Origin: Armatimonadota bacterium
GTDB lineage: Bacteria; Armatimonadota; DTGP01; JAKQQT01
Assembly (NCBI GenBank): GCA_036504095.1
Contig: DASXVS010000046.1
Location: 1 to 64,000 of the forward strand
Direction of reading: 5' to 3'
Length of the DNA stretch: 64,000 nt
Shown here: positions 1 to 64,000 of the stretch, in pieces
Numbering within the stretch: position 1 is the first letter of the stretch
Layout of the letters: each line of letters opens with the position of its first letter
The notes under the pieces: model-generated
Seen by the model: only the letters and a program-made list of their open reading frames with translations
Told to the model about the DNA's origin: nothing
Databases searched by the model: none
Program-made: the position numbers and the translations under genes

Positions 1-183
1 GAGAGCTGAGAGCTGAGAGCTGAGGGCTGGGGGCTGAGGGCTGGGGGCTGGGGGCTGGGGGCTGAGGGCTGGGGGCTGAGGGCTGGGGGCTGAGGGCTGG
101 GGGCTGAGGGCTGGGGGCTGAGGGCTGGGGGCTGAGGGCTGGGGGCTGAGGGCTGGGGGCTGAGGGCTGGGGGCTGGGGGCAG
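1..183. repeat. Heptad tandem repeat, GGGCTGA/GGGCTGG type
   Basis: About 26 head-to-tail copies of a 7-bp word (GGGCTGA alternating with GGGCTGG, first copies GAGAGCT) fill the left edge of the window and probably continue beyond it. The strand is very G-rich, with runs of four or five G, so G-quadruplex formation is possible. The same word family recurs at 10552-10756. No coding potential is visible. Confidence 0.95.
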
Positions 184-384
184 GAGTGAACCGGCGGGAC
201 GCCGGTCGTACCGTTGAGAAGAGTCTACCACGGAGTAAACGGAGGGTACGGAGCGGAAACGATGGATTTGGAATGATGAGAGTCATGCCTGGAGGCGGTC
301 ATTCTTCGGCCTCCGGGCTTCAGCAACCAAAAAAGTTCAGACAAATGGGCGTTTTCGCGGGCTAGTAAGTAGGAGGCATTTCGT
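184..384. other. Intergenic stretch with one REP-like hairpin
   Basis: A short palindrome at 191-205 (CCGGCG-GGA-CGCCGG) is followed by TCGTAC, a variant of the GTAG-foot hairpins clustered at 2290-2576. The rest is non-repetitive and presumably carries the promoter of the gene at 385. A strong Shine-Dalgarno AGGAGG lies at 371-376. Confidence 0.5.
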
Positions 385-1221
385 ATGGAAGGACGGACTA
401 AGCCCGGACGGTTCTTTGATACGGGGGGGAAGGGTGGGATTCCGACGTCGCGGGATGGCGCGGCACTGTGGTGGGTTAGCCCATATCTGACCAGTGTGCC
501 GAGGCTGCTGTTGACCACTCACCTGGCAGTGCACGGGCCCACGCCGATGGCGGACCTGGCGCGGATGCTGCCGACGGAACTGGCGAATCTGCACCCACTG
601 GTGAAAGCGTTGGCGGGCAACCGGGTGCTGGAAACGTGGAAAGAGAAGGCGCATATTCCGGGTCGGTACGCATGCGGGCAGGTCAAGACGGTCCGGATGG
701 CGGCGATCACGGACATCGGACGGCGGTACCTGTGGCGTTACGGCTGGGTGACGCGGCGGGTGTATTTCTCGGATTTCCTGGACTATCCGCTGCGCGACGA
801 CGTACCGAGCGATCCGATGGAAGCGATCCGTGAGTGCGTTCGGACCGAATTCCTGCGCCCGTCGTCGCTGGCGCTGGCTTTCCAACTGGCGCTGTTTGGC
901 GCGACGCCTTTGCAGGGGCTGTACCACTACGCGGGCAATCGGGCTCTGACGTTCTTCCTGCTGCACAAATGGAGGGAGGCCGGACTGACGGGACGGCGTG
1001 GGTGGGAGCTGCTTTCGCAGACCTTCAACGATGAGGGATGGTGGGAACTGACGGCGGCGGGGCGATATGCGCTGAAGCGGCACGTGGACGCGATGCGGCG
1101 GGTGTGCGAGGCGAGCGGATACGTGATTGAGAGCGAGAGCGAGTTACACTACCCGTTTGTGGGGGCTGGGGATGGCGGAGAGGGCGACGCGGAATGTGAG
1201 TGTCTATCGGTTGGCGCGTAG
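385..1221 (+). CDS. Hypothetical protein, possible winged-helix fold
   Basis: This gene encodes 278 residues with no family I recognise. Residues about 35-85 (ADLARMLPTELANLHPLVKAL and following) read like an N-terminal winged-helix unit with a wing, and a second similar helical block occurs near residues 180-235, but no DNA-binding motif is decisive. There is no signal peptide or membrane segment, so the protein is probably cytoplasmic. The start is well supported by AGGAGG eight bases upstream. The 3' end overlaps the convergent gene at 1204 by 18 bp, so the two mRNAs can pair at their ends. Confidence 0.7.
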   Translation: MEGRTKPGRFFDTGGKGGIPTSRDGAALWWVSPYLTSVPRLLLTTHLAVHGPTPMADLARMLPTELANLHPLVKALAGNRVLETWKEKAHIPGRYACGQVKTVRMAAITDIGRRYLWRYGWVTRRVYFSDFLDYPLRDDVPSDPMEAIRECVRTEFLRPSSLALAFQLALFGATPLQGLYHYAGNRALTFFLLHKWREAGLTGRRGWELLSQTFNDEGWWELTAAGRYALKRHVDAMRRVCEASGYVIESESELHYPFVGAGDGGEGDAECECLSVGA

Positions 1222-2157
1222 TCGCGGGTTCCACAGGTTGTTGGTGTTGGTCGGGGACCAGCAGTTTTCGACGGTGATCGGTTTGCCGTTGACCGTTGTG
1301 CCGAGGCCGACGGTTTTGCCGATCTTCATGAACTGGGCGTGGCCGTCGGCGAACGCGTAGATTCCGCCTCCACCGTAGAGGTCGCGAGCGATGCCGCAGT
1401 CCGCGTTCTTTCCGTACGGTTCCGCATAGGGGTTGTTGTCCCGATCCCTCAGGATCTCGATGAACGCACGCGGGCTGATGTCGATCCAGCCATCGTGAGC
1501 GTTGCGCCACGGCTCGCTCTGCGGGCCGAGGGCATAGGTGAACGGCTTGGGGTCAGGCGCCTGACCGTACACTCCCGGCATAGGGGTGTTGGTTGACAAT
1601 TCTGCGAAGAGGATCGTGTTCTCGGGGCTATTCAGCGCGCTGACGGCGAGGGGTTTCGGCGGATTTCCGGCATTTACAAAAGCAAAATCGGCGTTGCCGT
1701 CGAATTGGCCTTTGGGCGGCGTGATGAGCAGGGCGTTGAGACCGTAGGTGAGGATTCGGCGTCTGACGGGGTCGGCACTGGATTTAATGCCGGTTTCGCC
1801 GTTGTTGAAGGCATCCTTGGCCTTGACCTGGGTGTTGATCTGCTCGTCCCAGCAGTTGTGGGCGTATCGGCCATCGGGGTTGCGGACCCAGCCGGGAAGC
1901 GCACCATAGTCCTCTGAATATACACGTGTGGCTATGGCGAGTTGCTTGATGTTATTGAGAGATTTTGTCTTGGCCACCCGTTCCGGGCGGTTGCACGGAC
2001 CGATCAGCACAAACCCGAACAGCCACAATGCACTCAAAGCAATCAGGCCAGCCGTGACGTTTGAAACGGGCTTCTGGAACACTGACAGCGCCCCATCGAG
2101 ACAGGCAGGGCAACGCATCCCAGTCTCGATTTCCGAACCGCAACGTTCGCATCGCAT
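1204..2157 (-). CDS. Zinc-ribbon, membrane-anchored pseudopilin-like protein
   Basis: The 317-residue product starts with a zinc ribbon (C4-x2-C7 and C16-x2-C19), followed by one transmembrane helix at about 36-54 and an extracytoplasmic domain that ends with a GGIYAFADGHAQFM motif. That last motif and the segment NIKQLAIATRVYSEDYGALP are typical of the H-X9-DG pseudopilin-like proteins of Armatimonadota and Planctomycetota. Here the prepilin peptide is replaced by a zinc ribbon plus helix, and the expected His before the DG motif is Tyr. The start has GAGGAGAC eight bases upstream. The function is unknown; the architecture suggests a surface or envelope protein made from a pseudopilin scaffold. 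Confidence 0.75.
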   Translation of the reverse strand: MRCERCGSEIETGMRCPACLDGALSVFQKPVSNVTAGLIALSALWLFGFVLIGPCNRPERVAKTKSLNNIKQLAIATRVYSEDYGALPGWVRNPDGRYAHNCWDEQINTQVKAKDAFNNGETGIKSSADPVRRRILTYGLNALLITPPKGQFDGNADFAFVNAGNPPKPLAVSALNSPENTILFAELSTNTPMPGVYGQAPDPKPFTYALGPQSEPWRNAHDGWIDISPRAFIEILRDRDNNPYAEPYGKNADCGIARDLYGGGGIYAFADGHAQFMKIGKTVGLGTTVNGKPITVENCWSPTNTNNLWNPRLRANR

Positions 2158-2254
2158 GGGTTGTCTCCTCGTCGGTCGGGATTGCTGCCTGCTTCGCAGA
2201 GAATGTCTACAGAGAGTTGACGAGCCGGAGCGGCGATCCGTTCGGTCCGGGGGT

Positions 2255-2576
2255 AGTTGGAAGATGGAAGTTGGAGGGCGGACGTTGGAACCCGGTGTCG
2301 GGCACGGCCCCTACGGGCCGCCCGTAGGGGCGGAGGCCGGCCCCACCCGCATCCGGCGGGACGCCGGACCTACCGTGCATCCGGCGGGATGGCCGGAATG
2401 GCAAGGTTTGCCGGCGGGGACGCCGACACTACCGTGCGTACCGGCCCGCCGATGGCCGGCGCGGAGGCCGGCCCCACCCGCATCCGGCGGGACGCCGGAC
2501 GTACCGTGCATCCGGCGGAATGGCCGGAATGGCAAGGTTTGTCGGCGGGGACGCCGACACTACTGGGCGTACCGGA
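2255..2576. repeat. Cluster of GTAG-foot REP hairpins plus a TTGGAAG heptad
   Basis: Positions 2258-2290 hold 7-bp words (TTGGAAG, ATGGAAG, TTGGAGG). From 2290 to 2576 there are at least five short hairpins. Read on the minus strand, four have GTAG or GTAC, two bases, then CCGGCG-TCC-CGCCGG or GTCGGCG-TCCC-CGCCGAC. Two of these hairpin pairs are near-identical direct duplications about 125 bp apart. No gene is present between 2158 and 2591. Confidence 0.85.
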
Positions 2577-2591
2577 CGCACGTGATTTGGG

Positions 2592-3470
2592 TTATCTCCC
2601 TCCGAGGCCGCTGAGGACGATGCCCTTCACGAAGTATTTCTGCGCCACGAAGAAGAGGAGCAGAAGGGGCGAAACGATGACGATGCTGGCGGCCATCAGG
2701 CGCCCGTACTCGGTGCTGTAAAGGCCGTTGAACTGGGCCAGGCCCACGCTGAGCGTGTACATATTCGGCGTGCGGAGGTAGACCAGCGGGCCGAACAGGT
2801 TGTTCCAGCTGCCCATGAACGTGAAGATGCCCACCGTGATGAGCGCGGGCTTCGAGAGCGGGAGGAAAATACGCCAGAAGATATCGAAACGGTGGCATCC
2901 GTCGATGCGGGCCGCGTCTTCCAGTTCGCCTGGCAGCGACATGAAGAACTGGCGCAGGAGGAAGATCATGTAGGCGCTGCCGCAGTAGGCGGGCACGGTG
3001 AGCGGGAGGAACGTATTGACCCAGCCGATATCCTTGAACTTCGCATACAGCGGGAGGAGCGTGGCGAAGGGAGGCAGCATCATCGTGCTGAGCATGATCG
3101 CGAACCACACGTTCTTGCCGGGGAACGGTAGGCGCGCGAAGCCGTAGGCGACCATGGCCGATGCGCAGAGTATGCCGACGACGTTCGCGAAGACGATGAC
3201 GCACGTGTTCCGCAGTTCCAGCATGAAGTTCATCTGCGCCAGGGCGAGGCCGTAGTTGGCGGGGTAGAACGGCTTCGGGAGCTCGAACACCGCCATTTTG
3301 TCCGCCTGCGCCGGGTTCTTGAAGCTGATGCTCAACATGAAGAGGAACGGGGCGGCGAACATGATCGCGCCGAGCGTCAGGGCGATGAACGCCGTGATGC
3401 GCGTGTTGCGCTCCCGCTTTCGCTTCCGCTCCCGCCAACCGCCAACCGATGGTGCTGTTACCGTTGCCAT
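2592..3470 (-). CDS. Carbohydrate ABC transporter permease, MalG type
   Basis: The 292-residue inner-membrane protein has six predicted helices, the first at about 28-48, and the conserved cytoplasmic EAA loop at residues 183-208 (EDAARIDG, then IFLPLSKP), where the ATPase docks. This is the CUT1 family of sugar importers. It is the last gene of a leftward set with a MalF-type permease (3604) and a binding lipoprotein (4785). No ATPase gene is nearby, as is usual for CUT1 systems that share one MsiK-like ATPase. The substrate cannot be read from sequence. The gap to the upstream permease gene is occupied by an inverted heptad repeat. Confidence 0.93.
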   Translation of the reverse strand: MATVTAPSVGGWRERKRKRERNTRITAFIALTLGAIMFAAPFLFMLSISFKNPAQADKMAVFELPKPFYPANYGLALAQMNFMLELRNTCVIVFANVVGILCASAMVAYGFARLPFPGKNVWFAIMLSTMMLPPFATLLPLYAKFKDIGWVNTFLPLTVPAYCGSAYMIFLLRQFFMSLPGELEDAARIDGCHRFDIFWRIFLPLSKPALITVGIFTFMGSWNNLFGPLVYLRTPNMYTLSVGLAQFNGLYSTEYGRLMAASIVIVSPLLLLFFVAQKYFVKGIVLSGLGGR

Positions 3471-3485
3471 GAATATCTCCGGGGG

Positions 3486-4563
<1,078 letters not shown>

Positions 4564-4611
4564 CGGGTTGTCTCCCCGGTGGTGTTATTCGTTGTTGGCA
4601 AAGTCGTTGTA

Positions 4612-4790
4612 CCTTATTGATATGTGCCGGTCGTACCGTGTTGCAGGCCCCGGCGTTCAGAACGGGCGAGGCGCCCCCGCTCCGTCGTGTGCCCAGTGTC
4701 GGGCACGGAGGCCCGACCTACCAAGTTGGAAGATGGAAATTGGAGGATGGACGTTGGACCCGGTGTTGGGCACGGAGGCCCGACCTACCG
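4612..4790. repeat. GTAG-foot REP hairpins with TTGGAAG heptads
   Basis: Two copies of a hairpin (GTCGGGC-CTCCGT-GCCCGAC in the minus-strand sense, each preceded by GTAG) lie at about 4690-4722 and 4763-4793. They flank a heptad stretch at 4727-4757 in which TTGGAAG, ATGGAAA and TTGGAGG repeat every 7 bp. The arrangement repeats the mixed REP and heptad layout seen at 2255-2576. The right end touches the 3' end of the binding-protein gene. Confidence 0.85.
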
Positions 4791-6116
4791 GGTTGGGCCT
4801 TTTGGTTCTTTGGCCAGCAGTTTATTTGTGGCGGCCTGATAATTTCGCAGGGCGGCCGCGATATCCATATGCTCGGTGCGGAGCATGTCGTCGGTGGACG
4901 GTGTCGCGATGCCGTTGATGTACTCCGAAGCGCCGACGATGGGCGGGATGGTGATGCGAGAGTCGTACAGGCTGTCCACAAGCACCCTCGAGTTGGCCGG
5001 CGGCGGCTTCAGGAAGTACTTCGGGCTGAGGGCGAGGGCCTTCACAGCCGTTACGCAGTTCTTCTCGCAACCCAGGATCGCCTGGCCGCCCTCCGGGCTG
5101 CAGTAGAATTTGGCCCAGCGGTACGCGGCCGCCTTGTGCTGCGCGTCGGAATGCCGTGAGATACACACACCACCGACCGCGAGGCGCTCGACGTTGAACT
5201 TCATGCCCGGCATGAGAGTGGCATCGTACTTGAAATCGGTGATCTTGTTGAAGTCCACCGTCATGTACGTGCGTCCCGGCAGCATCGCGATCTGTCCGAG
5301 CTTGAACATCTGCATTGACGACGTTTCCTGCACCTGGGCAGGCGTTGGCGCGATGTGGTCCTTGAACCGGAGCGCCCGGAGCGTTTCAACCGCCTCCAGG
5401 GCTTGCGGCGAGGCGATGAGGCACCTGGTGTAATCGCTGTTGAACACGTGGCCGCCATTGCCCTCGATGGTGGTGGCGGTGTCCGGCAGGAACATTCCGA
5501 ACTGGGTGATGCGTCCCCTATCGTCCTTCACCGTGAGTTTGCGGGCGGCCTCGATCATCTGGGCCCATGTCCACTTGTCCGTGGGAAACGGCACGCCGGC
5601 CTTCTCAAAAAGGTCCTTGTTATAGAACAATATGTCCGTGGAAAAATGGATCGGGTAGGCGTAGAGCTCCTGCTTCGCGCGCGGTATTTTCAGGTACGGC
5701 GGCGCGTAGCGCAGCGCGTTCACAACCTCCGGGAAATAGATGTTGAGGTTCGACGCCTTATCGCGGGCGATGAGTTCATTGAGCGGTTCGATGGCGCCCT
5801 TGATGGCGAGGCGCGGGATGTCATCGGTGACGGCGTAGAATGCGTCAGGTTCGGTTCCAGAGGCGGTCTCGACGTAGATTTTGTCGCGGGCCATGCTGTT
5901 GAATTCGACCTGAACTTCAATATCGGGATTGGCCTTCTCGAAGTCACGCTTGATGGCGTTCACCATGTCCATCTGCCCCTGGCCGGTCTCATAGGTGAGG
6001 AACCGGATGACCGTCTTACCGGACGGCGGCAGCGGGCGGCTGAAATAGACCGCACATCCCAGGGATGACAAGATGAGGAGAAGGACCCCGAACTTACTTA
6101 GGGTTTCACGTTCCAT
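4785..6116 (-). CDS. Sugar ABC transporter substrate-binding lipoprotein
   Basis: The 443-residue product begins METLSKFG-like after a basic start and has a lipobox LSSLGC near residue 20, so it is a lipoprotein held at the membrane. The mature part matches family 1 extracellular solute-binding proteins of CUT1 importers: VIRFLTYETGQGQ at the mature N-terminus, a middle segment with YPIHFSTDILFYNKDLFEKAG, and KWTWAQMIEAARKLT. I chose the start at 6116 because AGGAG lies six bases upstream; an in-frame extension to 6362 would be translated repeat. It is first in a leftward gene set with the two permeases. The C-terminus ends inside a REP hairpin. Confidence 0.93.
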   Translation of the reverse strand: MERETLSKFGVLLLILSSLGCAVYFSRPLPPSGKTVIRFLTYETGQGQMDMVNAIKRDFEKANPDIEVQVEFNSMARDKIYVETASGTEPDAFYAVTDDIPRLAIKGAIEPLNELIARDKASNLNIYFPEVVNALRYAPPYLKIPRAKQELYAYPIHFSTDILFYNKDLFEKAGVPFPTDKWTWAQMIEAARKLTVKDDRGRITQFGMFLPDTATTIEGNGGHVFNSDYTRCLIASPQALEAVETLRALRFKDHIAPTPAQVQETSSMQMFKLGQIAMLPGRTYMTVDFNKITDFKYDATLMPGMKFNVERLAVGGVCISRHSDAQHKAAAYRWAKFYCSPEGGQAILGCEKNCVTAVKALALSPKYFLKPPPANSRVLVDSLYDSRITIPPIVGASEYINGIATPSTDDMLRTEHMDIAAALRNYQAATNKLLAKEPKGPTR

Positions 6117-6171
6117 AGAGGCTCCTGAACTGATGATAGTACCGTGGCGGGCGGCCGGGTCAACGGCGGGT

Positions 6172-6290
6172 GCCGGGTTCCGGGTTCCGTGGCAGCATCC
6201 AGCATCCGGCATCCAGCATTCAGGCCGGAGGGGGCGGGCGGAGGACGGGCAATGCAAAATGAAAAATGGAGAATGAAAAATGCAGGGTGC
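6172..6290. repeat. Mixed heptad repeats (GGGTTCC, CAGCATC, AAAATGA)
   Basis: Several 7-bp words follow one another: GGGTTCC, then CAGCATC and CGGCATC with a spacer starting CAGGCCGGAGG, then AAAATGA, AAAATGG and AGAATGA. A short CATCCATCGTTCATCATCC stretch follows at 6356-6372. The block separates the binding-protein gene from the small RNA locus. No ORF of its own is credible here. Confidence 0.85.
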
Positions 6291-6374
6291 CCGACGCAAA
6301 GCGTTCAACCCAGCCCTTCTCTCGGAGTGTGAGGGGGTGAGGGGTCCAGACCCGCCATCCATCGTTCATCATCC

Positions 6375-6409
6375 AAAAACCGGCCCCGCCTCTATTGAGA
6401 CGGGGCCGG
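6375..6409 (-). terminator. Intrinsic terminator of the small RNA
   Basis: CCGGCCCCG pairs perfectly with CGGGGCCGG, and an inner CTC/GAG stem continues it; on the minus strand the hairpin is followed by UUUUU (6375-6379). Confidence 0.75.
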
Positions 6410-6519
6410 ACGGTATACTGTTTGGGTCTAGAGGCCGAAGCCTCCGTGAAGAAGAGCCTCAGCCCCTACAGTCACCTCGACTGTGATCTAACATACTTAG
6501 CATCCCTCCTTTCGTGTCT
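6375..6519 (-). ncRNA. Candidate small structured RNA with own promoter and terminator
   Basis: On the minus strand an extended -10 box (TGGTATAAT, 6526-6534) would start a transcript near 6519. The RNA has a hairpin at 6468-6484 (ACAGUC-GAGGU-GACUGU), a hairpin with a UUCG tetraloop at 6431-6444 (GAGGC-UUCG-GCCUC), and an intrinsic terminator at 6380-6409 followed by five U. Near its 5' end is AAAGGAGGG, then two ATG codons (6503 and 6494) opening an 11-14 codon frame ending MLDHSRGDCRG. It may be a regulatory sRNA, possibly with anti-Shine-Dalgarno-like exposure, or a tiny-peptide mRNA. I do not recognise a known RNA family. Confidence 0.55.
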
Positions 6520-6525
6520 ACCGGA

Positions 6526-6534
6526 ATTATACCA
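6526..6534 (-). promoter_or_regulatory. Extended -10 promoter of the small RNA
   Basis: TGGTATAAT on the minus strand is a perfect extended -10 element (TGn plus TATAAT). There is no good -35 hexamer at 17 bp, which is usual for extended -10 promoters. The predicted start at 6519 is an A. Confidence 0.6.
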
Positions 6535-6582
6535 CAACGGAAGTCGATTGGGACCACTTTTGGGAGAAGGGGGCGGGTGACA

Positions 6583-6857
6583 GCATTCAGGGGCCAGGAT
6601 TCAGGATTCAGGATTCAGCATTCAGCATCCAGCATCCAGCATCCAGGGTTTGGGGTTCAGGTGCAGGATTCAGGATACAGGATTCAGGATTCAGGATTCA
6701 GGACTCAGCATCCAGCATCCGGCATCCGGCATCCAGGGTTTGGGATTCAGGATTCAGGATACAGGAGTTAGGACACAGGATTTAGGAGTAGGAACAACTG
6801 AGACTTGAGGCCGGTTGCCCGATTCTCAAGTCTCAATTCTCAAGTCTCAATTCTGAA
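6583..6857. repeat. Heptad arrays GGATTCA/CAGCATC and an inverted CTCAAGT element
   Basis: Positions 6583-6785 hold words such as GGATTCA, CAGCATC and CGGCATC, all with a 7-bp period. At 6798-6857 a left arm (GAGACTTGAG) and a spacer starting GGCCGGTTGCCCG are followed by inverted words CTCAAGT and CTCAATT. The inverted unit sits directly behind the stop codon of the Spy-like gene at 6862. Confidence 0.9.
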
Positions 6858-6861
6858 CGGC

Positions 6862-7305
6862 TTATCGCGGTGGGCGCTCCCAGGGGGCGTCGCGGCGTTC
6901 CATGGGGCGGCGGTGCATGCCCTGGCGCATCTTGCTATATTGATCGGCGGTTAGAATCTTCCGGAGTTCCACCTGCAGTTTGAGGTGCTGGTCCAGAATG
7001 TCTTTCTGGATGCCGTTGATCTGCTTGTTCAGTTGTCTGGCCTGGCCGAGGTCGAGGTCGAACCGGTCATAGAGCCCTTCAAGGGTTCGCCGGCGGTCGA
7101 AGAGCGATTTCTCCAGATCGCGCATTTTCGGGCCGAAATCCTTAAGGACGTCCTGCACCCTCTTCATCTGGTCGGCGTTCAGGCCCAGTGTGCTCAGCCT
7201 GTTGACGCGGCCCTGGGGCGGGCCGCCCGGCGGCGGGGGCGCCTGCGCCGATGCGGGTCCGGCAATCAGCAGGGCCAGTGCGAGTTCAGCCAAAATGAGT
7301 TTCAT
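6862..7305 (-). CDS. Spy/CpxP-like periplasmic protein
   Basis: The 147-residue protein has a signal peptide (MKLILAELALALLIAGPASAQA), a proline-rich linker, then an all-helical domain with RVNRLSTLGLNADQMKRVQDV and TADQYSKMRQGMHRR, like the LTxxQ repeats of Spy/CpxP/CnrX-type periplasmic sensors and chaperones. I chose the start at 7305 because it gives a proper signal peptide and GGAAGGA lies upstream; a longer frame to 7344 exists. It follows the anti-sigma gene by five bases, so the sigma factor, anti-sigma factor and this periplasmic helical protein form one leftward operon. A role in sensing metal or envelope stress is an inference from CnrX/CnrY/CnrH-like sets. Confidence 0.75.
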   Translation of the reverse strand: MKLILAELALALLIAGPASAQAPPPPGGPPQGRVNRLSTLGLNADQMKRVQDVLKDFGPKMRDLEKSLFDRRRTLEGLYDRFDLDLGQARQLNKQINGIQKDILDQHLKLQVELRKILTADQYSKMRQGMHRRPMERRDAPWERPPR

Positions 7306-7310
7306 CGTGG

Positions 7311-7802
7311 TCAGTCCTTCCCGCCATCGGCCAGGTATGTCCAAGTCTGGTCCGAGACGTCCCGCAGGGGGTTATCGCTTTGTTGAGCGACCATGCGGGC
7401 CTGATCCAGCGTCTGTGCAATATCGCGTGCGCCGGCGGTCTGTTCGGGAACGGTGCGTGACGGCGCGAGCATCAGGACGAGGGCAGCGAAGCCGGTGGCC
7501 ACCGCCAGCGTCCAGGCGCGGCGATTGGACCGGCGGTATGTCGCCACCGCGATGGGCGCCGGCGCGGCCGCCGACAACGCGCTGAGCGCGGTCTGGCGGG
7601 CTCGGACGGTATCCCAGAGGTCCTGTTTCGCGCTAACGATCGGGACGTTGGCGAGAGTGGTTCCCAGAGTGCGTTCTTCCTCCAGCAGGGCGAGGCATTC
7701 CTGGCACTCGCCGAGGTGGATATCGATCGCGCCCGCCTCAGCTGCAGACAGCCGCTGCCATGCGTAGTCCATCAGTTGTGGACGGATTTCGGTGCAATTC
7801 AT
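7311..7802 (-). CDS. Anti-sigma factor with zinc-finger (ZAS/zf-HC2) domain
   Basis: The 163-residue protein opens with the anti-sigma zinc-finger signature MNCTEIRPQL and H29-x3-C33-x2-C36 (HLGECQEC), which binds the cognate ECF sigma factor in the cytoplasm. One transmembrane helix at about 96-114 follows, then a short periplasmic tail. The start codon lies 65 bp inside the upstream sigma gene, so translation of the two is tightly coupled. The next gene downstream encodes a periplasmic helical protein that may pass a signal to this tail (inference). Confidence 0.88.
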   Translation of the reverse strand: MNCTEIRPQLMDYAWQRLSAAEAGAIDIHLGECQECLALLEEERTLGTTLANVPIVSAKQDLWDTVRARQTALSALSAAAPAPIAVATYRRSNRRAWTLAVATGFAALVLMLAPSRTVPEQTAGARDIAQTLDQARMVAQQSDNPLRDVSDQTWTYLADGGKD

Positions 7803-8388
7803 CGGGCGCGTCTCCTTTCTCCAAGTTCACCATCGTGTCCCGCAATCGTCTCCGGGCGCGGAACAGACGGCTCTTGATGTTAACCGGCGAAATGCCGGTA
7901 ATCTCTTCTATTTCCAGGTACGAACACCCTTGCAGGTGGTACAAAGTGACGAGCAGCCTGTCGTCCGAGCTCAATTTCGCCATCGCGGCGGCCAGCGCCC
8001 GGTTGTCCTCCCGGCGCATCGCCGATTCCTCGGGAGTCTCCGCGGCATCCCGCCGGTCCGGCATTTCCCTTTCGGTGGGCGAAAGATCCTCCCAGAAGAC
8101 CTCCTTGCCCACACGGCCGGAGCGCAAGCGGTCCATCGCCATGTTGGCGGCAATGCGGTACATCCACGTGGAGACCCGGCTCTGCCCGCGGAAATCCGCG
8201 GCCTTGAGCCAGACCTTGACGAAGACATCCGGCGCCACTTCCTCGGCATCGGCGTGACTGCCGAGCATCCGGAAGACCAGGTTGTAAATCATGCGATTGT
8301 GACGCTCGTACAACGCGCGGAATGCGGCATCATCGCCTTCCCCGCACCGTTGAATGAGCATCTCATCGCTTACCGATTCCACTGGCAA
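7738..8388 (-). CDS. ECF (sigma-24/RpoE-type) RNA polymerase sigma factor
   Basis: The 216-residue protein has sigma region 2 at about 22-88 (FRALYERHNRMIYNLVFRML, STWMYRIAANMAMDRLR) and region 4 at about 130-185 (LSSDDRLLVTLYHLQGCSYLEIEEITGISPVNIKSRLFRARRRL in pieces), the normal ECF layout. The start codon is TTG, with AAAGGA nine bases upstream. The C-terminal 25 residues beyond region 4 come from the overlap with the anti-sigma gene. It is the first gene of the sigma, anti-sigma and Spy-like operon. I cannot tell its target promoters. Confidence 0.9.
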   Translation of the reverse strand: MPVESVSDEMLIQRCGEGDDAAFRALYERHNRMIYNLVFRMLGSHADAEEVAPDVFVKVWLKAADFRGQSRVSTWMYRIAANMAMDRLRSGRVGKEVFWEDLSPTEREMPDRRDAAETPEESAMRREDNRALAAAMAKLSSDDRLLVTLYHLQGCSYLEIEEITGISPVNIKSRLFRARRRLRDTMVNLEKGDAPDELHRNPSTTDGLRMAAAVCS

Positions 8389-8679
8389 AGGACTGTTCCT
8401 TTCAACTGCTCATGGGTTTAGACGGCCCGAACCGGCCGGGGTTGCATGCTCAAAATCGGTGTCTGGGCGGAATCGCAGCAATACCAGGGCCAATGGTGGC
8501 ATCGGCCGTCACCCTGTGAACCGGACAATCGAAGAGGAATGCCGGTGGTCTCTTCCGCATGTGTCGCAAAGGGGGCTGCGGGGTATGAATGGACATCACG
8601 ACCGGATCCGGGAGGACCGGTATCGCATACATCAGGGAGCGTGATGCGCCCCTGAATGTCTCGAAAGGAAGAATACACC
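8389..8679. other. Divergent intergenic region
   Basis: The 291 bp between the ECF sigma gene and the secreted protein gene contain no ORF with a ribosome site and no heptad repeats. It should hold both promoters. I looked for a riboswitch-like fold and found no known core. AGGAAGA at about seven bases before 8680 is the ribosome site of the rightward gene. Confidence 0.4.
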
Positions 8680-9573
8680 ATGGTCCGGCGAACCCTAGCG
8701 GTCCTTATAATAGCAGCCTCAATCGCGGCGCCCTCTCGTGCGGCGTTCGGATACAGCGCGACCCTCAAGGATCAGAACGGCAATCAACAGGTCCTGTCGA
8801 TATCCGGGCTCAGCAACGTCCAGTTCACCACGGGGAGCGGAAACACTCTTGCGTGCGATGGCGGAGGGACGATCCTGCACGTTTTACAGGGAGCGGGTTT
8901 CAGCGGCTCGAACGCCCCGGACCCCTTCAATGCAACTTACACCATAACCCTGGAGATCGACGACTACGATTTTGTGACGCCCGGGATCCTCACCTTTACC
9001 GGCAAGATCACCGGCAGTTTCTCGAACACACGGAGCAGCCTGGTGAACACGTGGACGGACGCTTACACCAAATCCGTCACATTGGGGGTGAACACCTACT
9101 CCGTCACGATGCTCGAGTTCTTCCCTCCCGGCCCTCCGGTTACCGCTGAGAAGAGCGATTTCCTGGCCTACATCACGTGTTCACCGACTGCAACGGCCGT
9201 ATCCAGCGTGGCTCTGTCGCCCGCCCCCGGCAAGGCAGGCCGGTCCCTGAACGGAACAGTGACGTTGAACAACCCCGCGCCACGTGGCGGCGCGAGCGTG
9301 GCGCTCAGCAGCACCGCACCGGCGGTGGTGGGCGTCCCATCCTCGGTGACTGTTGCGGAGGGCGCCACGTCGGCGACGTTCATCGCTTCGGCGCCAAATG
9401 CCGGTACCGGCGCTCAGGTGAAGGCGCAATGGAACGGCACCACCGCCACCCAAACGCTGAGCGTGGCGGCATCAATCTGCGCGGATATCGACGGGAACGG
9501 TACCGTCGACATGAAGGACGCCGTCCACCTGATCCGGGGCATCGCGGGGCTGGAACCGTTACCGAACTGCTGA
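8680..9573 (+). CDS. Secreted Ig-like protein with single dockerin-like repeat
   Basis: The 297-residue protein has a signal peptide (residues 1-21), a beta-rich N-terminal domain, an Ig-like domain at about 165-255 (SSVALSPAPGKAGRSLNGTV, then VTVAEGATSATFIA) of the type found in bacterial surface proteins, and a C-terminal dockerin-like EF-hand loop (DIDGNGTVDMKDAVHLIRG). Dockerins normally have two such loops; only one is clear here. The start at 8680 is preferred over 8656 because it gives a clean signal peptide and is preceded by AGGAAGA. No cohesin gene is seen in the window, so its partner is unknown. Confidence 0.75.
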   Translation: MVRRTLAVLIIAASIAAPSRAAFGYSATLKDQNGNQQVLSISGLSNVQFTTGSGNTLACDGGGTILHVLQGAGFSGSNAPDPFNATYTITLEIDDYDFVTPGILTFTGKITGSFSNTRSSLVNTWTDAYTKSVTLGVNTYSVTMLEFFPPGPPVTAEKSDFLAYITCSPTATAVSSVALSPAPGKAGRSLNGTVTLNNPAPRGGASVALSSTAPAVVGVPSSVTVAEGATSATFIASAPNAGTGAQVKAQWNGTTATQTLSVAASICADIDGNGTVDMKDAVHLIRGIAGLEPLPNC

Positions 9574-9583
9574 GGGGAAGGAG

Positions 9584-9603
9584 GCAGGAGGCTGGAGGCT
9601 GGA
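9584..9603. repeat. Short GGAGGCT heptad
   Basis: Three words (AGGAGGC, TGGAGGC, TGGAGTC) at 7-bp period lie between two convergent stop codons, followed by CCGGGCC, the same spacer start as in larger heptad elements. Confidence 0.7.
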
Positions 9604-9614
9604 GTCCGGGCCAC

Positions 9615-10550
9615 TCAGCGTTTGGTGAAGGCCCATTTCAGGACGTAGACCAGGACGAATCCGACCGCCGCGCCGGCGATCATGGTCTCCGGTCCGCCCT
9701 CCGTCATCATCAGCGCGCCGACAACCGCTCCGACCCAGGAGTATCCGGGGCGCGGCAGGACGGGAAGCGAAAGCCGGCGGTCGGAATAGCGCAGCGGCGG
9801 CAGGCGCAGGTTCGCGAGGTCGAGCGGCGGCGGCACATCAACCGGCGTCGGGGCCGGGGGGGCGGAATCCAGGTAGGTGCGCTTCCCGCGTTCGTATTCG
9901 GCCGCCGGCGCGTGAGCGGCCAGGACCGCCGCGGCCGCGTCGAAAAACGGGGCGTCGAGGCTGTAAACCACGGGATAGTGCTCCCGCAGCACCGGCAGGA
10001 CCATCGCGTAGGAGCGCGGCGCTTCGGCGATATCGTACTGGAGCAGTTCGCGCGCGGCGTTGGCCATCACCCCGGATTCGGCATGCTCGGGCTCTTCCGG
10101 ATCCCCGGCGAGGGCGACGGCATAGCGGATGAGGCGGTGCGGGAACGCGCTGTTATTGCGCAGGCGCAGTATCTCGCCGCGGGCGGCGGCGCAGCGGGCC
10201 TCGTCCGGAGGCGCCACGGCCGGCGCATCGGGGTCTGCGGCGGCGAGCAGGATGGGGACGGCACGATGGTCCGGTGCGATCCGGCGGGCGCGGTCGAAAT
10301 GGTCATGCGCGGCGCGGGCATCGCCGGCGGCGAGCGCCGCGACTCCCCAGGCGAGCGCCAGTTCGAAGGCGAGGCCCTGTGTCGAGCGCGCGTCGTAATC
10401 CGCGCGGGCGCCCGGATCGGCCAGGACGTCCAGGGCGACGGCCGCCTCGGTGCGTATTCCGCCGGTTTCGACGAGCGCGGCGGCCCGGACCATGTTCGAG
10501 GGGACGTCTAACGGGAGTCCGGCCAGTTCATAGAGGGTTGATGGGTACAT
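9615..10550 (-). CDS. J-like N-terminus, TPR-like membrane protein
   Basis: The 311-residue protein begins like a J-domain: MYPSTLYELAGLPLDVPSN at the N-terminus and DVLADPGARADYDAR at residues 41-55, matching the LxDPxxRxxYD end of J-domains. The HPD motif needed to stimulate DnaK is absent. A helical, TPR-like part follows (AWGVAALAAGDARAAHDHF), and two C-terminal membrane helices lie at about 268-305. The start codon directly abuts a heptad repeat (10552 on), without a Shine-Dalgarno sequence. No function is assigned. Confidence 0.65.
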   Translation of the reverse strand: MYPSTLYELAGLPLDVPSNMVRAAALVETGGIRTEAAVALDVLADPGARADYDARSTQGLAFELALAWGVAALAAGDARAAHDHFDRARRIAPDHRAVPILLAAADPDAPAVAPPDEARCAAARGEILRLRNNSAFPHRLIRYAVALAGDPEEPEHAESGVMANAARELLQYDIAEAPRSYAMVLPVLREHYPVVYSLDAPFFDAAAAVLAAHAPAAEYERGKRTYLDSAPPAPTPVDVPPPLDLANLRLPPLRYSDRRLSLPVLPRPGYSWVGAVVGALMMTEGGPETMIAGAAVGFVLVYVLKWAFTKR

Positions 10551-10551
10551 A

Positions 10552-10756
10552 TTTCAGGGCTGAGGGCTGAGGGCCGAGGGCTGAGAGCTGAGGGCTGAGG
10601 GCCGAGGGCTGAGAGCCGAGGGCTGAGAGCTGAGGGCTGAGGGCCGAGGGCTGAGGGCTGAGGGCCGAGAGCCGAGGGCCGAGGGCTTAGGGCCGAGGGC
10701 TGAGAGCCTAGGGCTGAGGGCTGGGGGCCGAGAGCCGAGAGCCGAGGGCTGAGATT
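10552..10756. repeat. Heptad array GGGCTGA/GGGCCGA/GAGAGCT
   Basis: About 29 words with 7-bp period, a mixture of GGGCTGA, GGGCCGA, GAGAGCC and GAGAGCT. It begins two bases before the start codon of the leftward gene at 10550, where a leader and ribosome site would be expected. It is related to the array at 1-183. Confidence 0.95.
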
Positions 10757-10823
10757 CTTCATTTCGTTCAGAATGACACATCAGGGATACTCAGTTCTCA
10801 ATACTCAGACTTCAATTCACCTT

Positions 10824-11753
10824 TCATCTCCATTGGTCTTCCTTCCACCATGATGGTGGTGCGATTTCGACAAGCGGTTCTTCGTCCTTGATCTGTTTTT
10901 TGCGATGACGGCGGACGGTAAGGATGCCCCATACGAGGGCACCGAACATCATGAACGGCACGATCCACTCGGCGACGGTGACCCAGAAGGCGAATCGCGC
11001 GTTGAACCAGGCGGTGTGGCGCCATTGGGACTCCCAATCGGTTGCGCTCATGCCGTAGGCGCTTCGCATTGCGGCATCGAACGATGCGGCGGTCTTGAGT
11101 TCGGACAGGAGGGAGCGCACCCTGGGCCAGCCATTGCCGTAGTCGAGCAGCGCCATCACGGCGTCCTGCGACTCATCGTAGGCGAGGCCGGCGCTGTCTC
11201 CGACCGGGAACCGGCTCTTGAGGTCGCCCAGCGGAATCAGGCGGCCATTAACATACGCATCGGAAACGCGGGCGCGCGCCGCGTCGCCGTCCGCGCCGCC
11301 CGCGACCTGAGCGATCCCCTCGTTCATCCAGAGCGGAAGCAATCCGATTGACGGCCCGAGGTCGTAATACAGGAAGATGTGGGCGATTTCGTGGCCGACG
11401 ACCCGGTCCGGGGCTTCGAAAATCTTGCTGGCATCCAGCCGAACCGCCTCGTCCGCGCTGGTGGCGACGCCCAAGACGAGTTCCGACCGGTTGATCCCCG
11501 TGTCCCGGATGAACTCCTTGCGGTCCGAATAGAGGTAGACGGGTATGCGCTGGGTCGGCGTGAAGCTGAGCAGTTGCGAGATGCGATCGAACGCGGCTTC
11601 GGCGCTGCGCTGCACGGAATCCACCTCCACCGTGCGGGACTTATCGTAGTAGAAGCGGAAATGGGGGCTGTCGGTCACGCGCTTGGGTGAGGCGAACGCC
11701 ACCGATACGCTCGTGGCGCACAACATCGCGGCTATGAACGCCCATGGCCTCAT
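10824..11753 (-). CDS. Membrane-anchored gluzincin metallopeptidase (MA-like)
   Basis: The 309-residue protein has a signal peptide (1-21), an extracytoplasmic catalytic domain with the zinc motif H121-E-I-A-H125 and a downstream NEG motif (E145) that gives the third zinc ligand, as in peptidase-MA-like gluzincins, and one membrane helix at about 258-281 with a basic cytoplasmic tail. The segment FRFYYDKSRTVEVDSVQRSA is typical of this family's N-terminus. A TATAAT box ends seven bases before the start codon, so the mRNA is probably leaderless. Substrates are unknown. Confidence 0.8.
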   Translation of the reverse strand: MRPWAFIAAMLCATSVSVAFASPKRVTDSPHFRFYYDKSRTVEVDSVQRSAEAAFDRISQLLSFTPTQRIPVYLYSDRKEFIRDTGINRSELVLGVATSADEAVRLDASKIFEAPDRVVGHEIAHIFLYYDLGPSIGLLPLWMNEGIAQVAGGADGDAARARVSDAYVNGRLIPLGDLKSRFPVGDSAGLAYDESQDAVMALLDYGNGWPRVRSLLSELKTAASFDAAMRSAYGMSATDWESQWRHTAWFNARFAFWVTVAEWIVPFMMFGALVWGILTVRRHRKKQIKDEEPLVEIAPPSWWKEDQWR

Positions 11754-11760
11754 ACATGGT

Positions 11761-11766
11761 ATTATA
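11761..11766 (-). promoter_or_regulatory. -10 box placing a leaderless start for the metallopeptidase gene
   Basis: TATAAT on the minus strand ends 7 bp upstream of the ATG at 11753. GGAACC lies 17 bp further upstream. Transcription would begin at or next to the start codon, and no Shine-Dalgarno sequence is present. Confidence 0.5.
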
Positions 11767-11855
11767 CGCCACTGAGGGCCGCAGGTTCCGCGTTAACCGC
11801 ATTTCGGCACGGATGGAGCGGCGGACGGGGGCGGGAAACCGGGAAGCAATGAACA

Positions 11856-11902
11856 GAGGCTTGAGACCGGGGGCTACCGCAGCCGCTCAACTCTCAAGCC
11901 TC
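11856..11902. repeat. Inverted heptad element, GAGGCTTGAGA arms
   Basis: A perfect 11-bp inverted repeat (11856-11866 and 11892-11902) surrounds a spacer beginning CCGGGGGC. It follows the stop codon of the gene at 11910 and could also act as a terminator. Confidence 0.8.
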
Positions 11903-11909
11903 CATTCCG

Positions 11910-13253
11910 CTATTTGCCCAGAATCATCTCGCGCGGGATGATGATCCGACGTTCCAGCATCCTGCCGTTGCCCCTGCCGGGAACGACGTCCTTGCCGGGA
12001 GCGAGTCCTTCTCCGATCCAGCCCAGGATGTCCTGAACCGTTTCCGGCTGACGGCGCACCCGCGGGTCGAGGCGGATGATGACTTCGTACTGGGCGGACT
12101 CCAGCGGGAACAGTTCCTCCGGCTTGCGCGGCGGCTCCAGCATGGTGTCCTTGCTCATGTCCAGGGGGACCCAGGGCTTCTTCTGGTAAAGCACCTGGCC
12201 ATCGGATTCCACGATGTTGTAGATGCTGCGGAACCGGGTGAGGTGTTTGGGGCCCCACGTAAGATCGTTGGTATGGGCGGCCTGCAGTTTGTCGTAATCC
12301 TTGTCCTGGACCACGAACTCCAGGCGCGCATTGCTCACCTCGCCCAGATTATCGCGCATCGGCGGGAGGCCATTCACCCGGCAGTGAACGCCGAGGACGC
12401 GCTTGCCCTGGTTTCGGAGTTGAACATCGAAGGAGACGTGTTTCGGGTTCTTCGCGAGGTCCCTGCGGCCAACATCGCGGACGATGACGAGGTTGAGGTT
12501 CAGCCTGCAGACGTCGCGTTCCTGTTCCCAGAGGCGGGCGGAGTTTTCGTCCTTGGCCGCTTTCGCCTTTGCGATCTCGCGTTCGGCGAAGGCCATGTTA
12601 TCCGTCCAGGTCTTGCGGGCCTCGTCAATCTTGCCCTGGCGGGCGAGGCAGTGGGCGACCATGTGCGAGATATAGCGCGGCGGGGGCGTGCCGTCGGCCC
12701 CGTTGTGCCTGTCCGCCTCCTCGAAATAGGGAAGCGCGGCGAAGTAGTCTTCAACCGGCCAGTCAAAATTGGACCAGCCCAGTTGGAAATACAGGTCCCA
12801 TATTTTGGGATTGTTGGCGACGCCCTCTTTCAGGAACGAAAGGCCCTGGGGGACCATCCGCGGGTCGCCGAAATTGTACATCAGGTGCCAGGCACCGGTG
12901 CTGTAGACGTCGGTCTGGTGGGGATCCATGAAGGTCACCAGGCTGAAATACGGCACCAGTTCCTGGTATTTGCCTTCGTGGAAGAGTTCATCGGCCTTTA
13001 CCCAGAGCATGCCGGCGGCCACCTCGCGAAAGCCCAGCATGCTGGCGCCGAACATGTTGTTGCGGAGGCTGTCGATGAAGGATTTGCCCGGTGTCTTGAG
13101 GATGGGGTTGTAGTAGTGCCTGTGCTTGTCGATGTCCGTCAGCGTGAACATCGCGCACAGCCACAGCGCGGCCACCACAAGGGCGGTCTTCGTCCTGCTC
13201 ATCGTCTGACCATACGCGTCGGGGCCGGTTGATTTCGGGGTGTTGGTGGTCAT
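11910..13253 (-). CDS. Single-pass membrane protein with TPR-like repeats, ABC-linked
   Basis: The 447-residue protein has one N-terminal membrane helix (about residues 23-41) and a long extracytoplasmic part with TPR-like helices between 75 and 250 (FHEGKYQELVPYFSLVTFMD, YISHMVAHCLARQGKIDEAR). Its start codon overlaps the stop of the ABC-2 permease gene by four bases (ATGA), so it is the third gene of an ATPase, permease, partner operon. I do not recognise a family; a structural or accessory role for the exporter is an inference from the coupling. A longer frame to 13307 lies inside the permease gene and is not used. Confidence 0.75.
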   Translation of the reverse strand: MTTNTPKSTGPDAYGQTMSRTKTALVVAALWLCAMFTLTDIDKHRHYYNPILKTPGKSFIDSLRNNMFGASMLGFREVAAGMLWVKADELFHEGKYQELVPYFSLVTFMDPHQTDVYSTGAWHLMYNFGDPRMVPQGLSFLKEGVANNPKIWDLYFQLGWSNFDWPVEDYFAALPYFEEADRHNGADGTPPPRYISHMVAHCLARQGKIDEARKTWTDNMAFAEREIAKAKAAKDENSARLWEQERDVCRLNLNLVIVRDVGRRDLAKNPKHVSFDVQLRNQGKRVLGVHCRVNGLPPMRDNLGEVSNARLEFVVQDKDYDKLQAAHTNDLTWGPKHLTRFRSIYNIVESDGQVLYQKKPWVPLDMSKDTMLEPPRKPEELFPLESAQYEVIIRLDPRVRRQPETVQDILGWIGEGLAPGKDVVPGRGNGRMLERRIIIPREMILGK

Positions 13254-14062
13254 ACTTCCTTCCGGCTGAAGACGGCGACGGCGATCACCAGAACGCCGGA
13301 CGTCCACAGTATCCCATACAGCACGGACGCTGCCGCGTCGTGGGCCAGAGTGGGAGTTTCCTTCCAGAGTTCGGGGTGCACGATGATGTTCACGAAGTTG
13401 AACGAGTAAAAGCTGGGAATGGCCACGTGCAGGAAATTCGCGATCCAGTGGATGACCGGGCTGGGCGCCGCTTTCGCGATGTCCTGCCAGAACTCATTGA
13501 CGGTGCCCAGGATGTAGAACCCGAAGCACATCGCCACGTTGATGTTCCTGGTGACGAGCAGGCTGAGCATGATGCTGATGCCGGCGAGGAGAACGAACTG
13601 CAGAAACGTGAAGAAGACGCCGGCGAGGATGGGCCACTGGATCTGCATCGTTTTCGCGAAAACCACGACCATCAGGGCGAGACCCATGAACGCGATGTTC
13701 ACCGCGAGGGCCATCACTGTGCCCACGAACTTCCCGAGGACGTACTGCCACCGCCAGACGGGCTTGCTGAGGATGGTGTAGATTGTCTTCTTTTCGCAAT
13801 CGGACGGGATGAGGTCGAAGGAGAGGAAGATCGCGAGGATGAGGCCGCCGATGACCATGATGCCGAAGGCCATGCTGGTGATGATCTGCACTTCGAGGCT
13901 GCCGGACGACGCCGTCTGCTGCGCCACGCTGCCGGACATGCTCAGCGATGCGAAGAGCTGCGACAGGACGATGAAGATCAGACTGGTGAACAGGATATAC
14001 ATCCCGATCTTCTTACGGATGGCCTCACCGAAGGTGCTGCGCGCTATTACCCAAGTGTTCAT
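13250..14062 (-). CDS. ABC-2 type transporter permease
   Basis: The 270-residue protein has about six membrane helices: near residues 20-40, 60-85, 105-135, 140-170, 175-195 and 245-265. The N-terminus MNTWVIARSTFGEAIRKKIG and the segment SDCEKKTIYTILSKPVWRWQYVLGK (in pieces) are typical of ABC-2 permeases of the NosY/CcmB-like export type. It works with the ATPase at 14170. The 107-bp gap between them is filled by an inverted heptad element. Confidence 0.88.
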   Translation of the reverse strand: MNTWVIARSTFGEAIRKKIGMYILFTSLIFIVLSQLFASLSMSGSVAQQTASSGSLEVQIITSMAFGIMVIGGLILAIFLSFDLIPSDCEKKTIYTILSKPVWRWQYVLGKFVGTVMALAVNIAFMGLALMVVVFAKTMQIQWPILAGVFFTFLQFVLLAGISIMLSLLVTRNINVAMCFGFYILGTVNEFWQDIAKAAPSPVIHWIANFLHVAIPSFYSFNFVNIIVHPELWKETPTLAHDAAASVLYGILWTSGVLVIAVAVFSRKEV

Positions 14063-14083
14063 TATTTCGTACCTTATTGTGAG

Positions 14084-14168
14084 GGAAACGAGTAAATGGG
14101 GAAACGGGGAAATGAGGAACCGATCCGGGTCATTTCCTCATTTTCACATTTCCTCATCACCACATCCC
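14084..14168. repeat. Inverted heptad element, GGAAATG type
   Basis: Words such as GTAAATG, GGGAAAC and GGAAATG are followed by a spacer CCGATCCGGG and inverted words TCATTTCC and CATTTCCTCATC. It lies between ATPase and permease cistrons of one transport operon. Confidence 0.85.
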
Positions 14169-14169
14169 A

Positions 14170-15132
14170 CTAGTCCTGGTGGGCCACCGTGGGCTCGCTG
14201 GGCTTGACGGCGACGGTCTCGCGGACGGTTTCGATAAACAGGTCTTCCAGGCTGCGGCGTTCCGGCGTGAGGCTGACGATGCGGGCGCCGGCTCCGCGGA
14301 TGACGTCAACCAACTGGTTTACCTTGTTGTCATCGTCGGACCAGATGGTCATCTGTCCGTCCTCATCATCGACCTTGTCTGCGATGGCAACGACCTGCTT
14401 GGCGGCCTCGGGCGTGAGGCCCAGGGTGACGATGCGAACCTGGCTGCCGGAGAGAAGGTCGGCCACGTGGCCGGTGGTTCGCAGCGTGCCCTTATGGATG
14501 ATGGCGACGCGGTCGCACACCATCTCGACGTCGCTGAGCTGATGGCTGCTGAGGAAGATCGTTTTGCCCTCTTCCTTGAGGCGGAGGATGAGGTTTCGGA
14601 TATCGATATGGGCGACCGGATCCAGGCCGGAGGTGGGCTCATCGAAGAAGAGGAGTTTGGGGTCGTTGATGAGCGACTGAGCGAGTCCGATTCGCTGGAG
14701 CATGCCCTTTGAATACTGCCTCAGGGTTCGGCCGGTTGCGTGGCCGAGGCCGACCTCATCGATGAGGCGCTCGATGCGTTCCTTGCGGACTTTGGCGGTG
14801 AGGCCGAAGAGGCGGCCGTAGAAATCCAGGAGCTCCGGGCCGGTCATGAAGTCATAGAAATAGGGCGACTCCGGAAGGTAAGCGATATCGTATTTGACGC
14901 TGATGTCGCCGATCGGCTTGCCGAGGAGCGTTGCCTTGCCGGAGGACGCGAAGATGAGGCCGAGGAGCATCTTGATGGTGGTCGTTTTGCCGGCTCCGTT
15001 CGGGCCGAGGAACCCGAAGATCTGGCCGGTCTCCACGGCGAGCGTAAGGTCATTCACGGCTGTAAAGGTACCGCCTCCGACTACGTTGCGGTATTTTTTG
15101 GTGAGGTTCTGGATCTCGATGGCTGCCGCCAT
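14170..15132 (-). CDS. ABC transporter ATP-binding protein
   Basis: The 320-residue protein has a Walker A motif GPNGAGKTT (43-51), the ABC signature YSKGMLQRIG, Walker B LLFFDEPTSGLD and an H-loop FLSSHQLSD. The C-terminal extension of about 100 residues is usual in CcmA/NatA-type exporter ATPases. It drives the ABC-2 permease at 13250. GGGAG lies seven bases before the start. The C-terminus ends shortly before the heptad element that separates it from the permease gene. Confidence 0.93.
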   Translation of the reverse strand: MAAAIEIQNLTKKYRNVVGGGTFTAVNDLTLAVETGQIFGFLGPNGAGKTTTIKMLLGLIFASSGKATLLGKPIGDISVKYDIAYLPESPYFYDFMTGPELLDFYGRLFGLTAKVRKERIERLIDEVGLGHATGRTLRQYSKGMLQRIGLAQSLINDPKLLFFDEPTSGLDPVAHIDIRNLILRLKEEGKTIFLSSHQLSDVEMVCDRVAIIHKGTLRTTGHVADLLSGSQVRIVTLGLTPEAAKQVVAIADKVDDEDGQMTIWSDDDNKVNQLVDVIRGAGARIVSLTPERRSLEDLFIETVRETVAVKPSEPTVAHQD

Positions 15133-15235
15133 GGGCCGCTCCCAACGCCCGTACGGGCAAATGTGTCAAACGTGTTGGCGCGATATTGCGCCCGTGTCAT
15201 CCTATTATGCGCGAGTTCGCGAGTCAAGGGGGGGG

Positions 15236-15420
15236 CCGGCAGCCAGCATCCAGCATCCGGCATCCGGCATCCGACAGCCAGCATCCAGCATCCAGCATCC
15301 AGCATCCAGGATTTAGGGTTCAGGGTTCAGGGTTCAGGGTTCAGGGTTCACGGTTCAGGATTCAGGATTCAGGGTTCAGGATTCAGGATTCAGGATTCAG
15401 GATTCAGGCTGGAGGCCGCT
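15236..15420. repeat. Heptad array CAGCATC then GGGTTCA/GGATTCA
   Basis: Roughly ten CAGCATC or CGGCATC words are followed by about sixteen GGGTTCA, GGATTCA or CGGTTCA words. It lies upstream of the ABC ATPase gene. Frames through it encode only low-complexity peptides and were not called. Confidence 0.95.
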
Positions 15421-15519
15421 TTGCGGTGACTCGGGCGCACATGGTTGGTTGACGATGGAGGGGAGCTTTCAGTTCCCCGGGAGGCCGGAGGGTGCAGAGG
15501 ATGGCGGGGGCGACCGGTA

Positions 15520-15792
15520 TTTGCCATTGGCCATTTGCCATTGGCCATTGGCCATTTGCCAATTGCCATTTGACAACGGGGGGCGGGAGCGCCTGCGAGA
15601 CGGATGCGGGCGAGGCGCCCGGTATTTGCCATTGGCCATTTGCCAGTTGTCATTTGACAATGGGGGGCGGGAGCGCCTGCGAGACGGATGCGGGCGGGGC
15701 GCCCGCGCTACGGGTCAGCGGTGTCTGGGCGACGGATGCGGGCGGAGGCGACCGCGCTACGGGTCAGGGGCGCGCGGCGTCCGCGGTACGGG
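15520..15792. repeat. TTGCCAT heptads and duplicated 36-bp GC-rich units
   Basis: TTGCCAT, TGGCCAT and TTGCCAA words occur at 15525-15570 and again at 15627-15660. Each block is followed by a near-identical unit of about 36 bp rich in GGGCGGGAGCGCC (15576 and 15661). Further right, the words GCGCTACGGGTCAG and close variants repeat three times before the end of hflX. No gene is present. Confidence 0.9.
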
Positions 15793-17076
15793 TCAGGGGT
15801 GCGCGGCGTCTGTGAATTCGGACAGGCGGCCGGCCAGGTCGGTGGTCACGCGGGCGCGGACGTGGATGAAGTCCTCCGCGTATTCCACGCCCTCCACCTT
15901 GCCGCGCTCGTAGCACTGGGTGAGCAAATCGCCGCGGCCGTACGGGAGGTACGCCTCGATCGGCGTGAGAAGCGATTCTACAACGTGGCTGACGGTCGTG
16001 AGAAGCTGCTGCAGGCCGTCGCGGCGGGTTGCCGACAGATAGACGCTGTTGGGTGTGTTGGAGACGAGGCGGCGGAGCTCGTACTGGTCGGTGACGCGGT
16101 CGCATTTGTTGAACGCCGTCACCACGGGCTTTCCGTCCGCGCCGAGTTCGTTCAGGACGTCCATCGTGGATTTCATCTGCATCTCATAGTTGGGATGGCT
16201 GACGTCCACCACGTGGATGAGGATGTCCGCTTCGTTGACCTCTTCCAGGGTGGCGCGGAAGGCGGCGACGAGGCCGTGCGGGAGGCGCTGGAGAAAGCCG
16301 ACCGTGTCCGTGAGCAGGATGGCCCAGCCGTTCGGCAGGACCACGCGCCGGGTGGTGGGGTCCAGCGTGGCGAAGAGCATCGGGTCCACGAGCACTTCGG
16401 AGCCGGACAGGACGTTCATCAGCGTGGATTTTCCGGCGCTGGTGTAGCCGACCAGTGACGCCGTCGGGAACGGCAGGCGCTGACGGCCGCGGCGCTGCTC
16501 GCTTCGCTGGCGGCGCACCTCCTGCAGTTCGGCCTCAAGGTCGGTGATGCGGCCCCGGATGGTGCGGCGGTCGGATTCTGTTTTCGTTTCGCCGGCGCCG
16601 CCGCGGATTCCGACGCCGCCCTGCTGACGCTCGAACTGCGTGTACTGGCTGCTGATTCGGGGGAGCAGGTAGGTGAGGCGGGCGAGTTCGACCTGGAGCT
16701 TGCCTTCGTGCGTGTGCGCGCGCTGGCCGAAGATATCGAGGATCAACTGCGTGCGGTCGACGAGGCGCGTCTGCACGACCTCTCCGAGGTTGCGGAGTTG
16801 CGTGGAGGTGAGCTCGTCATTGACGACCACGATATCGGCCTCATGGTGCTGGACGAGCGCGAAAAGCTCCTCGGCGCGGCCCTTTCCGAAATAGGTGGCG
16901 ACGTTGGGTTCGGCGCGGCGCTGGACGAACTCGGCCACGGGGTTGGCGCCCGCGGTTCTCGTGAGCGCGCGGAGTTCCTCAAAATCCGATTCGATATCGG
17001 TGGCGCCGGTATCCAGCGCGGCGAGGATGACGGTATCGCGCTCATCGACCTTGTGCTGCTTGTTGGGTGAAGACAT
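15793..17076 (-). CDS. hflX: GTPase HflX, ribosome-associated
   Basis: The 427-residue protein has the HflX N-terminal domain (ALTRTAGANPVAEFVQRRAE, then TYFGKGRAEEL), the glycine-rich linker GGVGIRGGAGETKTESDRR, and a GTPase domain with G1 GYTSAGKST, G3 DTVGFLQRLPH and G4 NKCD. HflX binds the 50S subunit and rescues or splits stalled ribosomes under stress. The length is normal. A TACAAT box ends six bases before the start codon and there is no Shine-Dalgarno sequence, so the mRNA may be leaderless. It stands alone between repeat arrays. Confidence 0.97.
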   Translation of the reverse strand: MSSPNKQHKVDERDTVILAALDTGATDIESDFEELRALTRTAGANPVAEFVQRRAEPNVATYFGKGRAEELFALVQHHEADIVVVNDELTSTQLRNLGEVVQTRLVDRTQLILDIFGQRAHTHEGKLQVELARLTYLLPRISSQYTQFERQQGGVGIRGGAGETKTESDRRTIRGRITDLEAELQEVRRQRSEQRRGRQRLPFPTASLVGYTSAGKSTLMNVLSGSEVLVDPMLFATLDPTTRRVVLPNGWAILLTDTVGFLQRLPHGLVAAFRATLEEVNEADILIHVVDVSHPNYEMQMKSTMDVLNELGADGKPVVTAFNKCDRVTDQYELRRLVSNTPNSVYLSATRRDGLQQLLTTVSHVVESLLTPIEAYLPYGRGDLLTQCYERGKVEGVEYAEDFIHVRARVTTDLAGRLSEFTDAAHP

Positions 17077-17082
17077 AGGGGT

Positions 17083-17088
17083 ATTGTA
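17083..17088 (-). promoter_or_regulatory. -10 box suggesting leaderless hflX mRNA
   Basis: TACAAT on the minus strand ends 6 bp before the hflX ATG at 17076; no ribosome binding sequence lies between. Confidence 0.45.
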
Positions 17089-17105
17089 GGCGGTGCCGGG
17101 TGGCG

Positions 17106-17190
17106 GGTGACAGGATTCGGGGGTCAGGATTCAGGGGTCAGGATTCAGGGGTCAGGAGGCTGGATTCAGCATCCGGCATCCGGCATCCAG
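17106..17190. repeat. Heptad array GGATTCA/GGGGTCA
   Basis: GGATTCA and GGGGTCA alternate at 7-bp period, then CGGCATC words follow. It lies upstream of hflX. Confidence 0.9.
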
Positions 17191-17433
17191 GCCCGAACCG
17201 ACTGCGGGGTGGCTGGGGATCGGTTGATGAGCCGGCCAGCCGCTGGCCGTAGGCGTCGCAGGGTTCCTGCCGCCGTCGTGATCCAGGTAGTTCTACTGGT
17301 AGGCGGACCGGTTGTCCCAGTTGCAGTCCCTCCACATCGCTCTTCCTCCGCGATACCTCTGCGTTCCTCCGCGTCCTCTGCGTTGAATCCGGGAACCGCG
17401 GTTGAATCCGGGTATCGCGCGTAACGTCCCGTT
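17191..17433. other. Intergenic region with a possible decayed coding fragment
   Basis: On the minus strand, 17340 to about 17195, one frame reads MWRDCNWDNRSAYQ, a stop, then NYLDHDGGRNPATPTASGW. The composition looks protein-like but I do not recognise it. To its right (17335-17400) GCGGAGGA and ACGCAGAGG words repeat at about 9-10 bp. Nothing else is seen. Confidence 0.3.
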
Positions 17434-18540
17434 CTAGCCTTTCAGGCCCGTCATCACGATGCCCTGGATGAAGACCTTCTGGCCGAGGAAGAAGATCACG
17501 ATCAGCGGCAGCACGACGATCACTGCGCCCGCCATCATCATCTCCCAGTGGGTCCCGTAAAGGGTCTGGAACGTCTGCAGTCCCAGTTCCAGCGTCTGCT
17601 TTTCCAGGCTATTGATGAAGATCAGCGGGCCCATGAAGTCCTTCCACGCGCCGATGAACGAGAAGAGGGCGACCGTGGTTGTGGCCGGGCCGGTGAGCGG
17701 CATCAGGATGCGCCAGTATATCTGCCCCCACGACGCGCCGTCCATCTTGGCCGCCTCGTCCAGTTCCACGGGAATCGTGCGGAAGAACTGGCGCAGGAGG
17801 AAGACATTGAACGCGCCGCCGCCGAAAAACGCCGGGACCCACAGCGGTTTCAGGCTGTCGAGCCAGCCGAGTTCGCGGAACAGCATATAACCCGGGATCA
17901 ACGTCACGATTCCGGGCAGCATCATCGTGCTGAGCATCAGCATGAACAGCGCTTCCCGCCCCGGGAACGGGATGCGCGCGAAGCCGAAGGCCACGATGCT
18001 GGACGAAATCGTAACCCCAAGGACCACAAGGAGGGCCAGCGTCAGCGTGTTCTTCGTGAACAGCGCGAAGGGCACTTCCTTCCACGTGTCCGGGTAGTTC
18101 GACCACTTGGGCGCGACCCGCACCTCCTTGGAGATCGTCGAGGACGGGACCTTTGTCGTCGTCTCTGCGCCGGGCATACGGATGGTCGCCTTTCCCTTGT
18201 CGTTGTCCACAAGCGGCGGGTCGATCGCGATGCGGCCCGTGGGGCTCTGATAGTAGAAATACGTCTGCTTCGGCAGCCATTCCGGCGGGTAGATCATCAC
18301 GCGGTCGGTTGTCTTGAGCGACGTGACGACCATCCAAACGAAGGGCACGAGGAACATGGCCGCGCCCAGGACGAGCACGACATAGAGCACGACGAACGGG
18401 ATCCAGGGCTTCTTCTGGCGGCGGGACGGTGGAGAGGGGGCGACGGGGGTTGGGGGCGCGGGGGCGCCCGACGCACCGCTGCTCGTCGAAATGTCATCAG
18501 TTTTTCGTGTCTCGGGCATCATACTCTCCATTGCTCCCAA
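17434..18540 (-). CDS. Carbohydrate ABC transporter permease, MalG type, with enlarged loop
   Basis: The 368-residue protein has a Pro-rich cytoplasmic N-terminus of about 45 residues, six membrane helices and the EAA loop (LDEAAKMDGASW, RILMPLTGP). An insertion of about 50 residues at 92-143 in the first periplasmic loop is not typical of the family and may contact the binding-protein domain. It is last in the leftward glycan locus and pairs with the fused binding-protein/permease at 18779. The start is uncertain: ATG codons at 18540, 18531, 18522 and 18519 are all possible, with GGAG before the last pair. Confidence 0.92.
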   Translation of the reverse strand: MGAMESMMPETRKTDDISTSSGASGAPAPPTPVAPSPPSRRQKKPWIPFVVLYVVLVLGAAMFLVPFVWMVVTSLKTTDRVMIYPPEWLPKQTYFYYQSPTGRIAIDPPLVDNDKGKATIRMPGAETTTKVPSSTISKEVRVAPKWSNYPDTWKEVPFALFTKNTLTLALLVVLGVTISSSIVAFGFARIPFPGREALFMLMLSTMMLPGIVTLIPGYMLFRELGWLDSLKPLWVPAFFGGGAFNVFLLRQFFRTIPVELDEAAKMDGASWGQIYWRILMPLTGPATTTVALFSFIGAWKDFMGPLIFINSLEKQTLELGLQTFQTLYGTHWEMMMAGAVIVVLPLIVIFFLGQKVFIQGIVMTGLKG

Positions 18541-18605
18541 TCACGCCCCGACTTCACACCGTATGAATTCGGTGGCTGGCCGGCAGATGTCCCACTCACC
18601 CAATC

Positions 18606-18712
18606 GCCCCGGCGACTGAAGTCGCGGCTACAACTGGCCCGAAGTCCGCCTCCGCGGACTGGGTCCGAGTCGGCGAAGGCCGACTTCGCAGCTGAAGCCC
18701 GCCAATTCATTG
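18606..18712. repeat. Cluster of REP-like palindromes
   Basis: Short palindromes follow each other: GCGACT-GA-AGTCGC (18613-18626; minus strand has GTAGCC before it), AGTCCGC-CTCC-GCGGACT, GTCGGC-GAAG-GCCGAC and GCCAATTCATTGGC. They lie between the fused transporter gene and the second permease gene and may stabilise or attenuate the operon mRNA. Confidence 0.75.
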
Positions 18713-18778
18713 GCACGGGAACGCCCCATCTCGCAATCCCCCCATCACCCACTCTCCCACTCCCCCCCAATCGCTCCC

Positions 18779-21178
18779 TCACTTCGCGTCTCCGGACTCG
18801 TAGTAGACCCATCCGCTGAACCGGAACTGGATGGCCGTGACGATGAGGATAAACGCGAAGAGGATCCAGGCGAGCGCGCTGGCGTAGCCCATCTTCAGGA
18901 ACTGGAAGGCGTTCTGGTACAGGTAAAGCACGTAAAACAGGGTGGCGTTGTGCGGGCCGCCGCTTGTCATTACAAACGCCTGGGTGAACACCTGGAAGCT
19001 GCCGATCACGCCCATGATGAGCGTGAAGAAGATGGTCGGCGTGAGCATCGGGATCGTTACGTTGCGGAATTTGGACAGGATGCCGGCGCCGTCGAGCTCG
19101 GCCGCCTCATACAGGGCGTTGGGAATCCCCTGGAGGCCGGCGAGGAAGATGATCATCCCTCCGCCCACGCCCCACAGGCCCATCAGGATCAGCGACGGTT
19201 TGGCGAGGCGCTCGTCCAGCAGCCACAGGATCTTGTGCTTGTCCGGATCGACCATATGCAGCAGATTGGCCAGGCCCATCAGGTGCAGGCGGTCCACCGC
19301 GGTGTTCAGGAGGCCGAAATCCGGGTTGAAGACCCACAGCCAGAGCACCGAGGCCGCCACGGCGGACGTTACGGCCGGGAGGTAATACGCCGTGCGGAAC
19401 CACGCCTGGCCCTTCACCTTGATATTCAGGAGGAGCGCGACCGCCAGGCTTCCCGCAACGCCGAGGGGAACGCTGAAAACGGTGAAGAAAATCGTGTTGG
19501 ACAGCGACTTCCCGAACAACTCGTCCTGGGTGAAAATCTGCGCATAGTTGCCAAAGCCGACCCATTTCGCGGGGTTGATGAGGTCCCACTGGCAGAATGC
19601 CAGCATGAACGACGCAACGATGGGGCCGATGGTGAAGACGATGAAACCGATGATCCAGGGCGCTATGAAGACGTAGCCGGCCACCGCGTCCTTACGGCGA
19701 TGGCGCGATTTGAGCCCCCTCCATTCGGAGCGCGAAACCCACCAGATGGTGAATACAATTCCCGCCAGGATCAGGAAGAACGCGGTCACTCCGGCCGCCC
19801 ACGGGAACGGCCGCAATTTCTGCGGGAAGCGCCACTGATCCAGCACGCGCTGCGCGGCAGGCAGCGTCTTCGTTACGGCGGCCTTCGCCGTCTGCTTGCC
19901 TTCCCACACCAGGTCCAGTTCCGGGTTTACCTTGGTGTTGACCTCGTTCCAGACCGGCGTAAACGGGTTGAACTGGATGAACGGCACGCCCTGACAGGTG
20001 ATGATCTTGTGCAGGGGCTTCTTGCCGTCCAGCCAGACCTTCGATTCCGCCAGTTTCCTGATGGAGGGCTGCGCCAGTCCCGTGGCCGCCAGCGCGGACT
20101 GCCCTACCGGGCCGGCGAGGTATTTCACGAGCTCCCAGGCGAGTTCCGGGTGCTTCGTGCCCCGCGCCATTCCGTAGCCGGAACCGCCGGTGCCGAACGC
20201 GCGGATGCCGGTGGGCCCTTTGGGGAACATCGCCACGTCCCAGTCGAACGTCTTGATATCGCGGAACTGGGGCGTATTCCAGATTCCTGAATGGAACATC
20301 GCGAGGCGGCCTGTGAGGAAGAGGTCCGGAGCGCCCACCCCCATCGCGGAATAGTCCAGCGGTGAGGGCATGTAATGGTATTTGTTCACGAGGTCCGCGC
20401 GGAACTGGAGGCCCATCAGGGTCTTCGGATCGTCGTACATCACGCGCGTCGGGTTCTTCACGTTGTCCACGAAGCGGCCGCCCGCGGAGTAAATGAAGTG
20501 GTCGATATCGCCGCTGAACGCGAACTGGCTGGGGCGGCCGGTCCTGGGATTGATCTTGATGAGCCTCTTGCAGATCGAGAGGAAATCCTTGTCCGGGTCG
20601 AAACCGGGTTTGCTGAAGCGAGCAGGGTCTTCGGACCAGGACCAGTCGTCCGAAGGATAAGGCACGCCGGCCTCATCGAAAATCTTCTTGTTGTAATAGA
20701 CGCAGCAGACCGGCGCGATATCCCTGGGAATGGTGAGGACGTTGGGCTTGCCCGTCACGGGGTCCTTCATCGTGAACCGGTCTACGATTTCCGGATAGTA
20801 GTCCCGGATGTGGAAGGATGGGTCCTTCTCCATGAACGTGTTGAGCGGGAGCAGGACACCCTTGTCCGCCAGCGTGACGAACATGTTGGTTTCAACGAAG
20901 AGGACATCGGGGGGGGTACCGCCCGCGAATTCGACGAGCACCTTTTGAACGTAGGGGTCGCCCGCCGGCGCGCGCTCCGCGCTGACGTGTACGCCGGGGT
21001 GCGCCTTCTCGAAGGCGGCGCACTGATCCCGCACGATGTGCAGTTCCTTGATATCGCCCCAGTAGCGGAACCGGATGGTGGTCACGGCCCGGGAAGCGGG
21101 CGCATACAACGCGACAGCCGCGAGGAACAGAATGGCACGAACCCGGTAAGAAAGATAATTGCGGGCAGACAGAGACAT
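18779..21178 (-). CDS. Fusion of sugar-binding protein and MalF-type ABC permease
   Basis: The 799-residue protein joins two parts normally encoded by separate genes. Residues 1-31 are a signal peptide, and 32-450 are a family 1 solute-binding protein (FRYWGDIKELHIVRDQCAAF, VCCVYYNKKIFDEAGVPYP). A membrane helix lies at 458-481 with a basic linker (SRSEWRGLKSRHRRKD), and 496-799 are a complete CUT1 permease with EAA loop at 689-714 (YEAAELDGAG, IPMLTP). The topology is consistent: binding domain outside, anchor helix crossing inward, basic linker in the cytoplasm, then six permease helices. GGGAGG precedes the ATG. It acts with the permease at 17434 to import an oligosaccharide, probably from the GH5 products (inference). 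Confidence 0.93.
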   Translation of the reverse strand: MSLSARNYLSYRVRAILFLAAVALYAPASRAVTTIRFRYWGDIKELHIVRDQCAAFEKAHPGVHVSAERAPAGDPYVQKVLVEFAGGTPPDVLFVETNMFVTLADKGVLLPLNTFMEKDPSFHIRDYYPEIVDRFTMKDPVTGKPNVLTIPRDIAPVCCVYYNKKIFDEAGVPYPSDDWSWSEDPARFSKPGFDPDKDFLSICKRLIKINPRTGRPSQFAFSGDIDHFIYSAGGRFVDNVKNPTRVMYDDPKTLMGLQFRADLVNKYHYMPSPLDYSAMGVGAPDLFLTGRLAMFHSGIWNTPQFRDIKTFDWDVAMFPKGPTGIRAFGTGGSGYGMARGTKHPELAWELVKYLAGPVGQSALAATGLAQPSIRKLAESKVWLDGKKPLHKIITCQGVPFIQFNPFTPVWNEVNTKVNPELDLVWEGKQTAKAAVTKTLPAAQRVLDQWRFPQKLRPFPWAAGVTAFFLILAGIVFTIWWVSRSEWRGLKSRHRRKDAVAGYVFIAPWIIGFIVFTIGPIVASFMLAFCQWDLINPAKWVGFGNYAQIFTQDELFGKSLSNTIFFTVFSVPLGVAGSLAVALLLNIKVKGQAWFRTAYYLPAVTSAVAASVLWLWVFNPDFGLLNTAVDRLHLMGLANLLHMVDPDKHKILWLLDERLAKPSLILMGLWGVGGGMIIFLAGLQGIPNALYEAAELDGAGILSKFRNVTIPMLTPTIFFTLIMGVIGSFQVFTQAFVMTSGGPHNATLFYVLYLYQNAFQFLKMGYASALAWILFAFILIVTAIQFRFSGWVYYESGDAK

Positions 21179-21226
21179 GGCGCCTCCCAGCGAATTTCAG
21201 GTTACTTACAAACGTGGGGGACGAAA

Positions 21227-21242
21227 GGGCAAGCGCTTGTCC
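21227..21242. promoter_or_regulatory. LacI-type operator upstream of the fused transporter gene
   Basis: GGGCAAGCGCTTGTCC is a near-perfect palindrome centred on AAGCGCTT, the usual core of LacI/GalR family operators. It lies about 50 bp upstream of the start codon, and about 17 bp downstream of a possible -10 box (TATTAT, 21259-21264, minus strand). It differs from the lacI-promoter operators at 31429-31495 outside the core AGCGCT. Confidence 0.55.
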
Positions 21243-21302
21243 TAATCCCCATATGCACATAATAGGTCACTGTTGCGGAAAAGTGTACACGCCCCGTAAA
21301 GA

Positions 21303-21334
21303 GACGGCGGAGGGTTGATCAGCCCTCCGCCGTC
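21303..21334 (-). terminator. Terminator hairpin after the modular surface protein gene
   Basis: A perfect 12-bp stem (GACGGCGGAGGG with CCCTCCGCCGTC, loop of 8) is followed on the minus strand by UCUCUUUAC. It separates the gene at 21423 from the transporter genes, so these have their own promoter. Confidence 0.65.
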
Positions 21335-21422
21335 CGCGTTTTCGTATACCGTCTGTGCCGATCAGATCGGCGGACAATGGGCGTGAAGGGGCCAACGTTC
21401 CGATCACGCCCGGTATGAGTTG

Positions 21423-23537
21423 TCAGGAATGAATGGCTTTCACCGCATCGAGCAAGGTGATGTTGCCACTCATGTCGAGATCCAGTTCGTTGTAGTAATT
21501 GCCGAACTGGGGCGACATATCAAGGCCGGCTGCGATCCGCAGAATCCGTACGGCTTTTGTGGCGCCAACGAATTCGGTTACGGACTGTGCCAGCGGCGAT
21601 CCGGCGCCCTTGATCCTGATCCAGCGGTTGCCGGAGGGGTTCAGCAAGTCCCAATCGGTCTTGTTTGTACCGGGATTCGCGGGGTCGTCGTAGATGAGGA
21701 TGTATTTGTACTCGGTGGCCATGTCGCTGCCGAATCCGGCGCCGGTTGTGAACGTCCCGCTATAGGTGTTGGGCCGTCCCGCGACCGCGGGGAGCGGTAT
21801 CGCGCCGGTAATGCTGCCGTCCCAGGCGTTCAGAGCACCGGCAACGTACACGGCGCGGCCGGCGGCCAGGTTGTCGTGGTCCACCAGCGTGAACGTGATG
21901 TTGACGGGGCCGCCGTCATAGTTCGTGCCGTTGTAAGGTCCGGCGGCGTTCGCAGAGACCTGGACGACGCTGGACGACAGCGGTACGAAGAATCGTCGAT
22001 CGGTCGGGTTCAGGGCATTCCACCCGACGTAAAGACCGGAATCCGGCATCTCGGGCAGGCAGAGCTTGAAGCCCATGGGCCCCGCATTCACGAGGAACAC
22101 CGGCGACTGGTAGGTATTCGGCTGTCCCGACACCGGGTTCATCGGAATCTCGTTCCAACCGTAGGGACGATCCGTGGTGGGAGTGTATCCCGGCGGACGG
22201 GCATTCCGCCAGCCGATGGGGCTTCCGGTCATCGTCACGCGGTAAGCTGCCCCGGTATCAGGGTTCGTTCCGAGGGCGGCGATGATGCCGTATGGGTCAT
22301 GCATGGTGCACTGAACGGCCGTTCCAACCATGAATGTGGCGGTGTTCTTGCCGGCGGAAACGACTGTTCCGCTCGTGTTCTTCACGTTGGCCGCCGCCAC
22401 GAGGAGTTTGGTGTTGTAGGGAACGGGCAGTTCGAGGTCAACCTTGGTGCCATTGGCCTCGACGACGGCCGAGACCACCGGTATGGTGGTGTTGGTGGAG
22501 AGGTTGGTGACCGTGTAGTTGGCAGGTGTTGTCGCGCCATCGCCCAGCGGAGCGGTGAACGAGAGCACGATGTGGTTCAGGTCGAGCGCATCCCTCAGTG
22601 AGGCCGCGCTCACCTCAAGGGTGGCCGGAGCGACGAGCGTATAGGGCGGCGCGTAGGTGCTGATGAGCCCGCGGGAGTAGTCGTGGGTTGCGGGGTCGCC
22701 CTGACCACGCGCTTCGAACGGGATGCAGTCGACCGGGCCGCGCGGGTAGTTGGGCGCGGTGCGGTCTCGCATGTTGGTGTAGAACTGCATCAGAATCTGG
22801 TCGCCGATTTTGGGAGGCGTCACCGGCGAGTTTGCCGGGTTGGTGCCGAACAGGGCCAGCGGAACCTTCAGCTCGATGCCGTGGGCGCCTTTGTAAACAA
22901 TCTCGCCGCCACCGCCGCCAACCCCGTGGACGAGGTTGTTAACGGTGTCGTAGGTCCAGCCAAGGCTGCCCGTGAACCCGCTTGCGTCGTTCCAGTCCCA
23001 GTCCGTGAGGGCAGTGTTGGCAGGGAGGACGAACCCATAGCCCTGGTTGCCGTCATAGTCGTGTTTGAAGCCGGCAGCGTTCGATTTGATGACGACGTTG
23101 CAGGCGGGCGTCTGTGCGTAGTCGCACGCGGCGCCGTACGGGTCATGCGCGACTCCCAGGCGTTCGATGGCATCGTTGGCGCCTTTGAGGTGCATCACGA
23201 TCGCCCACTCGGCTTCGACGGCGTTGAGGTCGAGGTTCGGCATATCGATGTAGATGTAGAGATCCGAGCCTGTGTTCGCCGCGTACATGGCGTTGGACAG
23301 CAGCAGATTCGCGCGCGGATCGGCGGCATCGTTGATAGGCGTGGGGATTGCGGCAGGGTCATTGACCAACTTGTGGTTGGGATCCGTGGTGTTGTTGTAT
23401 ACGAGCGTATACTCCGCGTCGCGGATTCCGTCCATGATCGGGGTCGCATATGCGGCGGGATTGGGCAAGATCGCGGCCGTGGCGCAGATGCCAAGCCCGA
23501 TTGCCCACCGCCACGCTCTGGTACGATGAATCATCAC
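21423..23537 (-). CDS. Secreted modular carbohydrate-binding protein, dockerin-like end
   Basis: The 704-residue protein has a signal peptide (to about residue 31), a large N-terminal beta domain (DGIRDAEYTLVYNNTTDPNH, then DLYIYIDMPNLDLN), an Ig-like domain at about 305-405, a starch-binding-like beta module near 555-635 (NITFTLVDHDNLAAGRAVYV) and a C-terminal dockerin-like loop (ELDLDMSGNITLLDAVKAI). It has no catalytic domain. It aligns over its whole length with the first 690 residues of the GH5 protein encoded just upstream, so the two arose by duplication with loss or gain of GH5. AAGGAGGAG precedes the start. It is probably a cell-surface or secreted glycan-binding protein. Confidence 0.8.
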   Translation of the reverse strand: MMIHRTRAWRWAIGLGICATAAILPNPAAYATPIMDGIRDAEYTLVYNNTTDPNHKLVNDPAAIPTPINDAADPRANLLLSNAMYAANTGSDLYIYIDMPNLDLNAVEAEWAIVMHLKGANDAIERLGVAHDPYGAACDYAQTPACNVVIKSNAAGFKHDYDGNQGYGFVLPANTALTDWDWNDASGFTGSLGWTYDTVNNLVHGVGGGGGEIVYKGAHGIELKVPLALFGTNPANSPVTPPKIGDQILMQFYTNMRDRTAPNYPRGPVDCIPFEARGQGDPATHDYSRGLISTYAPPYTLVAPATLEVSAASLRDALDLNHIVLSFTAPLGDGATTPANYTVTNLSTNTTIPVVSAVVEANGTKVDLELPVPYNTKLLVAAANVKNTSGTVVSAGKNTATFMVGTAVQCTMHDPYGIIAALGTNPDTGAAYRVTMTGSPIGWRNARPPGYTPTTDRPYGWNEIPMNPVSGQPNTYQSPVFLVNAGPMGFKLCLPEMPDSGLYVGWNALNPTDRRFFVPLSSSVVQVSANAAGPYNGTNYDGGPVNITFTLVDHDNLAAGRAVYVAGALNAWDGSITGAIPLPAVAGRPNTYSGTFTTGAGFGSDMATEYKYILIYDDPANPGTNKTDWDLLNPSGNRWIRIKGAGSPLAQSVTEFVGATKAVRILRIAAGLDMSPQFGNYYNELDLDMSGNITLLDAVKAIHS

Positions 23538-23640
23538 TTACTCTCCTCCTTCTGATGTTGGAGTTAGCAGGGGTCATGGCGGCTTTGCCGCCCAACCCGG
23601 TGTTGGTGTGCCGTCCAGGGCACGGGTGGGTGGAAAAATC

Positions 23641-26600
23641 TCATGGACCGGGCGGTGTCAGGGCCGCCGCCAGACCAGAGGGAATAGTCAGGTTTTCCGT
23701 TCGAACCTGCGACATCTTTGTAACGAGGGCCAATTCGGCGTCGCTAAATGGGTTGAGCGGAGTTACGGCCCTGGGGTTGGAATAATAGCCCCAGTACCCC
23801 ATTGGGCCGGAAGTGTTCACGGTCTTGAATGTCCAGAGGTTCCAGGACAGACCGTTGGTGTACATGGTGTTGGTGTATTCCGACATGGCCGCCGAGGAGT
23901 TGTTCGGCTCCAGATTGAACTCCCCGATGTACATGGGGACATTTCGCGAGGTTCTGACCTGCAGGATGCCCGGCAACTGACCGTTCAGGCTGTTCAGATG
24001 ATCCTGCGGCGAGGTGGCGCCGAAGTCGTACAGGTGGATGGAATAGACCACGTTGGTCCACCCGTACTGGGCCGGCTGCGGCAGCGAGGCGACTCCCTTG
24101 TAGCCGTCCTCGACGATGACGATGGTGTCCGGCGCGACGTGGCGGATCGCCTGGTACAACTGGTTGTGAACCGAGTGCAAAGTGGCGACGTCCGGAGCGC
24201 CGGCGGGCTCGTTCAGCAGGTCGCACCCGAGGACTCCGGGGTTGGAGCCGAACTCCTGCGCGATGGTGGTCCAGACCTGGACCGCCTTGGCGATATTGTC
24301 CGTGTTCGAGAAGAACAGGACCGGGCCGGCCTCGCCGGAATGGTCCCAACCGTTCTGGCTGCCCGGAGCGCCGTGCATATCGAGGATCACATACAGCCCG
24401 GCGGCGTTGGCGTCGCGCACGGCGCCGCGCAGCCAGTCCATTCCGTTGGGCTCGTCGACGATGTCGTAGATGAACGGCAGGCGCACGGAGTTGAAGCCCG
24501 CTGCCTTGATGCGCTTGAAATCGGAGGGCTGAATCCAGGCGTTTCGGTAGGCCGCCTTCACGTTCTGGGCGGACGCGGCGCCGAGACGCTGCGTGAGCAC
24601 CGTCCAGAGCGCGAAGTGGTCGTCCACCTTCTGGTATGGCGAACCACCGGGCGGATCCTGAACCCAGGGGGTCATCCACATTTCCTCGACGAACCAACCG
24701 CCGAGGTTGAAGCCCCTCAGGCGAACCTCTTTGCCGGTCGGATCGACGATTTTGACGCCTTCGGCCCGCAATCGCGGGAAGACCGGCATCGAGGCGGTCC
24801 GTAATGCGGTCACGGCATCCAGAAACGTTACGTCGCCGCTGAAATCCACGTCCAGTTCTCCGTAATAGCCGCTCCAGTAAGGCGCCGGGCCCAGCCCCGC
24901 CGCCACGCGGAGAATGCGCGCGAACAGCGAGGAGCCGAGGTAATCGGTGACGCTTTGCCGCGGCGGGGCGCCGGAACCCTTCACGAGCGCGGCACGGTCA
25001 TGGAGCGGGTTCATCAGGTCCCATTCCGTCCCGGCGCCGTCGATCAGCACATATCTGTACTTGATCGTGACGTCCCGGCCGCTTCCGGAGGCGGGAGTAA
25101 ACGTTGCGCTGTAGGTATGCGGCTGACCGGCAACCTCGGCCATCGGCACCGCGCCCGCCGCGTCGCCGGACCACCCGTTGAACGTGCCGGTTAAGTAAAC
25201 CGGCCGTCCCGCCGCCAGGTTATCGCGATCGATCAGCGTGAACGTCATCGAGACCGGTCCGCCGTCACGCACGGTGCCAGCGACGGCGCCCGCGGCGTTG
25301 TCGTTCACCTGCAGTACGCTTGACGACCTGGGAACGAAGGCCACCCGGTCGTTCGGATTCAGCCAGTTCCAGCCGTCCCACGATCCGCCGTCCGGCATCT
25401 CCGGGAAGCAGTATTTGTAGCCGTTGACACCCGGGCTGCAGATGACAGCCGGCGACCGGAAATGCGCAGGCTCACCGGCGACCGGAGCCATGGGAATCTC
25501 GTTCCAGCCGTAGGCCTTTCCGGCGGGCATCACCTCGGGCGGGCGGGCGTTGGCATAGCCGATGAAGTCGCCGGTCAGCGTCACACGGTACGGCAGGCCG
25601 GTGCCCGGGTTCGTCCCGGCCGCGGCCACGATGCCGTACGGGTCGTACATATTGAAGACGACGGGCGCGCCGATCGACAATTCCGCGGAGTTCCTGATCG
25701 AGGAGACCAGAGCGCCATTTGTCCCCAACACGCCGCCCACCGTCACGCGGAGCCTGGAGTTCAACGGCAGCGTCAGACCGAGGATCACCCGCGACGCGTC
25801 ATCGGGGTCGATCTGCGCGGACGCGACGGGGACGGGAGCAGCGGTCCCCACGTTGACAACCGCGTAGTTCGATGCCGTATCCGCCCCGGCGCCGACCGCG
25901 GAGGTGAACTTGACGACCAAATGCCCGGGGTCCGCGGTGGTGCTCAGGCCCGCGCCGGAGACCTCCAGCATCGGAGGGGTTCTGAGCGTGTAGGACGCCC
26001 ACTGGGATATCGATCCGCGGGAGTAGTTATGCGTGGCGGCATTGCCCTGCGCGGACGCCTGGTATGGCGCGCTGTCTACCGGGCCGCGCGGGTACAGCGG
26101 CGAGGTTCGGTTGCGCATGTTGGCGTAGAACTGCATCAGAATCTCGTCGCCGATCCGGGGCGCCACAAGGTTCGTGTTGCCGGGATTGATGCCGAAGAGC
26201 GCCAGCGGGATCTTGACCTCGATGCCCTTCGCGCCGGCGTAAACGATCTCTCCGCCCGACGTGCCGGTACCGTGGACGATGTTGCCCGCGGTATCGTAGG
26301 CCCAACCGCCGTTGCCCAGAAATCCGCTGTTGTCCCAGGACCAGTCCGTTCCCGCCTTGTTGGGAGCAATGAGGAACGCGTAGCCCTGGTTGCCGTCGTA
26401 ATCGTGCTTGAAGCCGGCCATATTGGATTTCAGAACGGCGTTGCTGGCCGGAACGTGGACGTAATCGCAGGACGCGCCATACGGATCCCCGAATGTACCG
26501 AGACGCTGAATCCCGTCATTCACGCCCCGAAGGTGGAAAGGAATCGCCCATTCCCCCTCGATGACATTGAGGTCGAGGTTGGGCATGTCCACGTAGAGGT

Positions 26601-26883
26601 AGAGGTCGGTGAGGGTGTTTGTGGCCCACAAGCCGTTTGTGTAAAGGGTGGTTGCACGGGGGTCGGCCGGGTCGTTGATGGCGGGCGAAGCCGACGGGTC
26701 GACCACCAGCGCATGCCCCGGCGCGGTCAGGTTTGACGCGACGACGGTGTATTCGGCGTCCCGGACGCCGTCCATCAGGGGGACGGCGCGGCACGCGGCA
26801 GCGGCAAGCAGCAATGCGGCCGACGAACCGGCCACCGCCGCCTTGAACCCAACTGTCATCCGTCGCTTGTTCACGCGCTTCAT
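23641..26883 (-). CDS. Modular secreted glycoside hydrolase family 5 enzyme
   Basis: The 1080-residue protein has a signal peptide, then the same array as its neighbour: beta domain (25-330), Ig-like domain, starch-binding-like module and an internal dockerin-like segment (ELDVDFSGDVTFLDAVTALR). A C-terminal GH5 domain at 699-1080 follows. Catalytic acid/base E892 is in LLNEPAG and nucleophile E988 is in YIGEFN. The motif FNLGGWFVEEMWMTPW resembles exo-beta-1,3-glucanase-type GH5 enzymes. The start codon overlaps the stop of the upstream GH5 gene by four bases (ATGA). A frame to 27057 exists but lies in that gene. A beta-glucanase role is inferred; specificity is not proven. Confidence 0.9.
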   Translation of the reverse strand: MKRVNKRRMTVGFKAAVAGSSAALLLAAAACRAVPLMDGVRDAEYTVVASNLTAPGHALVVDPSASPAINDPADPRATTLYTNGLWATNTLTDLYLYVDMPNLDLNVIEGEWAIPFHLRGVNDGIQRLGTFGDPYGASCDYVHVPASNAVLKSNMAGFKHDYDGNQGYAFLIAPNKAGTDWSWDNSGFLGNGGWAYDTAGNIVHGTGTSGGEIVYAGAKGIEVKIPLALFGINPGNTNLVAPRIGDEILMQFYANMRNRTSPLYPRGPVDSAPYQASAQGNAATHNYSRGSISQWASYTLRTPPMLEVSGAGLSTTADPGHLVVKFTSAVGAGADTASNYAVVNVGTAAPVPVASAQIDPDDASRVILGLTLPLNSRLRVTVGGVLGTNGALVSSIRNSAELSIGAPVVFNMYDPYGIVAAAGTNPGTGLPYRVTLTGDFIGYANARPPEVMPAGKAYGWNEIPMAPVAGEPAHFRSPAVICSPGVNGYKYCFPEMPDGGSWDGWNWLNPNDRVAFVPRSSSVLQVNDNAAGAVAGTVRDGGPVSMTFTLIDRDNLAAGRPVYLTGTFNGWSGDAAGAVPMAEVAGQPHTYSATFTPASGSGRDVTIKYRYVLIDGAGTEWDLMNPLHDRAALVKGSGAPPRQSVTDYLGSSLFARILRVAAGLGPAPYWSGYYGELDVDFSGDVTFLDAVTALRTASMPVFPRLRAEGVKIVDPTGKEVRLRGFNLGGWFVEEMWMTPWVQDPPGGSPYQKVDDHFALWTVLTQRLGAASAQNVKAAYRNAWIQPSDFKRIKAAGFNSVRLPFIYDIVDEPNGMDWLRGAVRDANAAGLYVILDMHGAPGSQNGWDHSGEAGPVLFFSNTDNIAKAVQVWTTIAQEFGSNPGVLGCDLLNEPAGAPDVATLHSVHNQLYQAIRHVAPDTIVIVEDGYKGVASLPQPAQYGWTNVVYSIHLYDFGATSPQDHLNSLNGQLPGILQVRTSRNVPMYIGEFNLEPNNSSAAMSEYTNTMYTNGLSWNLWTFKTVNTSGPMGYWGYYSNPRAVTPLNPFSDAELALVTKMSQVRTENLTIPSGLAAALTPPGP

Positions 26884-28112
26884 TTCTGGCGTTTCGGTGG
26901 GGCAGGATTGGCCGAGGCTTGGTAGACTGCCAGCAGTTCTTGAACCGGGGAAAGGTTTTCCGTTCGGACTTGCTCGATTTTCGCTTTCATCTCCGCCACG
27001 GTGTCCGTGAACGGGTTGATGGCGTTCGCGGCATCCGGCTTCGAATAGAGGCCCCAATAGCCCATGGGTCCGCCTCGGGCGACGGTCTTGTAGGTCCAGA
27101 CCGCCCAGGAAAAGCCGTTTCCGTTGAGCGTTTGGAGGTATTCCGACATTGTTTCAGGCGAGCTGTGCGGCTCGATATTGAACTCGCCGATGTAGACCGG
27201 CGCATTCCGGTATCCGCGCAGTTCGAGGGTCTTCGGCAACCGCCCGGCAAGCGATTTGATCTGCTCGTCGGAGGATTTGGCGTCGAAATTGTAGAAGTGC
27301 AGGGAGTATACCATATTTGCCCAGCCGGCGACATTTGCGTGCGGCGTCGTGTCGAACCCCTTGTATCCGTCGTCCACGATGACGATCGTGTCCGGCGCGG
27401 CCTTCCGGACCGCCTGGTACAGGCGGTTGTACACGAGGTGCAGCGTCGCCGGGTTGGGTGCGCCGGTCGGTTCGTTGATGAGATCGAACGCGGCGACTCC
27501 CGGGTTCCGGCCGAACTCGCGGGCGATTTTCGTCCAGATATTCTCCGCCTGTTCGACGTATTTCGGCTCATAGAAGAACTTGTTCACGCCGGCTTCACCG
27601 GTTGTATGGTCCGCGCTCTGGCGGCCGGGCGTTCCGTGCATGTCGAGGACCGCATAGAGCCCGTTTTCGTTGGCCCAGGCCACGGATTTCCGCAGCCAGT
27701 CCATACCCTTCGGCTCATCCACGATGTCAAACAGAAACGGGATGCGCACGGAGTTGAACCCGGCGGATTTGATGCGCTTGAAATCCTCGCGCTGGATCCA
27801 GGCGTTGCGCCACGCCGTTTTGATGTCCTGCATGGCGGTTGGTCCCAGGCGTTCGCCGAGGACCCGCCACAACCCGGCGTCGTCGTTCACCTTGTGGTAC
27901 GGCGAACCGTCCGGCGGGTCCTGCACCCAGGGCGTCATCCACATTTCCTGGACGAACCAGCCGCCCAGGTTGATGCCGGCGAGGCGAACCTCGTCGCCGG
28001 CGGGCGTCACGATCTTGATGCCATCGGTCCGCAGGCGAGGGAGCGGCGTCGCTTCACTGCGTGAAGCGACGGGCATAGCGGCTATGGCGGCGGCGAAAAT
28101 CAATTTGAGCAT
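26880..28112 (-). CDS. Secreted glycoside hydrolase family 5 enzyme
   Basis: The 410-residue protein has a signal peptide (1-21) and a single GH5 domain. Acid/base E214 lies in DLINEPTG and nucleophile E310 in YIGEFNIEP. The segment INLGGWFVQEMWMTPWVQDP is shared with the GH5 domain of the next gene, and the two domains are similar along their whole length, indicating duplication. The start at 28112 gives a clean signal peptide; a longer frame to 28157 does not. It is coupled by a 4-nt overlap to the modular GH5 gene. The likely role is endo- or exo-cleavage of a beta-glucan outside the cell. Confidence 0.9.
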   Translation of the reverse strand: MLKLIFAAAIAAMPVASRSEATPLPRLRTDGIKIVTPAGDEVRLAGINLGGWFVQEMWMTPWVQDPPDGSPYHKVNDDAGLWRVLGERLGPTAMQDIKTAWRNAWIQREDFKRIKSAGFNSVRIPFLFDIVDEPKGMDWLRKSVAWANENGLYAVLDMHGTPGRQSADHTTGEAGVNKFFYEPKYVEQAENIWTKIAREFGRNPGVAAFDLINEPTGAPNPATLHLVYNRLYQAVRKAAPDTIVIVDDGYKGFDTTPHANVAGWANMVYSLHFYNFDAKSSDEQIKSLAGRLPKTLELRGYRNAPVYIGEFNIEPHSSPETMSEYLQTLNGNGFSWAVWTYKTVARGGPMGYWGLYSKPDAANAINPFTDTVAEMKAKIEQVRTENLSPVQELLAVYQASANPAPPKRQK

Positions 28113-28175
28113 CGTCTGCTTTCTGACATCACTTGCCCTGGCGACGCGAGGCGTCACATTGAGCCCCGTCGGTGG

Positions 28176-28955
28176 TTACCTGTATTCGTCGGCCATACCG
28201 TTGACGATGGGCATCAGCTTCGCGGAGGTGTCGTAGGCCGGGTTCAGTGACTTCCACATATCGTTGGGCACCACGGTCTGGATCAGTTTGAGGGCCTGCA
28301 CGTGGCCGTCCGCCATGATGATCGGGATGCGGCCGTTGTGCGCGACGAACGGGCCCAATTTGCTCTGGCTGACCTGGATGCCGTTCTGATCGCAGCGGAC
28401 GTTCATCATCCACGGTCCCAGGTCCGGCCAGGCCATGCGGGTGTTGAGGATGAAGAGCGTGCCGGATGGATCCTTCACGTCGCTCAGGTGGTGGATGATT
28501 CTTCGCGAGCCATTGTCCTCAAAGAAGAAGCCGCCGGAGTAGCCATAGGAGGCGGGCAGCGCCTGCGACCTGTCGTTCCGGAACTGCGGGAGCGTGTTGC
28601 TCTCGTCGCCCTGGTTCGGCCACGCCTGCTTCACCCCTCCGAGGCCCGGGAAGTAGTTGGTTACGCTGGGGCAGCGCCACACATCGAAGGATTTCAGGTA
28701 CGGCTGGATAGCCCGTTTCCAGGTCCACGTGCCGCCGACGATGGGCACGCGGTTGGGGGGATAAGTGCCGTCGTTGTCATCGGCGTAGCTCATGCACGCG
28801 ATGCCGATCTGTTTCTCATTGCTGATGCAACTGGTGGTCTTCGCGCGTTCACGCGCCTTGGCGAAGACGGGGAAGAGGATGGCGGCCAAAATGGCGATGA
28901 TGGCGATCACGACCAGCAGCTCAATGAGTGTAAAGGCTTTAAGCCTGATTCTCAT
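28176..28955 (-). CDS. Type II pseudopilin-like protein with H-X9-DG motif
   Basis: The 259-residue protein has a prepilin N-terminus ([20 protein letters not shown], then [13 protein letters not shown]) with the Glu at +5 of the mature protein, so it should be cleaved and methylated by prepilin peptidase. The C-terminal [17 protein letters not shown] contains H, nine residues, then DG, typical of the family expanded in Armatimonadota and Planctomycetota. AAAGGAGAC lies eight bases before the ATG at 28955. It is placed between a GH1 and a GH5 gene in one direction, so it may display or help secrete glycan-active proteins (inference). Confidence 0.88.
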
Positions 28956-28990
28956 GTCATTGTCTCCTTTGACTCTCGTCACAATTTCCG

Positions 28991-30364
28991 TTAAACGGCA
29001 TTTCGCCGGATCACGCCGGCGTACCAGAGGCCACTGTCCTTCACCGTGCGCTCGTGGGTTGCGTAGTCAACGTGCACGATGCCAAACCGCTTTGCGTATC
29101 CGAAGCCCCATTCAAAGTTGTCCAGCAACGACCATACGAAATATCCGCCGAGGTTGGCGCCGTCCTCGATGGCCCTTGCAGCCGCCCGAATATGGGTTTC
29201 CAGGTAGTGGCGGCGATTTTCGTCGTGCACCCTGCCGTCCGGTGACACGGTTTCGTCAAACGCAGCGCCGTTCTCCGTCACGTACAGCAGAGGCCTTCCG
29301 TACGCCTCATCGAGGTCGCACAGGGTTTCCGTCATTCCGGGGGGGTACACTTCCCAGCCCATCGCGGTGAGGGGGCCTTCGGTGGGCAAAGACCAGCGCG
29401 TCCGCAGCCCGGAGCCATCGGGGTCGTCCGCGATCATGCCGCGGAAGTAGTAATTGGCCCCGATGAAATCGATGGGCGACTGAACGGCGGTTCGCTGTTC
29501 GGGCGTGAAGCGCGGCAGGAGTTCACCGAACGCCTCGCGCATTTCGGGCGGGTAATCGCCGCGGTAAATCGGATCCAGGAACCACTTGTTGCCGTAGGCA
29601 TCGGAGCGGCGGGCGGCCGCCTGGTCCTCGGGGCTGTCCGAAAGGGCGTGGGCCGGGGAGAGGCTGACAGTGATGCCGATTCGTTTGCCGGGGCAAACCT
29701 GGCGGAAGCGCTGGACCGCGAGGCCGTGCGCCACGCAAAGCGTGTGCCCGGCCAGGAGGCCAAGCCGCTGATCGGTCTTTCCCGGCGCGTGCTCGCCGCT
29801 CACGTAGCCCATATGGGCCACGCACCATGGCTCGTTGAGCGTGATCCAGGTGTCGATGCGGTCGCCGAGGGCTTTGAAGCAGGTTTCGGCGTAATCGGCG
29901 AATCGGTTGGCGGTGTCAATGCCGGCCCAGCCGCCTTTGTCTTCCAGCGCCTGCGGGAGGTCCCAGTGGTAGAGGGTCGGAACGGGTGTGATCCCGGCTT
30001 CCAGCAGGGCATCCACGAGACGGTTGTAGAAATCGAGTCCCTTCGGGTTCAGCGGGCCTTCTCCCGTCGGGAAGATGCGCGGCCACCCGATAGAGAAGCG
30101 GTATGCCTGAATCCCGAGGTCGCGCATCAAGGCGATATCCTCGCGGTAGCGATGGTAATGATCGCACGCGACGTCGCCGGTGTCCCCGTTTTGCACTTTG
30201 CCGGGGGTATGGGAAAAGCGGTCCCAGATGCTTTCGCCGCGCCCGTCTTCGTTGGCGGCTCCCTCAATCTGATAAGCGGCGGTGGCGGCGCCCCAGATAA
30301 ATCCCCGGGGAAACGCATCCCCCGCTTCGTGTTCAAGAGTCTGTTCGGTTTCGAAGGTAACCAT
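28991..30364 (-). CDS. Glycoside hydrolase family 1 beta-glucosidase
   Basis: The 457-residue enzyme has the full GH1 pattern: [19 protein letters not shown] at the N-terminus, [11 protein letters not shown], acid/base E178 in TLNEPW and nucleophile E364 in YVTENGAAF. There is no signal peptide, so it acts in the cytoplasm on imported oligosaccharides, splitting terminal beta-glucosides. It is downstream of lacI by nine bases and is therefore under the autoregulated promoter at 31425-31452. GAGGAAG precedes the start. Length is normal for the family. Confidence 0.96.
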
Positions 30365-30373
30365 TATTCTTCC

Positions 30374-31402
30374 TCAGACCGGTTGGGTACGGCCGCCACA
30401 CGACTCCCTGATCACGAGCCGGGTACGGACAATATGATGGGCATCGCCGTTGGAGGGCTCATCGCCGCGGATGCGGGCGATGAGTCTCTCGGCGGCGGTC
30501 TCACCGAGGCGGTAGAACGGCTGGTGAACCGTGGTGAGTGAAGGGGCGACGTACTGGGCTATTGGGATGTCGTCAAAACCCGCGACGGCCATATCGGTGG
30601 GCACGCGCAGCCCCTCGCGGCGCAGGACCTGCAGGGCTCCCAGGGCGGATTCGTCGTTCGCGGCGAATACCGCCGTGGGGCGCGGATCGAGGGCGAGGAG
30701 AGCGCGCATGGCTTCGCGCCCGCTCTTCTCATTGAAGTCCCCGCAGACAACGAGGTCGTCATCGAAGGGTATGTCCGCCTCTTCGACGGCGTCCCGATAA
30801 CCCATGAGGCGCTCGTATGCGTCCAGAAGGCTCGTGGGACCCGCGATGAAGCCAATGCGCTCGTGCCCGAGCCTCAGGAGGTGGCGCGTCATATCGCGCG
30901 CGCTGGACCTGTTATCGCACGTCACCGTATCGACGCCGGACATCGGCGCGGTGTTGTTGATGATGACGAACGGCATTTCGGCGCCGCGGCACTGCGTGAG
31001 GACGTCGTCCCCCATCTCGGTGCCGAGCAGTATGCCCCCGGCGACGCGCTGGCCGGAGAGTGATTCCACATAGTTCTCGGACGACGTCTCCCGCGAGACC
31101 AGGAGGTTGATGTCCATCCCGTTCGCGGCGGCGACGTCGGCGACGGCGCAGACAATCTGCGAGAAATAGAAGCTGTCGAAGATGTGGGAGCGGTACGGCA
31201 TCACGAGGCCGATCGTGTCCGGCGGTCGGCGCAAGGCCAGCGAAACGGCCTGCCGGTTCGGGCGGAAGCGGCGTGTGCGGGCGATCTCGAGGACGCGTTG
31301 GCGGGTGTCTTCGCTCACCTTGTTGAGCGCAGTGTTGTTGATCACGCGTGAAACGGTCGTGATCGATACCCCGGCTTCATCCGCAATATCACGCAAAGAC
31401 AT
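30374..31402 (-). CDS. LacI family transcriptional regulator
   Basis: The 342-residue protein has the LacI helix-turn-helix at residues 2-25 (LRDIADEAGVSITTVSRVIN), the hinge with FRPNRQAVSLALRR, and a periplasmic-binding-protein-like sugar-sensing domain ending LIARIRGDEPSNGDAHH. It is the first gene of an operon with the GH1 gene. Two AGCGCT-centred operators lie upstream, one of them inside the promoter spacer, so it is very probably autoregulated. It may also act on the operator at 21227-21242. Confidence 0.95.
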   Translation of the reverse strand: MSLRDIADEAGVSITTVSRVINNTALNKVSEDTRQRVLEIARTRRFRPNRQAVSLALRRPPDTIGLVMPYRSHIFDSFYFSQIVCAVADVAAANGMDINLLVSRETSSENYVESLSGQRVAGGILLGTEMGDDVLTQCRGAEMPFVIINNTAPMSGVDTVTCDNRSSARDMTRHLLRLGHERIGFIAGPTSLLDAYERLMGYRDAVEEADIPFDDDLVVCGDFNEKSGREAMRALLALDPRPTAVFAANDESALGALQVLRREGLRVPTDMAVAGFDDIPIAQYVAPSLTTVHQPFYRLGETAAERLIARIRGDEPSNGDAHHIVRTRLVIRESCGGRTQPV

Positions 31403-31424
31403 CTGACTGGCGACCCCGCTCCAG

Positions 31425-31452
31425 CTTATAGGTTTAGCGCTTTCCCTATCAA
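31425..31452 (-). promoter_or_regulatory. lacI promoter with operator in its spacer
   Basis: On the minus strand, -35 TTGATA (31447-31452) and -10 TATAAG (31425-31430) are 16 bp apart. The first operator arm occupies the spacer almost exactly, so a bound repressor would block polymerase. Confidence 0.75.
31429..31447. promoter_or_regulatory. LacI operator O1 (promoter-proximal)
   Basis: TAGGTTTAGCGCTTTCCCT is centred on AGCGCT. It is the exact reverse complement, over 19 bp, of the second site at 31477-31495. Centre-to-centre spacing is 47 bp. Confidence 0.75.
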
Positions 31453-31476
31453 GCCATTAATGAGTGCGAAACATAC

Positions 31477-31495
31477 AGGGAAAGCGCTAAACCTA
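31477..31495. promoter_or_regulatory. LacI operator O2 (upstream)
   Basis: AGGGAAAGCGCTAAACCTA repeats O1 in inverted orientation. With O1 it allows binding of two dimers or DNA looping, and it lies toward the divergent gene at 31635, which could be co-regulated. Confidence 0.7.
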
Positions 31496-31634
31496 GATTA
31501 CCAGAAGGGCCGATGATCTGTCCACATGTTTTTTTCGTTTTTTTGCCAATCGAAGAAAACGGTTGCCCGTCTGGTCACGGTCGTGATAACATGGCGGTCA
31601 ACTGGGCGCAAGAATGCTATTCCGGAGGACCCCG

Positions 31635-33689
31635 ATGTACCGCATTCCCGTATGGCCGTTGTCGTTCGTCTTATGCCTGTCCTGCCCACCCCCATCGCTT
31701 TCGGCGCAGTGGGATCGCCTGGGTCCCGATGGCGGCCGGATCCCCGCGCTGTCTGCCGCTCCGTCCAACCCGAGGATCGTCTACGCGGGGAACGCCTTCG
31801 TGTATCGCTCCGACGACGGCGGCGCAAGCTGGGCGCGAACCTCGGATGTGTTTCCAATATCCGGCCCCGACGTCGCACCGCCTTTCGTCCGCTCCATCGC
31901 CGTGAGCCCGGCGGACCCCAATCGCGTTGCCGTCGGCTCACCCCGCGGGCTCTACCTCACCACGGATGGCGGGGTGACGTGGAAACAGGCGCCGGGAGTC
32001 ACAGCGGATATCGCATCGGTCTCGTTCTCGATGAACGGGAAGCAACTGCTGGCGTCGTCCGGAAACACGATGTATCGCAGCCAGAACGCCGGCGACACCT
32101 GGGCCACGCTCTCCGTGCCCACCATGTGCGCGATGACTTGGGACCCGAAGGTTCCGGCGGCGCTGGTTGGGCTGCGGGCGGTCCCCGATGGCTCCGGGCG
32201 GCAGCTATACCGGTCGGATGACGGCGGGTCCTGGTATGCGTTCTCGTCGTTCAGCGGGGTGCCGCTGAACGCGGTCCGGCCGGGCCTCACCGGAGACGCG
32301 TTCTACGCGTCTTCTTCGGACGCCACCGCCGGCGGTTTGTGGCGAGTGGCCAGGAATGGCGTGTCGTCGCAGGTTTGCGCCTATCCGGTCGCCGCCCAGG
32401 CGACGACGCAGGTGTCCCCCTCCTGCTTGCTGGTGGCGAGGGCGACGGGATCCCCGGCGGTGGCGAGAACCTGTGACGACGGCGGATACTGGGATCCGCT
32501 GTACGTGGGCTTCACGGCGCGCGGCGCTTTGGCGCTGACCTTCGGCCCCGATTGGACTCCGTTGGCCGGCACGGAACGCGGCGGCGTGATGGCGAACGAC
32601 CAGAGTTTCGTCTGGCACCCGTCCAACACCGGCCTCGCGGCGGCGACAGTGACGGGAGCCTGCCAGTCCCCCGCCAACCCGAGCGTGATTCTGGCCGCGG
32701 CGACCGACGGCCTGTACCGAAGCTCCAACGACGGAGACTCGTGGACCATGTGCCATGGCTCGCTCACGCGATCGATCCTGGGCGTATCCCCGGCCCTCGC
32801 GGGACGCGTCTGGCATACGGGGGCACAGGGGCTCGAGAAGAGCGACGATTGGGGCGTGATGTGGCAGCATTTCACCACCGGCCTTCCCGCGACCATCGAT
32901 ATCGCCCGCATCGTGCCGCATCCCACGCTGGAGAACACGGTTTTCATCGTGACAGCGGGCGGCGCGGTATACCAGAACACTACCGGTAATCCGAACTGGG
33001 TGCAGAGATTCGCGGCGTGGCCCAGCCCGCCGTCATCGCCGCCCGACCTGGTTATTTCGCCGGTGAACGGCTCGACGGTGTATGCGACCCGGCCGGACGG
33101 GATCTACCGGAGCACCGACGGCGGGGCGCACTGGACACTGCGGACGGCTTCGGTTCCGGCCGGCGCGATGTTGTGCGCCGGGCGGACGAGTGCGGACATC
33201 CTTTATCGCGCCTCCACAATCGGGACCACGGCCTATGTGACGCGATCAACCGACGGCGGGGCGACCTGGGCGGTGATCCGCCAGGAGACCGGCGCGAGCA
33301 ACAGCGCATTCGCCGCGTCGTTTCTGGCCATCGATCCGCGCCAGCCGAACCGGTTCCTGCTGGGCACCAACCGCGGGCTGCGGATCAGCGACGACGCGGG
33401 CGCCACCTGGCGCGTCGAGTCGATCGGGACCGCGGGCATTTTCACCATGGCCTGGGCGCCGTACGGCACAGCGGGTGATCTGCTGGCCACCGGCGGCGCC
33501 GGCTTGCTACGCTACAGACCCCCGTCCCGCTCCTCGATGTCCGCGCCAGACGCGGTCCGCATACTGGCGTTGGCGCTCTCCCCCACCCTGCCCTCACAAG
33601 CCGATCTGGATTTCGCCGATCTGAACGACGATGGACGAATCACGCTGGCCGACGCCGACCTTGCGCTCCGCTCCGCCACCGGACCGTAG
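31635..33689 (+). CDS. Secreted BNR/sialidase-like repeat protein with dockerin-like end
   Basis: The 684-residue protein has a signal peptide (1-24) and many BNR/Asp-box units (YRSDDGGASWART, YLTTDGGVTWKQA, YRSTDGGAHWTLR, TRSTDGGATWAV), which fold as a beta-propeller of the sortilin/Ycf48/sialidase type. A C-terminal dockerin-like loop (DFADLNDDGRITLADADLAL) follows. Catalytic residues of true sialidases are not evident, so a binding or structural role is more likely. The start at 31635 has GGAGG five bases upstream; an ATG at 31614 lies before this ribosome site. It is divergent from lacI and ends at a strong hairpin. Confidence 0.82.
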   Translation: MYRIPVWPLSFVLCLSCPPPSLSAQWDRLGPDGGRIPALSAAPSNPRIVYAGNAFVYRSDDGGASWARTSDVFPISGPDVAPPFVRSIAVSPADPNRVAVGSPRGLYLTTDGGVTWKQAPGVTADIASVSFSMNGKQLLASSGNTMYRSQNAGDTWATLSVPTMCAMTWDPKVPAALVGLRAVPDGSGRQLYRSDDGGSWYAFSSFSGVPLNAVRPGLTGDAFYASSSDATAGGLWRVARNGVSSQVCAYPVAAQATTQVSPSCLLVARATGSPAVARTCDDGGYWDPLYVGFTARGALALTFGPDWTPLAGTERGGVMANDQSFVWHPSNTGLAAATVTGACQSPANPSVILAAATDGLYRSSNDGDSWTMCHGSLTRSILGVSPALAGRVWHTGAQGLEKSDDWGVMWQHFTTGLPATIDIARIVPHPTLENTVFIVTAGGAVYQNTTGNPNWVQRFAAWPSPPSSPPDLVISPVNGSTVYATRPDGIYRSTDGGAHWTLRTASVPAGAMLCAGRTSADILYRASTIGTTAYVTRSTDGGATWAVIRQETGASNSAFAASFLAIDPRQPNRFLLGTNRGLRISDDAGATWRVESIGTAGIFTMAWAPYGTAGDLLATGGAGLLRYRPPSRSSMSAPDAVRILALALSPTLPSQADLDFADLNDDGRITLADADLALRSATGP

Positions 33690-33728
33690 GAGCGAGGGGA
33701 CGATACGGAGAGGGGCAGACGCGGCGAA

Positions 33729-33761
33729 CACGGCCGTGGGCCTGTGGGGCCCACGGCCGTG
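33729..33761. terminator. Bidirectional terminator hairpin
   Basis: A 14-bp perfect stem (CACGGCCGTGGGCC with GGCCCACGGCCGTG, 5-base loop) lies between two convergent genes ending at 33689 and 33780. No long U-tract follows on either side. Confidence 0.6.
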
Positions 33762-33779
33762 CTGTTGTAGAACCTCAGA

Positions 33780-34688
33780 TTACCGTCGGTTGCGGCGTCG
33801 AGCGCCGAGCACCACGGCAAGGCCCGTCGCGATCAGCGACATCGTGCCGGGTTCCGGCACAGTTGGGTTCGGAATCGTGTCTGCCTGCACAGCGAGGTCG
33901 GTACCGATGTTCGTGCCCTGGGTACCGCCTACGTACCGGATGAAGGCGCCCGTGGTGCGGTTGACCTCAAACACGCCTCCGGTATCACTGGATTCGTACA
34001 TCTGTCCGGAGATGCGGTTGAACGCGAGGCCGTCCAGGCCGAGCGCGGGAAACGCTGTGTTGTAGTTGAAGGTCTGGTGGTTCCCGCCAAGAGCGGCGCC
34101 ACCATTGATGCGATAGATGGTACTTCCGCCGTTTCCGGTTCCCAGAAGGTCGCCGCTAATCGGGTCGAACGCAAGGTCGGTATAGAACGCATTACCTCCG
34201 CCGAACGTCCCGACCAGATCGGTCGTCGCGGTGCCGGGGTGGAACCGGAGGAGACCGTTTGCCGGGAAGTGGGCATTGTTGTTCTGGTAGGCCGTGAAGT
34301 ACAGATTGCCGTCAGGGCCGGCGGTAAGGCCGTCCAGATTGCCGCCCAGACCCGTGGATCCCAGCGATGACAGGTTGGTAATCACGCCACCGCTGGATAC
34401 GATGTTTGTCGAGTCCAGACGGAACATATGGACGTCGTCCTGGTACCGGCGCATGAAATAGAGGTTTTTGTCCGGGGTCTCCGCAATCGTAGACCACCCC
34501 GTTCCGACATCCCCGAGAACCGGGTCCCTGAGCCGTCCCATGTCCTGCTTCGTGTCCTGGGTGACGTTAATTTGCCATAGATGCCCATTCCCGGCATCGG
34601 CCATGGCCCACACAACCTCGTCGGCGCGCGCGGCCTGGGCCGCGAGTACCATCAACCCGCACAAGACGGGTAGCCGCAGATCATACAT
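33780..34688 (-). CDS. PEP-CTERM anchored surface protein
   Basis: The 302-residue protein has a signal peptide (to about residue 22), a repeated beta-propeller-like middle (GNGHLWQINVTQDTKQDMG, NLYFMRRYQDDVHMFRLD, LDGLAFNRISGQMYESSD) and the sorting tail VPEPGTMSLIATGLAVVL with ARRRNRR at the end. The PEP motif, hydrophobic helix and Arg cluster are recognised by exosortase in diderms that make exopolysaccharide. The propeller resembles strictosidine-synthase/NHL-type blades. AAAGGA lies about ten bases before the start. Confidence 0.88.
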   Translation of the reverse strand: MYDLRLPVLCGLMVLAAQAARADEVVWAMADAGNGHLWQINVTQDTKQDMGRLRDPVLGDVGTGWSTIAETPDKNLYFMRRYQDDVHMFRLDSTNIVSSGGVITNLSSLGSTGLGGNLDGLTAGPDGNLYFTAYQNNNAHFPANGLLRFHPGTATTDLVGTFGGGNAFYTDLAFDPISGDLLGTGNGGSTIYRINGGAALGGNHQTFNYNTAFPALGLDGLAFNRISGQMYESSDTGGVFEVNRTTGAFIRYVGGTQGTNIGTDLAVQADTIPNPTVPEPGTMSLIATGLAVVLGARRRNRR

Positions 34689-34951
34689 CTCAGTTAGTCC
34701 TTTCCCGCTCGAGTATAAGCGGCATTAATGCCCGTTTGCTGGGCGAGCAATAAATAGGCCAATTCCAGAGCGGGTCCGCGCCCAACTATTTGTGAGCCGG
34801 GGGCGCCGGACGGAGACCGCCGCACCCGCATCCGCAGCCGCCTTGCCGGCGGTTTCACGCTTTCGTTCTGAAGGCGTCGGGAGCAGTATCATGGTTGAAC
34901 GGTTTTATCTGCTCCCTCCCGGTCCAGATATACTGAATTCAGGAGGTAACC

Positions 34952-35860
34952 ATGAATCATCGCACGTTGGGTCGGACAGGATTGGAAGTGACTGATATCG
35001 GGCTGGGGGCGCTGGAGATCGGTCGCCCATGGGGCATCAAATCGGCGGTTGACCCCGGGATGCCGCCGTCGCTTCAGGAGGTGGACAGCCTGCTCCGCCG
35101 AGCGCTGGATCTCGGGATCAATTTCATCGACACCGCCGCCGCGTACGAGGACAGCGAAGAGCGCATCGGCCAGACCATACCGGACCGCCGGGGCGACTAC
35201 TACCTGGCAACCAAATTCGGCGAGCGCTTCAAGACCGGCGAAGGCAGTCACTACGATTTCAGCGCGCCCGCGGCCGAAGCGTTTCTCGAACACAGCCTGC
35301 GCGTGTTGAAGACCGACTATGTGGACCTCTGGCAGATCCATTGCGGGGCAAACGACACCCAGACCGTGACGAGCGAAGAGACGATGGGCGCGATGGTCCG
35401 CGCGAAGGAAGCGGGCAAGGCCCGGTTCCTGGGCGTGTCCCCCGGCACCGTGGAGGCCGCGATGGCCACGATCGAGATGGGGATCTACGACACGCTGCAA
35501 CTCACGTACAACATCTTCGACCGCACCATGGAGACCTCCGGCGTCCTTGCGGCGGCGAAGAAAGCGGGACTCGGCGTCATTTTGAAGTGGCCGCTGGGCG
35601 GAGGCTCGCTGACCCCGAAGTACGCGCGCCTGGATGCGGCAAAGGACAAACGGGTCGCCAAATCGGAGAAGCTGAAGGCCATCGCCGAGAGCCATGGCAT
35701 GACGCTGACGGATATGGCGTTCCGCTTCCTGCTGACCAACGACTGCGTGAGCACCCTCATCGCGGGCACCCGAAGGATCGAGCACCTGGAATCCAACGTG
35801 AAGAACAGCGGCCTGACGCTGGACTCAAGCGTGATGGCGGAGATTGACGGAATACAATAA
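34952..35860 (+). CDS. Aldo/keto reductase
   Basis: The 302-residue enzyme has the AKR (beta/alpha)8 barrel with the catalytic tetrad D in FIDTAAAY, Y in the same motif, K in LATKFG and H in WQIHCG. It starts LGRTGLEVTDIGLGALEIG, typical of the YajO/YdhF-like NADPH-dependent group. AGGAGGTAA precedes the start. It stands alone and probably reduces sugar aldehydes or other carbonyls. The stop codon is followed at once by an inverted heptad element. Confidence 0.93.
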   Translation: MNHRTLGRTGLEVTDIGLGALEIGRPWGIKSAVDPGMPPSLQEVDSLLRRALDLGINFIDTAAAYEDSEERIGQTIPDRRGDYYLATKFGERFKTGEGSHYDFSAPAAEAFLEHSLRVLKTDYVDLWQIHCGANDTQTVTSEETMGAMVRAKEAGKARFLGVSPGTVEAAMATIEMGIYDTLQLTYNIFDRTMETSGVLAAAKKAGLGVILKWPLGGGSLTPKYARLDAAKDKRVAKSEKLKAIAESHGMTLTDMAFRFLLTNDCVSTLIAGTRRIEHLESNVKNSGLTLDSSVMAEIDGIQ

Positions 35861-35945
35861 ACGATGAACGATGAGCGATGAACGATGAATGGCCGTCCGG
35901 GAAATGGGTCCGGGAGCTCATCGTTCATCGCTCATCGTTCATCAT
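35861..35945. repeat. MITE-like inverted heptad element without a gene
   Basis: Arms of 28 bp (35861-35888 and 35918-35945, words AACGATG and AGCGATG) match as inverted repeats at 27 of 28 positions, separated by a 29-bp spacer containing GGCCGTCCGGG and GGGTCCGGG. It starts right after the stop codon of the aldo/keto reductase gene. The right arm forms the last codons of kdsB (MNDER). The same words flank the four-helix-bundle gene at 45331. Confidence 0.93.
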
Positions 35946-36662
35946 TCTCTTGGCTCGGTCCAGGTCGGCGGGGGTGTCGATGCCCAGGGCGCGTTCGGGG
36001 ACGTCCACCACGTGGATGCCGGCGCCGTGTTCCAGCGCGCGGAGCTGCTCGAGGCTTTCGGCCTTTTCCAGGGGGGTGGGAGGCCAGGATGCGAATTGCA
36101 GCAGGAATTCGCGGCGGTAGGCATACAGCCCGAGATGCAGCCGATAGGTAACCGGACCGTTGCCGGCGTCCCGCAGGTATGGGATGGGATGCCGGCTGAA
36201 GTACAGAGCGCGGCCGCCCGCTGTGACAACGGCCTTCACGACGTTCGGGTCAGCCGCTTCGGACGCATCCGTGGTGGTCACGCAAGCGGTGGTCATCATG
36301 ATGTGCGATGGCGCCGTATCGAACGGCTGCACCACGGCATCAATCGTTGCGGGGTTGATGAACGGTTCATCGCCCTGGATGTTCACGATGATTTCCGCGT
36401 CGAGGCCGCGCGCCACTTCCGCCAGGCGATCCGTTCCGCTGGGGTGATCCGCGCGCGTCATAACCACGCCGCCGCCGAAACCGCGGACCGCGGCGGCTAT
36501 GCGATCATCATCGGTGGCGATAAGCACCTGTTCCAACCGTCGGCAGCGTTTCGCGGCCTCCCAGGTCCACTGGATGAGCGGCTTGCCGCCGAGATCGACC
36601 AGCGGCTTGCCGGGGAAGCGGGTGCTGGCGAAGCGCGCGGGGATGATGCCAACGGCTCTCAC
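35925..36662 (-). CDS. kdsB: 3-deoxy-manno-octulosonate cytidylyltransferase
   Basis: The 245-residue enzyme makes CMP-KDO from CTP and KDO for the LPS inner core. It has the N-terminal nucleotide motif IIPARFASTRFPGKPL, then IQGDEPFI with metal-binding Asp, and LHLGLYAYRREFL, YPxxLExAEx-like TPLEKAESLEQLR and LGIDTPADLDRA. I prefer the GTG at 36662 because it overlaps the stop of rfaE2 by four bases with GGAG eight bases upstream; a GTG at 36668 is also possible. The C-terminal residues MNDER are encoded by the heptad arm. It is last in the LPS precursor operon. Confidence 0.95.
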   Translation of the reverse strand: MRAVGIIPARFASTRFPGKPLVDLGGKPLIQWTWEAAKRCRRLEQVLIATDDDRIAAAVRGFGGGVVMTRADHPSGTDRLAEVARGLDAEIIVNIQGDEPFINPATIDAVVQPFDTAPSHIMMTTACVTTTDASEAADPNVVKAVVTAGGRALYFSRHPIPYLRDAGNGPVTYRLHLGLYAYRREFLLQFASWPPTPLEKAESLEQLRALEHGAGIHVVDVPERALGIDTPADLDRAKRMMNDER

Positions 36663-37144
36663 GCGCACCGCTCCTTAACCGTGGCGATGATGTCTGTCGT
36701 GCTGAAGCCGTCCACGAAATGCACGATCTCCACGCGGCCGCCGTGGGCCCGCACGACCGGGGTTTCGGGCATGGCTTCCACGTCGTAATCGCCGCCTTTG
36801 ACATGCACGTCCGGTTCCAGGACGGCCACGGACTCGTTGGGGAGGTCCTCATCGAAGATGATCACGTAAGAGACCATCCCGAGGGCGGCCACCATCTCAG
36901 CGCGCTCCCGTTCCGGGACGATGGGGCGTTTGGGGCCTTTGAGGCGGGTCGTGGACGCGTCCGAATTGACGCCGACCACGAGGATATCCCCGAACGCCCG
37001 CGCGGCCTCCAGCGTGCGTACGTGGCCGACATGGAGGATATCGAAGCAGCCGTTTGTGAAGACCACGGTCCTGCCGTCCCGAGGCCTTCGAAGCAGGTTC
37101 GCCAGAGCCTGACGATCGACCACTTTGTCACGTGCGGGGATCAC
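36659..37144 (-). CDS. rfaE2: D-glycero-beta-D-manno-heptose 1-phosphate adenylyltransferase
   Basis: The 161-residue enzyme corresponds to the C-terminal half of HldE and forms ADP-heptose from heptose 1-phosphate and ATP. The nucleotidyltransferase motif TNGCFDILHVGHVRTLEAA is present, as are RLKGPKRPI and KGGDYDVE, and it ends FSTTDII, typical of RfaE2. The GTG start overlaps the kinase stop codon by four bases (GTGA). Kinase and adenylyltransferase are separate genes here, as in many non-enterobacterial genomes. Confidence 0.95.
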   Translation of the reverse strand: MIPARDKVVDRQALANLLRRPRDGRTVVFTNGCFDILHVGHVRTLEAARAFGDILVVGVNSDASTTRLKGPKRPIVPERERAEMVAALGMVSYVIIFDEDLPNESVAVLEPDVHVKGGDYDVEAMPETPVVRAHGGRVEIVHFVDGFSTTDIIATVKERCA

Positions 37145-38124
37145 GGTCGGCCCGCCAGTCGAAGCATCTCCTCGCGGGTAACCGGGGCGACGCCAAGTTT
37201 CGTCACCTTCGCGTTGCCGGCGAGGTTGCCGACCGCGGCGGCATCGGCGAACGCGGCGCCGGAGGCCAGGGCCATCGTGGCCGCGCCGATCACGGCGTCT
37301 CCCGCGCCGGCCACGTCGTAGACCTCCACCGGGTGCGCCGGCAGAAGGAGGGGCGCGGCGCCCGCTGTGAACAGTACCACCCCGTTCGGGCCCCGGGTAA
37401 TCAGCAGGCCGTCACAGTCCAATTGCGCGCGGAGGTCCGCTCCCACGGTCAAGAGCGCCGCTTCATCGGTGATGCTCGTGTTGGCGGCGCGTTCCGCCTC
37501 GTGCACGTTCAGCGTCAGGAATGTGGCGCCGTGAAATGGGGCGACCCGCGGCGGTTTCAGGTTGGCGGCCACCGGCTTTCCGTGCCGGCGGGCCAGCGCT
37601 ATGATCTCGCGGACCAGGGCCTCGGTCAGCGCGCCCTTCGCGTAGTCGGAGAGGATGACCGCATCGACCGTTGGAAGCGCGTTTCGGACGAACGCCGCCA
37701 TCCCGTCCAGCGCATCGCCGTCGACGGGCGCGCGGGTTTCGCGGTCAACGCGCACGACTTGCTGGCTGTGGGCGACGATTCGGGTTTTGACGGTTGTGGG
37801 CCGGTCCTTCGCGACGACGAGGCCGCTCCCGTCCGCGCCGATCGCGGCGACCTGCGCGTGCACGACGGCCCCGTTCGGATCATCACCGACGACGCCGCAG
37901 ACGATGCAACGGCCGCCCATCGCCTGGACGTTGTTGGCCACGTTGCCCGCACCGCCAAGCCGCCAGTCGGTGCTGTTCACTTCCACCACCATCACGGGCG
38001 CTTCCGGCGAGATGCGGTTCACCTGGCCCCAGACGTATTCGTCCAGCATCACATCGCCGACGACGAGGATGCGGCGGGATCCAAAACCATCGAGCAGGCT
38101 ACCCAGTTTACTGCGTGTCATCAT
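37141..38124 (-). CDS. rfaE1: D-glycero-beta-D-manno-heptose-7-phosphate kinase
   Basis: The 327-residue PfkB-family kinase has RILVVGDVMLDEYVWGQVNR at the N-terminus, the substrate motif GGAGNVANN, and the catalytic DVAGAGDAVIGA near residue 275, typical of RfaE domain I. It phosphorylates heptose 7-phosphate at C1 in ADP-heptose synthesis. Its start overlaps the upstream stop codon by four bases (ATGA). The phosphatase GmhB is not seen in the window. Confidence 0.94.
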   Translation of the reverse strand: MMTRSKLGSLLDGFGSRRILVVGDVMLDEYVWGQVNRISPEAPVMVVEVNSTDWRLGGAGNVANNVQAMGGRCIVCGVVGDDPNGAVVHAQVAAIGADGSGLVVAKDRPTTVKTRIVAHSQQVVRVDRETRAPVDGDALDGMAAFVRNALPTVDAVILSDYAKGALTEALVREIIALARRHGKPVAANLKPPRVAPFHGATFLTLNVHEAERAANTSITDEAALLTVGADLRAQLDCDGLLITRGPNGVVLFTAGAAPLLLPAHPVEVYDVAGAGDAVIGAATMALASGAAFADAAAVGNLAGNAKVTKLGVAPVTREEMLRLAGRP

Positions 38125-39065
38125 CGTTGAGCCGCCTCTCTCACCGCCCAGGCGATCAGCGGGACCATGATTTCGTTGTGGCCGGTGAGCGCAAATCCGC
38201 GCCCGCCCATTTCCTTGACACGGTACACAATCTGGGTGCCGCTGCGGTACTGCTGGAGAAAATCGAGGTTCACGCCGGTGAAGTCCGTGAGTTCGGTCGT
38301 GTTCCGCAGGATGGCCATCGCCTTGAGAAGAACTTCCGGCAGGATCACCGCGGAGCCGACGTTGAGCAGCACACCGCCGCGATTCAGGCCGCGCATGTGC
38401 TCCGTGAGGATCCGGAAATCGCGCAGGCTGGCGTCTCCCAAAGCCGCGCCCTCGGCATCGGCCCGCATCGTGTGGATATCCGTGCCCACCCCAACGTGGA
38501 CGGTTGCGGGGATGCCCAGCCGGTATGCGCTCGCGAAGATGCTGATGGCGGCATGGGGCGCGTCCTGAAGGGCCTGTCCAACCGTTTCGCCGTAGCCCTG
38601 CCCCGAGGCCATCGCGCGTTTGGCGATGGCGTTGATCTCCGCGTTCGCCTCTTCCGCCATCCCGAACCGGCCGTCCCGCAGGCCCTCGACCACGTCCTCG
38701 CTGGTAGCGCCGAAGCGCGCCATCTCGAGGTCGTGAATCACGCCGGCGCCGTTAAGGGCTATCGCGGTGATGAAGCCCTGCTCCATCAGATCGATGACCA
38801 CCGGGCTGAGGCCGATCTTGACCGTGTGGGCGCCGGTGGCGAACACGATCGCCTTCCCGTTTCGCCGCGCCAGCACGATCGCCGAAACGACTTCGCGAAG
38901 TCCGTGCGCTCCGAGGGTCCGGGGGAGCGAATCGAGGAACTCGGTCACGCTCCGGCCCAGCGCAATGGGGCGGCCGAGATCGGTGAGGGCGACCTTGCTG
39001 GCGCGATCCGCCATGGGATAGGTCGTGACAGATGAGAGATCGAATTGTGGATATCTGGAAGGCAT
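38121..39065 (-). CDS. Deoxyhypusine-synthase-like family protein in LPS operon
   Basis: The 314-residue protein resembles the deoxyhypusine synthase fold: an NAD-site-like FATGAHTVKIGLSPVVIDLM, ALNGAGVIHDLEMARFG, HVGVGTDIHTM and GGVLLNVGSAVILPEVLLK. I do not see the catalytic Lys context of true deoxyhypusine synthases (a GxxxDExxSWGK-like stretch), so it probably does another reaction. It is coupled by four bases to the heptose kinase gene and lies after gmhA, so a role in heptose or LPS metabolism is inferred. The start at 39065 has no good ribosome site; ATG 39014 is an alternative. Confidence 0.6.
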   Translation of the reverse strand: MPSRYPQFDLSSVTTYPMADRASKVALTDLGRPIALGRSVTEFLDSLPRTLGAHGLREVVSAIVLARRNGKAIVFATGAHTVKIGLSPVVIDLMEQGFITAIALNGAGVIHDLEMARFGATSEDVVEGLRDGRFGMAEEANAEINAIAKRAMASGQGYGETVGQALQDAPHAAISIFASAYRLGIPATVHVGVGTDIHTMRADAEGAALGDASLRDFRILTEHMRGLNRGGVLLNVGSAVILPEVLLKAMAILRNTTELTDFTGVNLDFLQQYRSGTQIVYRVKEMGGRGFALTGHNEIMVPLIAWAVREAAQR

Positions 39066-39086
39066 ATTACGATGGAGATGATTCAG

Positions 39087-39192
39087 GGACGGCCGCCCCG
39101 GCACTGAAGCCCTTCGGACGACGGAGACAGCGACCGGGCACTGAAGTACCCGTCTGGAGGGCCTTCGGCCAATCGTCCTTCGGACGACGGAA
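39087..39192. repeat. GACCGGGC-CTGAAG-TACCCG repeat, two partial copies
   Basis: Two copies of a palindromic CCGGGCACTGAAGTACCCG-like unit followed by CTTCGGACGACGG lie in the gap between gmhA and the next gene. Part of this unit (39132-39166) is repeated inside the pyrK coding sequence at 56110-56144 with one mismatch. Confidence 0.85.
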
Positions 39193-39273
39193 ATGGGTAG
39201 TAGTTCCGCCCGTTGGTGTCTGTATGGATGAAGTCTGCGGTCAGAATCACTCGTTGTGGAGACAGGCGCCAAC

Positions 39274-39849
39274 TCATGCGGCGCCGCCGAAAATGGCGCG
39301 TTCGGTGATCTCGCAGACGATGTGACCGATGGTGATGTGGCACTCCTGGATGCGCGGCACATTGTGCGTGGGGACCACGATCACGAGATCGGATACGTCC
39401 GACAGGGATTCGCCGCCCGCGCCGGTGAGGGCGACGGTTCGCGCGCCCTTTTCGCGCGCCAGGCGCAAGCCCTCGCGAACGTTGACCGAGCGGCCGCTTG
39501 TGGTTAATCCCACCGTCAGGTCCTTCGCCGTGACCCAGGCTTCCACCTGGCGCCGGAAGATCGTGTCGTAGCCGTAATCGTTGGCAAGCGCGGTGATGAC
39601 GCTGGTTTCGGAGAAGGCCATGGCCGGCAGCGCGCGGCGCTCCATCTTGTAGCGTCCGACGAGTTCCTCGGCGATGTGGTTGGCATCGCACATGGACCCG
39701 CCATTACCGAAGAGCACAACCTTACCGCCGCCGCGGTACGTCTCCGTCATCCACTCCGCGAAATGGGCGATCTGTGCCGCCATCGTCTCCGCAAGCGCCG
39801 TTTTTACCGCCGCGCTCTCGCGCAGCATCTCCGTCAATGTGTTCTGCAT
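39274..39849 (-). CDS. gmhA: D-sedoheptulose 7-phosphate isomerase
   Basis: The 191-residue SIS-domain enzyme converts sedoheptulose 7-phosphate to heptose 7-phosphate, the first step to ADP-heptose. Typical motifs are VVLFGNGGSMCDANHIAEEL, SVITALANDYGYDTIF, LTTSGRSVNV and the C-terminal CHITIGHIVCEITE with the metal/active-site His and Glu. It is the first gene of the leftward LPS precursor operon. The 208-bp gap to the next gene holds GACCGGGC-type repeats. Confidence 0.95.
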   Translation of the reverse strand: MQNTLTEMLRESAAVKTALAETMAAQIAHFAEWMTETYRGGGKVVLFGNGGSMCDANHIAEELVGRYKMERRALPAMAFSETSVITALANDYGYDTIFRRQVEAWVTAKDLTVGLTTSGRSVNVREGLRLAREKGARTVALTGAGGESLSDVSDLVIVVPTHNVPRIQECHITIGHIVCEITERAIFGGAA

Positions 39850-39917
39850 ACCGCCATATCATGAGCATACGGAGGGGAGCAAGGCAATCTTGAGCGGTGT
39901 CATTGGCGGTTAGACGT

Positions 39918-40934
39918 TCACTCGGCGCCGACATCCAGGACGATACGGTAGCGCGCATTGCCGGCCTTCAGGTGCGCAATGGCATCGTTGACCCTGGCCA
40001 GCGGGAAGTGCTCAACCTGCGGCCTGATGGCGTGACGGCCGGCAAAATCGAGCATTGTCGCGATTGTGACCGGAGCACCGGTGGGGGAGCCGGAGATGCT
40101 CCGCTGACCCAAGATCAAGTCGAAGGCACCTACCGGAATCGGCTCCGGAACGGCGCCCAGTATGTGCATTCGTCCGAGCGGCGCCAACGTGGCCATCAGC
40201 GCGGACCAATCGAGCGGGACGTTCACGGTGACCAACAGAACATCGAGAGACCCTGTCAGCGCACGGATCGCGTCTGCATCCCTGCTGGAAACCACGTGAT
40301 GCGCGCCGAATTCCCTCGCCTCGTCGTACTTGGTTGCGCTGGAGGTGAAGGCGGTGACCTCGCAGCCCCAGGCTGTGGCGAACTTCACGGCCATATGTCC
40401 GAGCCCGCCAATGCCGACGATGCCGACGCGTTCCGTTGGCTTTACGTTCAACGCCACAAGGGGCGCGAACACGGTAGTGCCGCCGCAGAGCAGGGGGCCG
40501 GCAGAGGAGGCTTCCACCGTTTCCGGAATCGGAATGGCCCATGCCCAATGGGTGCGGATGCGGTCGGCGTAACCCCCATGGTGGCCGACAATTGTGGCCG
40601 TGCTTGTGGCGCATAGATGCTGATTACCGGACAGGCATTGCGCGCATGCCATGCAACTTCCCGAGTACCAGCCAACGCCCACACGCTGCCCGACGGCGAG
40701 CCCCTTCGCCTGCTCGCCCAGCGCAGTAATCCGCCCGATCACTTCGTGGCCCGGAACAACGGGAAACGTGGACATCCCCCATTCATCGTCGAGGATAGAG
40801 AGGTCGGAGTGGCAGACGCCGCAGTACTCGACGCTGACTTCCACATCGTCGGGGCCAATCGGACCCGGGTCGTATTCGTAGGGGACCAGTGCCTGCTTTG
40901 CACCGAGGGCAGCCCACGCGTGAATCATGCTCAT
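39918..40934 (-). CDS. NAD(P)-dependent zinc alcohol dehydrogenase (YahK/CAD type)
   Basis: The 338-residue medium-chain dehydrogenase has catalytic zinc ligands in CGVCHSD and GHEVIGRI, the structural zinc loop CMACAQCLSGNQHLC, and the Rossmann motif GIGGLGHMAVKFA. The pattern matches the cinnamyl-alcohol-dehydrogenase-like aldehyde reductases (AdhC/YahK). GGAGGAGAA lies seven bases before the ATG at 40934; a longer frame to 41138 has no support. It stands alone. Confidence 0.93.
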   Translation of the reverse strand: MSMIHAWAALGAKQALVPYEYDPGPIGPDDVEVSVEYCGVCHSDLSILDDEWGMSTFPVVPGHEVIGRITALGEQAKGLAVGQRVGVGWYSGSCMACAQCLSGNQHLCATSTATIVGHHGGYADRIRTHWAWAIPIPETVEASSAGPLLCGGTTVFAPLVALNVKPTERVGIVGIGGLGHMAVKFATAWGCEVTAFTSSATKYDEAREFGAHHVVSSRDADAIRALTGSLDVLLVTVNVPLDWSALMATLAPLGRMHILGAVPEPIPVGAFDLILGQRSISGSPTGAPVTIATMLDFAGRHAIRPQVEHFPLARVNDAIAHLKAGNARYRIVLDVGAE

Positions 40935-41180
40935 TTCGTTCTCCTCCATCAAACCGACGAATCGGGCGACAGCATGCCCGCGACCGCCCCTCCGCGACGA
41001 GCCTGAGTTTCGGCTCGGGTAAACGGCGAAAGGCGGTCGGTTGACCGCCTCGCAGATGAAACAGGACCCGTTCCGGAATAGTTCACAGCCTGCGGAAACC
41101 CGGTGGGGACGGGTTGTCTCATTCCGGTGTTTGACCAACGGGGCGGCGCGGGTGTATGTATGCTTTAGGAGATTTCAGAG

Positions 41181-41585
41181 ATGAAGACAGTCTTGTTCGT
41201 GTGCGGGCATAACGCGGGGCGGAGCCAGATGGCGGAGGCGTTCACAAACGCCGTGGCGGACGAGCGCGCTCTCGCGGTTCGCGGGGTGTCCGGCGGGACA
41301 ACGCCTGCTGATAGCCTGAACCCCGCCGTCGTGGAAGCGATGGCCGAAATCGGCGTGCCGCTTGCGGGGAAGAAGCCGAAGATGCTGACCGCCGAGATGG
41401 CGGATGAAGCCGACCGCATCATCACCATGGGCTGCGGCGTGAGCGTGGAATCGTGCCCGGCGCGCGTGTACGTTTGCGAAGACTGGAGCCTGGACGACCC
41501 CGCCGGCCAACCGATCGAGCGCGTGCGCGTGATCCGCGACCAGATCCGCGCGAAGGTGGACGAACTGCTCAGCGAGTGGGGATGA
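41181..41585 (+). CDS. arsC: Arsenate reductase, low-molecular-weight phosphatase family
   Basis: The 134-residue protein has the P-loop VCGHNAGRSQMAEAF (C-x5-R-S with the Asn and Gly of thioredoxin-coupled ArsC), the internal PKMLTAEMADEADRIITMGC with Cys, and ESCPARVYVCEDWSLDDPAG, which carries the second redox Cys and the conserved Asp-Pro. It reduces arsenate to arsenite using thioredoxin. No arsenite pump or ArsR is adjacent. TAGGAGA lies upstream. The stop codon is followed by a long heptad array. Confidence 0.93.
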   Translation: MKTVLFVCGHNAGRSQMAEAFTNAVADERALAVRGVSGGTTPADSLNPAVVEAMAEIGVPLAGKKPKMLTAEMADEADRIITMGCGVSVESCPARVYVCEDWSLDDPAGQPIERVRVIRDQIRAKVDELLSEWG

Positions 41586-41813
41586 TTCAAGGGGGGGCAG
41601 CATCCAGCATCCAGCATCCAGCATTCAGGGGGCAGGATTCAGGGGGCAGCATCCAGCATCCAGCATCCAGCATTCAGGATTCTGGGTTCAGGGGGCAGGA
41701 TTCTGGGTTCAGGGGGCAGGATTCAGGGTTCAGGATTCAGGATTTCGGGTCTGGGGTTCAGGATTCCGTCCGGTATCAGGGTTCTGCCTTCTGAATCCTG
41801 CCTCCTGAATTCT
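41586..41813. repeat. Heptad element CAGCATC/GGATTCA with inverted right arm
   Basis: Tandem words CAGCATC, GGATTCA, GGGTTCA and GGGGGCA fill 41586-41765. A spacer starting CCGTCCGGTATCAGG is followed by inverted words TTCTGAATCCTGCCTCCTGAA (41791-41813, in parts). About 28 codons of the 3' end of tilS are formed by this element. Confidence 0.93.
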
Positions 41814-42806
41814 TTCCAGCGTTACCAAACCCCTTTTTACGCGTAACGCGAAGGCTCCGTGGAGGTGGCATTCGCGCTGGGCGGTGCGCACCGCCCATAG
41901 CAGGCGTTCTACGTTATCGAAAGCGAGGGCCTTCCCCGTTCCGCCAGCGGCGCGAAGGAGTTTTCGCGCGACCCTCCGCCGGAGCGCCAACGGGAGGGCC
42001 AGAAGCGCCTCGGCCTGCAGGCGAAAAGTCCCGTCGGTTTCGTCGAACGGACACACCTTTTCGGCGGCCGCCTCCAGTACCGTTTCATCCTCCCGCGCGA
42101 GGTCGGCAAGGTTGGCCAGCGCGTCACGGATTGCGGGGTTGAACTCGCGTTCCAGAAGCGGCAGAAGCACGTGCCTCACGCGGTTTCGGGGGTAGCGCGG
42201 GTCGGCGTTGGCCGGGTCATCGAGGGTCACCAGGCCGCGCTCCTCACAGAATGCCGCGGTCTGGGCGCGCCTGACTTCCAGCAGGGGCCGCCACAGCCAC
42301 ACCGGCGCACGGCTCTCCGGCGGGACGGCCAGGCGCGCGGGGAAGATACCGCCCAACCCCTCGATGCCGGTGCCCGCAACGATCCGCAGGAGAAGGGTCT
42401 CGGCCTGATCGTCCAGCGTGTGGCCGGTGCAGATCGCGTGGGCGCCGTGCTCCGCGGCGACGTCGTACAGGCAGCCATAACGGGCCAGGCGGCCGGCGAC
42501 CTCCAGCGAGACCTTTTGCGCGCCGGCGATGCCCGGCACGTCCATATAGCCAACGCTGAGCGGGACGCCCAAATCGTCACAGGCTGCCTGCAGACGGGTG
42601 ACATCATCGTCCGCTTCCGCGCGCATCCCGTGGTGGACGTGCGCGACCCGCAACGCATATCCCAGTTCGTGACGCAGCGATGCCATGGAGTGCAGCAACG
42701 CGAGCGAGTCGGCCCCGCCGGATACCGCTGCTATGAGGGTCGCGTCCGCCGGGACGGCGTGGGATTCCATGAATCGGCGGACGGCGGTGTAGACAGGGCA
42801 GATCAT
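41730..42806 (-). CDS. tilS: tRNA(Ile)-lysidine synthetase
   Basis: The 358-residue enzyme adds lysine to C34 of tRNA-Ile(CAU) with ATP. The PP-loop AAVSGGADSLALLH is near the N-terminus, followed by HVHHGMRAEADDD and GHTLDDQAETLLLRI, and RNRVRHVLLPLLE of the core domain. ATG 42806 lies four bases after the upstream stop codon; a longer frame to 42902 is inside that gene. The last ~28 residues (from ERIQEAGF on) are translated repeat, and the C-terminal TilS domain seems shortened. Confidence 0.93.
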   Translation of the reverse strand: MICPVYTAVRRFMESHAVPADATLIAAVSGGADSLALLHSMASLRHELGYALRVAHVHHGMRAEADDDVTRLQAACDDLGVPLSVGYMDVPGIAGAQKVSLEVAGRLARYGCLYDVAAEHGAHAICTGHTLDDQAETLLLRIVAGTGIEGLGGIFPARLAVPPESRAPVWLWRPLLEVRRAQTAAFCEERGLVTLDDPANADPRYPRNRVRHVLLPLLEREFNPAIRDALANLADLAREDETVLEAAAEKVCPFDETDGTFRLQAEALLALPLALRRRVARKLLRAAGGTGKALAFDNVERLLWAVRTAQRECHLHGAFALRVKRGLVTLERIQEAGFRRQNPDTGRNPEPQTRNPES

Positions 42807-42810
42807 GGGA

Positions 42811-43716
42811 TTATCGCCCGGCCACCGAAGCTCTGGAAACCGGGCCGGAGACGGGCTTTCCGCCGCCTGCTGCGCGAGCGGTTGCCGCGCGAGGCACGGC
42901 ATCCAGCCAAGACATATCCTGGCGCCAGTCCGTGATGATAACCGGCCGCCCTACAGTGCTGTCCTGAAACAGGGTCTGCGCGTGGCGTCTGGGCAGGCGG
43001 ACGCACCCGTGAGAGGCGGGCCTTCCCAACTGGCGCAGAGCGGTGCTTGCGTGGATCGCCTGTCCGCCGCTGAAGAACAGGGCGAAGGGCATATCCACGT
43101 CATAGAGCAGGGAATGGTGTTCTTTCTGGCGGCTATAGACGTTGAACCACCCCGCACGGGTGTCGTAGTCGATCTGGCCGGTAGACACGAGGTAACGCTG
43201 CCGCAGCCGCCCGTCCCGGAACGCCCACAGCCGCTGATTCTTCTTGCTGACGACGATGGCGTCTCCGGGAACGACGTGGATCGGGAGCACTTTGCTCACC
43301 AATTGCCCGCTCTCTACCGCGGAGGCCCTCACCCGGAGGTAAAGGGTCGTACGCGGCACGTCCGGGAGCGCCCACGAGAAATGGGAGTCGGTGATATTGT
43401 CCGCCAGCAGCGTGTTGAACGATTTGCCGTCCTCCGAGAGCGCGACGCTGTAGGTGACGCCCAGCGGTACGGCGCCGGTCCAGTCCAGTGTGATGGTCGC
43501 CGGACGGAAGAACAGGGTGTTGGGCGCCGGCGAGGCCCACGCCAGGCCGGTCTTCGGTTTGGGCTTGACGCCCGGCTTGATCGCCGGAGGCGCCGGGAGC
43601 AGACGGATGGCGGCGCTGGGGCCAGGGCCAGGGGACGCATCGCTTTCGTCCGCAATCGCCGTCCCGCTCCCCAGCCCCATAAGCAGGGCTAATATCAGTC
43701 CAATCGGTTGTCGCAT
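42811..43716 (-). CDS. Secreted L,D-transpeptidase (YkuD domain)
   Basis: The 301-residue protein has a signal peptide (1-22), a Pro-rich linker, an Ig-like beta domain (about 58-150), and a YkuD catalytic domain at 152-268 with the motif IHASTALRQLGRPASHGCVR, where the Cys is the nucleophile. It crosslinks or modifies peptidoglycan stem peptides. The C-terminus overlaps the region just before tilS, so the two genes are probably co-transcribed. The C-terminal 35 residues are low complexity. Confidence 0.9.
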   Translation of the reverse strand: MRQPIGLILALLMGLGSGTAIADESDASPGPGPSAAIRLLPAPPAIKPGVKPKPKTGLAWASPAPNTLFFRPATITLDWTGAVPLGVTYSVALSEDGKSFNTLLADNITDSHFSWALPDVPRTTLYLRVRASAVESGQLVSKVLPIHVVPGDAIVVSKKNQRLWAFRDGRLRQRYLVSTGQIDYDTRAGWFNVYSRQKEHHSLLYDVDMPFALFFSGGQAIHASTALRQLGRPASHGCVRLPRRHAQTLFQDSTVGRPVIITDWRQDMSWLDAVPRAATARAAGGGKPVSGPVSRASVAGR

Positions 43717-43871
43717 GGTATGTATGGGATCACCTGGTGTATCATTGCGACGAGTCCCTCCGGTGTCAATGCGGAGGACGCAGAGTGGCAGGGGATTCCG
43801 GAGCCTGGTCTCCGCCCTGACTAGTGACTACTTTCTACTTCCATGATACACAACGTACGGAGGGCAGGGAT

Positions 43872-44162
43872 ATGGCGGGCATCCTGACGGAAGGGCTGGT
43901 GCGGTCAGAACTGGCGGAGCTGCCGGGCTGGACGTATGAGCATGGCGAGATCGTGAAGGAGTTCACGTTCGATGGATTCGCCGAAGCGCTGGAATTCGTG
44001 AACGCGGTTGGCGACGAGGCCGAGGCAGCCGACCATCATCCGGACATCGATATCCGGTGGAACAAGGTCACGCTGCGGTTGTCCACCCATAGCGAGGGAG
44101 GAGTGACCGAAAAAGACACCGCGCTGGCGCGGAAGATCGAAGGGGTGCTTGAGGCTCCCGCC

Positions 44163-44180
<18 letters not shown>
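43872..44180 (+). CDS. 4a-hydroxytetrahydrobiopterin dehydratase (PCD/DCoH)
   Basis: The 102-residue protein has the pterin dehydratase motif AADHHPDIDIRWNKVTLRLS with the two catalytic His, followed by THSEGGVTEKD. It regenerates pterin cofactor or acts in a pterin-linked pathway. I start it at 43872, where GGAGGGCAGGGAT precedes ATG; an ATG at 43824 would add an odd N-terminus. The last residues SPGA and the stop codon come from the CCGGGGCATGA palindrome that follows. Confidence 0.92.
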
Positions 44181-45311
<1,131 letters not shown>

Positions 45312-45313
<2 letters not shown>

Positions 45314-45754
45314 ACGATGAAGGCGGAACGATGAACGATGAACGGCCGGAGGGTCGGTTGGACAAGACGAGCGACCTTCCTCAAAGAACCAAGAGATTTG
45401 CGCTTTCCGTGATCAGGCTCTTTGCCGAGGTGCCGAAACGCGCAGATGCACAAGTGATCGCCCGGCAGATGGTTCGCAGCGGGACATCTGTAGGAGCCAA
45501 TTACCGTGAGGCGCACCGAGCACGCACAACGGCCGAGTTCATCAGCAAGTTGGAGGTCGTACTGCAGGAACTGGACGAAACGGCCTTCTGGTTCGAGTTG
45601 CTGATCGAGGGTTGCGGAATGCCGACCGACTTGGTTGGCCCACTTCAGTGTGAAGCTGAGGAGTTGATATGCATTACGGTAGCTTCCGTCAAGACTGCCA
45701 AGACCCGGTTAGCGCGTTGAGCGTTCATCGTTCATCGTTCCGACTTCATCATTC
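45312..45754 (+). mobile_element. IVS-like element: inverted heptad arms around a 4HB gene
   Basis: Arms of 33 bp (45312-45344 and 45722-45754; words GAACGAT and GATGAAG) are inverted repeats with 31 of 33 matches. Between them lies one gene, the four-helix-bundle protein. The unit starts at the pyrR stop codon and ends 12 bp before pyrB. S23-type proteins are known from intervening sequences inside 23S rRNA that are bounded by inverted repeats; this unit has the same plan but is in a protein operon. No target duplication is visible. Confidence 0.65.
45331..45720 (+). CDS. Four-helix-bundle protein (S23/IVS family)
   Basis: The 129-residue protein matches the S23 four-helix-bundle family: [20 protein letters not shown], then [20 protein letters not shown], and [20 protein letters not shown]. 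The central SVGANYREA is the family hallmark (usually SIxANIAEG). These proteins form pentamers and are linked with 23S rRNA intervening sequences and, as Avd, with diversity-generating retroelements. The first residues, MNDERPEG, are encoded by the left repeat arm. No reverse transcriptase is near. It is inserted between pyrR and pyrB. Confidence 0.9.
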
Positions 45755-45766
45755 GGTGCCACTGCC

Positions 45767-46699
45767 ATGAATCTTGCTAAACAAAGCGTATTGGAGCTTC
45801 AGCCGATGCCGGCTGACCAGATCGGCCTGATTCTGGATACCGCGGAGTATTTCCGGGGCATCCTGGAGCGGCCGATTAAGAAGGTCCCCGTGCTGCGCGG
45901 CAAATCGGTATGCACGCTTTTCTATGAGGCGTCCACGCGGACGCGGACATCCTTTGAGATCGCCGCGAAGACGTTGAGCGCGGATACAAGCAGCGTCGCG
46001 GTTGCGGCGTCATCGGTCACGAAGGGCGAATCGCTGAAGGACACGTCGCTGACGCTGGCCGCGATGGGCATCGACGCGTTCGTGATCCGCCATCAGGCGA
46101 GCGGCGCCCCGCACAACGTGGCCAAATGGACGGGGCTGCCCGTCATTAACGCCGGCGACGGCCAGCACGAGCACCCATCCCAGGGACTGCTGGACATGCT
46201 GACGATCCGGCGCCACAAGGGCGACTGGAAGGGCCTGAAGGTGGCGATCGTCGGGGACATCCGGCACTCTCGCGTCGCGCGCAGCGATATGTGGGGGCTC
46301 ACGCGGATGGGCGCGGAGGTGTGGCTGTGCGGCCCGAAACCGCTGCTGCCACCGGTGACCGACCACTGGCCCGCGCGGGTGACGACCAATATCGACGAAG
46401 CCCTTGACGGCGCGGACGTGGTGAACGTGCTTCGCATCCAGATGGAGCGGCAGGACCAGGGGCTTTTCCCCACGACGCGCGAATACCATCAGCGCTACGG
46501 CATCACAGCGGACCGCCTGAAGCGGTGCCAGGACGATGTGATGGTGATGCACCCCGGCCCCATGAACCGCGGGATCGAGATCAGCTCCGACGTTGCGGAC
46601 GCGGACTATGCGGTCATAGATGAACAGGTGACAAACGGCGTTGCGGTGCGGATGGCGCTCCTTTACCTCGTTCTTGGTGGAGAGTTGACAAAGCTATGA
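45767..46699 (+). CDS. pyrB: Aspartate carbamoyltransferase catalytic subunit
   Basis: The 310-residue enzyme joins carbamoyl phosphate and aspartate. Motifs are [19 protein letters not shown] (carbamoyl-phosphate loop), [23 protein letters not shown] and [11 protein letters not shown]. The length is standard. No Shine-Dalgarno sequence is seen; the right arm of the 4HB element ends 12 bp before the ATG. The stop overlaps the MFS gene by four bases. No pyrI regulatory subunit is present. Confidence 0.97.
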
Positions 46700-47895
46700 C
46701 GACCGGCGCAACGCCAGCGAAGCGCGGGACGGAGGGGCTCCCGGCAACCGTTCTGATCCTCGGCCTCGTGTCGCTGCTCATCGACATCGCGTCGGAGATG
46801 GTGTACCCTATTCTCCCCGTCTTCCTTACGGTTGCTCTCGGCGCGTCGCCGATGGCGATGGGGTCGATCGAGGCGGGCGCGGAGGCCATCCCGAGCCTTC
46901 TCAAGGGCATGTTCGGCAGGCTGGCAGACAAGCCGCGGCGGCGGAAGCCCCTGGCCGTGGCGGGATACGGGCTGTCCGCCCTGGGCAAAGGCGTGCTGGT
47001 GGCGGCAACAGGCCCGATGGGCGTGCTGGCGTCGCGATGGATGGACCGTGTTGGCAAAGGTGTCCGGACCGCACCGCGGGACGCCATCATCGCGGCCGTG
47101 GCCCCGAAGGGCAAGGCGGGCAAGGCGTTCGGAGTGCATCGAGCCATGGATTCGGCGGGCGCCGCCATCGGCCCGCTCCTGGCGTTTTTGTTCTTGAGGT
47201 CGCACGCCGCGACCAGGACGGCGGATTTCCGCCTGCCATTCATGGCGGCAACGGTTTTCGCGGTGGCCGGCACGCTGGTCCTGGCGTTCTTCGTAAAGGA
47301 CGTGGCGGCCCAGGCGCCTAAGAAGGAGGCCGCACCGAAGGTTGCGCTGCCCTCTACGTTCTGGGTGGTGCTCATCGCGGGAACGGTGTTCTCACTGGGC
47401 AATTCATCAGACACGTTCCTGCTGCTGCGCACAAGCCAACTGGGCGTAAGCGCAGCGACGGTCGCGCTGATCTGGGCGTTGTACAGCGCCGTGTACTCGG
47501 TGGCCTCGATTCCGCTGGGCGCTCTGTCCGACCGGATTGGCGCCAAACGCGTGCTGGCGGCGGGCTATGTGATTTTCGCGGGCGTTTACCTGAGTTTCGC
47601 GTTCGTCCACGACGTCAGGGCGATCTGGGGCCTCTGGGCGGTGTACGGACTGTACATCGCAGCAACGGACGGAGTGCAGAAGGCCCTGGTGGCACGGGTT
47701 GTGGGCCCGGAGCGCCGCGCATCGGCGTACGGGGTTCTGGGAATGTTCACCGGCGTCGCGGTGCTCCCCGCGAGCCTGATGACCGGTTGGCTGTATACGC
47801 GCCAAGGACCGGCGGTGGCCTTCGGCCTGAGCTCCGCTCTTGCCGTCCTGGCCGCGGTAGTCCTGGCGACGGTGCGCCTGAAGGAGGCTGTCTGA
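46696..47895 (+). CDS. Major facilitator superfamily transporter in pyr operon
   Basis: The 399-residue inner-membrane protein has twelve predicted helices and the MFS loop motif [19 protein letters not shown] after helix 2, plus a second copy [18 protein letters not shown] in the C-terminal half. The start overlaps the pyrB stop by four bases (ATGA) and the pyrC GTG follows its stop by one base, so it is translationally coupled to both. It could carry a pyrimidine, its precursor or an amino acid; the substrate is not known. MFS genes are not a usual part of pyr operons. Confidence 0.85.
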
Positions 47896-47896
47896 C

Positions 47897-49213
47897 GTGA
47901 GTTCATTGCTGCTGAAGAACGGTCGCATCATCGACCCGGCTCAGGGTCTTGACGTGGTAGGCGACGTGCTGGTCACCGACGGGCGGATCGCGGCGGTCGG
48001 CGCGGTTGCGGCGCCGAGGGGCGTTGAGACCATCCAGTGCGACGGGTGGATCATCTGCCCCGGCTTCGTGGACCTGCATACACACCTTCGCGAGCCGGGC
48101 CAGGAGCACAAAGAGACCATCGCTACCGGCACGCGCGCCGCGGCGGCGGGAGGTTTCACCACGGTCTGCTGCATGCCCAACACGACCCCGATGATCGATA
48201 ACGCCTCGGTTGTCCGGGATATACGCGACAAGGCAGCGCGCGAGGGCGTTGTGAAGGTTGGCGTGAACGCCAGCATCGTCCGCGACTACGACGAGACGAA
48301 AATGGCCGAGATGGCGGACATGATCGAGGCCGGCGCGGTGGCCGTCACGGACGACGCCTTCCCCGTGCAGAATTCCGAGCGGATGCGCCGCATCATCGAG
48401 TACCTGGCGCCGCTGGACCGGGTGCTGATGGTGCATTGCGAGGACAAGCCGCTGACGAAGGGCGCCAGCATGCACGAGGGCGCGGTGAGCAGCACCCTGG
48501 GGCTTACCGGCATGCCGTCGCTGGCGGAAGAGACGATGGTCGCCCGCAACATCGCGCTGGCCGAGGCGGCGGGCGCGAGACTCCATATTTGCCACATCAG
48601 CACGGCGGGGGCGGTGGAAATGGTTCGCCGGGCCAAGGCGCGCGGCGCGAAAGTGACCGCCGAAGCCTGCCCGCATCACTTCGCGCTCACCGATGAGGCC
48701 GTTACCGGTTACGACACCAACACGAAGATGAACCCGCCGCTCCGCACCGCCACGGACGCGGATGCGGTCAAAGCCGGCCTCGCCGACGGGACGATCGACT
48801 GCATCGCTACCGATCACGCGCCACACGCGCGTGAGGAGAAGGAAACGCCATTCGCGGATGCGGCCTTCGGTATCGTGGGGCTGGAAACGGCTCTCGGTCT
48901 CACGCTCAAGGTTCTGGTTCAGCCGGGCCTGCTGACAATCAACGAAGCGATCGCGAAACTGACCATTGAGCCGGTGGGCGTGCTGACCGGCGATCACGTG
49001 ACCCTGGAGGAACTGGGCGTATCGTGGGGAACCCTGACGGAGGAAGCGCCTGCCGATGTCACCGTCTTCGACGCGGACGAGGAGTGGACCGTGGATCCCA
49101 CGGCGCTGAACAGCAAGAGCAAGAACACGCCGTTCGGAGGCTGGGCGCTACCGGGCAAGATCATGTTGACCGTAGTGAACGGCACCGTCGTGCACGACGG
49201 GCGGGAAGGCTGA
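47897..49213 (+). CDS. pyrC: Dihydroorotase
   Basis: The 438-residue metalloenzyme cyclises carbamoyl aspartate to dihydroorotate. The motifs are FVDLHTHLREPGQEHKETI (zinc His pair), MPNTTPMIDN, a middle HCEDKPL, HICHISTAGAVE, EACPHHFALTDEA, and ATDHAPHAREEKE with catalytic Asp. It is the class I (PyrC2-like) type. The start codon is GTG at 47897. It is coupled to the MFS gene and precedes a long heptad array. Confidence 0.97.
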   Translation: MSSLLLKNGRIIDPAQGLDVVGDVLVTDGRIAAVGAVAAPRGVETIQCDGWIICPGFVDLHTHLREPGQEHKETIATGTRAAAAGGFTTVCCMPNTTPMIDNASVVRDIRDKAAREGVVKVGVNASIVRDYDETKMAEMADMIEAGAVAVTDDAFPVQNSERMRRIIEYLAPLDRVLMVHCEDKPLTKGASMHEGAVSSTLGLTGMPSLAEETMVARNIALAEAAGARLHICHISTAGAVEMVRRAKARGAKVTAEACPHHFALTDEAVTGYDTNTKMNPPLRTATDADAVKAGLADGTIDCIATDHAPHAREEKETPFADAAFGIVGLETALGLTLKVLVQPGLLTINEAIAKLTIEPVGVLTGDHVTLEELGVSWGTLTEEAPADVTVFDADEEWTVDPTALNSKSKNTPFGGWALPGKIMLTVVNGTVVHDGREG

Positions 49214-49227
49214 AGGGCCTGGCCGGA

Positions 49228-49430
49228 AACGATGAATGCGGAACGATGAACGATGAATGACCGGGTCGGAAACGATGAATGCCCCAGGCCGAAAACGATG
49301 AATGCGGAACGATGAACGATGAATGACCGGGTCGGAAACGATGAATGCGGAACGATGAACGATGAATGCCCGGGCAGGAAACGATGAATGCGGAACGATG
49401 AACGATGAATGACCGATTGTCGGCGAGGAC
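49228..49430. repeat. Higher-order array of AACGATG heptads
   Basis: A unit of about 43-60 bp, GAAACGATGAATGCGGAACG followed by ATGAACGATGAATG and a spacer such as ACCGGGTCG, is present about four times in direct order. The words match the arms at 35861 and 45312. It separates pyrC from carA. Confidence 0.92.
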
Positions 49431-49447
49431 GAGGTCAGATGAATGCC

Positions 49448-49476
49448 CGAATGTCGGCGAGGACGCCGACACTACT
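49448..49476 (-). repeat. GTAG-foot REP hairpin
   Basis: On the minus strand GTAGTG is followed by TCGGCG-TCCT-CGCCGA. It is the same class as the hairpins at 2418 and 2541 and lies just before carA. Confidence 0.75.
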
Positions 49477-49510
49477 CCATCGTTTCGGGTTTGTGTGGTG
49501 AAATGAACAT

Positions 49511-50677
49511 ATGAAGGCGTTACTTGTACTAGAGGACGGGATGGTTTGGGAAGGGACCGGCATCGGTATGCCGGGCACTTCGCTGGGCGAGGTTGTGTTC
49601 AACACGAGCATGACCGGCTATCAGGAGATGCTGACCGATCCCTCGTATGCCGGGCAGATTCTGACGTTGACGTATCCCCTGATCGGGAACTACGGCGTAA
49701 CGGACCTGGACGACGAATCGCTGGCGGTGCAGGTGTCCGGGTTGATCGTCCGCGAACTGGCGGAAGTGCCGAGCAACTGGCGGAGCGCGGGCACGCTGCA
49801 GGATTATCTCACCAGGACCGGGGTCGTGGGCCTGCAGGGCGTGGACACGCGGGCGCTGGCCCGGCACCTGCGGACCGCCGGCGTGATGATGGGAGCCGTT
49901 TCCACGGAGTATTCGGCGGAGGAGTTGGTGGCGCAGATCAAAGTCGCGCCCAATTACGGCACGTTCGATTTCGTGAAGGACCGCAGCGTGAAGGTCGCGA
50001 CGCCGTGGACCGGCGGCATCGGCGACGATCCGGTGCGCGCCAAGTGGCTTAAGCGCGAAGGACGAGCACCGCACAAAGTCGCGCTCCTGGACCTGGGCGT
50101 GAAGCACAACATCATGCGGACCCTGGCCGATCTGGGGTGCGAGGTGACCGCCTGGCCGTGCGACAGCGCCGCCGAGGCGGTGCTCGAGACCATACCGGAT
50201 GGCATCGTGGTTTCACCCGGCCCCGGCGATCCGGCGCAGCTCGGGTACCTGGTCAAGACCGTGAAAGCCTTCGCGGAGAGCGGCAAGCCGGTTCTGGGAA
50301 TCTGCCTGGGACACCAACTGCTGGGCTATGCGTTCGGCGGTCGCACGTTCAAACTCCCGTTCGGCCACCGCGGGGCGAACCACCCGGTGAAAGACCTGGC
50401 GACGGGGCGCGTGAGCATCACGAGCCAGAACCACGGTTATGCGGTGGACGCTGCCGGGCTGGAGGGAAGCGGACTGGAGGTGAGCCGGCTGAACCTGAAC
50501 GACAACACGGTCGAGGGGCTGAGGCACCGGGAGCTTCCCGTTTTCAGCATCCAGTACCACCCCGAAGCCAGCCCGGGGCCGCGCGACAGCATGGGGCTTT
50601 TTGAGGAATTCGTTTCAATGCTGGAAGAGCATCCAGCATCCAGCATCCAGCATTCAGGCCCGGAGGCCAAGCCATGA
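49511..50677 (+). CDS. carA: Carbamoyl-phosphate synthetase small (glutaminase) subunit
   Basis: The 388-residue subunit hydrolyses glutamine and passes ammonia to the large subunit. The N-terminal domain has EVVFNTSMTGYQEMLTDPSY, and the glutaminase domain has the nucleophile in PVLGICLGHQLLGYAFGG and the catalytic His-x-Glu in IQYHPEASPGP. The natural C-terminus seems to be near residue 372; the last 16 residues (HPASSIQHSGPEAKP after EE) are encoded by the left arm of the second 4HB element. The stop overlaps the next start by four bases. Confidence 0.97.
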   Translation: MKALLVLEDGMVWEGTGIGMPGTSLGEVVFNTSMTGYQEMLTDPSYAGQILTLTYPLIGNYGVTDLDDESLAVQVSGLIVRELAEVPSNWRSAGTLQDYLTRTGVVGLQGVDTRALARHLRTAGVMMGAVSTEYSAEELVAQIKVAPNYGTFDFVKDRSVKVATPWTGGIGDDPVRAKWLKREGRAPHKVALLDLGVKHNIMRTLADLGCEVTAWPCDSAAEAVLETIPDGIVVSPGPGDPAQLGYLVKTVKAFAESGKPVLGICLGHQLLGYAFGGRTFKLPFGHRGANHPVKDLATGRVSITSQNHGYAVDAAGLEGSGLEVSRLNLNDNTVEGLRHRELPVFSIQYHPEASPGPRDSMGLFEEFVSMLEEHPASSIQHSGPEAKP

Positions 50678-51092
50678 GCCTGACCGGCTACCAGGACCTT
50701 GTGGCCTGGCAGAAGGCAATGGATATGGTCGTTGCCGCCTACGCGTTGGCACAACGATTTCCGAAGACCGAGGTCTATGGTCTCGTAAGCCAACTGCAGC
50801 GATCCTCCGTTTCGGTGCCCGCCAATATCGCCGAAGGGCGCTCGCGCCGGAGAACCAAGGAGTTCCTTCACCACCTGGACATTGCCTATGGCTCCCTGGG
50901 CGAAACTGAGACGCATATCCATCTGGCGCTTCGGCTCGGCTTCGTTTCGGTGGAAGAGACAACCGCTTTCTTTGCGCTGTCCTCGGAGGTTGGCCGCCTT
51001 CTTAATGGACTGCTCAACTCCCTGACCGCGAAAGCCGATGACGCCCCTTCTGAAATCGGGGCCTGAATGCCGGATGCAGAATGCTGAATGCT
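50628..51092 (+). mobile_element. Second IVS-like element: CAGCATC arms around a 4HB gene
   Basis: Arms of 37 bp (50628-50664, CAGCATC words then CAGGCCC; 51056-51092, its inverse) match at about 32 of 37 positions and enclose a second four-helix-bundle gene. The arm sequence is different from that of the first element (GAACGAT words), but the plan is the same. The left arm is within the carA frame and the right arm contains the 4HB stop codon. Confidence 0.65.
50674..51066 (+). CDS. Four-helix-bundle protein (S23/IVS family)
   Basis: The 130-residue protein is a canonical S23-type four-helix bundle: YQDLVAWQKAMDMVVAAYAL at the N-terminus, SQLQRSSVSVPANIAEGRSR in the centre, and FLHHLDIAYGSLGETETHIH. 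It is closer to the family consensus than the copy at 45331. GGAGG in the element spacer precedes its ATG, and the ATG overlaps the carA stop codon. Function in this place is unknown; RNA binding is a plausible inference. Confidence 0.92.
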   Translation: MSLTGYQDLVAWQKAMDMVVAAYALAQRFPKTEVYGLVSQLQRSSVSVPANIAEGRSRRRTKEFLHHLDIAYGSLGETETHIHLALRLGFVSVEETTAFFALSSEVGRLLNGLLNSLTAKADDAPSEIGA

Positions 51093-51098
51093 GACGTG

Positions 51099-51317
51099 AT
51101 GACTGATACCAAACGATATGTGCTGTTGTGGCTTGGCTCCGCGTTCATTGGTGTGAACGGGGGGTTTGCTGCGTATGTGGTGGCGGATGCCTTCGTGACG
51201 CTTCACGGGGTGTCACGCACGATCACGCTGTGGGCGGCATTCGTGCTGGCGTCACTTGTTGTGACAATCGCGGTCGGAAGAGCCCTCGTCCGTCTCGTCG
51301 CCAAACAACTGAACTGA
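51099..51317 (+). CDS. Small two-helix membrane protein
   Basis: The 72-residue protein has two predicted membrane helices (about residues 7-30 and 40-62) and a basic end. It has no known family. I start it at 51099 (MTDTKRYVLLW); an in-frame ATG at 51081 would add codons from the repeat arm. It lies between the 4HB element and carB1 and is in the operon direction, but conservation would be needed to be sure it is a gene. Confidence 0.5.
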   Translation: MTDTKRYVLLWLGSAFIGVNGGFAAYVVADAFVTLHGVSRTITLWAAFVLASLVVTIAVGRALVRLVAKQLN

Positions 51318-51320
51318 ATA

Positions 51321-51355
51321 TCCCGAATCCTGAATCCTGAACCCTGAACCCTGAA
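51321..51355. repeat. CTGAATC/CTGAACC heptads directly before carB1
   Basis: Four to five words of 7 bp end at CCCTGAAAT, which is followed by the carB1 ATG. No Shine-Dalgarno sequence remains. The same junction, CCCTGAAATATG, is found at the gene starting at 10550. Confidence 0.9.
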
Positions 51356-51357
51356 AT

Positions 51358-53052
51358 ATGCCTAAAGACCCAACTATAAAGCGCGTGATGGTCATCGGCT
51401 CCGGGCCGATCATCATCGGCCAGGCCGCCGAATTTGACTATGCCGGCACGCAGGCCTGCACATCCCTTCGCGAGGAAGGCTGCGAGGTCATCCTCCTGAA
51501 CTCAAACCCGGCGACCATCATGACCGACTTGGAGATGGCCGACCGCGTGTACGTGGAACCGCTGACGGTCGAGTTTGCCGAACTGGTGATCGCCAAAGAG
51601 CGGCCGGACGGCCTCGTCCCCACCCTGGGCGGCCAGACCGGGCTGAATCTGGCGACGGAACTCGCCGAGAAGGGCATCCTCGCCAAGTACGGGGTCAAAC
51701 TGCTCGGGACGCAACTGGACGCGATCCAGAAAGCCGAGGACCGGGAGCTTTTCCGCACGCTGATGCGCGAGATCGGCGAACCAGTGCCGGAGTCGTGGAT
51801 CGTGGAAACCGAGGAGGAACTGGCGGCGTGCGCGGACCACGGGGTTTGGCCCCTCATCGTGCGCCCCGCTTTTACGCTTGGCGGGACCGGCGGCGGCTTC
51901 GCGTATGACATCGAGCAATTGATGGATATCGGCCGCAAGGGCCTCACGCTCTCACCGCGCCACCAGGTGATGGTCGAGCGCTCGCTGCTGGGCTGGAAGG
52001 AAGTCGAGTACGAAGTGATGCGGGACGGCGCGGACACGTGCATCACGGTTTGCAACATGGAGAACTTCGACCCGATGGGCGTGCATACTGGTGACAGCAT
52101 CGTCATCGCGCCCAGCCAGACTCTCAGCGACAAGGAATACCAGTTGCTGCGAACGGCGAGCATCAAGATCATCCGCGCGCTGGGCATCGAGGGCGGCTGC
52201 AACGTCCAGCTGGCGCTGGACCCTAATTCATACGACTACTTCGTGATCGAAGTGAATCCGCGCGTGTCACGCTCCTCGGCCCTGGCCAGCAAGGCGACCG
52301 GATACCCCATCGCCCGCGTTGCGGCGAAGATAGCGGTGGGGTTGAGGCTGGACGAGATCACCAACGCGGTCACGAAGAAGACGCTCGCCTGTTTTGAGCC
52401 AGCGTTGGACTACGTGGTGGTGAAGATACCCCGCTGGCCGTTCGACAAGTTCGTGCATGCGGACCGCGCGGTCACCACGCAGATGAAAGCCACCGGCGAG
52501 GTGATGGCCATCGCCCGCGTGTTCGAGAGCGCGCTGCTGAAAGCCATCCGCGGCCTCGAACAGGGCATCATAGGGCTCAGGCTGAAGGGCATCGGGCAGT
52601 GGTCGGAAATGCAACTGGAAGAATGCCTCAAGAACCCGACCGATGAGCGCCTGTTCGCCGTCATCGAGGCGCTGCGACGCGATTGGCTGGTCCAGGAGAT
52701 CCAGGACCTCAGCGCAATCGATCCGTGGTTCCTCGTGAAGTTGAAGGGGCTTGTCGAGCTTGAGGCCCGCCTGCGGCGCGTCGGCGACGCGGCCCGGACG
52801 TCCGGATCGCCGGATATGCCGGACGATCTGCTTGGAGAGGCGAAACGGAAAGGCTTCCCGGACCGCGAGATCGCCTACCTGACGGGGATAAAGGAAGCGG
52901 ATATCCGGGCGCGCCGCAAGGAGATCGGCCTCGTGCCGGCGTACAAGATGGTTGACACCTGCGCCGCGGAGTTCGAGGCGCTGACGCCGTATTTCTACAG
53001 CAGTTACGAGCCGGCAGGCAACGACGAGGCGAGCGGATTTGGGGAGGGGTAG
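51358..53052 (+). CDS. carB1: Carbamoyl-phosphate synthetase large subunit, N-terminal half
   Basis: The 564-residue product corresponds to the carboxyphosphate-forming half plus oligomerisation domain: [77 protein letters not shown] and [10 protein letters not shown]-like [13 protein letters not shown], then [20 protein letters not shown] at the end. In the usual single-chain enzyme this last motif is joined by a short linker to the second half. The second half is a separate gene at 53964. Split large subunits are known in Aquifex and some methanogens. All ATP-grasp motifs are intact. Confidence 0.95.
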
Positions 53053-53054
53053 GA

Positions 53055-53960
53055 TTGGACTGCCCCGACCGCCTGCTGTTCGGCGACAACCTGGCGCTGA
53101 TGCGGGAGATGGCGGCGGACGAGGGTGTTGCGGGACGGGTCAATCTGGTCTATATGGACCCGCCATTCAACACGGGCGGCACCTTCTATGTCGGCGGATC
53201 GAGCGGTGGGCGCGGGACAACGGAAACGGTGGCGTATCGCGACCGACGCGGCCTGAACGAGTACCTGGCATTCATGCGGGAGAGGATCGAGGCGCTGAAG
53301 CCGCTGCTGGCGCCGCGAGCGAGCGTGTTCCTGCACGCCGATGCGCGCGCGATCCACTACCTGAAGGTGCTGATGGATGAGGTGTTCGGATTGGACGCGT
53401 TCGTGAACGAGATCATCTGGCACTACCGGAGCGGCGGGACGGCGCGGAAGCGGTATTCGGCGAAGCACGACACGATCCTGTGGTACGCACCGTGCGGCGA
53501 GCCGGCCTTCAACCGAGAGGCCGTCTCGACGCTGGAACGCGGTGACCGGCGCAATCATATGAAGCGGACGGTGAACGCGGCAGGGGAAACCGTGCGGACG
53601 ATCCGCTCGAACGGGAAGACGTATGAATACCCGGCCGAGGGCGGGGCGCCGCCGGACGACGTTTGGGACGACATCAGCCATCTGAACCAGCGCGACCCGG
53701 AGCGGACGGGATATGCGACGCAGAAGCCGCTGGCGCTGCTGGAGCGGATCATTGCCGGCAGCAGCAGCCCGGGCGACCTGGTGCTGGACCCGTTCTGCGG
53801 AAGCGGCACAACGCTGGTGGCAGCGCAGCGCCTTGGCAGACGGTGGATCGGGATAGACGCGAGCGAAGCGGCGATAGAAGTGTGTAAGCACCGAGTTTCG
53901 AGTTCCGGGACTCAAAACTCGGAACTCGGAACTCGGAACTCGGAACTCGAAACTGGATAG
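53055..53960 (+). CDS. DNA adenine/cytosine-N methyltransferase (beta class)
   Basis: The 301-residue protein has GDNLALMREM, the catalytic motif IV DPPFNTGG, and at the C-terminus motif I as LDPFCGSGTTLVAA with RRWIGIDASEAAIEV. This order (motif IV before motif I) is that of beta-class N4-cytosine/N6-adenine methylases of the D12/N6_N4 type. No restriction endonuclease is adjacent. The start is TTG at 53055, two bases after the carB1 stop. The last 23 residues (SSSGTQNSELGTRNSELETG) are translated from GGAACTC heptads. It separates the two halves of carB. Confidence 0.9.
   Translation: MDCPDRLLFGDNLALMREMAADEGVAGRVNLVYMDPPFNTGGTFYVGGSSGGRGTTETVAYRDRRGLNEYLAFMRERIEALKPLLAPRASVFLHADARAIHYLKVLMDEVFGLDAFVNEIIWHYRSGGTARKRYSAKHDTILWYAPCGEPAFNREAVSTLERGDRRNHMKRTVNAAGETVRTIRSNGKTYEYPAEGGAPPDDVWDDISHLNQRDPERTGYATQKPLALLERIIAGSSSPGDLVLDPFCGSGTTLVAAQRLGRRWIGIDASEAAIEVCKHRVSSSGTQNSELGTRNSELETG
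53888..53957. repeat. Inverted heptad element, GGAACTC type
   Basis: CGAGTTTCGAGTTCCG is followed by GGACTCAAAA and tandem CGGAACT words, ending with CGGAACTCGAAACTGG, which is the inverse of the left arm at 14 of 16 positions. It lies between the methylase motifs and the carB2 start, within the methylase reading frame. Confidence 0.88.
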
Positions 53961-53963
53961 ATA

Positions 53964-55544
53964 ATGGCGAAGAAAAAGGCAATTGTACTGGGCTCCGGGC
54001 CCATCAGAATCGGACAGGGCATCGAGTTCGACTACTGCTCGGTCCATTCCGCGTGGGCGCTGCGGCAGGCGGGCTACGAATCCATCATCATCAATAACAA
54101 TCCGGAAACCGTCTCCACGGATTTCGATACGTCCGACCGCCTCTATTTTGAACCTCTGACGTTCGAAGATGTGATGAACGTGGTCGATCTGGAGCAGCCG
54201 GAAGGCGTGGTGGTGCAGTTCGGCGGGCAGACGGCCATCAACCTCGCCGCGCCGCTTTCCGCAGCCGGCGTGAGGATACTGGGCACGTCGTCGGACTCCA
54301 TCGCCATGGCCGAGGACCGCGACCTCTTCGAGAAACTGCTGACCGAACTGGGCATACCCAAACCGGCCGGCAAGGCGGTGACGAACGCCGATGATGCGGT
54401 GAGGGTCGCGGAGTCGATCGGCTACCCGTGCCTCGTACGCCCCTCGTACGTGCTGGGCGGGCGCGCGATGGAATTCGTGTACTCATCCTCGGAACTGCGC
54501 CGCTACATGACCTACGTGGTGGAGGTTTCGCCGGACGCGCCGATCCTCGTTGACAAGTACATCCTGGGCAAGGAAGTGGAGGTCGACGTCATCAGCGACG
54601 GCGAGGACTGCCTCGTGCCGGGAATTATGGAGCACATCGAGCGGGCGGGCGTGCACAGCGGCGACAGCATGGCGGTGTATCCGCCGCAGAGCCTGAGCGA
54701 GACCGTGATGGAGCAGGTCACGACACACGCGATCCGTCTCGCCCGCGCGCTGGACGTGCACGGCCTAATGAACATCCAGTACGTCGTGGAGAACGAAGTC
54801 GCCTACGTCATCGAGGTGAATCCTCGCGCGAGCCGCACGGTGCCGTATCTGAGCAAGATCACCGGCATCCCGATGGTCACGCTCGCCACGCGCATCATGC
54901 TGGGCGATACGCTCAAGAATCTGGGCTACAAATCGGGCCTGTATCCGCCGGGCAACAGCATCGCGGTGAAGGCGCCGGTTTTCAGTTTCCAGAAACTGCG
55001 CTCCGTGGACATCGGCCTGGGGCCGGAAATGAAATCGACCGGCGAAGTGATGGGACTGGACAACGACTACCCGCGCGCGCTTGCCAAGGCCATGGTCGCC
55101 AGCGGAATCGACCTTCCGCCGCTTGGCGGCAAAGTGATCTGTACCATCGCCGACCACGACAAGGAGGAGGCCCTGCCCCTTCTGCGACGCCTGTACGACA
55201 TGGGATTCCAGCTCATCGCGACGGCGGGGACGGCAAAGTTCCTGGACGAGCACTGGGTACCATCGACGCCGGTCAAGAAGGTCCATGAAGGCAGCCCGAA
55301 CACGGTGGACGTCATCCGCGAGGGCGAGGTGAAACTGCTCATCAATACGGTGAGCCGAGACCGCACGATCGAGCGCGAATCGAGCGTCATCCGCCGCGCG
55401 AGCGTGGAGATGGGAGTACCGTGCCTCACGTCGCTCGATACGGCCAATGCGCTCCTCACCGCGCTGGACGCCCGGCGGAGCGGCACTTTGCTGGACGTGG
55501 CGACGGTGGATGAGTACTTCCCGGTCCACAGGGGGGCTCTGTGA
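53964..55544 (+). CDS. carB2: Carbamoyl-phosphate synthetase large subunit, C-terminal half
   Basis: The 526-residue product is the carbamate-phosphorylating half plus the allosteric MGS-like domain: [80 protein letters not shown], and the regulatory domain from about 395 ([20 protein letters not shown], then [12 protein letters not shown]). Together with carB1 it covers the whole large subunit, without loss. No ribosome site is visible; the heptad element ends six bases before the ATG. Confidence 0.96.
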
Positions 55545-55567
55545 GAGCACGGATCGGGAACCGCATG

Positions 55568-55632
55568 CACCCGGGGCATGAATGCCCCGGCATCCTGGCC
55601 TTCGGCCGCAAAGGGCCTGAAGGCCCTGCCGC
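55568..55632. repeat. Single CCGGGGCATGAATGCCCCGG palindrome unit
   Basis: It has the palindrome (55571-55590) followed by TGGCCTTCGGCCG and GGGCCTGAAGGCCC hairpins, the same family as at 44163-44458. It lies between carB2 and pyrK. Confidence 0.9.
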
Positions 55633-55701
55633 GCCAGCCCATACATGGGGTTCGCGGCCTAAGACACTTTGCCGGGCGATTCATCCCCCGGAGGTTTCCC
55701 G

Positions 55702-56547
55702 ATGAGCCCCAACCGCTTCCAGGGCCGGTACGAGATCCTGCGTAACGAGGAGATTGCGCCGGAGCACTACGTCATGCGGGTTTCGGCGCCGGAGATCGCG
55801 GCGGCGGCCCGGCCCGGCCAGTTCCTCCATGTGCTGGTGGCGCCCGAACCCGCGCCGCTGCTGCGCCGGCCCATTTCCATCAGCCGTGTTGACTCTAGTG
55901 CCGGCTGGGTGGAGATGATCTACCGGGTGGTGGGTGAAGGGACAGGGATCCTGTCGCGCACCCGGCCCGGCGTGGCCCTTGACGTGATGGGGCCCCTGGG
56001 GTCGCCATTTCGGTTGGCAGGGACGGGCCGGCACATCCTCGTCGGCGGCGGGGTCGGCATTCCGCCGATGCTGTTCCTGGCGGAAAACCTCAAGCGTATT
56101 CGCGAAACGGACCGGGCTCTGAAGTACCCGTCTGGAGGGCCTTCTGACGACGGGATAGCCGTTCTCCTCGGGGGGCGCACGGCGGGCCACATCCTCTGCA
56201 ACGACGACTTCGCGGCCATCGGCATCACGCCCCAGATCAGCACGGATGACGGTTCGGCAGGGCGGCATGGCCTGGTGACCGACATCCTGAGAGAAGCGCT
56301 TTCGGATGGCGCGCCGGCGACGTTCTACGCGTGCGGCCCGATCCCCATGCTCCGCGCCGTGGCCCACACGGCCCGTGAGTTCAACCGCCCGTGCCAGGTC
56401 TCATTTGAGGCGCGGATGGGGTGCGGCGTCGGCGCGTGCCTGAGCTGCGTCATCCCGACATCCGCGGGCTACCAGCGCGTCTGCACCGAAGGCCCCGCCT
56501 TCGACGCCGAAGCCGTGGACTGGAGCGGGGACCTGGACGTGATGTGA
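55702..56547 (+). CDS. pyrK: Dihydroorotate dehydrogenase electron transfer subunit
   Basis: The 281-residue flavo-iron-sulfur protein has an FAD-binding domain (LLRRPISISRVD), a nucleotide-binding domain (HILVGGGVGIPPMLFLAENL) and a C-terminal 2Fe-2S cluster with Cys in MGCGVGACLSCVIP and VCTEGPAFDAEAVDW. It passes electrons from dihydroorotate dehydrogenase B to NAD. The partner pyrD is not found in the window. GGAGG is seven bases before ATG 55702. Residues about 139-152 (RALKYPSGGPSDDG) are encoded by a dispersed repeat (56110-56153) present at 39132. Confidence 0.93.
   Translation: MSPNRFQGRYEILRNEEIAPEHYVMRVSAPEIAAAARPGQFLHVLVAPEPAPLLRRPISISRVDSSAGWVEMIYRVVGEGTGILSRTRPGVALDVMGPLGSPFRLAGTGRHILVGGGVGIPPMLFLAENLKRIRETDRALKYPSGGPSDDGIAVLLGGRTAGHILCNDDFAAIGITPQISTDDGSAGRHGLVTDILREALSDGAPATFYACGPIPMLRAVAHTAREFNRPCQVSFEARMGCGVGACLSCVIPTSAGYQRVCTEGPAFDAEAVDWSGDLDVM
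56110..56153 (+). repeat. Dispersed repeat inside pyrK
   Basis: GACCGGGC, CTGAAGTACCCGTCTGGAGG and GCCTTC match 39132-39166 with one mismatch, then GACGACGG matches after a 19-bp gap. The insertion keeps the pyrK frame and lies in a loop before the GIAVLLGGR strand. Confidence 0.8.
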
Positions 56548-56550
56548 CCT

Positions 56551-56642
56551 GACAGAGTGGAAATGAGGAAATGGGGAAATGAGGTGACGGGGAAATCCGG
56601 GAACTCCCGTTTCTCCATTTCCCGATTTCCTCCGCTTTGAGG
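56551..56642. repeat. Inverted heptad element, GGAAATG type
   Basis: GGAAATG and GGGAAAT words, a spacer CCGGGAACTCCCG, and inverted words TTTCTCC, ATTTCCC and GATTTCC. It lies between pyrK and the GH4 gene and resembles the element at 14084. Confidence 0.88.
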
Positions 56643-56654
56643 GGAGGGTGAGGC

Positions 56655-58001
56655 ATGCAGGCAGTGAAGATCGCCGTGATCGGTGCGGGGAGCCGGAGTT
56701 TCGCTCCGGGTATCGTCCGGGATATCGTGCTGAGCCAGCCTCTGGCGGAGCGGCAGGTTTCCATCGCCCTGATGGACACCGTGCCCGCACACCTCGTTGA
56801 GATCGAGGCATACGCGCGGCGGCTCAACGCCCAGCTGGGCCGCCGGATTTCGATCACCTCAACCACCGACCTCAACGCCGCCGTGGATGGGGCGGCATTC
56901 GTGATCGCCGCCATCGAGGTCGAGCGCTACAAATACTGGGCCCAGGATTTCCACGTGCCGCGCAAGTACGGCTTCCGCCAGGTCTACGGCGAGAACGGCG
57001 GTCCGGGCGGCTTGTTCCACGCGCTCAGGAACATAGGCCCGACCCTCGAAATAGCACGCGCGATGGAGCGTTTGTGCCCGGACGCGCCGCTGCTGAACTT
57101 CACGAATCCGGAGCACAAACTCTGCGAGGCAGTGTCGCGGCTCACCTCCATCAAGGCGATCGGCCTTTGCCACGGCGTGTTCATGGGCCTCCACCAGATG
57201 GCCGCCATCCTGGGCATTCCTGTAGAGGACGTCGAAGGGGACGCCTGCGGGATCAATCACTTCACCTGGTTCCAGTCCATCCGCGACAAACGGACCGGCG
57301 AAGACCTTTATCCCCGCCTGCGGGCGGCGGAACGCGAGGGCGACTGGCTGGCGGACTGGCACGAGATCGGCCTGGCAAGGATCCTGTTCCGGCGATACGG
57401 GCTCTGGCCGTCGCCGGCCGCCAACCATTGCGGCGAATACATCGGCTGGGCGGACGAGTTCGTGGCGTCCGAGCTTCAATTCTTCCACGATCCCGCGGAC
57501 GGGAAGCCATGGGAGACGGGCTTCGAACCGGAATTCGTCTATTCTTTGAGCGGCGACAAGACGACGCGGCCCTGGCGGAAGCCGACGGCGAATGTGGAAC
57601 GACTGGACGACGCGCCGCTGGAGCGATCCGGGGAACTGGCGATACCCATCATCGAGGCGTTGGCTTGCGGAATTGAGCGGCGCCTCGAGGCCGTAAATGT
57701 GCCGAACCACGGCGCGATCCCAAACCTGCCGCACGATATGGTTGTGGAGGCGCCGGCCGATGCCGACGCGTCGGGGCTGCGCCCGGTGAAGATGGCGCCT
57801 CTGCCCGAGGGCATCGCCGCCATGCTGCGCGTGCAGGGCAGCATCCACGAACTGTTGGTCAAAGCGTTTGCCGAACGGTCGAAGCAATACCTTCTCCAGG
57901 CTTTGCTGCTCGATCCGACCGTTCACTCCTACCGCGCCGCGGTGGAGTGCATGGAGGAGATGCTCGAATTGCAGCGCGAGTTGCTGCCTGAAATGCGCTA
58001 G
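56655..58001 (+). CDS. Glycoside hydrolase family 4 enzyme (alpha-galactosidase-like)
   Basis: The 448-residue enzyme has the GH4 NAD site (KIAVIGAGSRSFAPGIVRDI), the NPEH motif at 151, the metal ligand C172-H-G (LCHGVF) and GINHFTW with H202. GH4 enzymes use NAD and Mn to cleave glycosides by oxidation and elimination. The CHG motif and GINH favour the alpha-galactosidase/alpha-glucosidase (MelA/AglA-like) group; whether the substrate is phosphorylated is not clear. GGGAGGGTGAGG precedes the start. It is intracellular and ends at a strong terminator. Confidence 0.92.
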   Translation: MQAVKIAVIGAGSRSFAPGIVRDIVLSQPLAERQVSIALMDTVPAHLVEIEAYARRLNAQLGRRISITSTTDLNAAVDGAAFVIAAIEVERYKYWAQDFHVPRKYGFRQVYGENGGPGGLFHALRNIGPTLEIARAMERLCPDAPLLNFTNPEHKLCEAVSRLTSIKAIGLCHGVFMGLHQMAAILGIPVEDVEGDACGINHFTWFQSIRDKRTGEDLYPRLRAAEREGDWLADWHEIGLARILFRRYGLWPSPAANHCGEYIGWADEFVASELQFFHDPADGKPWETGFEPEFVYSLSGDKTTRPWRKPTANVERLDDAPLERSGELAIPIIEALACGIERRLEAVNVPNHGAIPNLPHDMVVEAPADADASGLRPVKMAPLPEGIAAMLRVQGSIHELLVKAFAERSKQYLLQALLLDPTVHSYRAAVECMEEMLELQRELLPEMR

Positions 58002-58007
58002 ACGGCG

Positions 58008-58040
58008 GAATGGGGCGCCGGCTGAATCGGCGCCCCATTC
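58008..58040. terminator. Bidirectional terminator between GH4 and PEP-CTERM genes
   Basis: A 13-bp perfect stem (GAATGGGGCGCCG with CGGCGCCCCATTC, 7-base loop) is followed by UAUUG on the plus strand. Confidence 0.75.
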
Positions 58041-58066
58041 TATTGCCTCGATGTGTGGCTCGTACG

Positions 58067-58780
58067 TTACTTGCGGCGGCGGAACACGAGTCCCAGCGCC
58101 GGGATACCCCCAAGGAGGAGGCTCATTGTGCCGGGCTCCGGCACATTGTTTCCAAACGGGTCGCTAATGCCGGTGGTGCCGATCGGCCGGCAGCGCAGGT
58201 TCTCGTTGTAGGCCACGCCGGTCGCCGGATTGATGTAGGAAGCAAGGTCAAATCCGCCGGTGTTCAAAACCTGGGCGGAATCGACGTACGATGCCGTGGT
58301 GGCGCCGCCGTCGAAGGACGCGTGAATCACCGGGTGCGCGCTGTCAGGACTCGTCTGAGTCCCGTTCGTCTGGTCGCTGGTGTCGAAATCATACATCGAC
58401 GTCTGCGCCAGAAGGGCCTGTTCGCCTGGAGCGATGGTCAGACCCGCGCCGATCATCCCATCCCACAACTGAAACGAGGCGCCGTTCTGGAAGCTGTCGA
58501 CCTTAATGCCGGGGTCCAGAACCACGTTGGTTGTCCCCACGTTCTTGATGCAGACCACTCCGCAATCGAACGTGGCGGAGGCATCCGCCTGCCCTAGAAA
58601 ATGAATGCCGGGATCGCCCCGCCAGGGTGACGGGAACGGCGAAGTGGGATCGGGGCGGATACCGTCCGCGTAGCCGACACCGACCTCCACCAGTCCCGCC
58701 GAAGCGGGGCGCGCAAGGAACCCGAACGCCATGATACCAAGCGCGAATGCGCACGCGGTTCCAGTCGTGACTCTATGCAT
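58067..58780 (-). CDS. PEP-CTERM anchored surface protein
   Basis: The 237-residue protein has a signal peptide (about 1-28), a beta-rich middle without known family, and the sorting tail NNVPEPGTMSLLLGGIPALG with VFRRRK at the end. This is the exosortase signal also seen in the gene at 33780, and the VPEPGTMSL core is identical. AAAGGAGAC lies ten bases before the start. Function is unknown. Confidence 0.88.
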   Translation of the reverse strand: MHRVTTGTACAFALGIMAFGFLARPASAGLVEVGVGYADGIRPDPTSPFPSPWRGDPGIHFLGQADASATFDCGVVCIKNVGTTNVVLDPGIKVDSFQNGASFQLWDGMIGAGLTIAPGEQALLAQTSMYDFDTSDQTNGTQTSPDSAHPVIHASFDGGATTASYVDSAQVLNTGGFDLASYINPATGVAYNENLRCRPIGTTGISDPFGNNVPEPGTMSLLLGGIPALGLVFRRRK

Positions 58781-59140
58781 TTCTATCGTCTCCTTTCAGA
58801 AATGCCCGCCGCCGTTCAGCGGTCGGGCCATGAAGTTGGTTATACGATTGATAGAGAGCACAAACCGCGCCAAAGGGGTGTTTGCATAAGTCTATTCGAT
58901 GGCTTTTATATAGCATACAGGCATAATAGCGTTGGCTGCCAGCATCGAATAGTAGTTGGGACCGAGATGGGGCGAGCCCGCGACGCTGGAGGCATCGGTC
59001 GCGGAACGGTGTGAATGAGGGATCAGGGGTGTAGGGCTGGACCCGGGTCATTCGCTCATCGGGGCCGTGTCCCGAACCCGTCGCAGACGCGTGGGTTCGG
59101 GACGACCCATTTCAGGAATCCCCTGATTCCCCGTTGTGAT
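58781..59140. other. Intergenic region, terminator at its right end
   Basis: No gene is seen in these 360 bp. The left part should carry the promoter of the PEP-CTERM gene. At 59069-59103 an 11-bp perfect stem (GTCCCGAACCC with GGGTTCGGGAC) lies downstream of the radical SAM gene and is its likely terminator on the minus strand. Confidence 0.5.
59069..59103 (-). terminator. Terminator hairpin after the radical SAM gene
   Basis: GTCCCGAACCC and GGGTTCGGGAC form an 11-bp stem with a 13-base loop, about 40 bp after the stop codon. No U-tract follows. Confidence 0.45.
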
Positions 59141-60331
59141 TCACTCGGGAGAGTGAACGGTATTGCCCGGCGTTTTCCAGGGGCGGGCGATCTGCAGGAG
59201 GCCCGCGCCGGTGGCGGTTGGCGTGCGGCTCATCGGGGGCTGCGGGAAGGAAGCCAGCGGCATGTCCGTACGACCGGTCTGCTTCTCCAGCGCGATCTGC
59301 TGGCGTATGGTGGCCACCTGGCGCGCCCGGGAGGAGCAGCCGAGGTAATCGCCGTCTTCCAGCAGCGCCATGCCGGCGCAGCGGTTGCAGTAAGCCTGGA
59401 GCGAACAGGTTGGGCACTGCTTGAGGTCGTTGACCTGGAGGCCGCGGAGGTCCCGCATGATCTGGCTGTCGTTCCAGATGTCCTTCAGGCTGCGTTCGCG
59501 TACGTTGCCGGCCTTGATCGGCAATTGGAGGCACGGGAAGACGTCGCCCATCGGGGAAATGCTGCCCGTGTTCCGGCCGGCCTCGCATATCTGGGCGGGG
59601 GAACTGGGCAGGTCGCCTTTCGGCATGATCGTCTTGTCGGTGAATATCTGGTACAACTGGTCGTTTGTGATGCGCAGCCCCAGGACGTCCGTGGTGCCGT
59701 CGTCCATGGGCGCGATGCTGTGGTCCATGCTGAGCTCCACGCCCAGCTGCTCACATTCCGCCAGGAGTTCCTTGAACTCGTCGAAAGAATGATACATCAG
59801 CGGCATTTTAGCCTTGGTGCGCACGCCGCGCTCCACCAGCCATTTGATGCCTTCCATGCTCTTGCGGTGGCTGCCCTTAGCCTTGGTCACGAAGTCGTGG
59901 GTATCGTTGTTGACGCCGTAGATGCTGATCTCGACCGATACCGGCTTGGCCGTGGCGATGCGATCGCAGAGGTTGGGCGTGAGGAGCGTGCCGTTCGTGA
60001 AGAACTTCTGGGCAAAACCGAGGGACTTGCCGTAATGGGCGATTTTGAAGAAGTCCGGGCGAAGGAAGATCTCGCCGCCGGTGTACGTGATGTAGAAGCC
60101 CTGAAGCGCCGCGAGGTCATCGAGGGTCTGGAAGACCTCCTCGGTGGTCAGTTCGCGCATGTGGCGGCTGGGCTCGGGAATATAGCAGTGTTTGCATCGC
60201 AGGTTACAGCGGTACGTCAGTTCGAAGATGATGTTGAACGGAATATGTTTCTCGATGCTCTCGGTGAGAACCTTTGTCAGGATGGGCTGAAGGTTGTCAC
60301 TTGCGGCCTCGAGTGTGGCTTGTTCGGTCAT
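59141..60331 (-). CDS. Radical SAM/SPASM domain protein
   Basis: The 396-residue protein has the radical SAM cluster motif C42-NLR-C46-KH-C49, the glycine-rich YTGGEIFLRPDFF, and a C-terminal SPASM domain from about 245 on with Cys in ICEAGRNTGSISPMGDVFPC, QCPTCSLQAYCNRCAG and LGCSSRAR. Such enzymes modify ribosomal peptides (PqqE-, AlbA-like) or mature other enzymes. I saw no precursor peptide gene with a typical leader nearby. GAAGGAGAT is six bases before the start and a promoter lies at 60390-60420. The C-terminal 30 residues are Pro-rich and unlike the family. Confidence 0.9.
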   Translation of the reverse strand: MTEQATLEAASDNLQPILTKVLTESIEKHIPFNIIFELTYRCNLRCKHCYIPEPSRHMRELTTEEVFQTLDDLAALQGFYITYTGGEIFLRPDFFKIAHYGKSLGFAQKFFTNGTLLTPNLCDRIATAKPVSVEISIYGVNNDTHDFVTKAKGSHRKSMEGIKWLVERGVRTKAKMPLMYHSFDEFKELLAECEQLGVELSMDHSIAPMDDGTTDVLGLRITNDQLYQIFTDKTIMPKGDLPSSPAQICEAGRNTGSISPMGDVFPCLQLPIKAGNVRERSLKDIWNDSQIMRDLRGLQVNDLKQCPTCSLQAYCNRCAGMALLEDGDYLGCSSRARQVATIRQQIALEKQTGRTDMPLASFPQPPMSRTPTATGAGLLQIARPWKTPGNTVHSPE

Positions 60332-60389
60332 GCGGCTATCTCCTTCTATGGAACGCCTCTATGTGAATGGCCTGCCGGCCCTGTCATTC

Positions 60390-60420
60390 ATTGTATCGCA
60401 AGATGGCCGGGAGCGCTCAA
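60390..60420 (-). promoter_or_regulatory. Promoter of the radical SAM gene
   Basis: On the minus strand, TTGAGC (60415-60420) and TACAAT (60390-60395) are 19 bp apart; the leader to the ATG at 60331 would be about 50 nt and contains the Shine-Dalgarno sequence. Confidence 0.4.
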
Positions 60421-60486
60421 CATGCGCTTGCCCGCGGCGCAGACACAATGACGCTTGCATTGTGACCCGGCAAGGCGCGTGCCAAT

Positions 60487-60505
60487 TCCGACCTTTTTGG
60501 TCGGA
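60487..60505 (-). terminator. Short hairpin after the large secreted protein gene
   Basis: TCCGACC and GGTCGGA form a 7-bp stem with a five-base loop immediately after the stop codon at 60508. It has no U-tract, so it may stabilise the 3' end rather than stop transcription. Confidence 0.4.
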
Positions 60506-60507
60506 GT

Positions 60508-63165
60508 TCATCCGCCGGTTATCTGGACTATAGCATTACCGGTGGTCCGGATGGCCAGTGCGCCGAGGCGGGAGTCGAAAATCGCGTCGGGGTCACCGCC
60601 GTTCACCAGCACTTTTCGAGGATGCGCCTTCAGGCCGACGATGAGAATCTGGTACGGGCCGCGCGGCCATCCGTTCACGGTGAACGTGAAGCCGTCCGCC
60701 GTTTCGCGGGCGTTCGAGATCGGTCCGGGCGCGTGGGCAATCGCCCCATTGGCCAACGCGTGGCGGTCGTACACCGGGGGGCGGCCATAAAGACGGGCCG
60801 CCGACGGCAAGAGCGTTGCCGGATTGATGGCGACGTCGTTGCGGATCTGGCCGCGCAGGTTGAAGGAGTCAGGGAGGAGCCCCTGGCGCTTCGGGTCCGC
60901 CTTCAGGGGGTGCGTCTGCTGGATGCCGGAGGCCGCGATGCCGTCCACGATGCGCTTCCACGGACCGGCGGCGTCATAGCGGGCCAGGTCCGCGATCGCG
61001 TCGGCATATACCAGGCCGCACCATTGCACCGGCAGGCCCATCCAGTTGGGCGCAACCCACTGGGTGGCGCCGAAAACGGCGATGGTGCCGTAGAGCCCAA
61101 CCGGATGGTCTACCGGGCGCACAAGATAGACAAAGGGCACGCCGGTCCAGGCCCAGTACCGCGCTTCGTCCAGGTAGCGGGGTTCACCCGTGAGTTCATA
61201 GCCGATAACGTACGCCTTGACGAGGTTCGCGGAAGCCAGGATGTCCGGGGTGTGAAGCGGCACTTCCCATGTCTGCGCACCGCGCGGCACGGTGTTGGCG
61301 AACTTGCCGAGCGCGTCCAGCAGGCGCAGGCCGTCCTTCCGCAGGGCGGGGTCTCCGCTGTACTCCGCGGCCTTCAGCACGGCAAGGACACGCTCCGCGG
61401 TAAGCCCGTTCGCTTCCTTCGAGAAATGCGTTCGCCCCAGATCGGGGCCATCGACGGGCGCCCGATAGAGGAACGTGCCTTCAGGGGTGAAGCGTCCGAC
61501 CACATCCTTCGCGTCGCGCGCGGCGTCACGAACGCTGCTGAGCGCGTCGCCGTACACCAGGGCCGGAACCGGGTAGCGCACGTGGCCGACGCCGGCGTTG
61601 TTCAGTTCGTTTGCCCGCACGTGGGCCAGCGCCTCGGCGGATGCCTGTTTCAAACGTGCCGCCAGAACTGTGTCGCCCGTCTGTCGGGCCAGGTACTCCA
61701 TCCAGACTGCGGCATCCGCTGCGGGCTGAGGCTTGAATTGGCCGGGGTACGCATGGGCGTACAGGCCGTCGGCGCGGATTCCTGAGTCCAGCCATCCGGC
61801 GGATGTCAGGGTGACGTATCTGTTCCAGTCGAATCCCGCGGACGGCGGCGCGGGTGGCGGATTCATCGCCACGTACTGCTGAATCGAAGGAACGACGCTA
61901 TCGCCTTTGCCGCCGATGATCTTCGCTTCAAGAACGATCTTGCGCCCGGCGACAAGACGGCGCGGCGCGTAGGGAAGAAGACGGCCTTCCTCGCGGTCTG
62001 ACCCGTTCGAGCCAGGATACAGGATGCCCATCGCGTGCCCACCCGAGTGGAACGTACGGTCGGGTGAATCGAACACGGCGCAGAACTCGGGCGAGGGCTT
62101 CCAGATGAGGCCCACGTAGCGCCCATCGTGCTGGACGACCATCAGCGGCTGTGTGATCTTCGCGGTATCCGGCACTCGGCGATTCGCGCCTGGCCCGATG
62201 ATGTCCTTCTGGGAAGAGCTGGGCTCGTCCTTGTCCAGGTACTCGAGGCCGGAAAAGAGCGCCTGTGTCTTGTGCGTGCCGAAGGAGCCGGCGCCGGGGA
62301 GCAGCGTCAGCATCGGCACGTAGAGTACATCACGGTCCCGCGTGCAGGATACAGTCGTTGAGACGTCCACGTAGCCGTTGAACGGATTGAACGATTGCGT
62401 AATCGTCCAGACACCGCCGTCGGGGTCTTTGACAACTCTGAGTGCTACCGTGAATCCCCCTGAACGTTTGGGCCACATCGGTCCGGCCCGATTGACGTCC
62501 AGCCAGCGCTGCTTGCCGCCAACGACATACCCGATCAAAGGGCGCGAGTGGCCAATCGCCATCGGTTTTCCATCCACGCTAACGGTGAAAGCGCCCACCG
62601 TTTCGCCAACGCGAACATCTACGGTGGCGCCGGGTCTGCGTTGGTTGTCCTCGGTTCGGAATGCGGTCGGCGGCCTGGGCCAGGCCGGCTGTTTCCACGT
62701 GGGGCGCGGAGTCACCTCGATCAACGCGAGTGTGACTGTGCCATGATCGCCGGGCGGGTCGAAGCGGAGGCGCGTTGCCTTGCCGAGAGGCGGGATCGGG
62801 ACGCGCACATCGGCCCAACCGCCGGCGCTCACTGGGAAGCGGACGGAATCGCCTTCGTTGGGGCCCTTCCGGGCCGAAAACCAGAAGACCTGCCCCATCC
62901 CGCCGGACGGCGACTTGACGCGGAGGTGGAGCCATAGGGGCAGTCCAGGGAGATAGTCGCGCGCCGGCCCGGCGATATATGGATCGCTGCCGCCAATGCG
63001 GATGGCCATGCCTTCGGACGTTGCGCTCAGGGAGGTCACATCGTGCTGGGCCTGCCAGTCGCGTACCGATTGCGGGTGCCGGAAATCGAAGCGTACGACC
63101 GCTGCGTGTGCGGAAAGGGCGACGCACGCGAGGGTCAGTGAAGTGGCGAGTCGTGATGCTGACAT
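60508..63165 (-). CDS. Large secreted protein, helical-barrel glycosidase-like
   Basis: The 885-residue protein has a signal peptide (1-22), an N-terminal beta-sandwich domain (about 30-170, RFDFRHPQSVRDWQAQHDV; CBM- or galactose-binding-like), a second beta-rich domain to about 450, and a helical part (450-770) reminiscent of (alpha/alpha)6-barrel lyases and hydrolases (EANGLTAERVLAVLKAAEYS, ASANLVKAYVIGYELTGEPR). A small C-terminal beta domain follows. No catalytic motif can be named with certainty. GGAGG is six bases before ATG 63165. It follows the peptidase gene by 39 bp in the same direction. Confidence 0.75.
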   Translation of the reverse strand: MSASRLATSLTLACVALSAHAAVVRFDFRHPQSVRDWQAQHDVTSLSATSEGMAIRIGGSDPYIAGPARDYLPGLPLWLHLRVKSPSGGMGQVFWFSARKGPNEGDSVRFPVSAGGWADVRVPIPPLGKATRLRFDPPGDHGTVTLALIEVTPRPTWKQPAWPRPPTAFRTEDNQRRPGATVDVRVGETVGAFTVSVDGKPMAIGHSRPLIGYVVGGKQRWLDVNRAGPMWPKRSGGFTVALRVVKDPDGGVWTITQSFNPFNGYVDVSTTVSCTRDRDVLYVPMLTLLPGAGSFGTHKTQALFSGLEYLDKDEPSSSQKDIIGPGANRRVPDTAKITQPLMVVQHDGRYVGLIWKPSPEFCAVFDSPDRTFHSGGHAMGILYPGSNGSDREEGRLLPYAPRRLVAGRKIVLEAKIIGGKGDSVVPSIQQYVAMNPPPAPPSAGFDWNRYVTLTSAGWLDSGIRADGLYAHAYPGQFKPQPAADAAVWMEYLARQTGDTVLAARLKQASAEALAHVRANELNNAGVGHVRYPVPALVYGDALSSVRDAARDAKDVVGRFTPEGTFLYRAPVDGPDLGRTHFSKEANGLTAERVLAVLKAAEYSGDPALRKDGLRLLDALGKFANTVPRGAQTWEVPLHTPDILASANLVKAYVIGYELTGEPRYLDEARYWAWTGVPFVYLVRPVDHPVGLYGTIAVFGATQWVAPNWMGLPVQWCGLVYADAIADLARYDAAGPWKRIVDGIAASGIQQTHPLKADPKRQGLLPDSFNLRGQIRNDVAINPATLLPSAARLYGRPPVYDRHALANGAIAHAPGPISNARETADGFTFTVNGWPRGPYQILIVGLKAHPRKVLVNGGDPDAIFDSRLGALAIRTTGNAIVQITGG

Positions 63166-63204
63166 GTTGTGCCTCCGACGCCGATTTGGCAACGACGCAC
63201 GGCG

Positions 63205-64000
63205 CTAAGCGTAATCGGCCAGGTATTTGTCGACCACGCCGACGAGGATGTTCACGCCAATCGGCATGCAGTCCTCGACGATGTTGAAGCGAGGGTTGTG
63301 ACCGGGGTAGGACGCGTCTTTATCGGCAGCCCGGCTCCCCAGCCAGAAAAAGCAACCGGGCCGTTCGCGGAGGTAATAGGCCATATCCTCGCCGCCCATC
63401 GTGGGATTCGGTTTCAGGACGTTTCCACTCCCGACGATATCGCCGGCGACGGAACGGACCAGGTCGCACATCGCCGGATCGTTGACGGTGGCCGGATAGC
63501 CCCGCGTATAGCTCCATTCGACCGTCGCGCCGAGGGAGCCGGCCACGCCGCGGACGATTTCCTCCACCCGCCGCTCCAGGAGCGTGTGGACCTCTTCGCG
63601 ATACGAGCGGATGGTGCCGGTTAGCACGGCGTTGGCCGGGATGATGTTCATAGCCTGGCCCGCATGGAACATGCCGACCGTTACCACCGCTGAATCGAGC
63701 GGATCGACGTTCCGCGCGACGACGCTCTGCAGCGCGGTTACGCAGTGGGCGGCCGCGACGATCGGATCCACCGTGGATTCCGGCGCGGCGCCGTGGCCGC
63801 CTTTGCCGACGATGTTGGCCTCCCACACACCGGTGTTGGCCATACACGGCCCGTCCACCACTCCCACCTGGCCGCACGGGAGGTCGTTCTCGACGTGGAG
63901 GCCGAAACACGCGTCCACATGCGGTTCTTCGAGGACCCCCTCTTCGATCATCGGGCGCGCGCCGCCCGGGTGTTCCTCCGCGGGCTGGAAGATGAACTTG
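63205..64000 (-). CDS. M20 family amidohydrolase/peptidase (partial)
   Basis: The gene runs off the right edge of the window, so only the C-terminal 264 residues are seen, beginning KFIFQPAEEHPGGARPMIEE. The metal and substrate motifs FQPAEE and GLHV, the dimerisation-domain GKGGHGAAPESTVDPI, IPANAVLTGTIRS, and the last metal motif MGGEDMAYYL identify the M20D group (amino-acid N-acyl or hippurate hydrolases). It would act in the cytoplasm on N-acyl amino acids. The N-terminal metal ligands are outside the window. Confidence 0.92.
   Translation of the reverse strand, partial: KFIFQPAEEHPGGARPMIEEGVLEEPHVDACFGLHVENDLPCGQVGVVDGPCMANTGVWEANIVGKGGHGAAPESTVDPIVAAAHCVTALQSVVARNVDPLDSAVVTVGMFHAGQAMNIIPANAVLTGTIRSYREEVHTLLERRVEEIVRGVAGSLGATVEWSYTRGYPATVNDPAMCDLVRSVAGDIVGSGNVLKPNPTMGGEDMAYYLRERPGCFFWLGSRAADKDASYPGHNPRFNIVEDCMPIGVNILVGVVDKYLADYA

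Follow-up and report, generated by a model that had tools for sequence, protein, structure and literature searches.

The window analysed here is a 64,000-nucleotide stretch of an Armatimonadota contig (DASXVS010000046.1). At the junction of its pyrR and pyrB genes, a single gene is enclosed between two inverted repeats:

44756-45313, forward strand: pyrR, the upstream host gene (NF003549, 241 bits)
45312-45344, forward strand: 5′ arm, 33 nt, an array of GATGAAC-like heptads with a GGCGG interruption whose counterpart in the 3′ arm differs by one base
45348-45353, forward strand: GGAGGG, the likely ribosome-binding site of the S23 gene
45331-45720, forward strand: S23 (four-helix-bundle) gene, ORF from ATG 45331, likely start TTG 45358
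45722-45754, forward strand: 3′ arm, reverse complement of the 5′ arm at 31 of 33 positions
45767-46699, forward strand: pyrB, the downstream host gene, whose counterpart in the relative G001 is 81% identical

We take the last gene to be pyrB from the STRTRT motif, which was recognised by eye rather than through a family search. The arms are 377 nt apart, the whole unit measures 443 nt, and the 5′ arm begins within the pyrR stop codon (45311-45313). Neither a second gene nor a reverse transcriptase was found between the arms. The one ORF present there (129 aa) exceeds the curated cut-offs of PF05635 (52.2 bits, cut-off 33.8) and TIGR02436 (74 bits, cut-off 24), which makes it a member of the S23, or 23S_rRNA_IVP, family, and it matches the solved chain 2rld_A (E 5.3e-17). 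A 443-bp unit with 33-bp inverted repeats and a single S23 gene between pyrR and pyrB, as described in the initial annotation, was thus confirmed. The best-known members of the S23 family are encoded in rRNA inserts. The ATG at 45331 falls within the 5′ arm. Since the 120-aa product started at TTG 45358, behind the GGAGGG, fits the lengths of aligned homologues better, translation probably starts at this TTG, just outside the stem.

The arms pair with each other in both the minimum-energy and the centroid structures predicted for the RNA of the element, and the predicted fold has a z of -4.39 relative to 100 shuffles. The models thus agree with the earlier proposal of a transcript stem that holds the ORF in its loop. 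Lag-7 identity within the arms is 0.73-0.77, in keeping with a tandem-heptad hairpin of the STRR type, and the inverted-repeat score of the element (L007) is 29. No Rfam family matched L007 at the gathering score. As a control, we used 303 genes called by a purpose-written simple caller in 464 kb of the source genome, with 60 testable genes of at most 200 aa among them (59 non-S23); two of the four S23 genes of this region were found by the caller. A flank inverted-repeat score of at least 19 was seen in only one of 301 non-S23 genes. This control and the shuffles rule out a chance inverted repeat. The sole control gene at score 19 is rplN, which lies among heptad hairpins of a ribosomal-protein operon. 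At L050 (about 10150-14700, G000 C40), hairpins of GAGTTCC-unit heptads are located at several ribosomal-protein operon junctions, around rpsH and rplN (genes read by eye).

Other repeats are present upstream of pyrR. Tandem REP-like palindromes of the GGGGCATGAATGCCCC and AGGGCCTTCGGCC types occupy 44200-44450, 3′ of a small gene and 5′ of pyrR, and resemble in kind the repeats that bound Y1 transposase genes in genome G079. A conserved pyrR leader (GTCCCGTGAGGCNGGCAAGGC ... GGGAAGG-TTTTTC) at 44620-44750 is common to G001 and is possibly a PyrR attenuator. In two genera, short-unit arrays occupy equivalent positions ahead of pyrR (44527-44600 and, as reverse complement, L011), with units that differ between them (TTTCCCCA-like versus GAATCCT-like).

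The PF05635 profile gave eight matches in the source genome (L001-L008). By eye, inverted repeats of short units flank all eight genes, and the units differ. The arm scores are, in order, 22, 15, 27, 23, 22, 17, 29 and 24, so that six copies reach 19 and the weak arms are those of L002 and L006; period 7 gives the best arms in seven copies and period 8 in L006. L005 is located within the 23S rRNA gene (RF02541), roughly 1190 nt from its 5′ end, presumably near helix 45, a known site of intervening sequences (IVSs). The other seven copies have co-directional neighbours on both sides. Two of these seven lie in the window, one at pyrR-pyrB and the other between carA and carB (carB was identified by eye):

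49511-50677, forward strand: carA, upstream host of the second element (PF00988 and PF00117), its 3′ end running into the heptad array
50628-50661, forward strand: 5′ arm of the second element, unit AGCATCC
50674-51066, forward strand: second S23 gene (PF05635, 119 bits)
51059-51092, forward strand: 3′ arm of the second element

Four of the eight sites (L001, L002, L003 and L007) were compared with relatives. In G001, the one same-family relative compared, pyrR lies directly against pyrB, with 10 nt between the pyrR stop and the pyrB start and no insert, as expected of an insertion. The same genome has empty S23 sites between the class-V aminotransferase gene and serA (18 nt between genes) and between the small and large hydrogenase subunit genes (64 nt). 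In G059, about 150 nt separate carA from carB; this spacer has another palindromic stretch in it and lacks an S23 gene.

Six of the other seven S23 proteins of the source genome were aligned with L001 and share 13-51% identity with it. In a FastTree of 142 S23 proteins, which are short, the eight copies occupy eight separate places, and the nearest neighbour of L001 is a Chloroflexota sequence. Because of this low identity and scattered placement, the copies do not appear to be recent duplicates. From the empty sites and the scattered kinship we infer that the elements move. The initial annotation had envisaged a mobile class of S23 elements outside rRNA; the class is borne out here and in the other bacteria described below, but movement as a unit is not, since no near-identical copies with shared arms were found at different sites.

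Inverted ends and empty sites would also be expected of a non-autonomous, MITE-like DNA transposon with terminal inverted repeats that is moved in trans, for example by a Y1 transposase, and S23 copy number does correlate with the number of Y1 transposases (rho 0.65; 0.47 after genome size). We disfavour this reading as very improbable: the ends have no sequence in common between copies, and the two readable Y1 genes (in G079) lie between other, REP-like inverted repeats without heptads. No target-site duplication could be read from the empty sites, whose relatives are too diverged. Because the arms carry no sequence common to the copies, and their units differ among all eight, a classic insertion sequence or other transposon with fixed ends is disfavoured as well. 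A REP/RAYT system was rejected, there being no Y1 gene in the element and other repeats at the two Y1 loci read. So was a reverse transcriptase acting in trans, whose number does not track that of S23 genes (rho 0.16).

PF05635 matches are present in 142 of 291 genomes of the phylum. We collected 62 loci from 32 genomes, including the source genome; 61 were testable, mostly the best match per genome together with the copies of four genomes. Left out were L040 (short flank), L071 (under the cut-off), and L074 and L083, which are a single frame-shifted gene at the end of a contig. An arm score of at least 19 was obtained at 50 of the 61 loci and in 1.5% of 1473 mismatched flank pairs; 11 loci fell below it, and L037 is tallied as a miss though its 3′ array sits farther out. 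The 99% point of the mismatched pairs was exceeded by 47 loci, in which the best arm period is 7 (32 loci), 8 (nine), 9 (four), 6 or 10 (one each). None of the 20 phylum loci scanned had an Rfam rRNA match.

Beyond the phylum, a named set was formed from the best 80 of at least 590 matches to one peptide pattern, and it represents one branch of the family. Judged by record title, these best 80 of at least 590 fall under 24 labels of phylum or class; for 20 of the labels, one locus or more passes the score, and none of the 80 has an Rfam rRNA match. Of 76 testable loci in this best-80 set (L097, L116, L120 and L139 were left out for short flanks), 52 score at least 19, compared to 2.1% of 2000 mismatched pairs, and 24 score lower; the best period of the 52 is 7 in 46 and 8 in six. 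One S23 query matched 32 of 72,556 plasmid records. Among six plasmid records read, five score at least 19; they correspond to four sites, of which three pass. In two cyanobacterial plasmids (L299 and L300), the S23 gene lies inside CRISPR-Cas operons, in the orders cas10-S23-cmr3 and cas6-S23-cas4. The cas10-S23-cmr3 order is that of Picosynechococcus sp. PCC 7003, and Trichormus variabilis ATCC 29413 also has a plasmid-borne S23 element. The S23 elements at L028 and L031 adjoin SRP RNA and tRNA genes. Two further identities for the gene were rejected: four S23 proteins gave no PADLOC match to defence genes, and one query (L001) had no match in 50,697 phage records. On these data, the pyrR-pyrB unit is an IVS-like hairpin that carries S23 within an mRNA operon, and it belongs to a class that spans many phyla.

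The upstream neighbour is co-directional at 106 of 114 S23 loci, compared to a baseline of 295 of 371 (Fisher p 0.0006; simple caller), and the downstream neighbour at 86 of 112, no more than the baseline (p 0.6). Where the upstream gene is co-directional, no more than 9 nt lie between that gene's stop codon and the start of the 5′ arm at 44 of 77 loci; random placement of the arm in the searched flank would give 10.4. The 5′ arm contains 38% G and 13% C, and G exceeds C in 44 of 50 arms. These features bear on the possibility that the arms are slippage products, that S23 genes merely sit in repeat-rich intergenic spots and that palindromic correction matches the two sides. Heptad repeats are indeed common in these genomes, slippage has been proposed for heptanucleotides in the accessible text of two reports (PMC4679880, PMC4692102), and unit copy number differs between related plasmids and, in the accessible part of a further report, between Coxiella strains (PMC4990558). 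Between related conjugative plasmids of Trichormus and Scytonema, the 5′ arm varies by two heptads. Against it, matched arms were found at only one of 301 other genes versus most S23 loci, and the 5′ arm is linked both to the upstream stop codon and to G-richness of the sense strand. We consider this explanation improbable and disfavour it. A test of unit order between the arms leans towards a match by construction, since the arms were picked as the best alignment.

The gene order groES-S23-groEL occurs in five genomes (G104, G107, G121, G134 and G135; groES and groEL by eye). The counts of GTGA and GTAA units in the 5′ and then the 3′ arm are 3/2 and 5/1 in both G104 and G107, and 1/4 and 1/4 in G121. 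It follows that the repeat unit has shifted in both arms, and this would be a shift in concert at an orthologous site, a single event read from few sequences. The stems predicted at this site comprise 42, 36 and 51 arm pairs in G104, G107 and G121, respectively. In G134 and G135, the 3′ array is of period 8 and the 5′ arm is short, and the arm scores are only 14-15. Substitution patterns in the coding region indicate that the S23 ORF is under purifying selection: dN/dS is 0.062 for the pair L018/L037 and 0.082 for both L122/L126 and L135/L145 (dS 0.5-1.05), and among the remaining pairs some were saturated and the others gave 0.10-0.18 or, from just two changes, 0.32.

Heptad arrays are also frequent away from S23 genes. 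In the 464 kb of the source genome, we counted 72 arrays of period 7, 14 of period 8 and four of period 9, and none in a Markov control; many of the heptad arrays form short-loop hairpins. One hairpin in the window has the same unit as the pyrR-pyrB element:

35863-35943, unstranded: heptad hairpin without a gene, unit GATGAAC, 29-nt loop

Long arrays of other units (GAGGGCT, AGCATCC/GGATTCA and CATTTGC) are located at 1-187, 6164-6858, 10552-10755 and 15231-15656 of the window. For three of the eight elements of the source genome, 14-mers of the arms recur at least 10 times elsewhere in the 464 kb, which is true of one of 47 and five of 67 foreign arms (p 0.008 each); the arms of L001, L005 and L008 recur one, zero and two times. 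The idea that the arms draw on a repeat vocabulary shared with the host is thus only partly borne out.

Within family f15, array density rises with S23 copy number (rho 0.53, p 5e-4). Nineteen S23-less genomes, that is, genomes absent from the PF05635 match list, have no arrays in 723,070 bases, and 20 S23-bearing genomes have 29 in 782,844 bases, located in five genomes. G093 (all N, S23-less) and G005, G111 and G228 (fewer than 3000 letters) were left out of this set, and G134 was entered with one S23 copy in the density test and with four in the copy-number correlations. Copy number also follows genome size (rho 0.62). Because it follows both size and Y1 number, the array link may reflect repeat-tolerant genomes; array density is tied to S23 number in a suggestive way that is confounded with genome size.

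These arrays could be understood if S23 were a resident RNA-binding regulator, the heptad hairpins throughout the genome being its sites and the flanking pair serving autoregulation and operon uncoupling, so that the system would be regulatory and not selfish. The abundance of similar arrays away from S23, their rise with copy number in one family, the strong purifying selection on S23 and insertion within operons such as groES-groEL and cas10-cmr3 are all in line with it. Sequence-specific binding is nevertheless hard to reconcile with units that vary widely between loci, patchy presence and empty sites in relatives speak against a resident function, and S23 number is linked to genome size and Y1 number as well. 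In addition, the eight S23 proteins of the source genome are near-neutral in charge and not basic, which also lends no support to the suggestion of the initial annotation that the protein could act on its own stem. On balance, we regard a regulatory S23 as unlikely.

Several known systems share parts of this anatomy. In the accessible part of its description, the 23S IVS of Coxiella burnetii contains an S23 ORF, tandem GACAGAT heptamers ahead of the S23 start and a stem of 28 bp that RNase III cleaves, and its S23p was concluded to be probably not expressed and decaying (PMC4990558). The S23 IVSs of 23S rRNA, as far as described there, and the pyrR-pyrB element have in common a single S23 ORF, a stem of about 28-33 bp and a size of about 430-440 nt, and the inverted repeats of the latter can likewise form a long predicted RNA stem around the ORF. 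Unlike those IVSs, the pyrR-pyrB element and the 80 named loci (the best 80 of at least 590) lie outside rRNA; and unlike the Coxiella IVS, as portrayed in the same accessible text (PMC4990558), the element is placed in an operon and S23 ORFs are under purifying selection (three pairs) rather than decaying.

Heptad hairpins between co-directional genes are also known from cyanobacteria (STRRs), for example between hupS and hupL; their function is given as unknown, with roles in transcript stability or translational coupling proposed, and the accessible text describes them without an S23 gene in the loop (PMC2670836), in contrast to the pyrR-pyrB element. Multicopy tandem hepta- and octanucleotide elements of Geobacter metallireducens (PMC2700814) and heptads of Xanthomonas and Nostoc (PMC4692102) resemble ours in being intergenic and sometimes in inverted pairs, but in the parts of these reports that are available they are read as regulator sites or G-quadruplexes and are not tied to S23. 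The heptads of Beggiatoaceae are likewise described without S23 in the accessible text (PMC4679880). A likeness to the Avd protein of diversity-generating retroelements (DGRs) is seen in PHROG matches of L001 (E 3.2e-13) and L003 (1.6e-9) to 'Avd protein of DGR'; in contrast to a DGR, the pyrR-pyrB protein has no Avd match at E 0.01 and its element is a single ORF with no reverse transcriptase. The literature searched, which lay mostly outside subscription journals and preprints, contained no link of S23 to heptad arms beyond rRNA.

Our preferred reading starts from the anatomy, the placement, the empty sites, the selection on the ORF and the breadth of the class, all of which are observed. 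We think it fairly probable that the loci represent widespread IVS-like S23 hairpin elements that live in mRNAs, are probably cut by RNase III and have their arms rewritten in place. In such an element, short tandem repeats of period 7 or, more rarely, 8 or 9 would form a stem whose loop holds the S23 gene; the element would follow immediately on a host gene's stop codon and be transcribed as part of the host transcript. The arms would pair in RNA, and the resulting stem is probably cut by RNase III, the enzyme that excises rRNA IVSs without religation. Such cleavage would divide the operon mRNA into fragments that decay independently and would release the loop that encodes S23. Since it is under selection, the S23 protein is probably made, and it probably serves the spread or upkeep of the hairpins. 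The arms have no fixed sequence. Within an element the two arms match, from one element to the next they differ, and a change in place can affect both together; they are therefore probably rewritten, perhaps through copying of one arm onto the other or through repeat turnover under selection for pairing.

More tentatively, S23 may be the trans-acting factor of bacteria-wide, RNA-borne hairpins without fixed ends. The S23-carrying elements would then be autonomous and the solo heptad hairpins and arrays of S23-bearing genomes their derivatives, arms would be rewritten in concert, and rRNA IVSs would be the same elements landed in rRNA. We treat this wider scheme as a possibility well short of probable.

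Usual accounts present IVSs as a curiosity of rRNA genes; heptad repeats are put down to slippage or read as regulator sites. If heptad arms regularly surround S23 genes at operon stop codons, the two belong to one system, and this system would rearrange operon mRNAs in many phyla, including those of groES-groEL, the pyr genes, hydrogenase and CRISPR-Cas. Should S23 prove to be the trans-acting factor, two old puzzles, the IVSs and the bacterial heptad repeats, would be joined. The link to heptad arms would also make the function of the very widespread S23 family directly testable.
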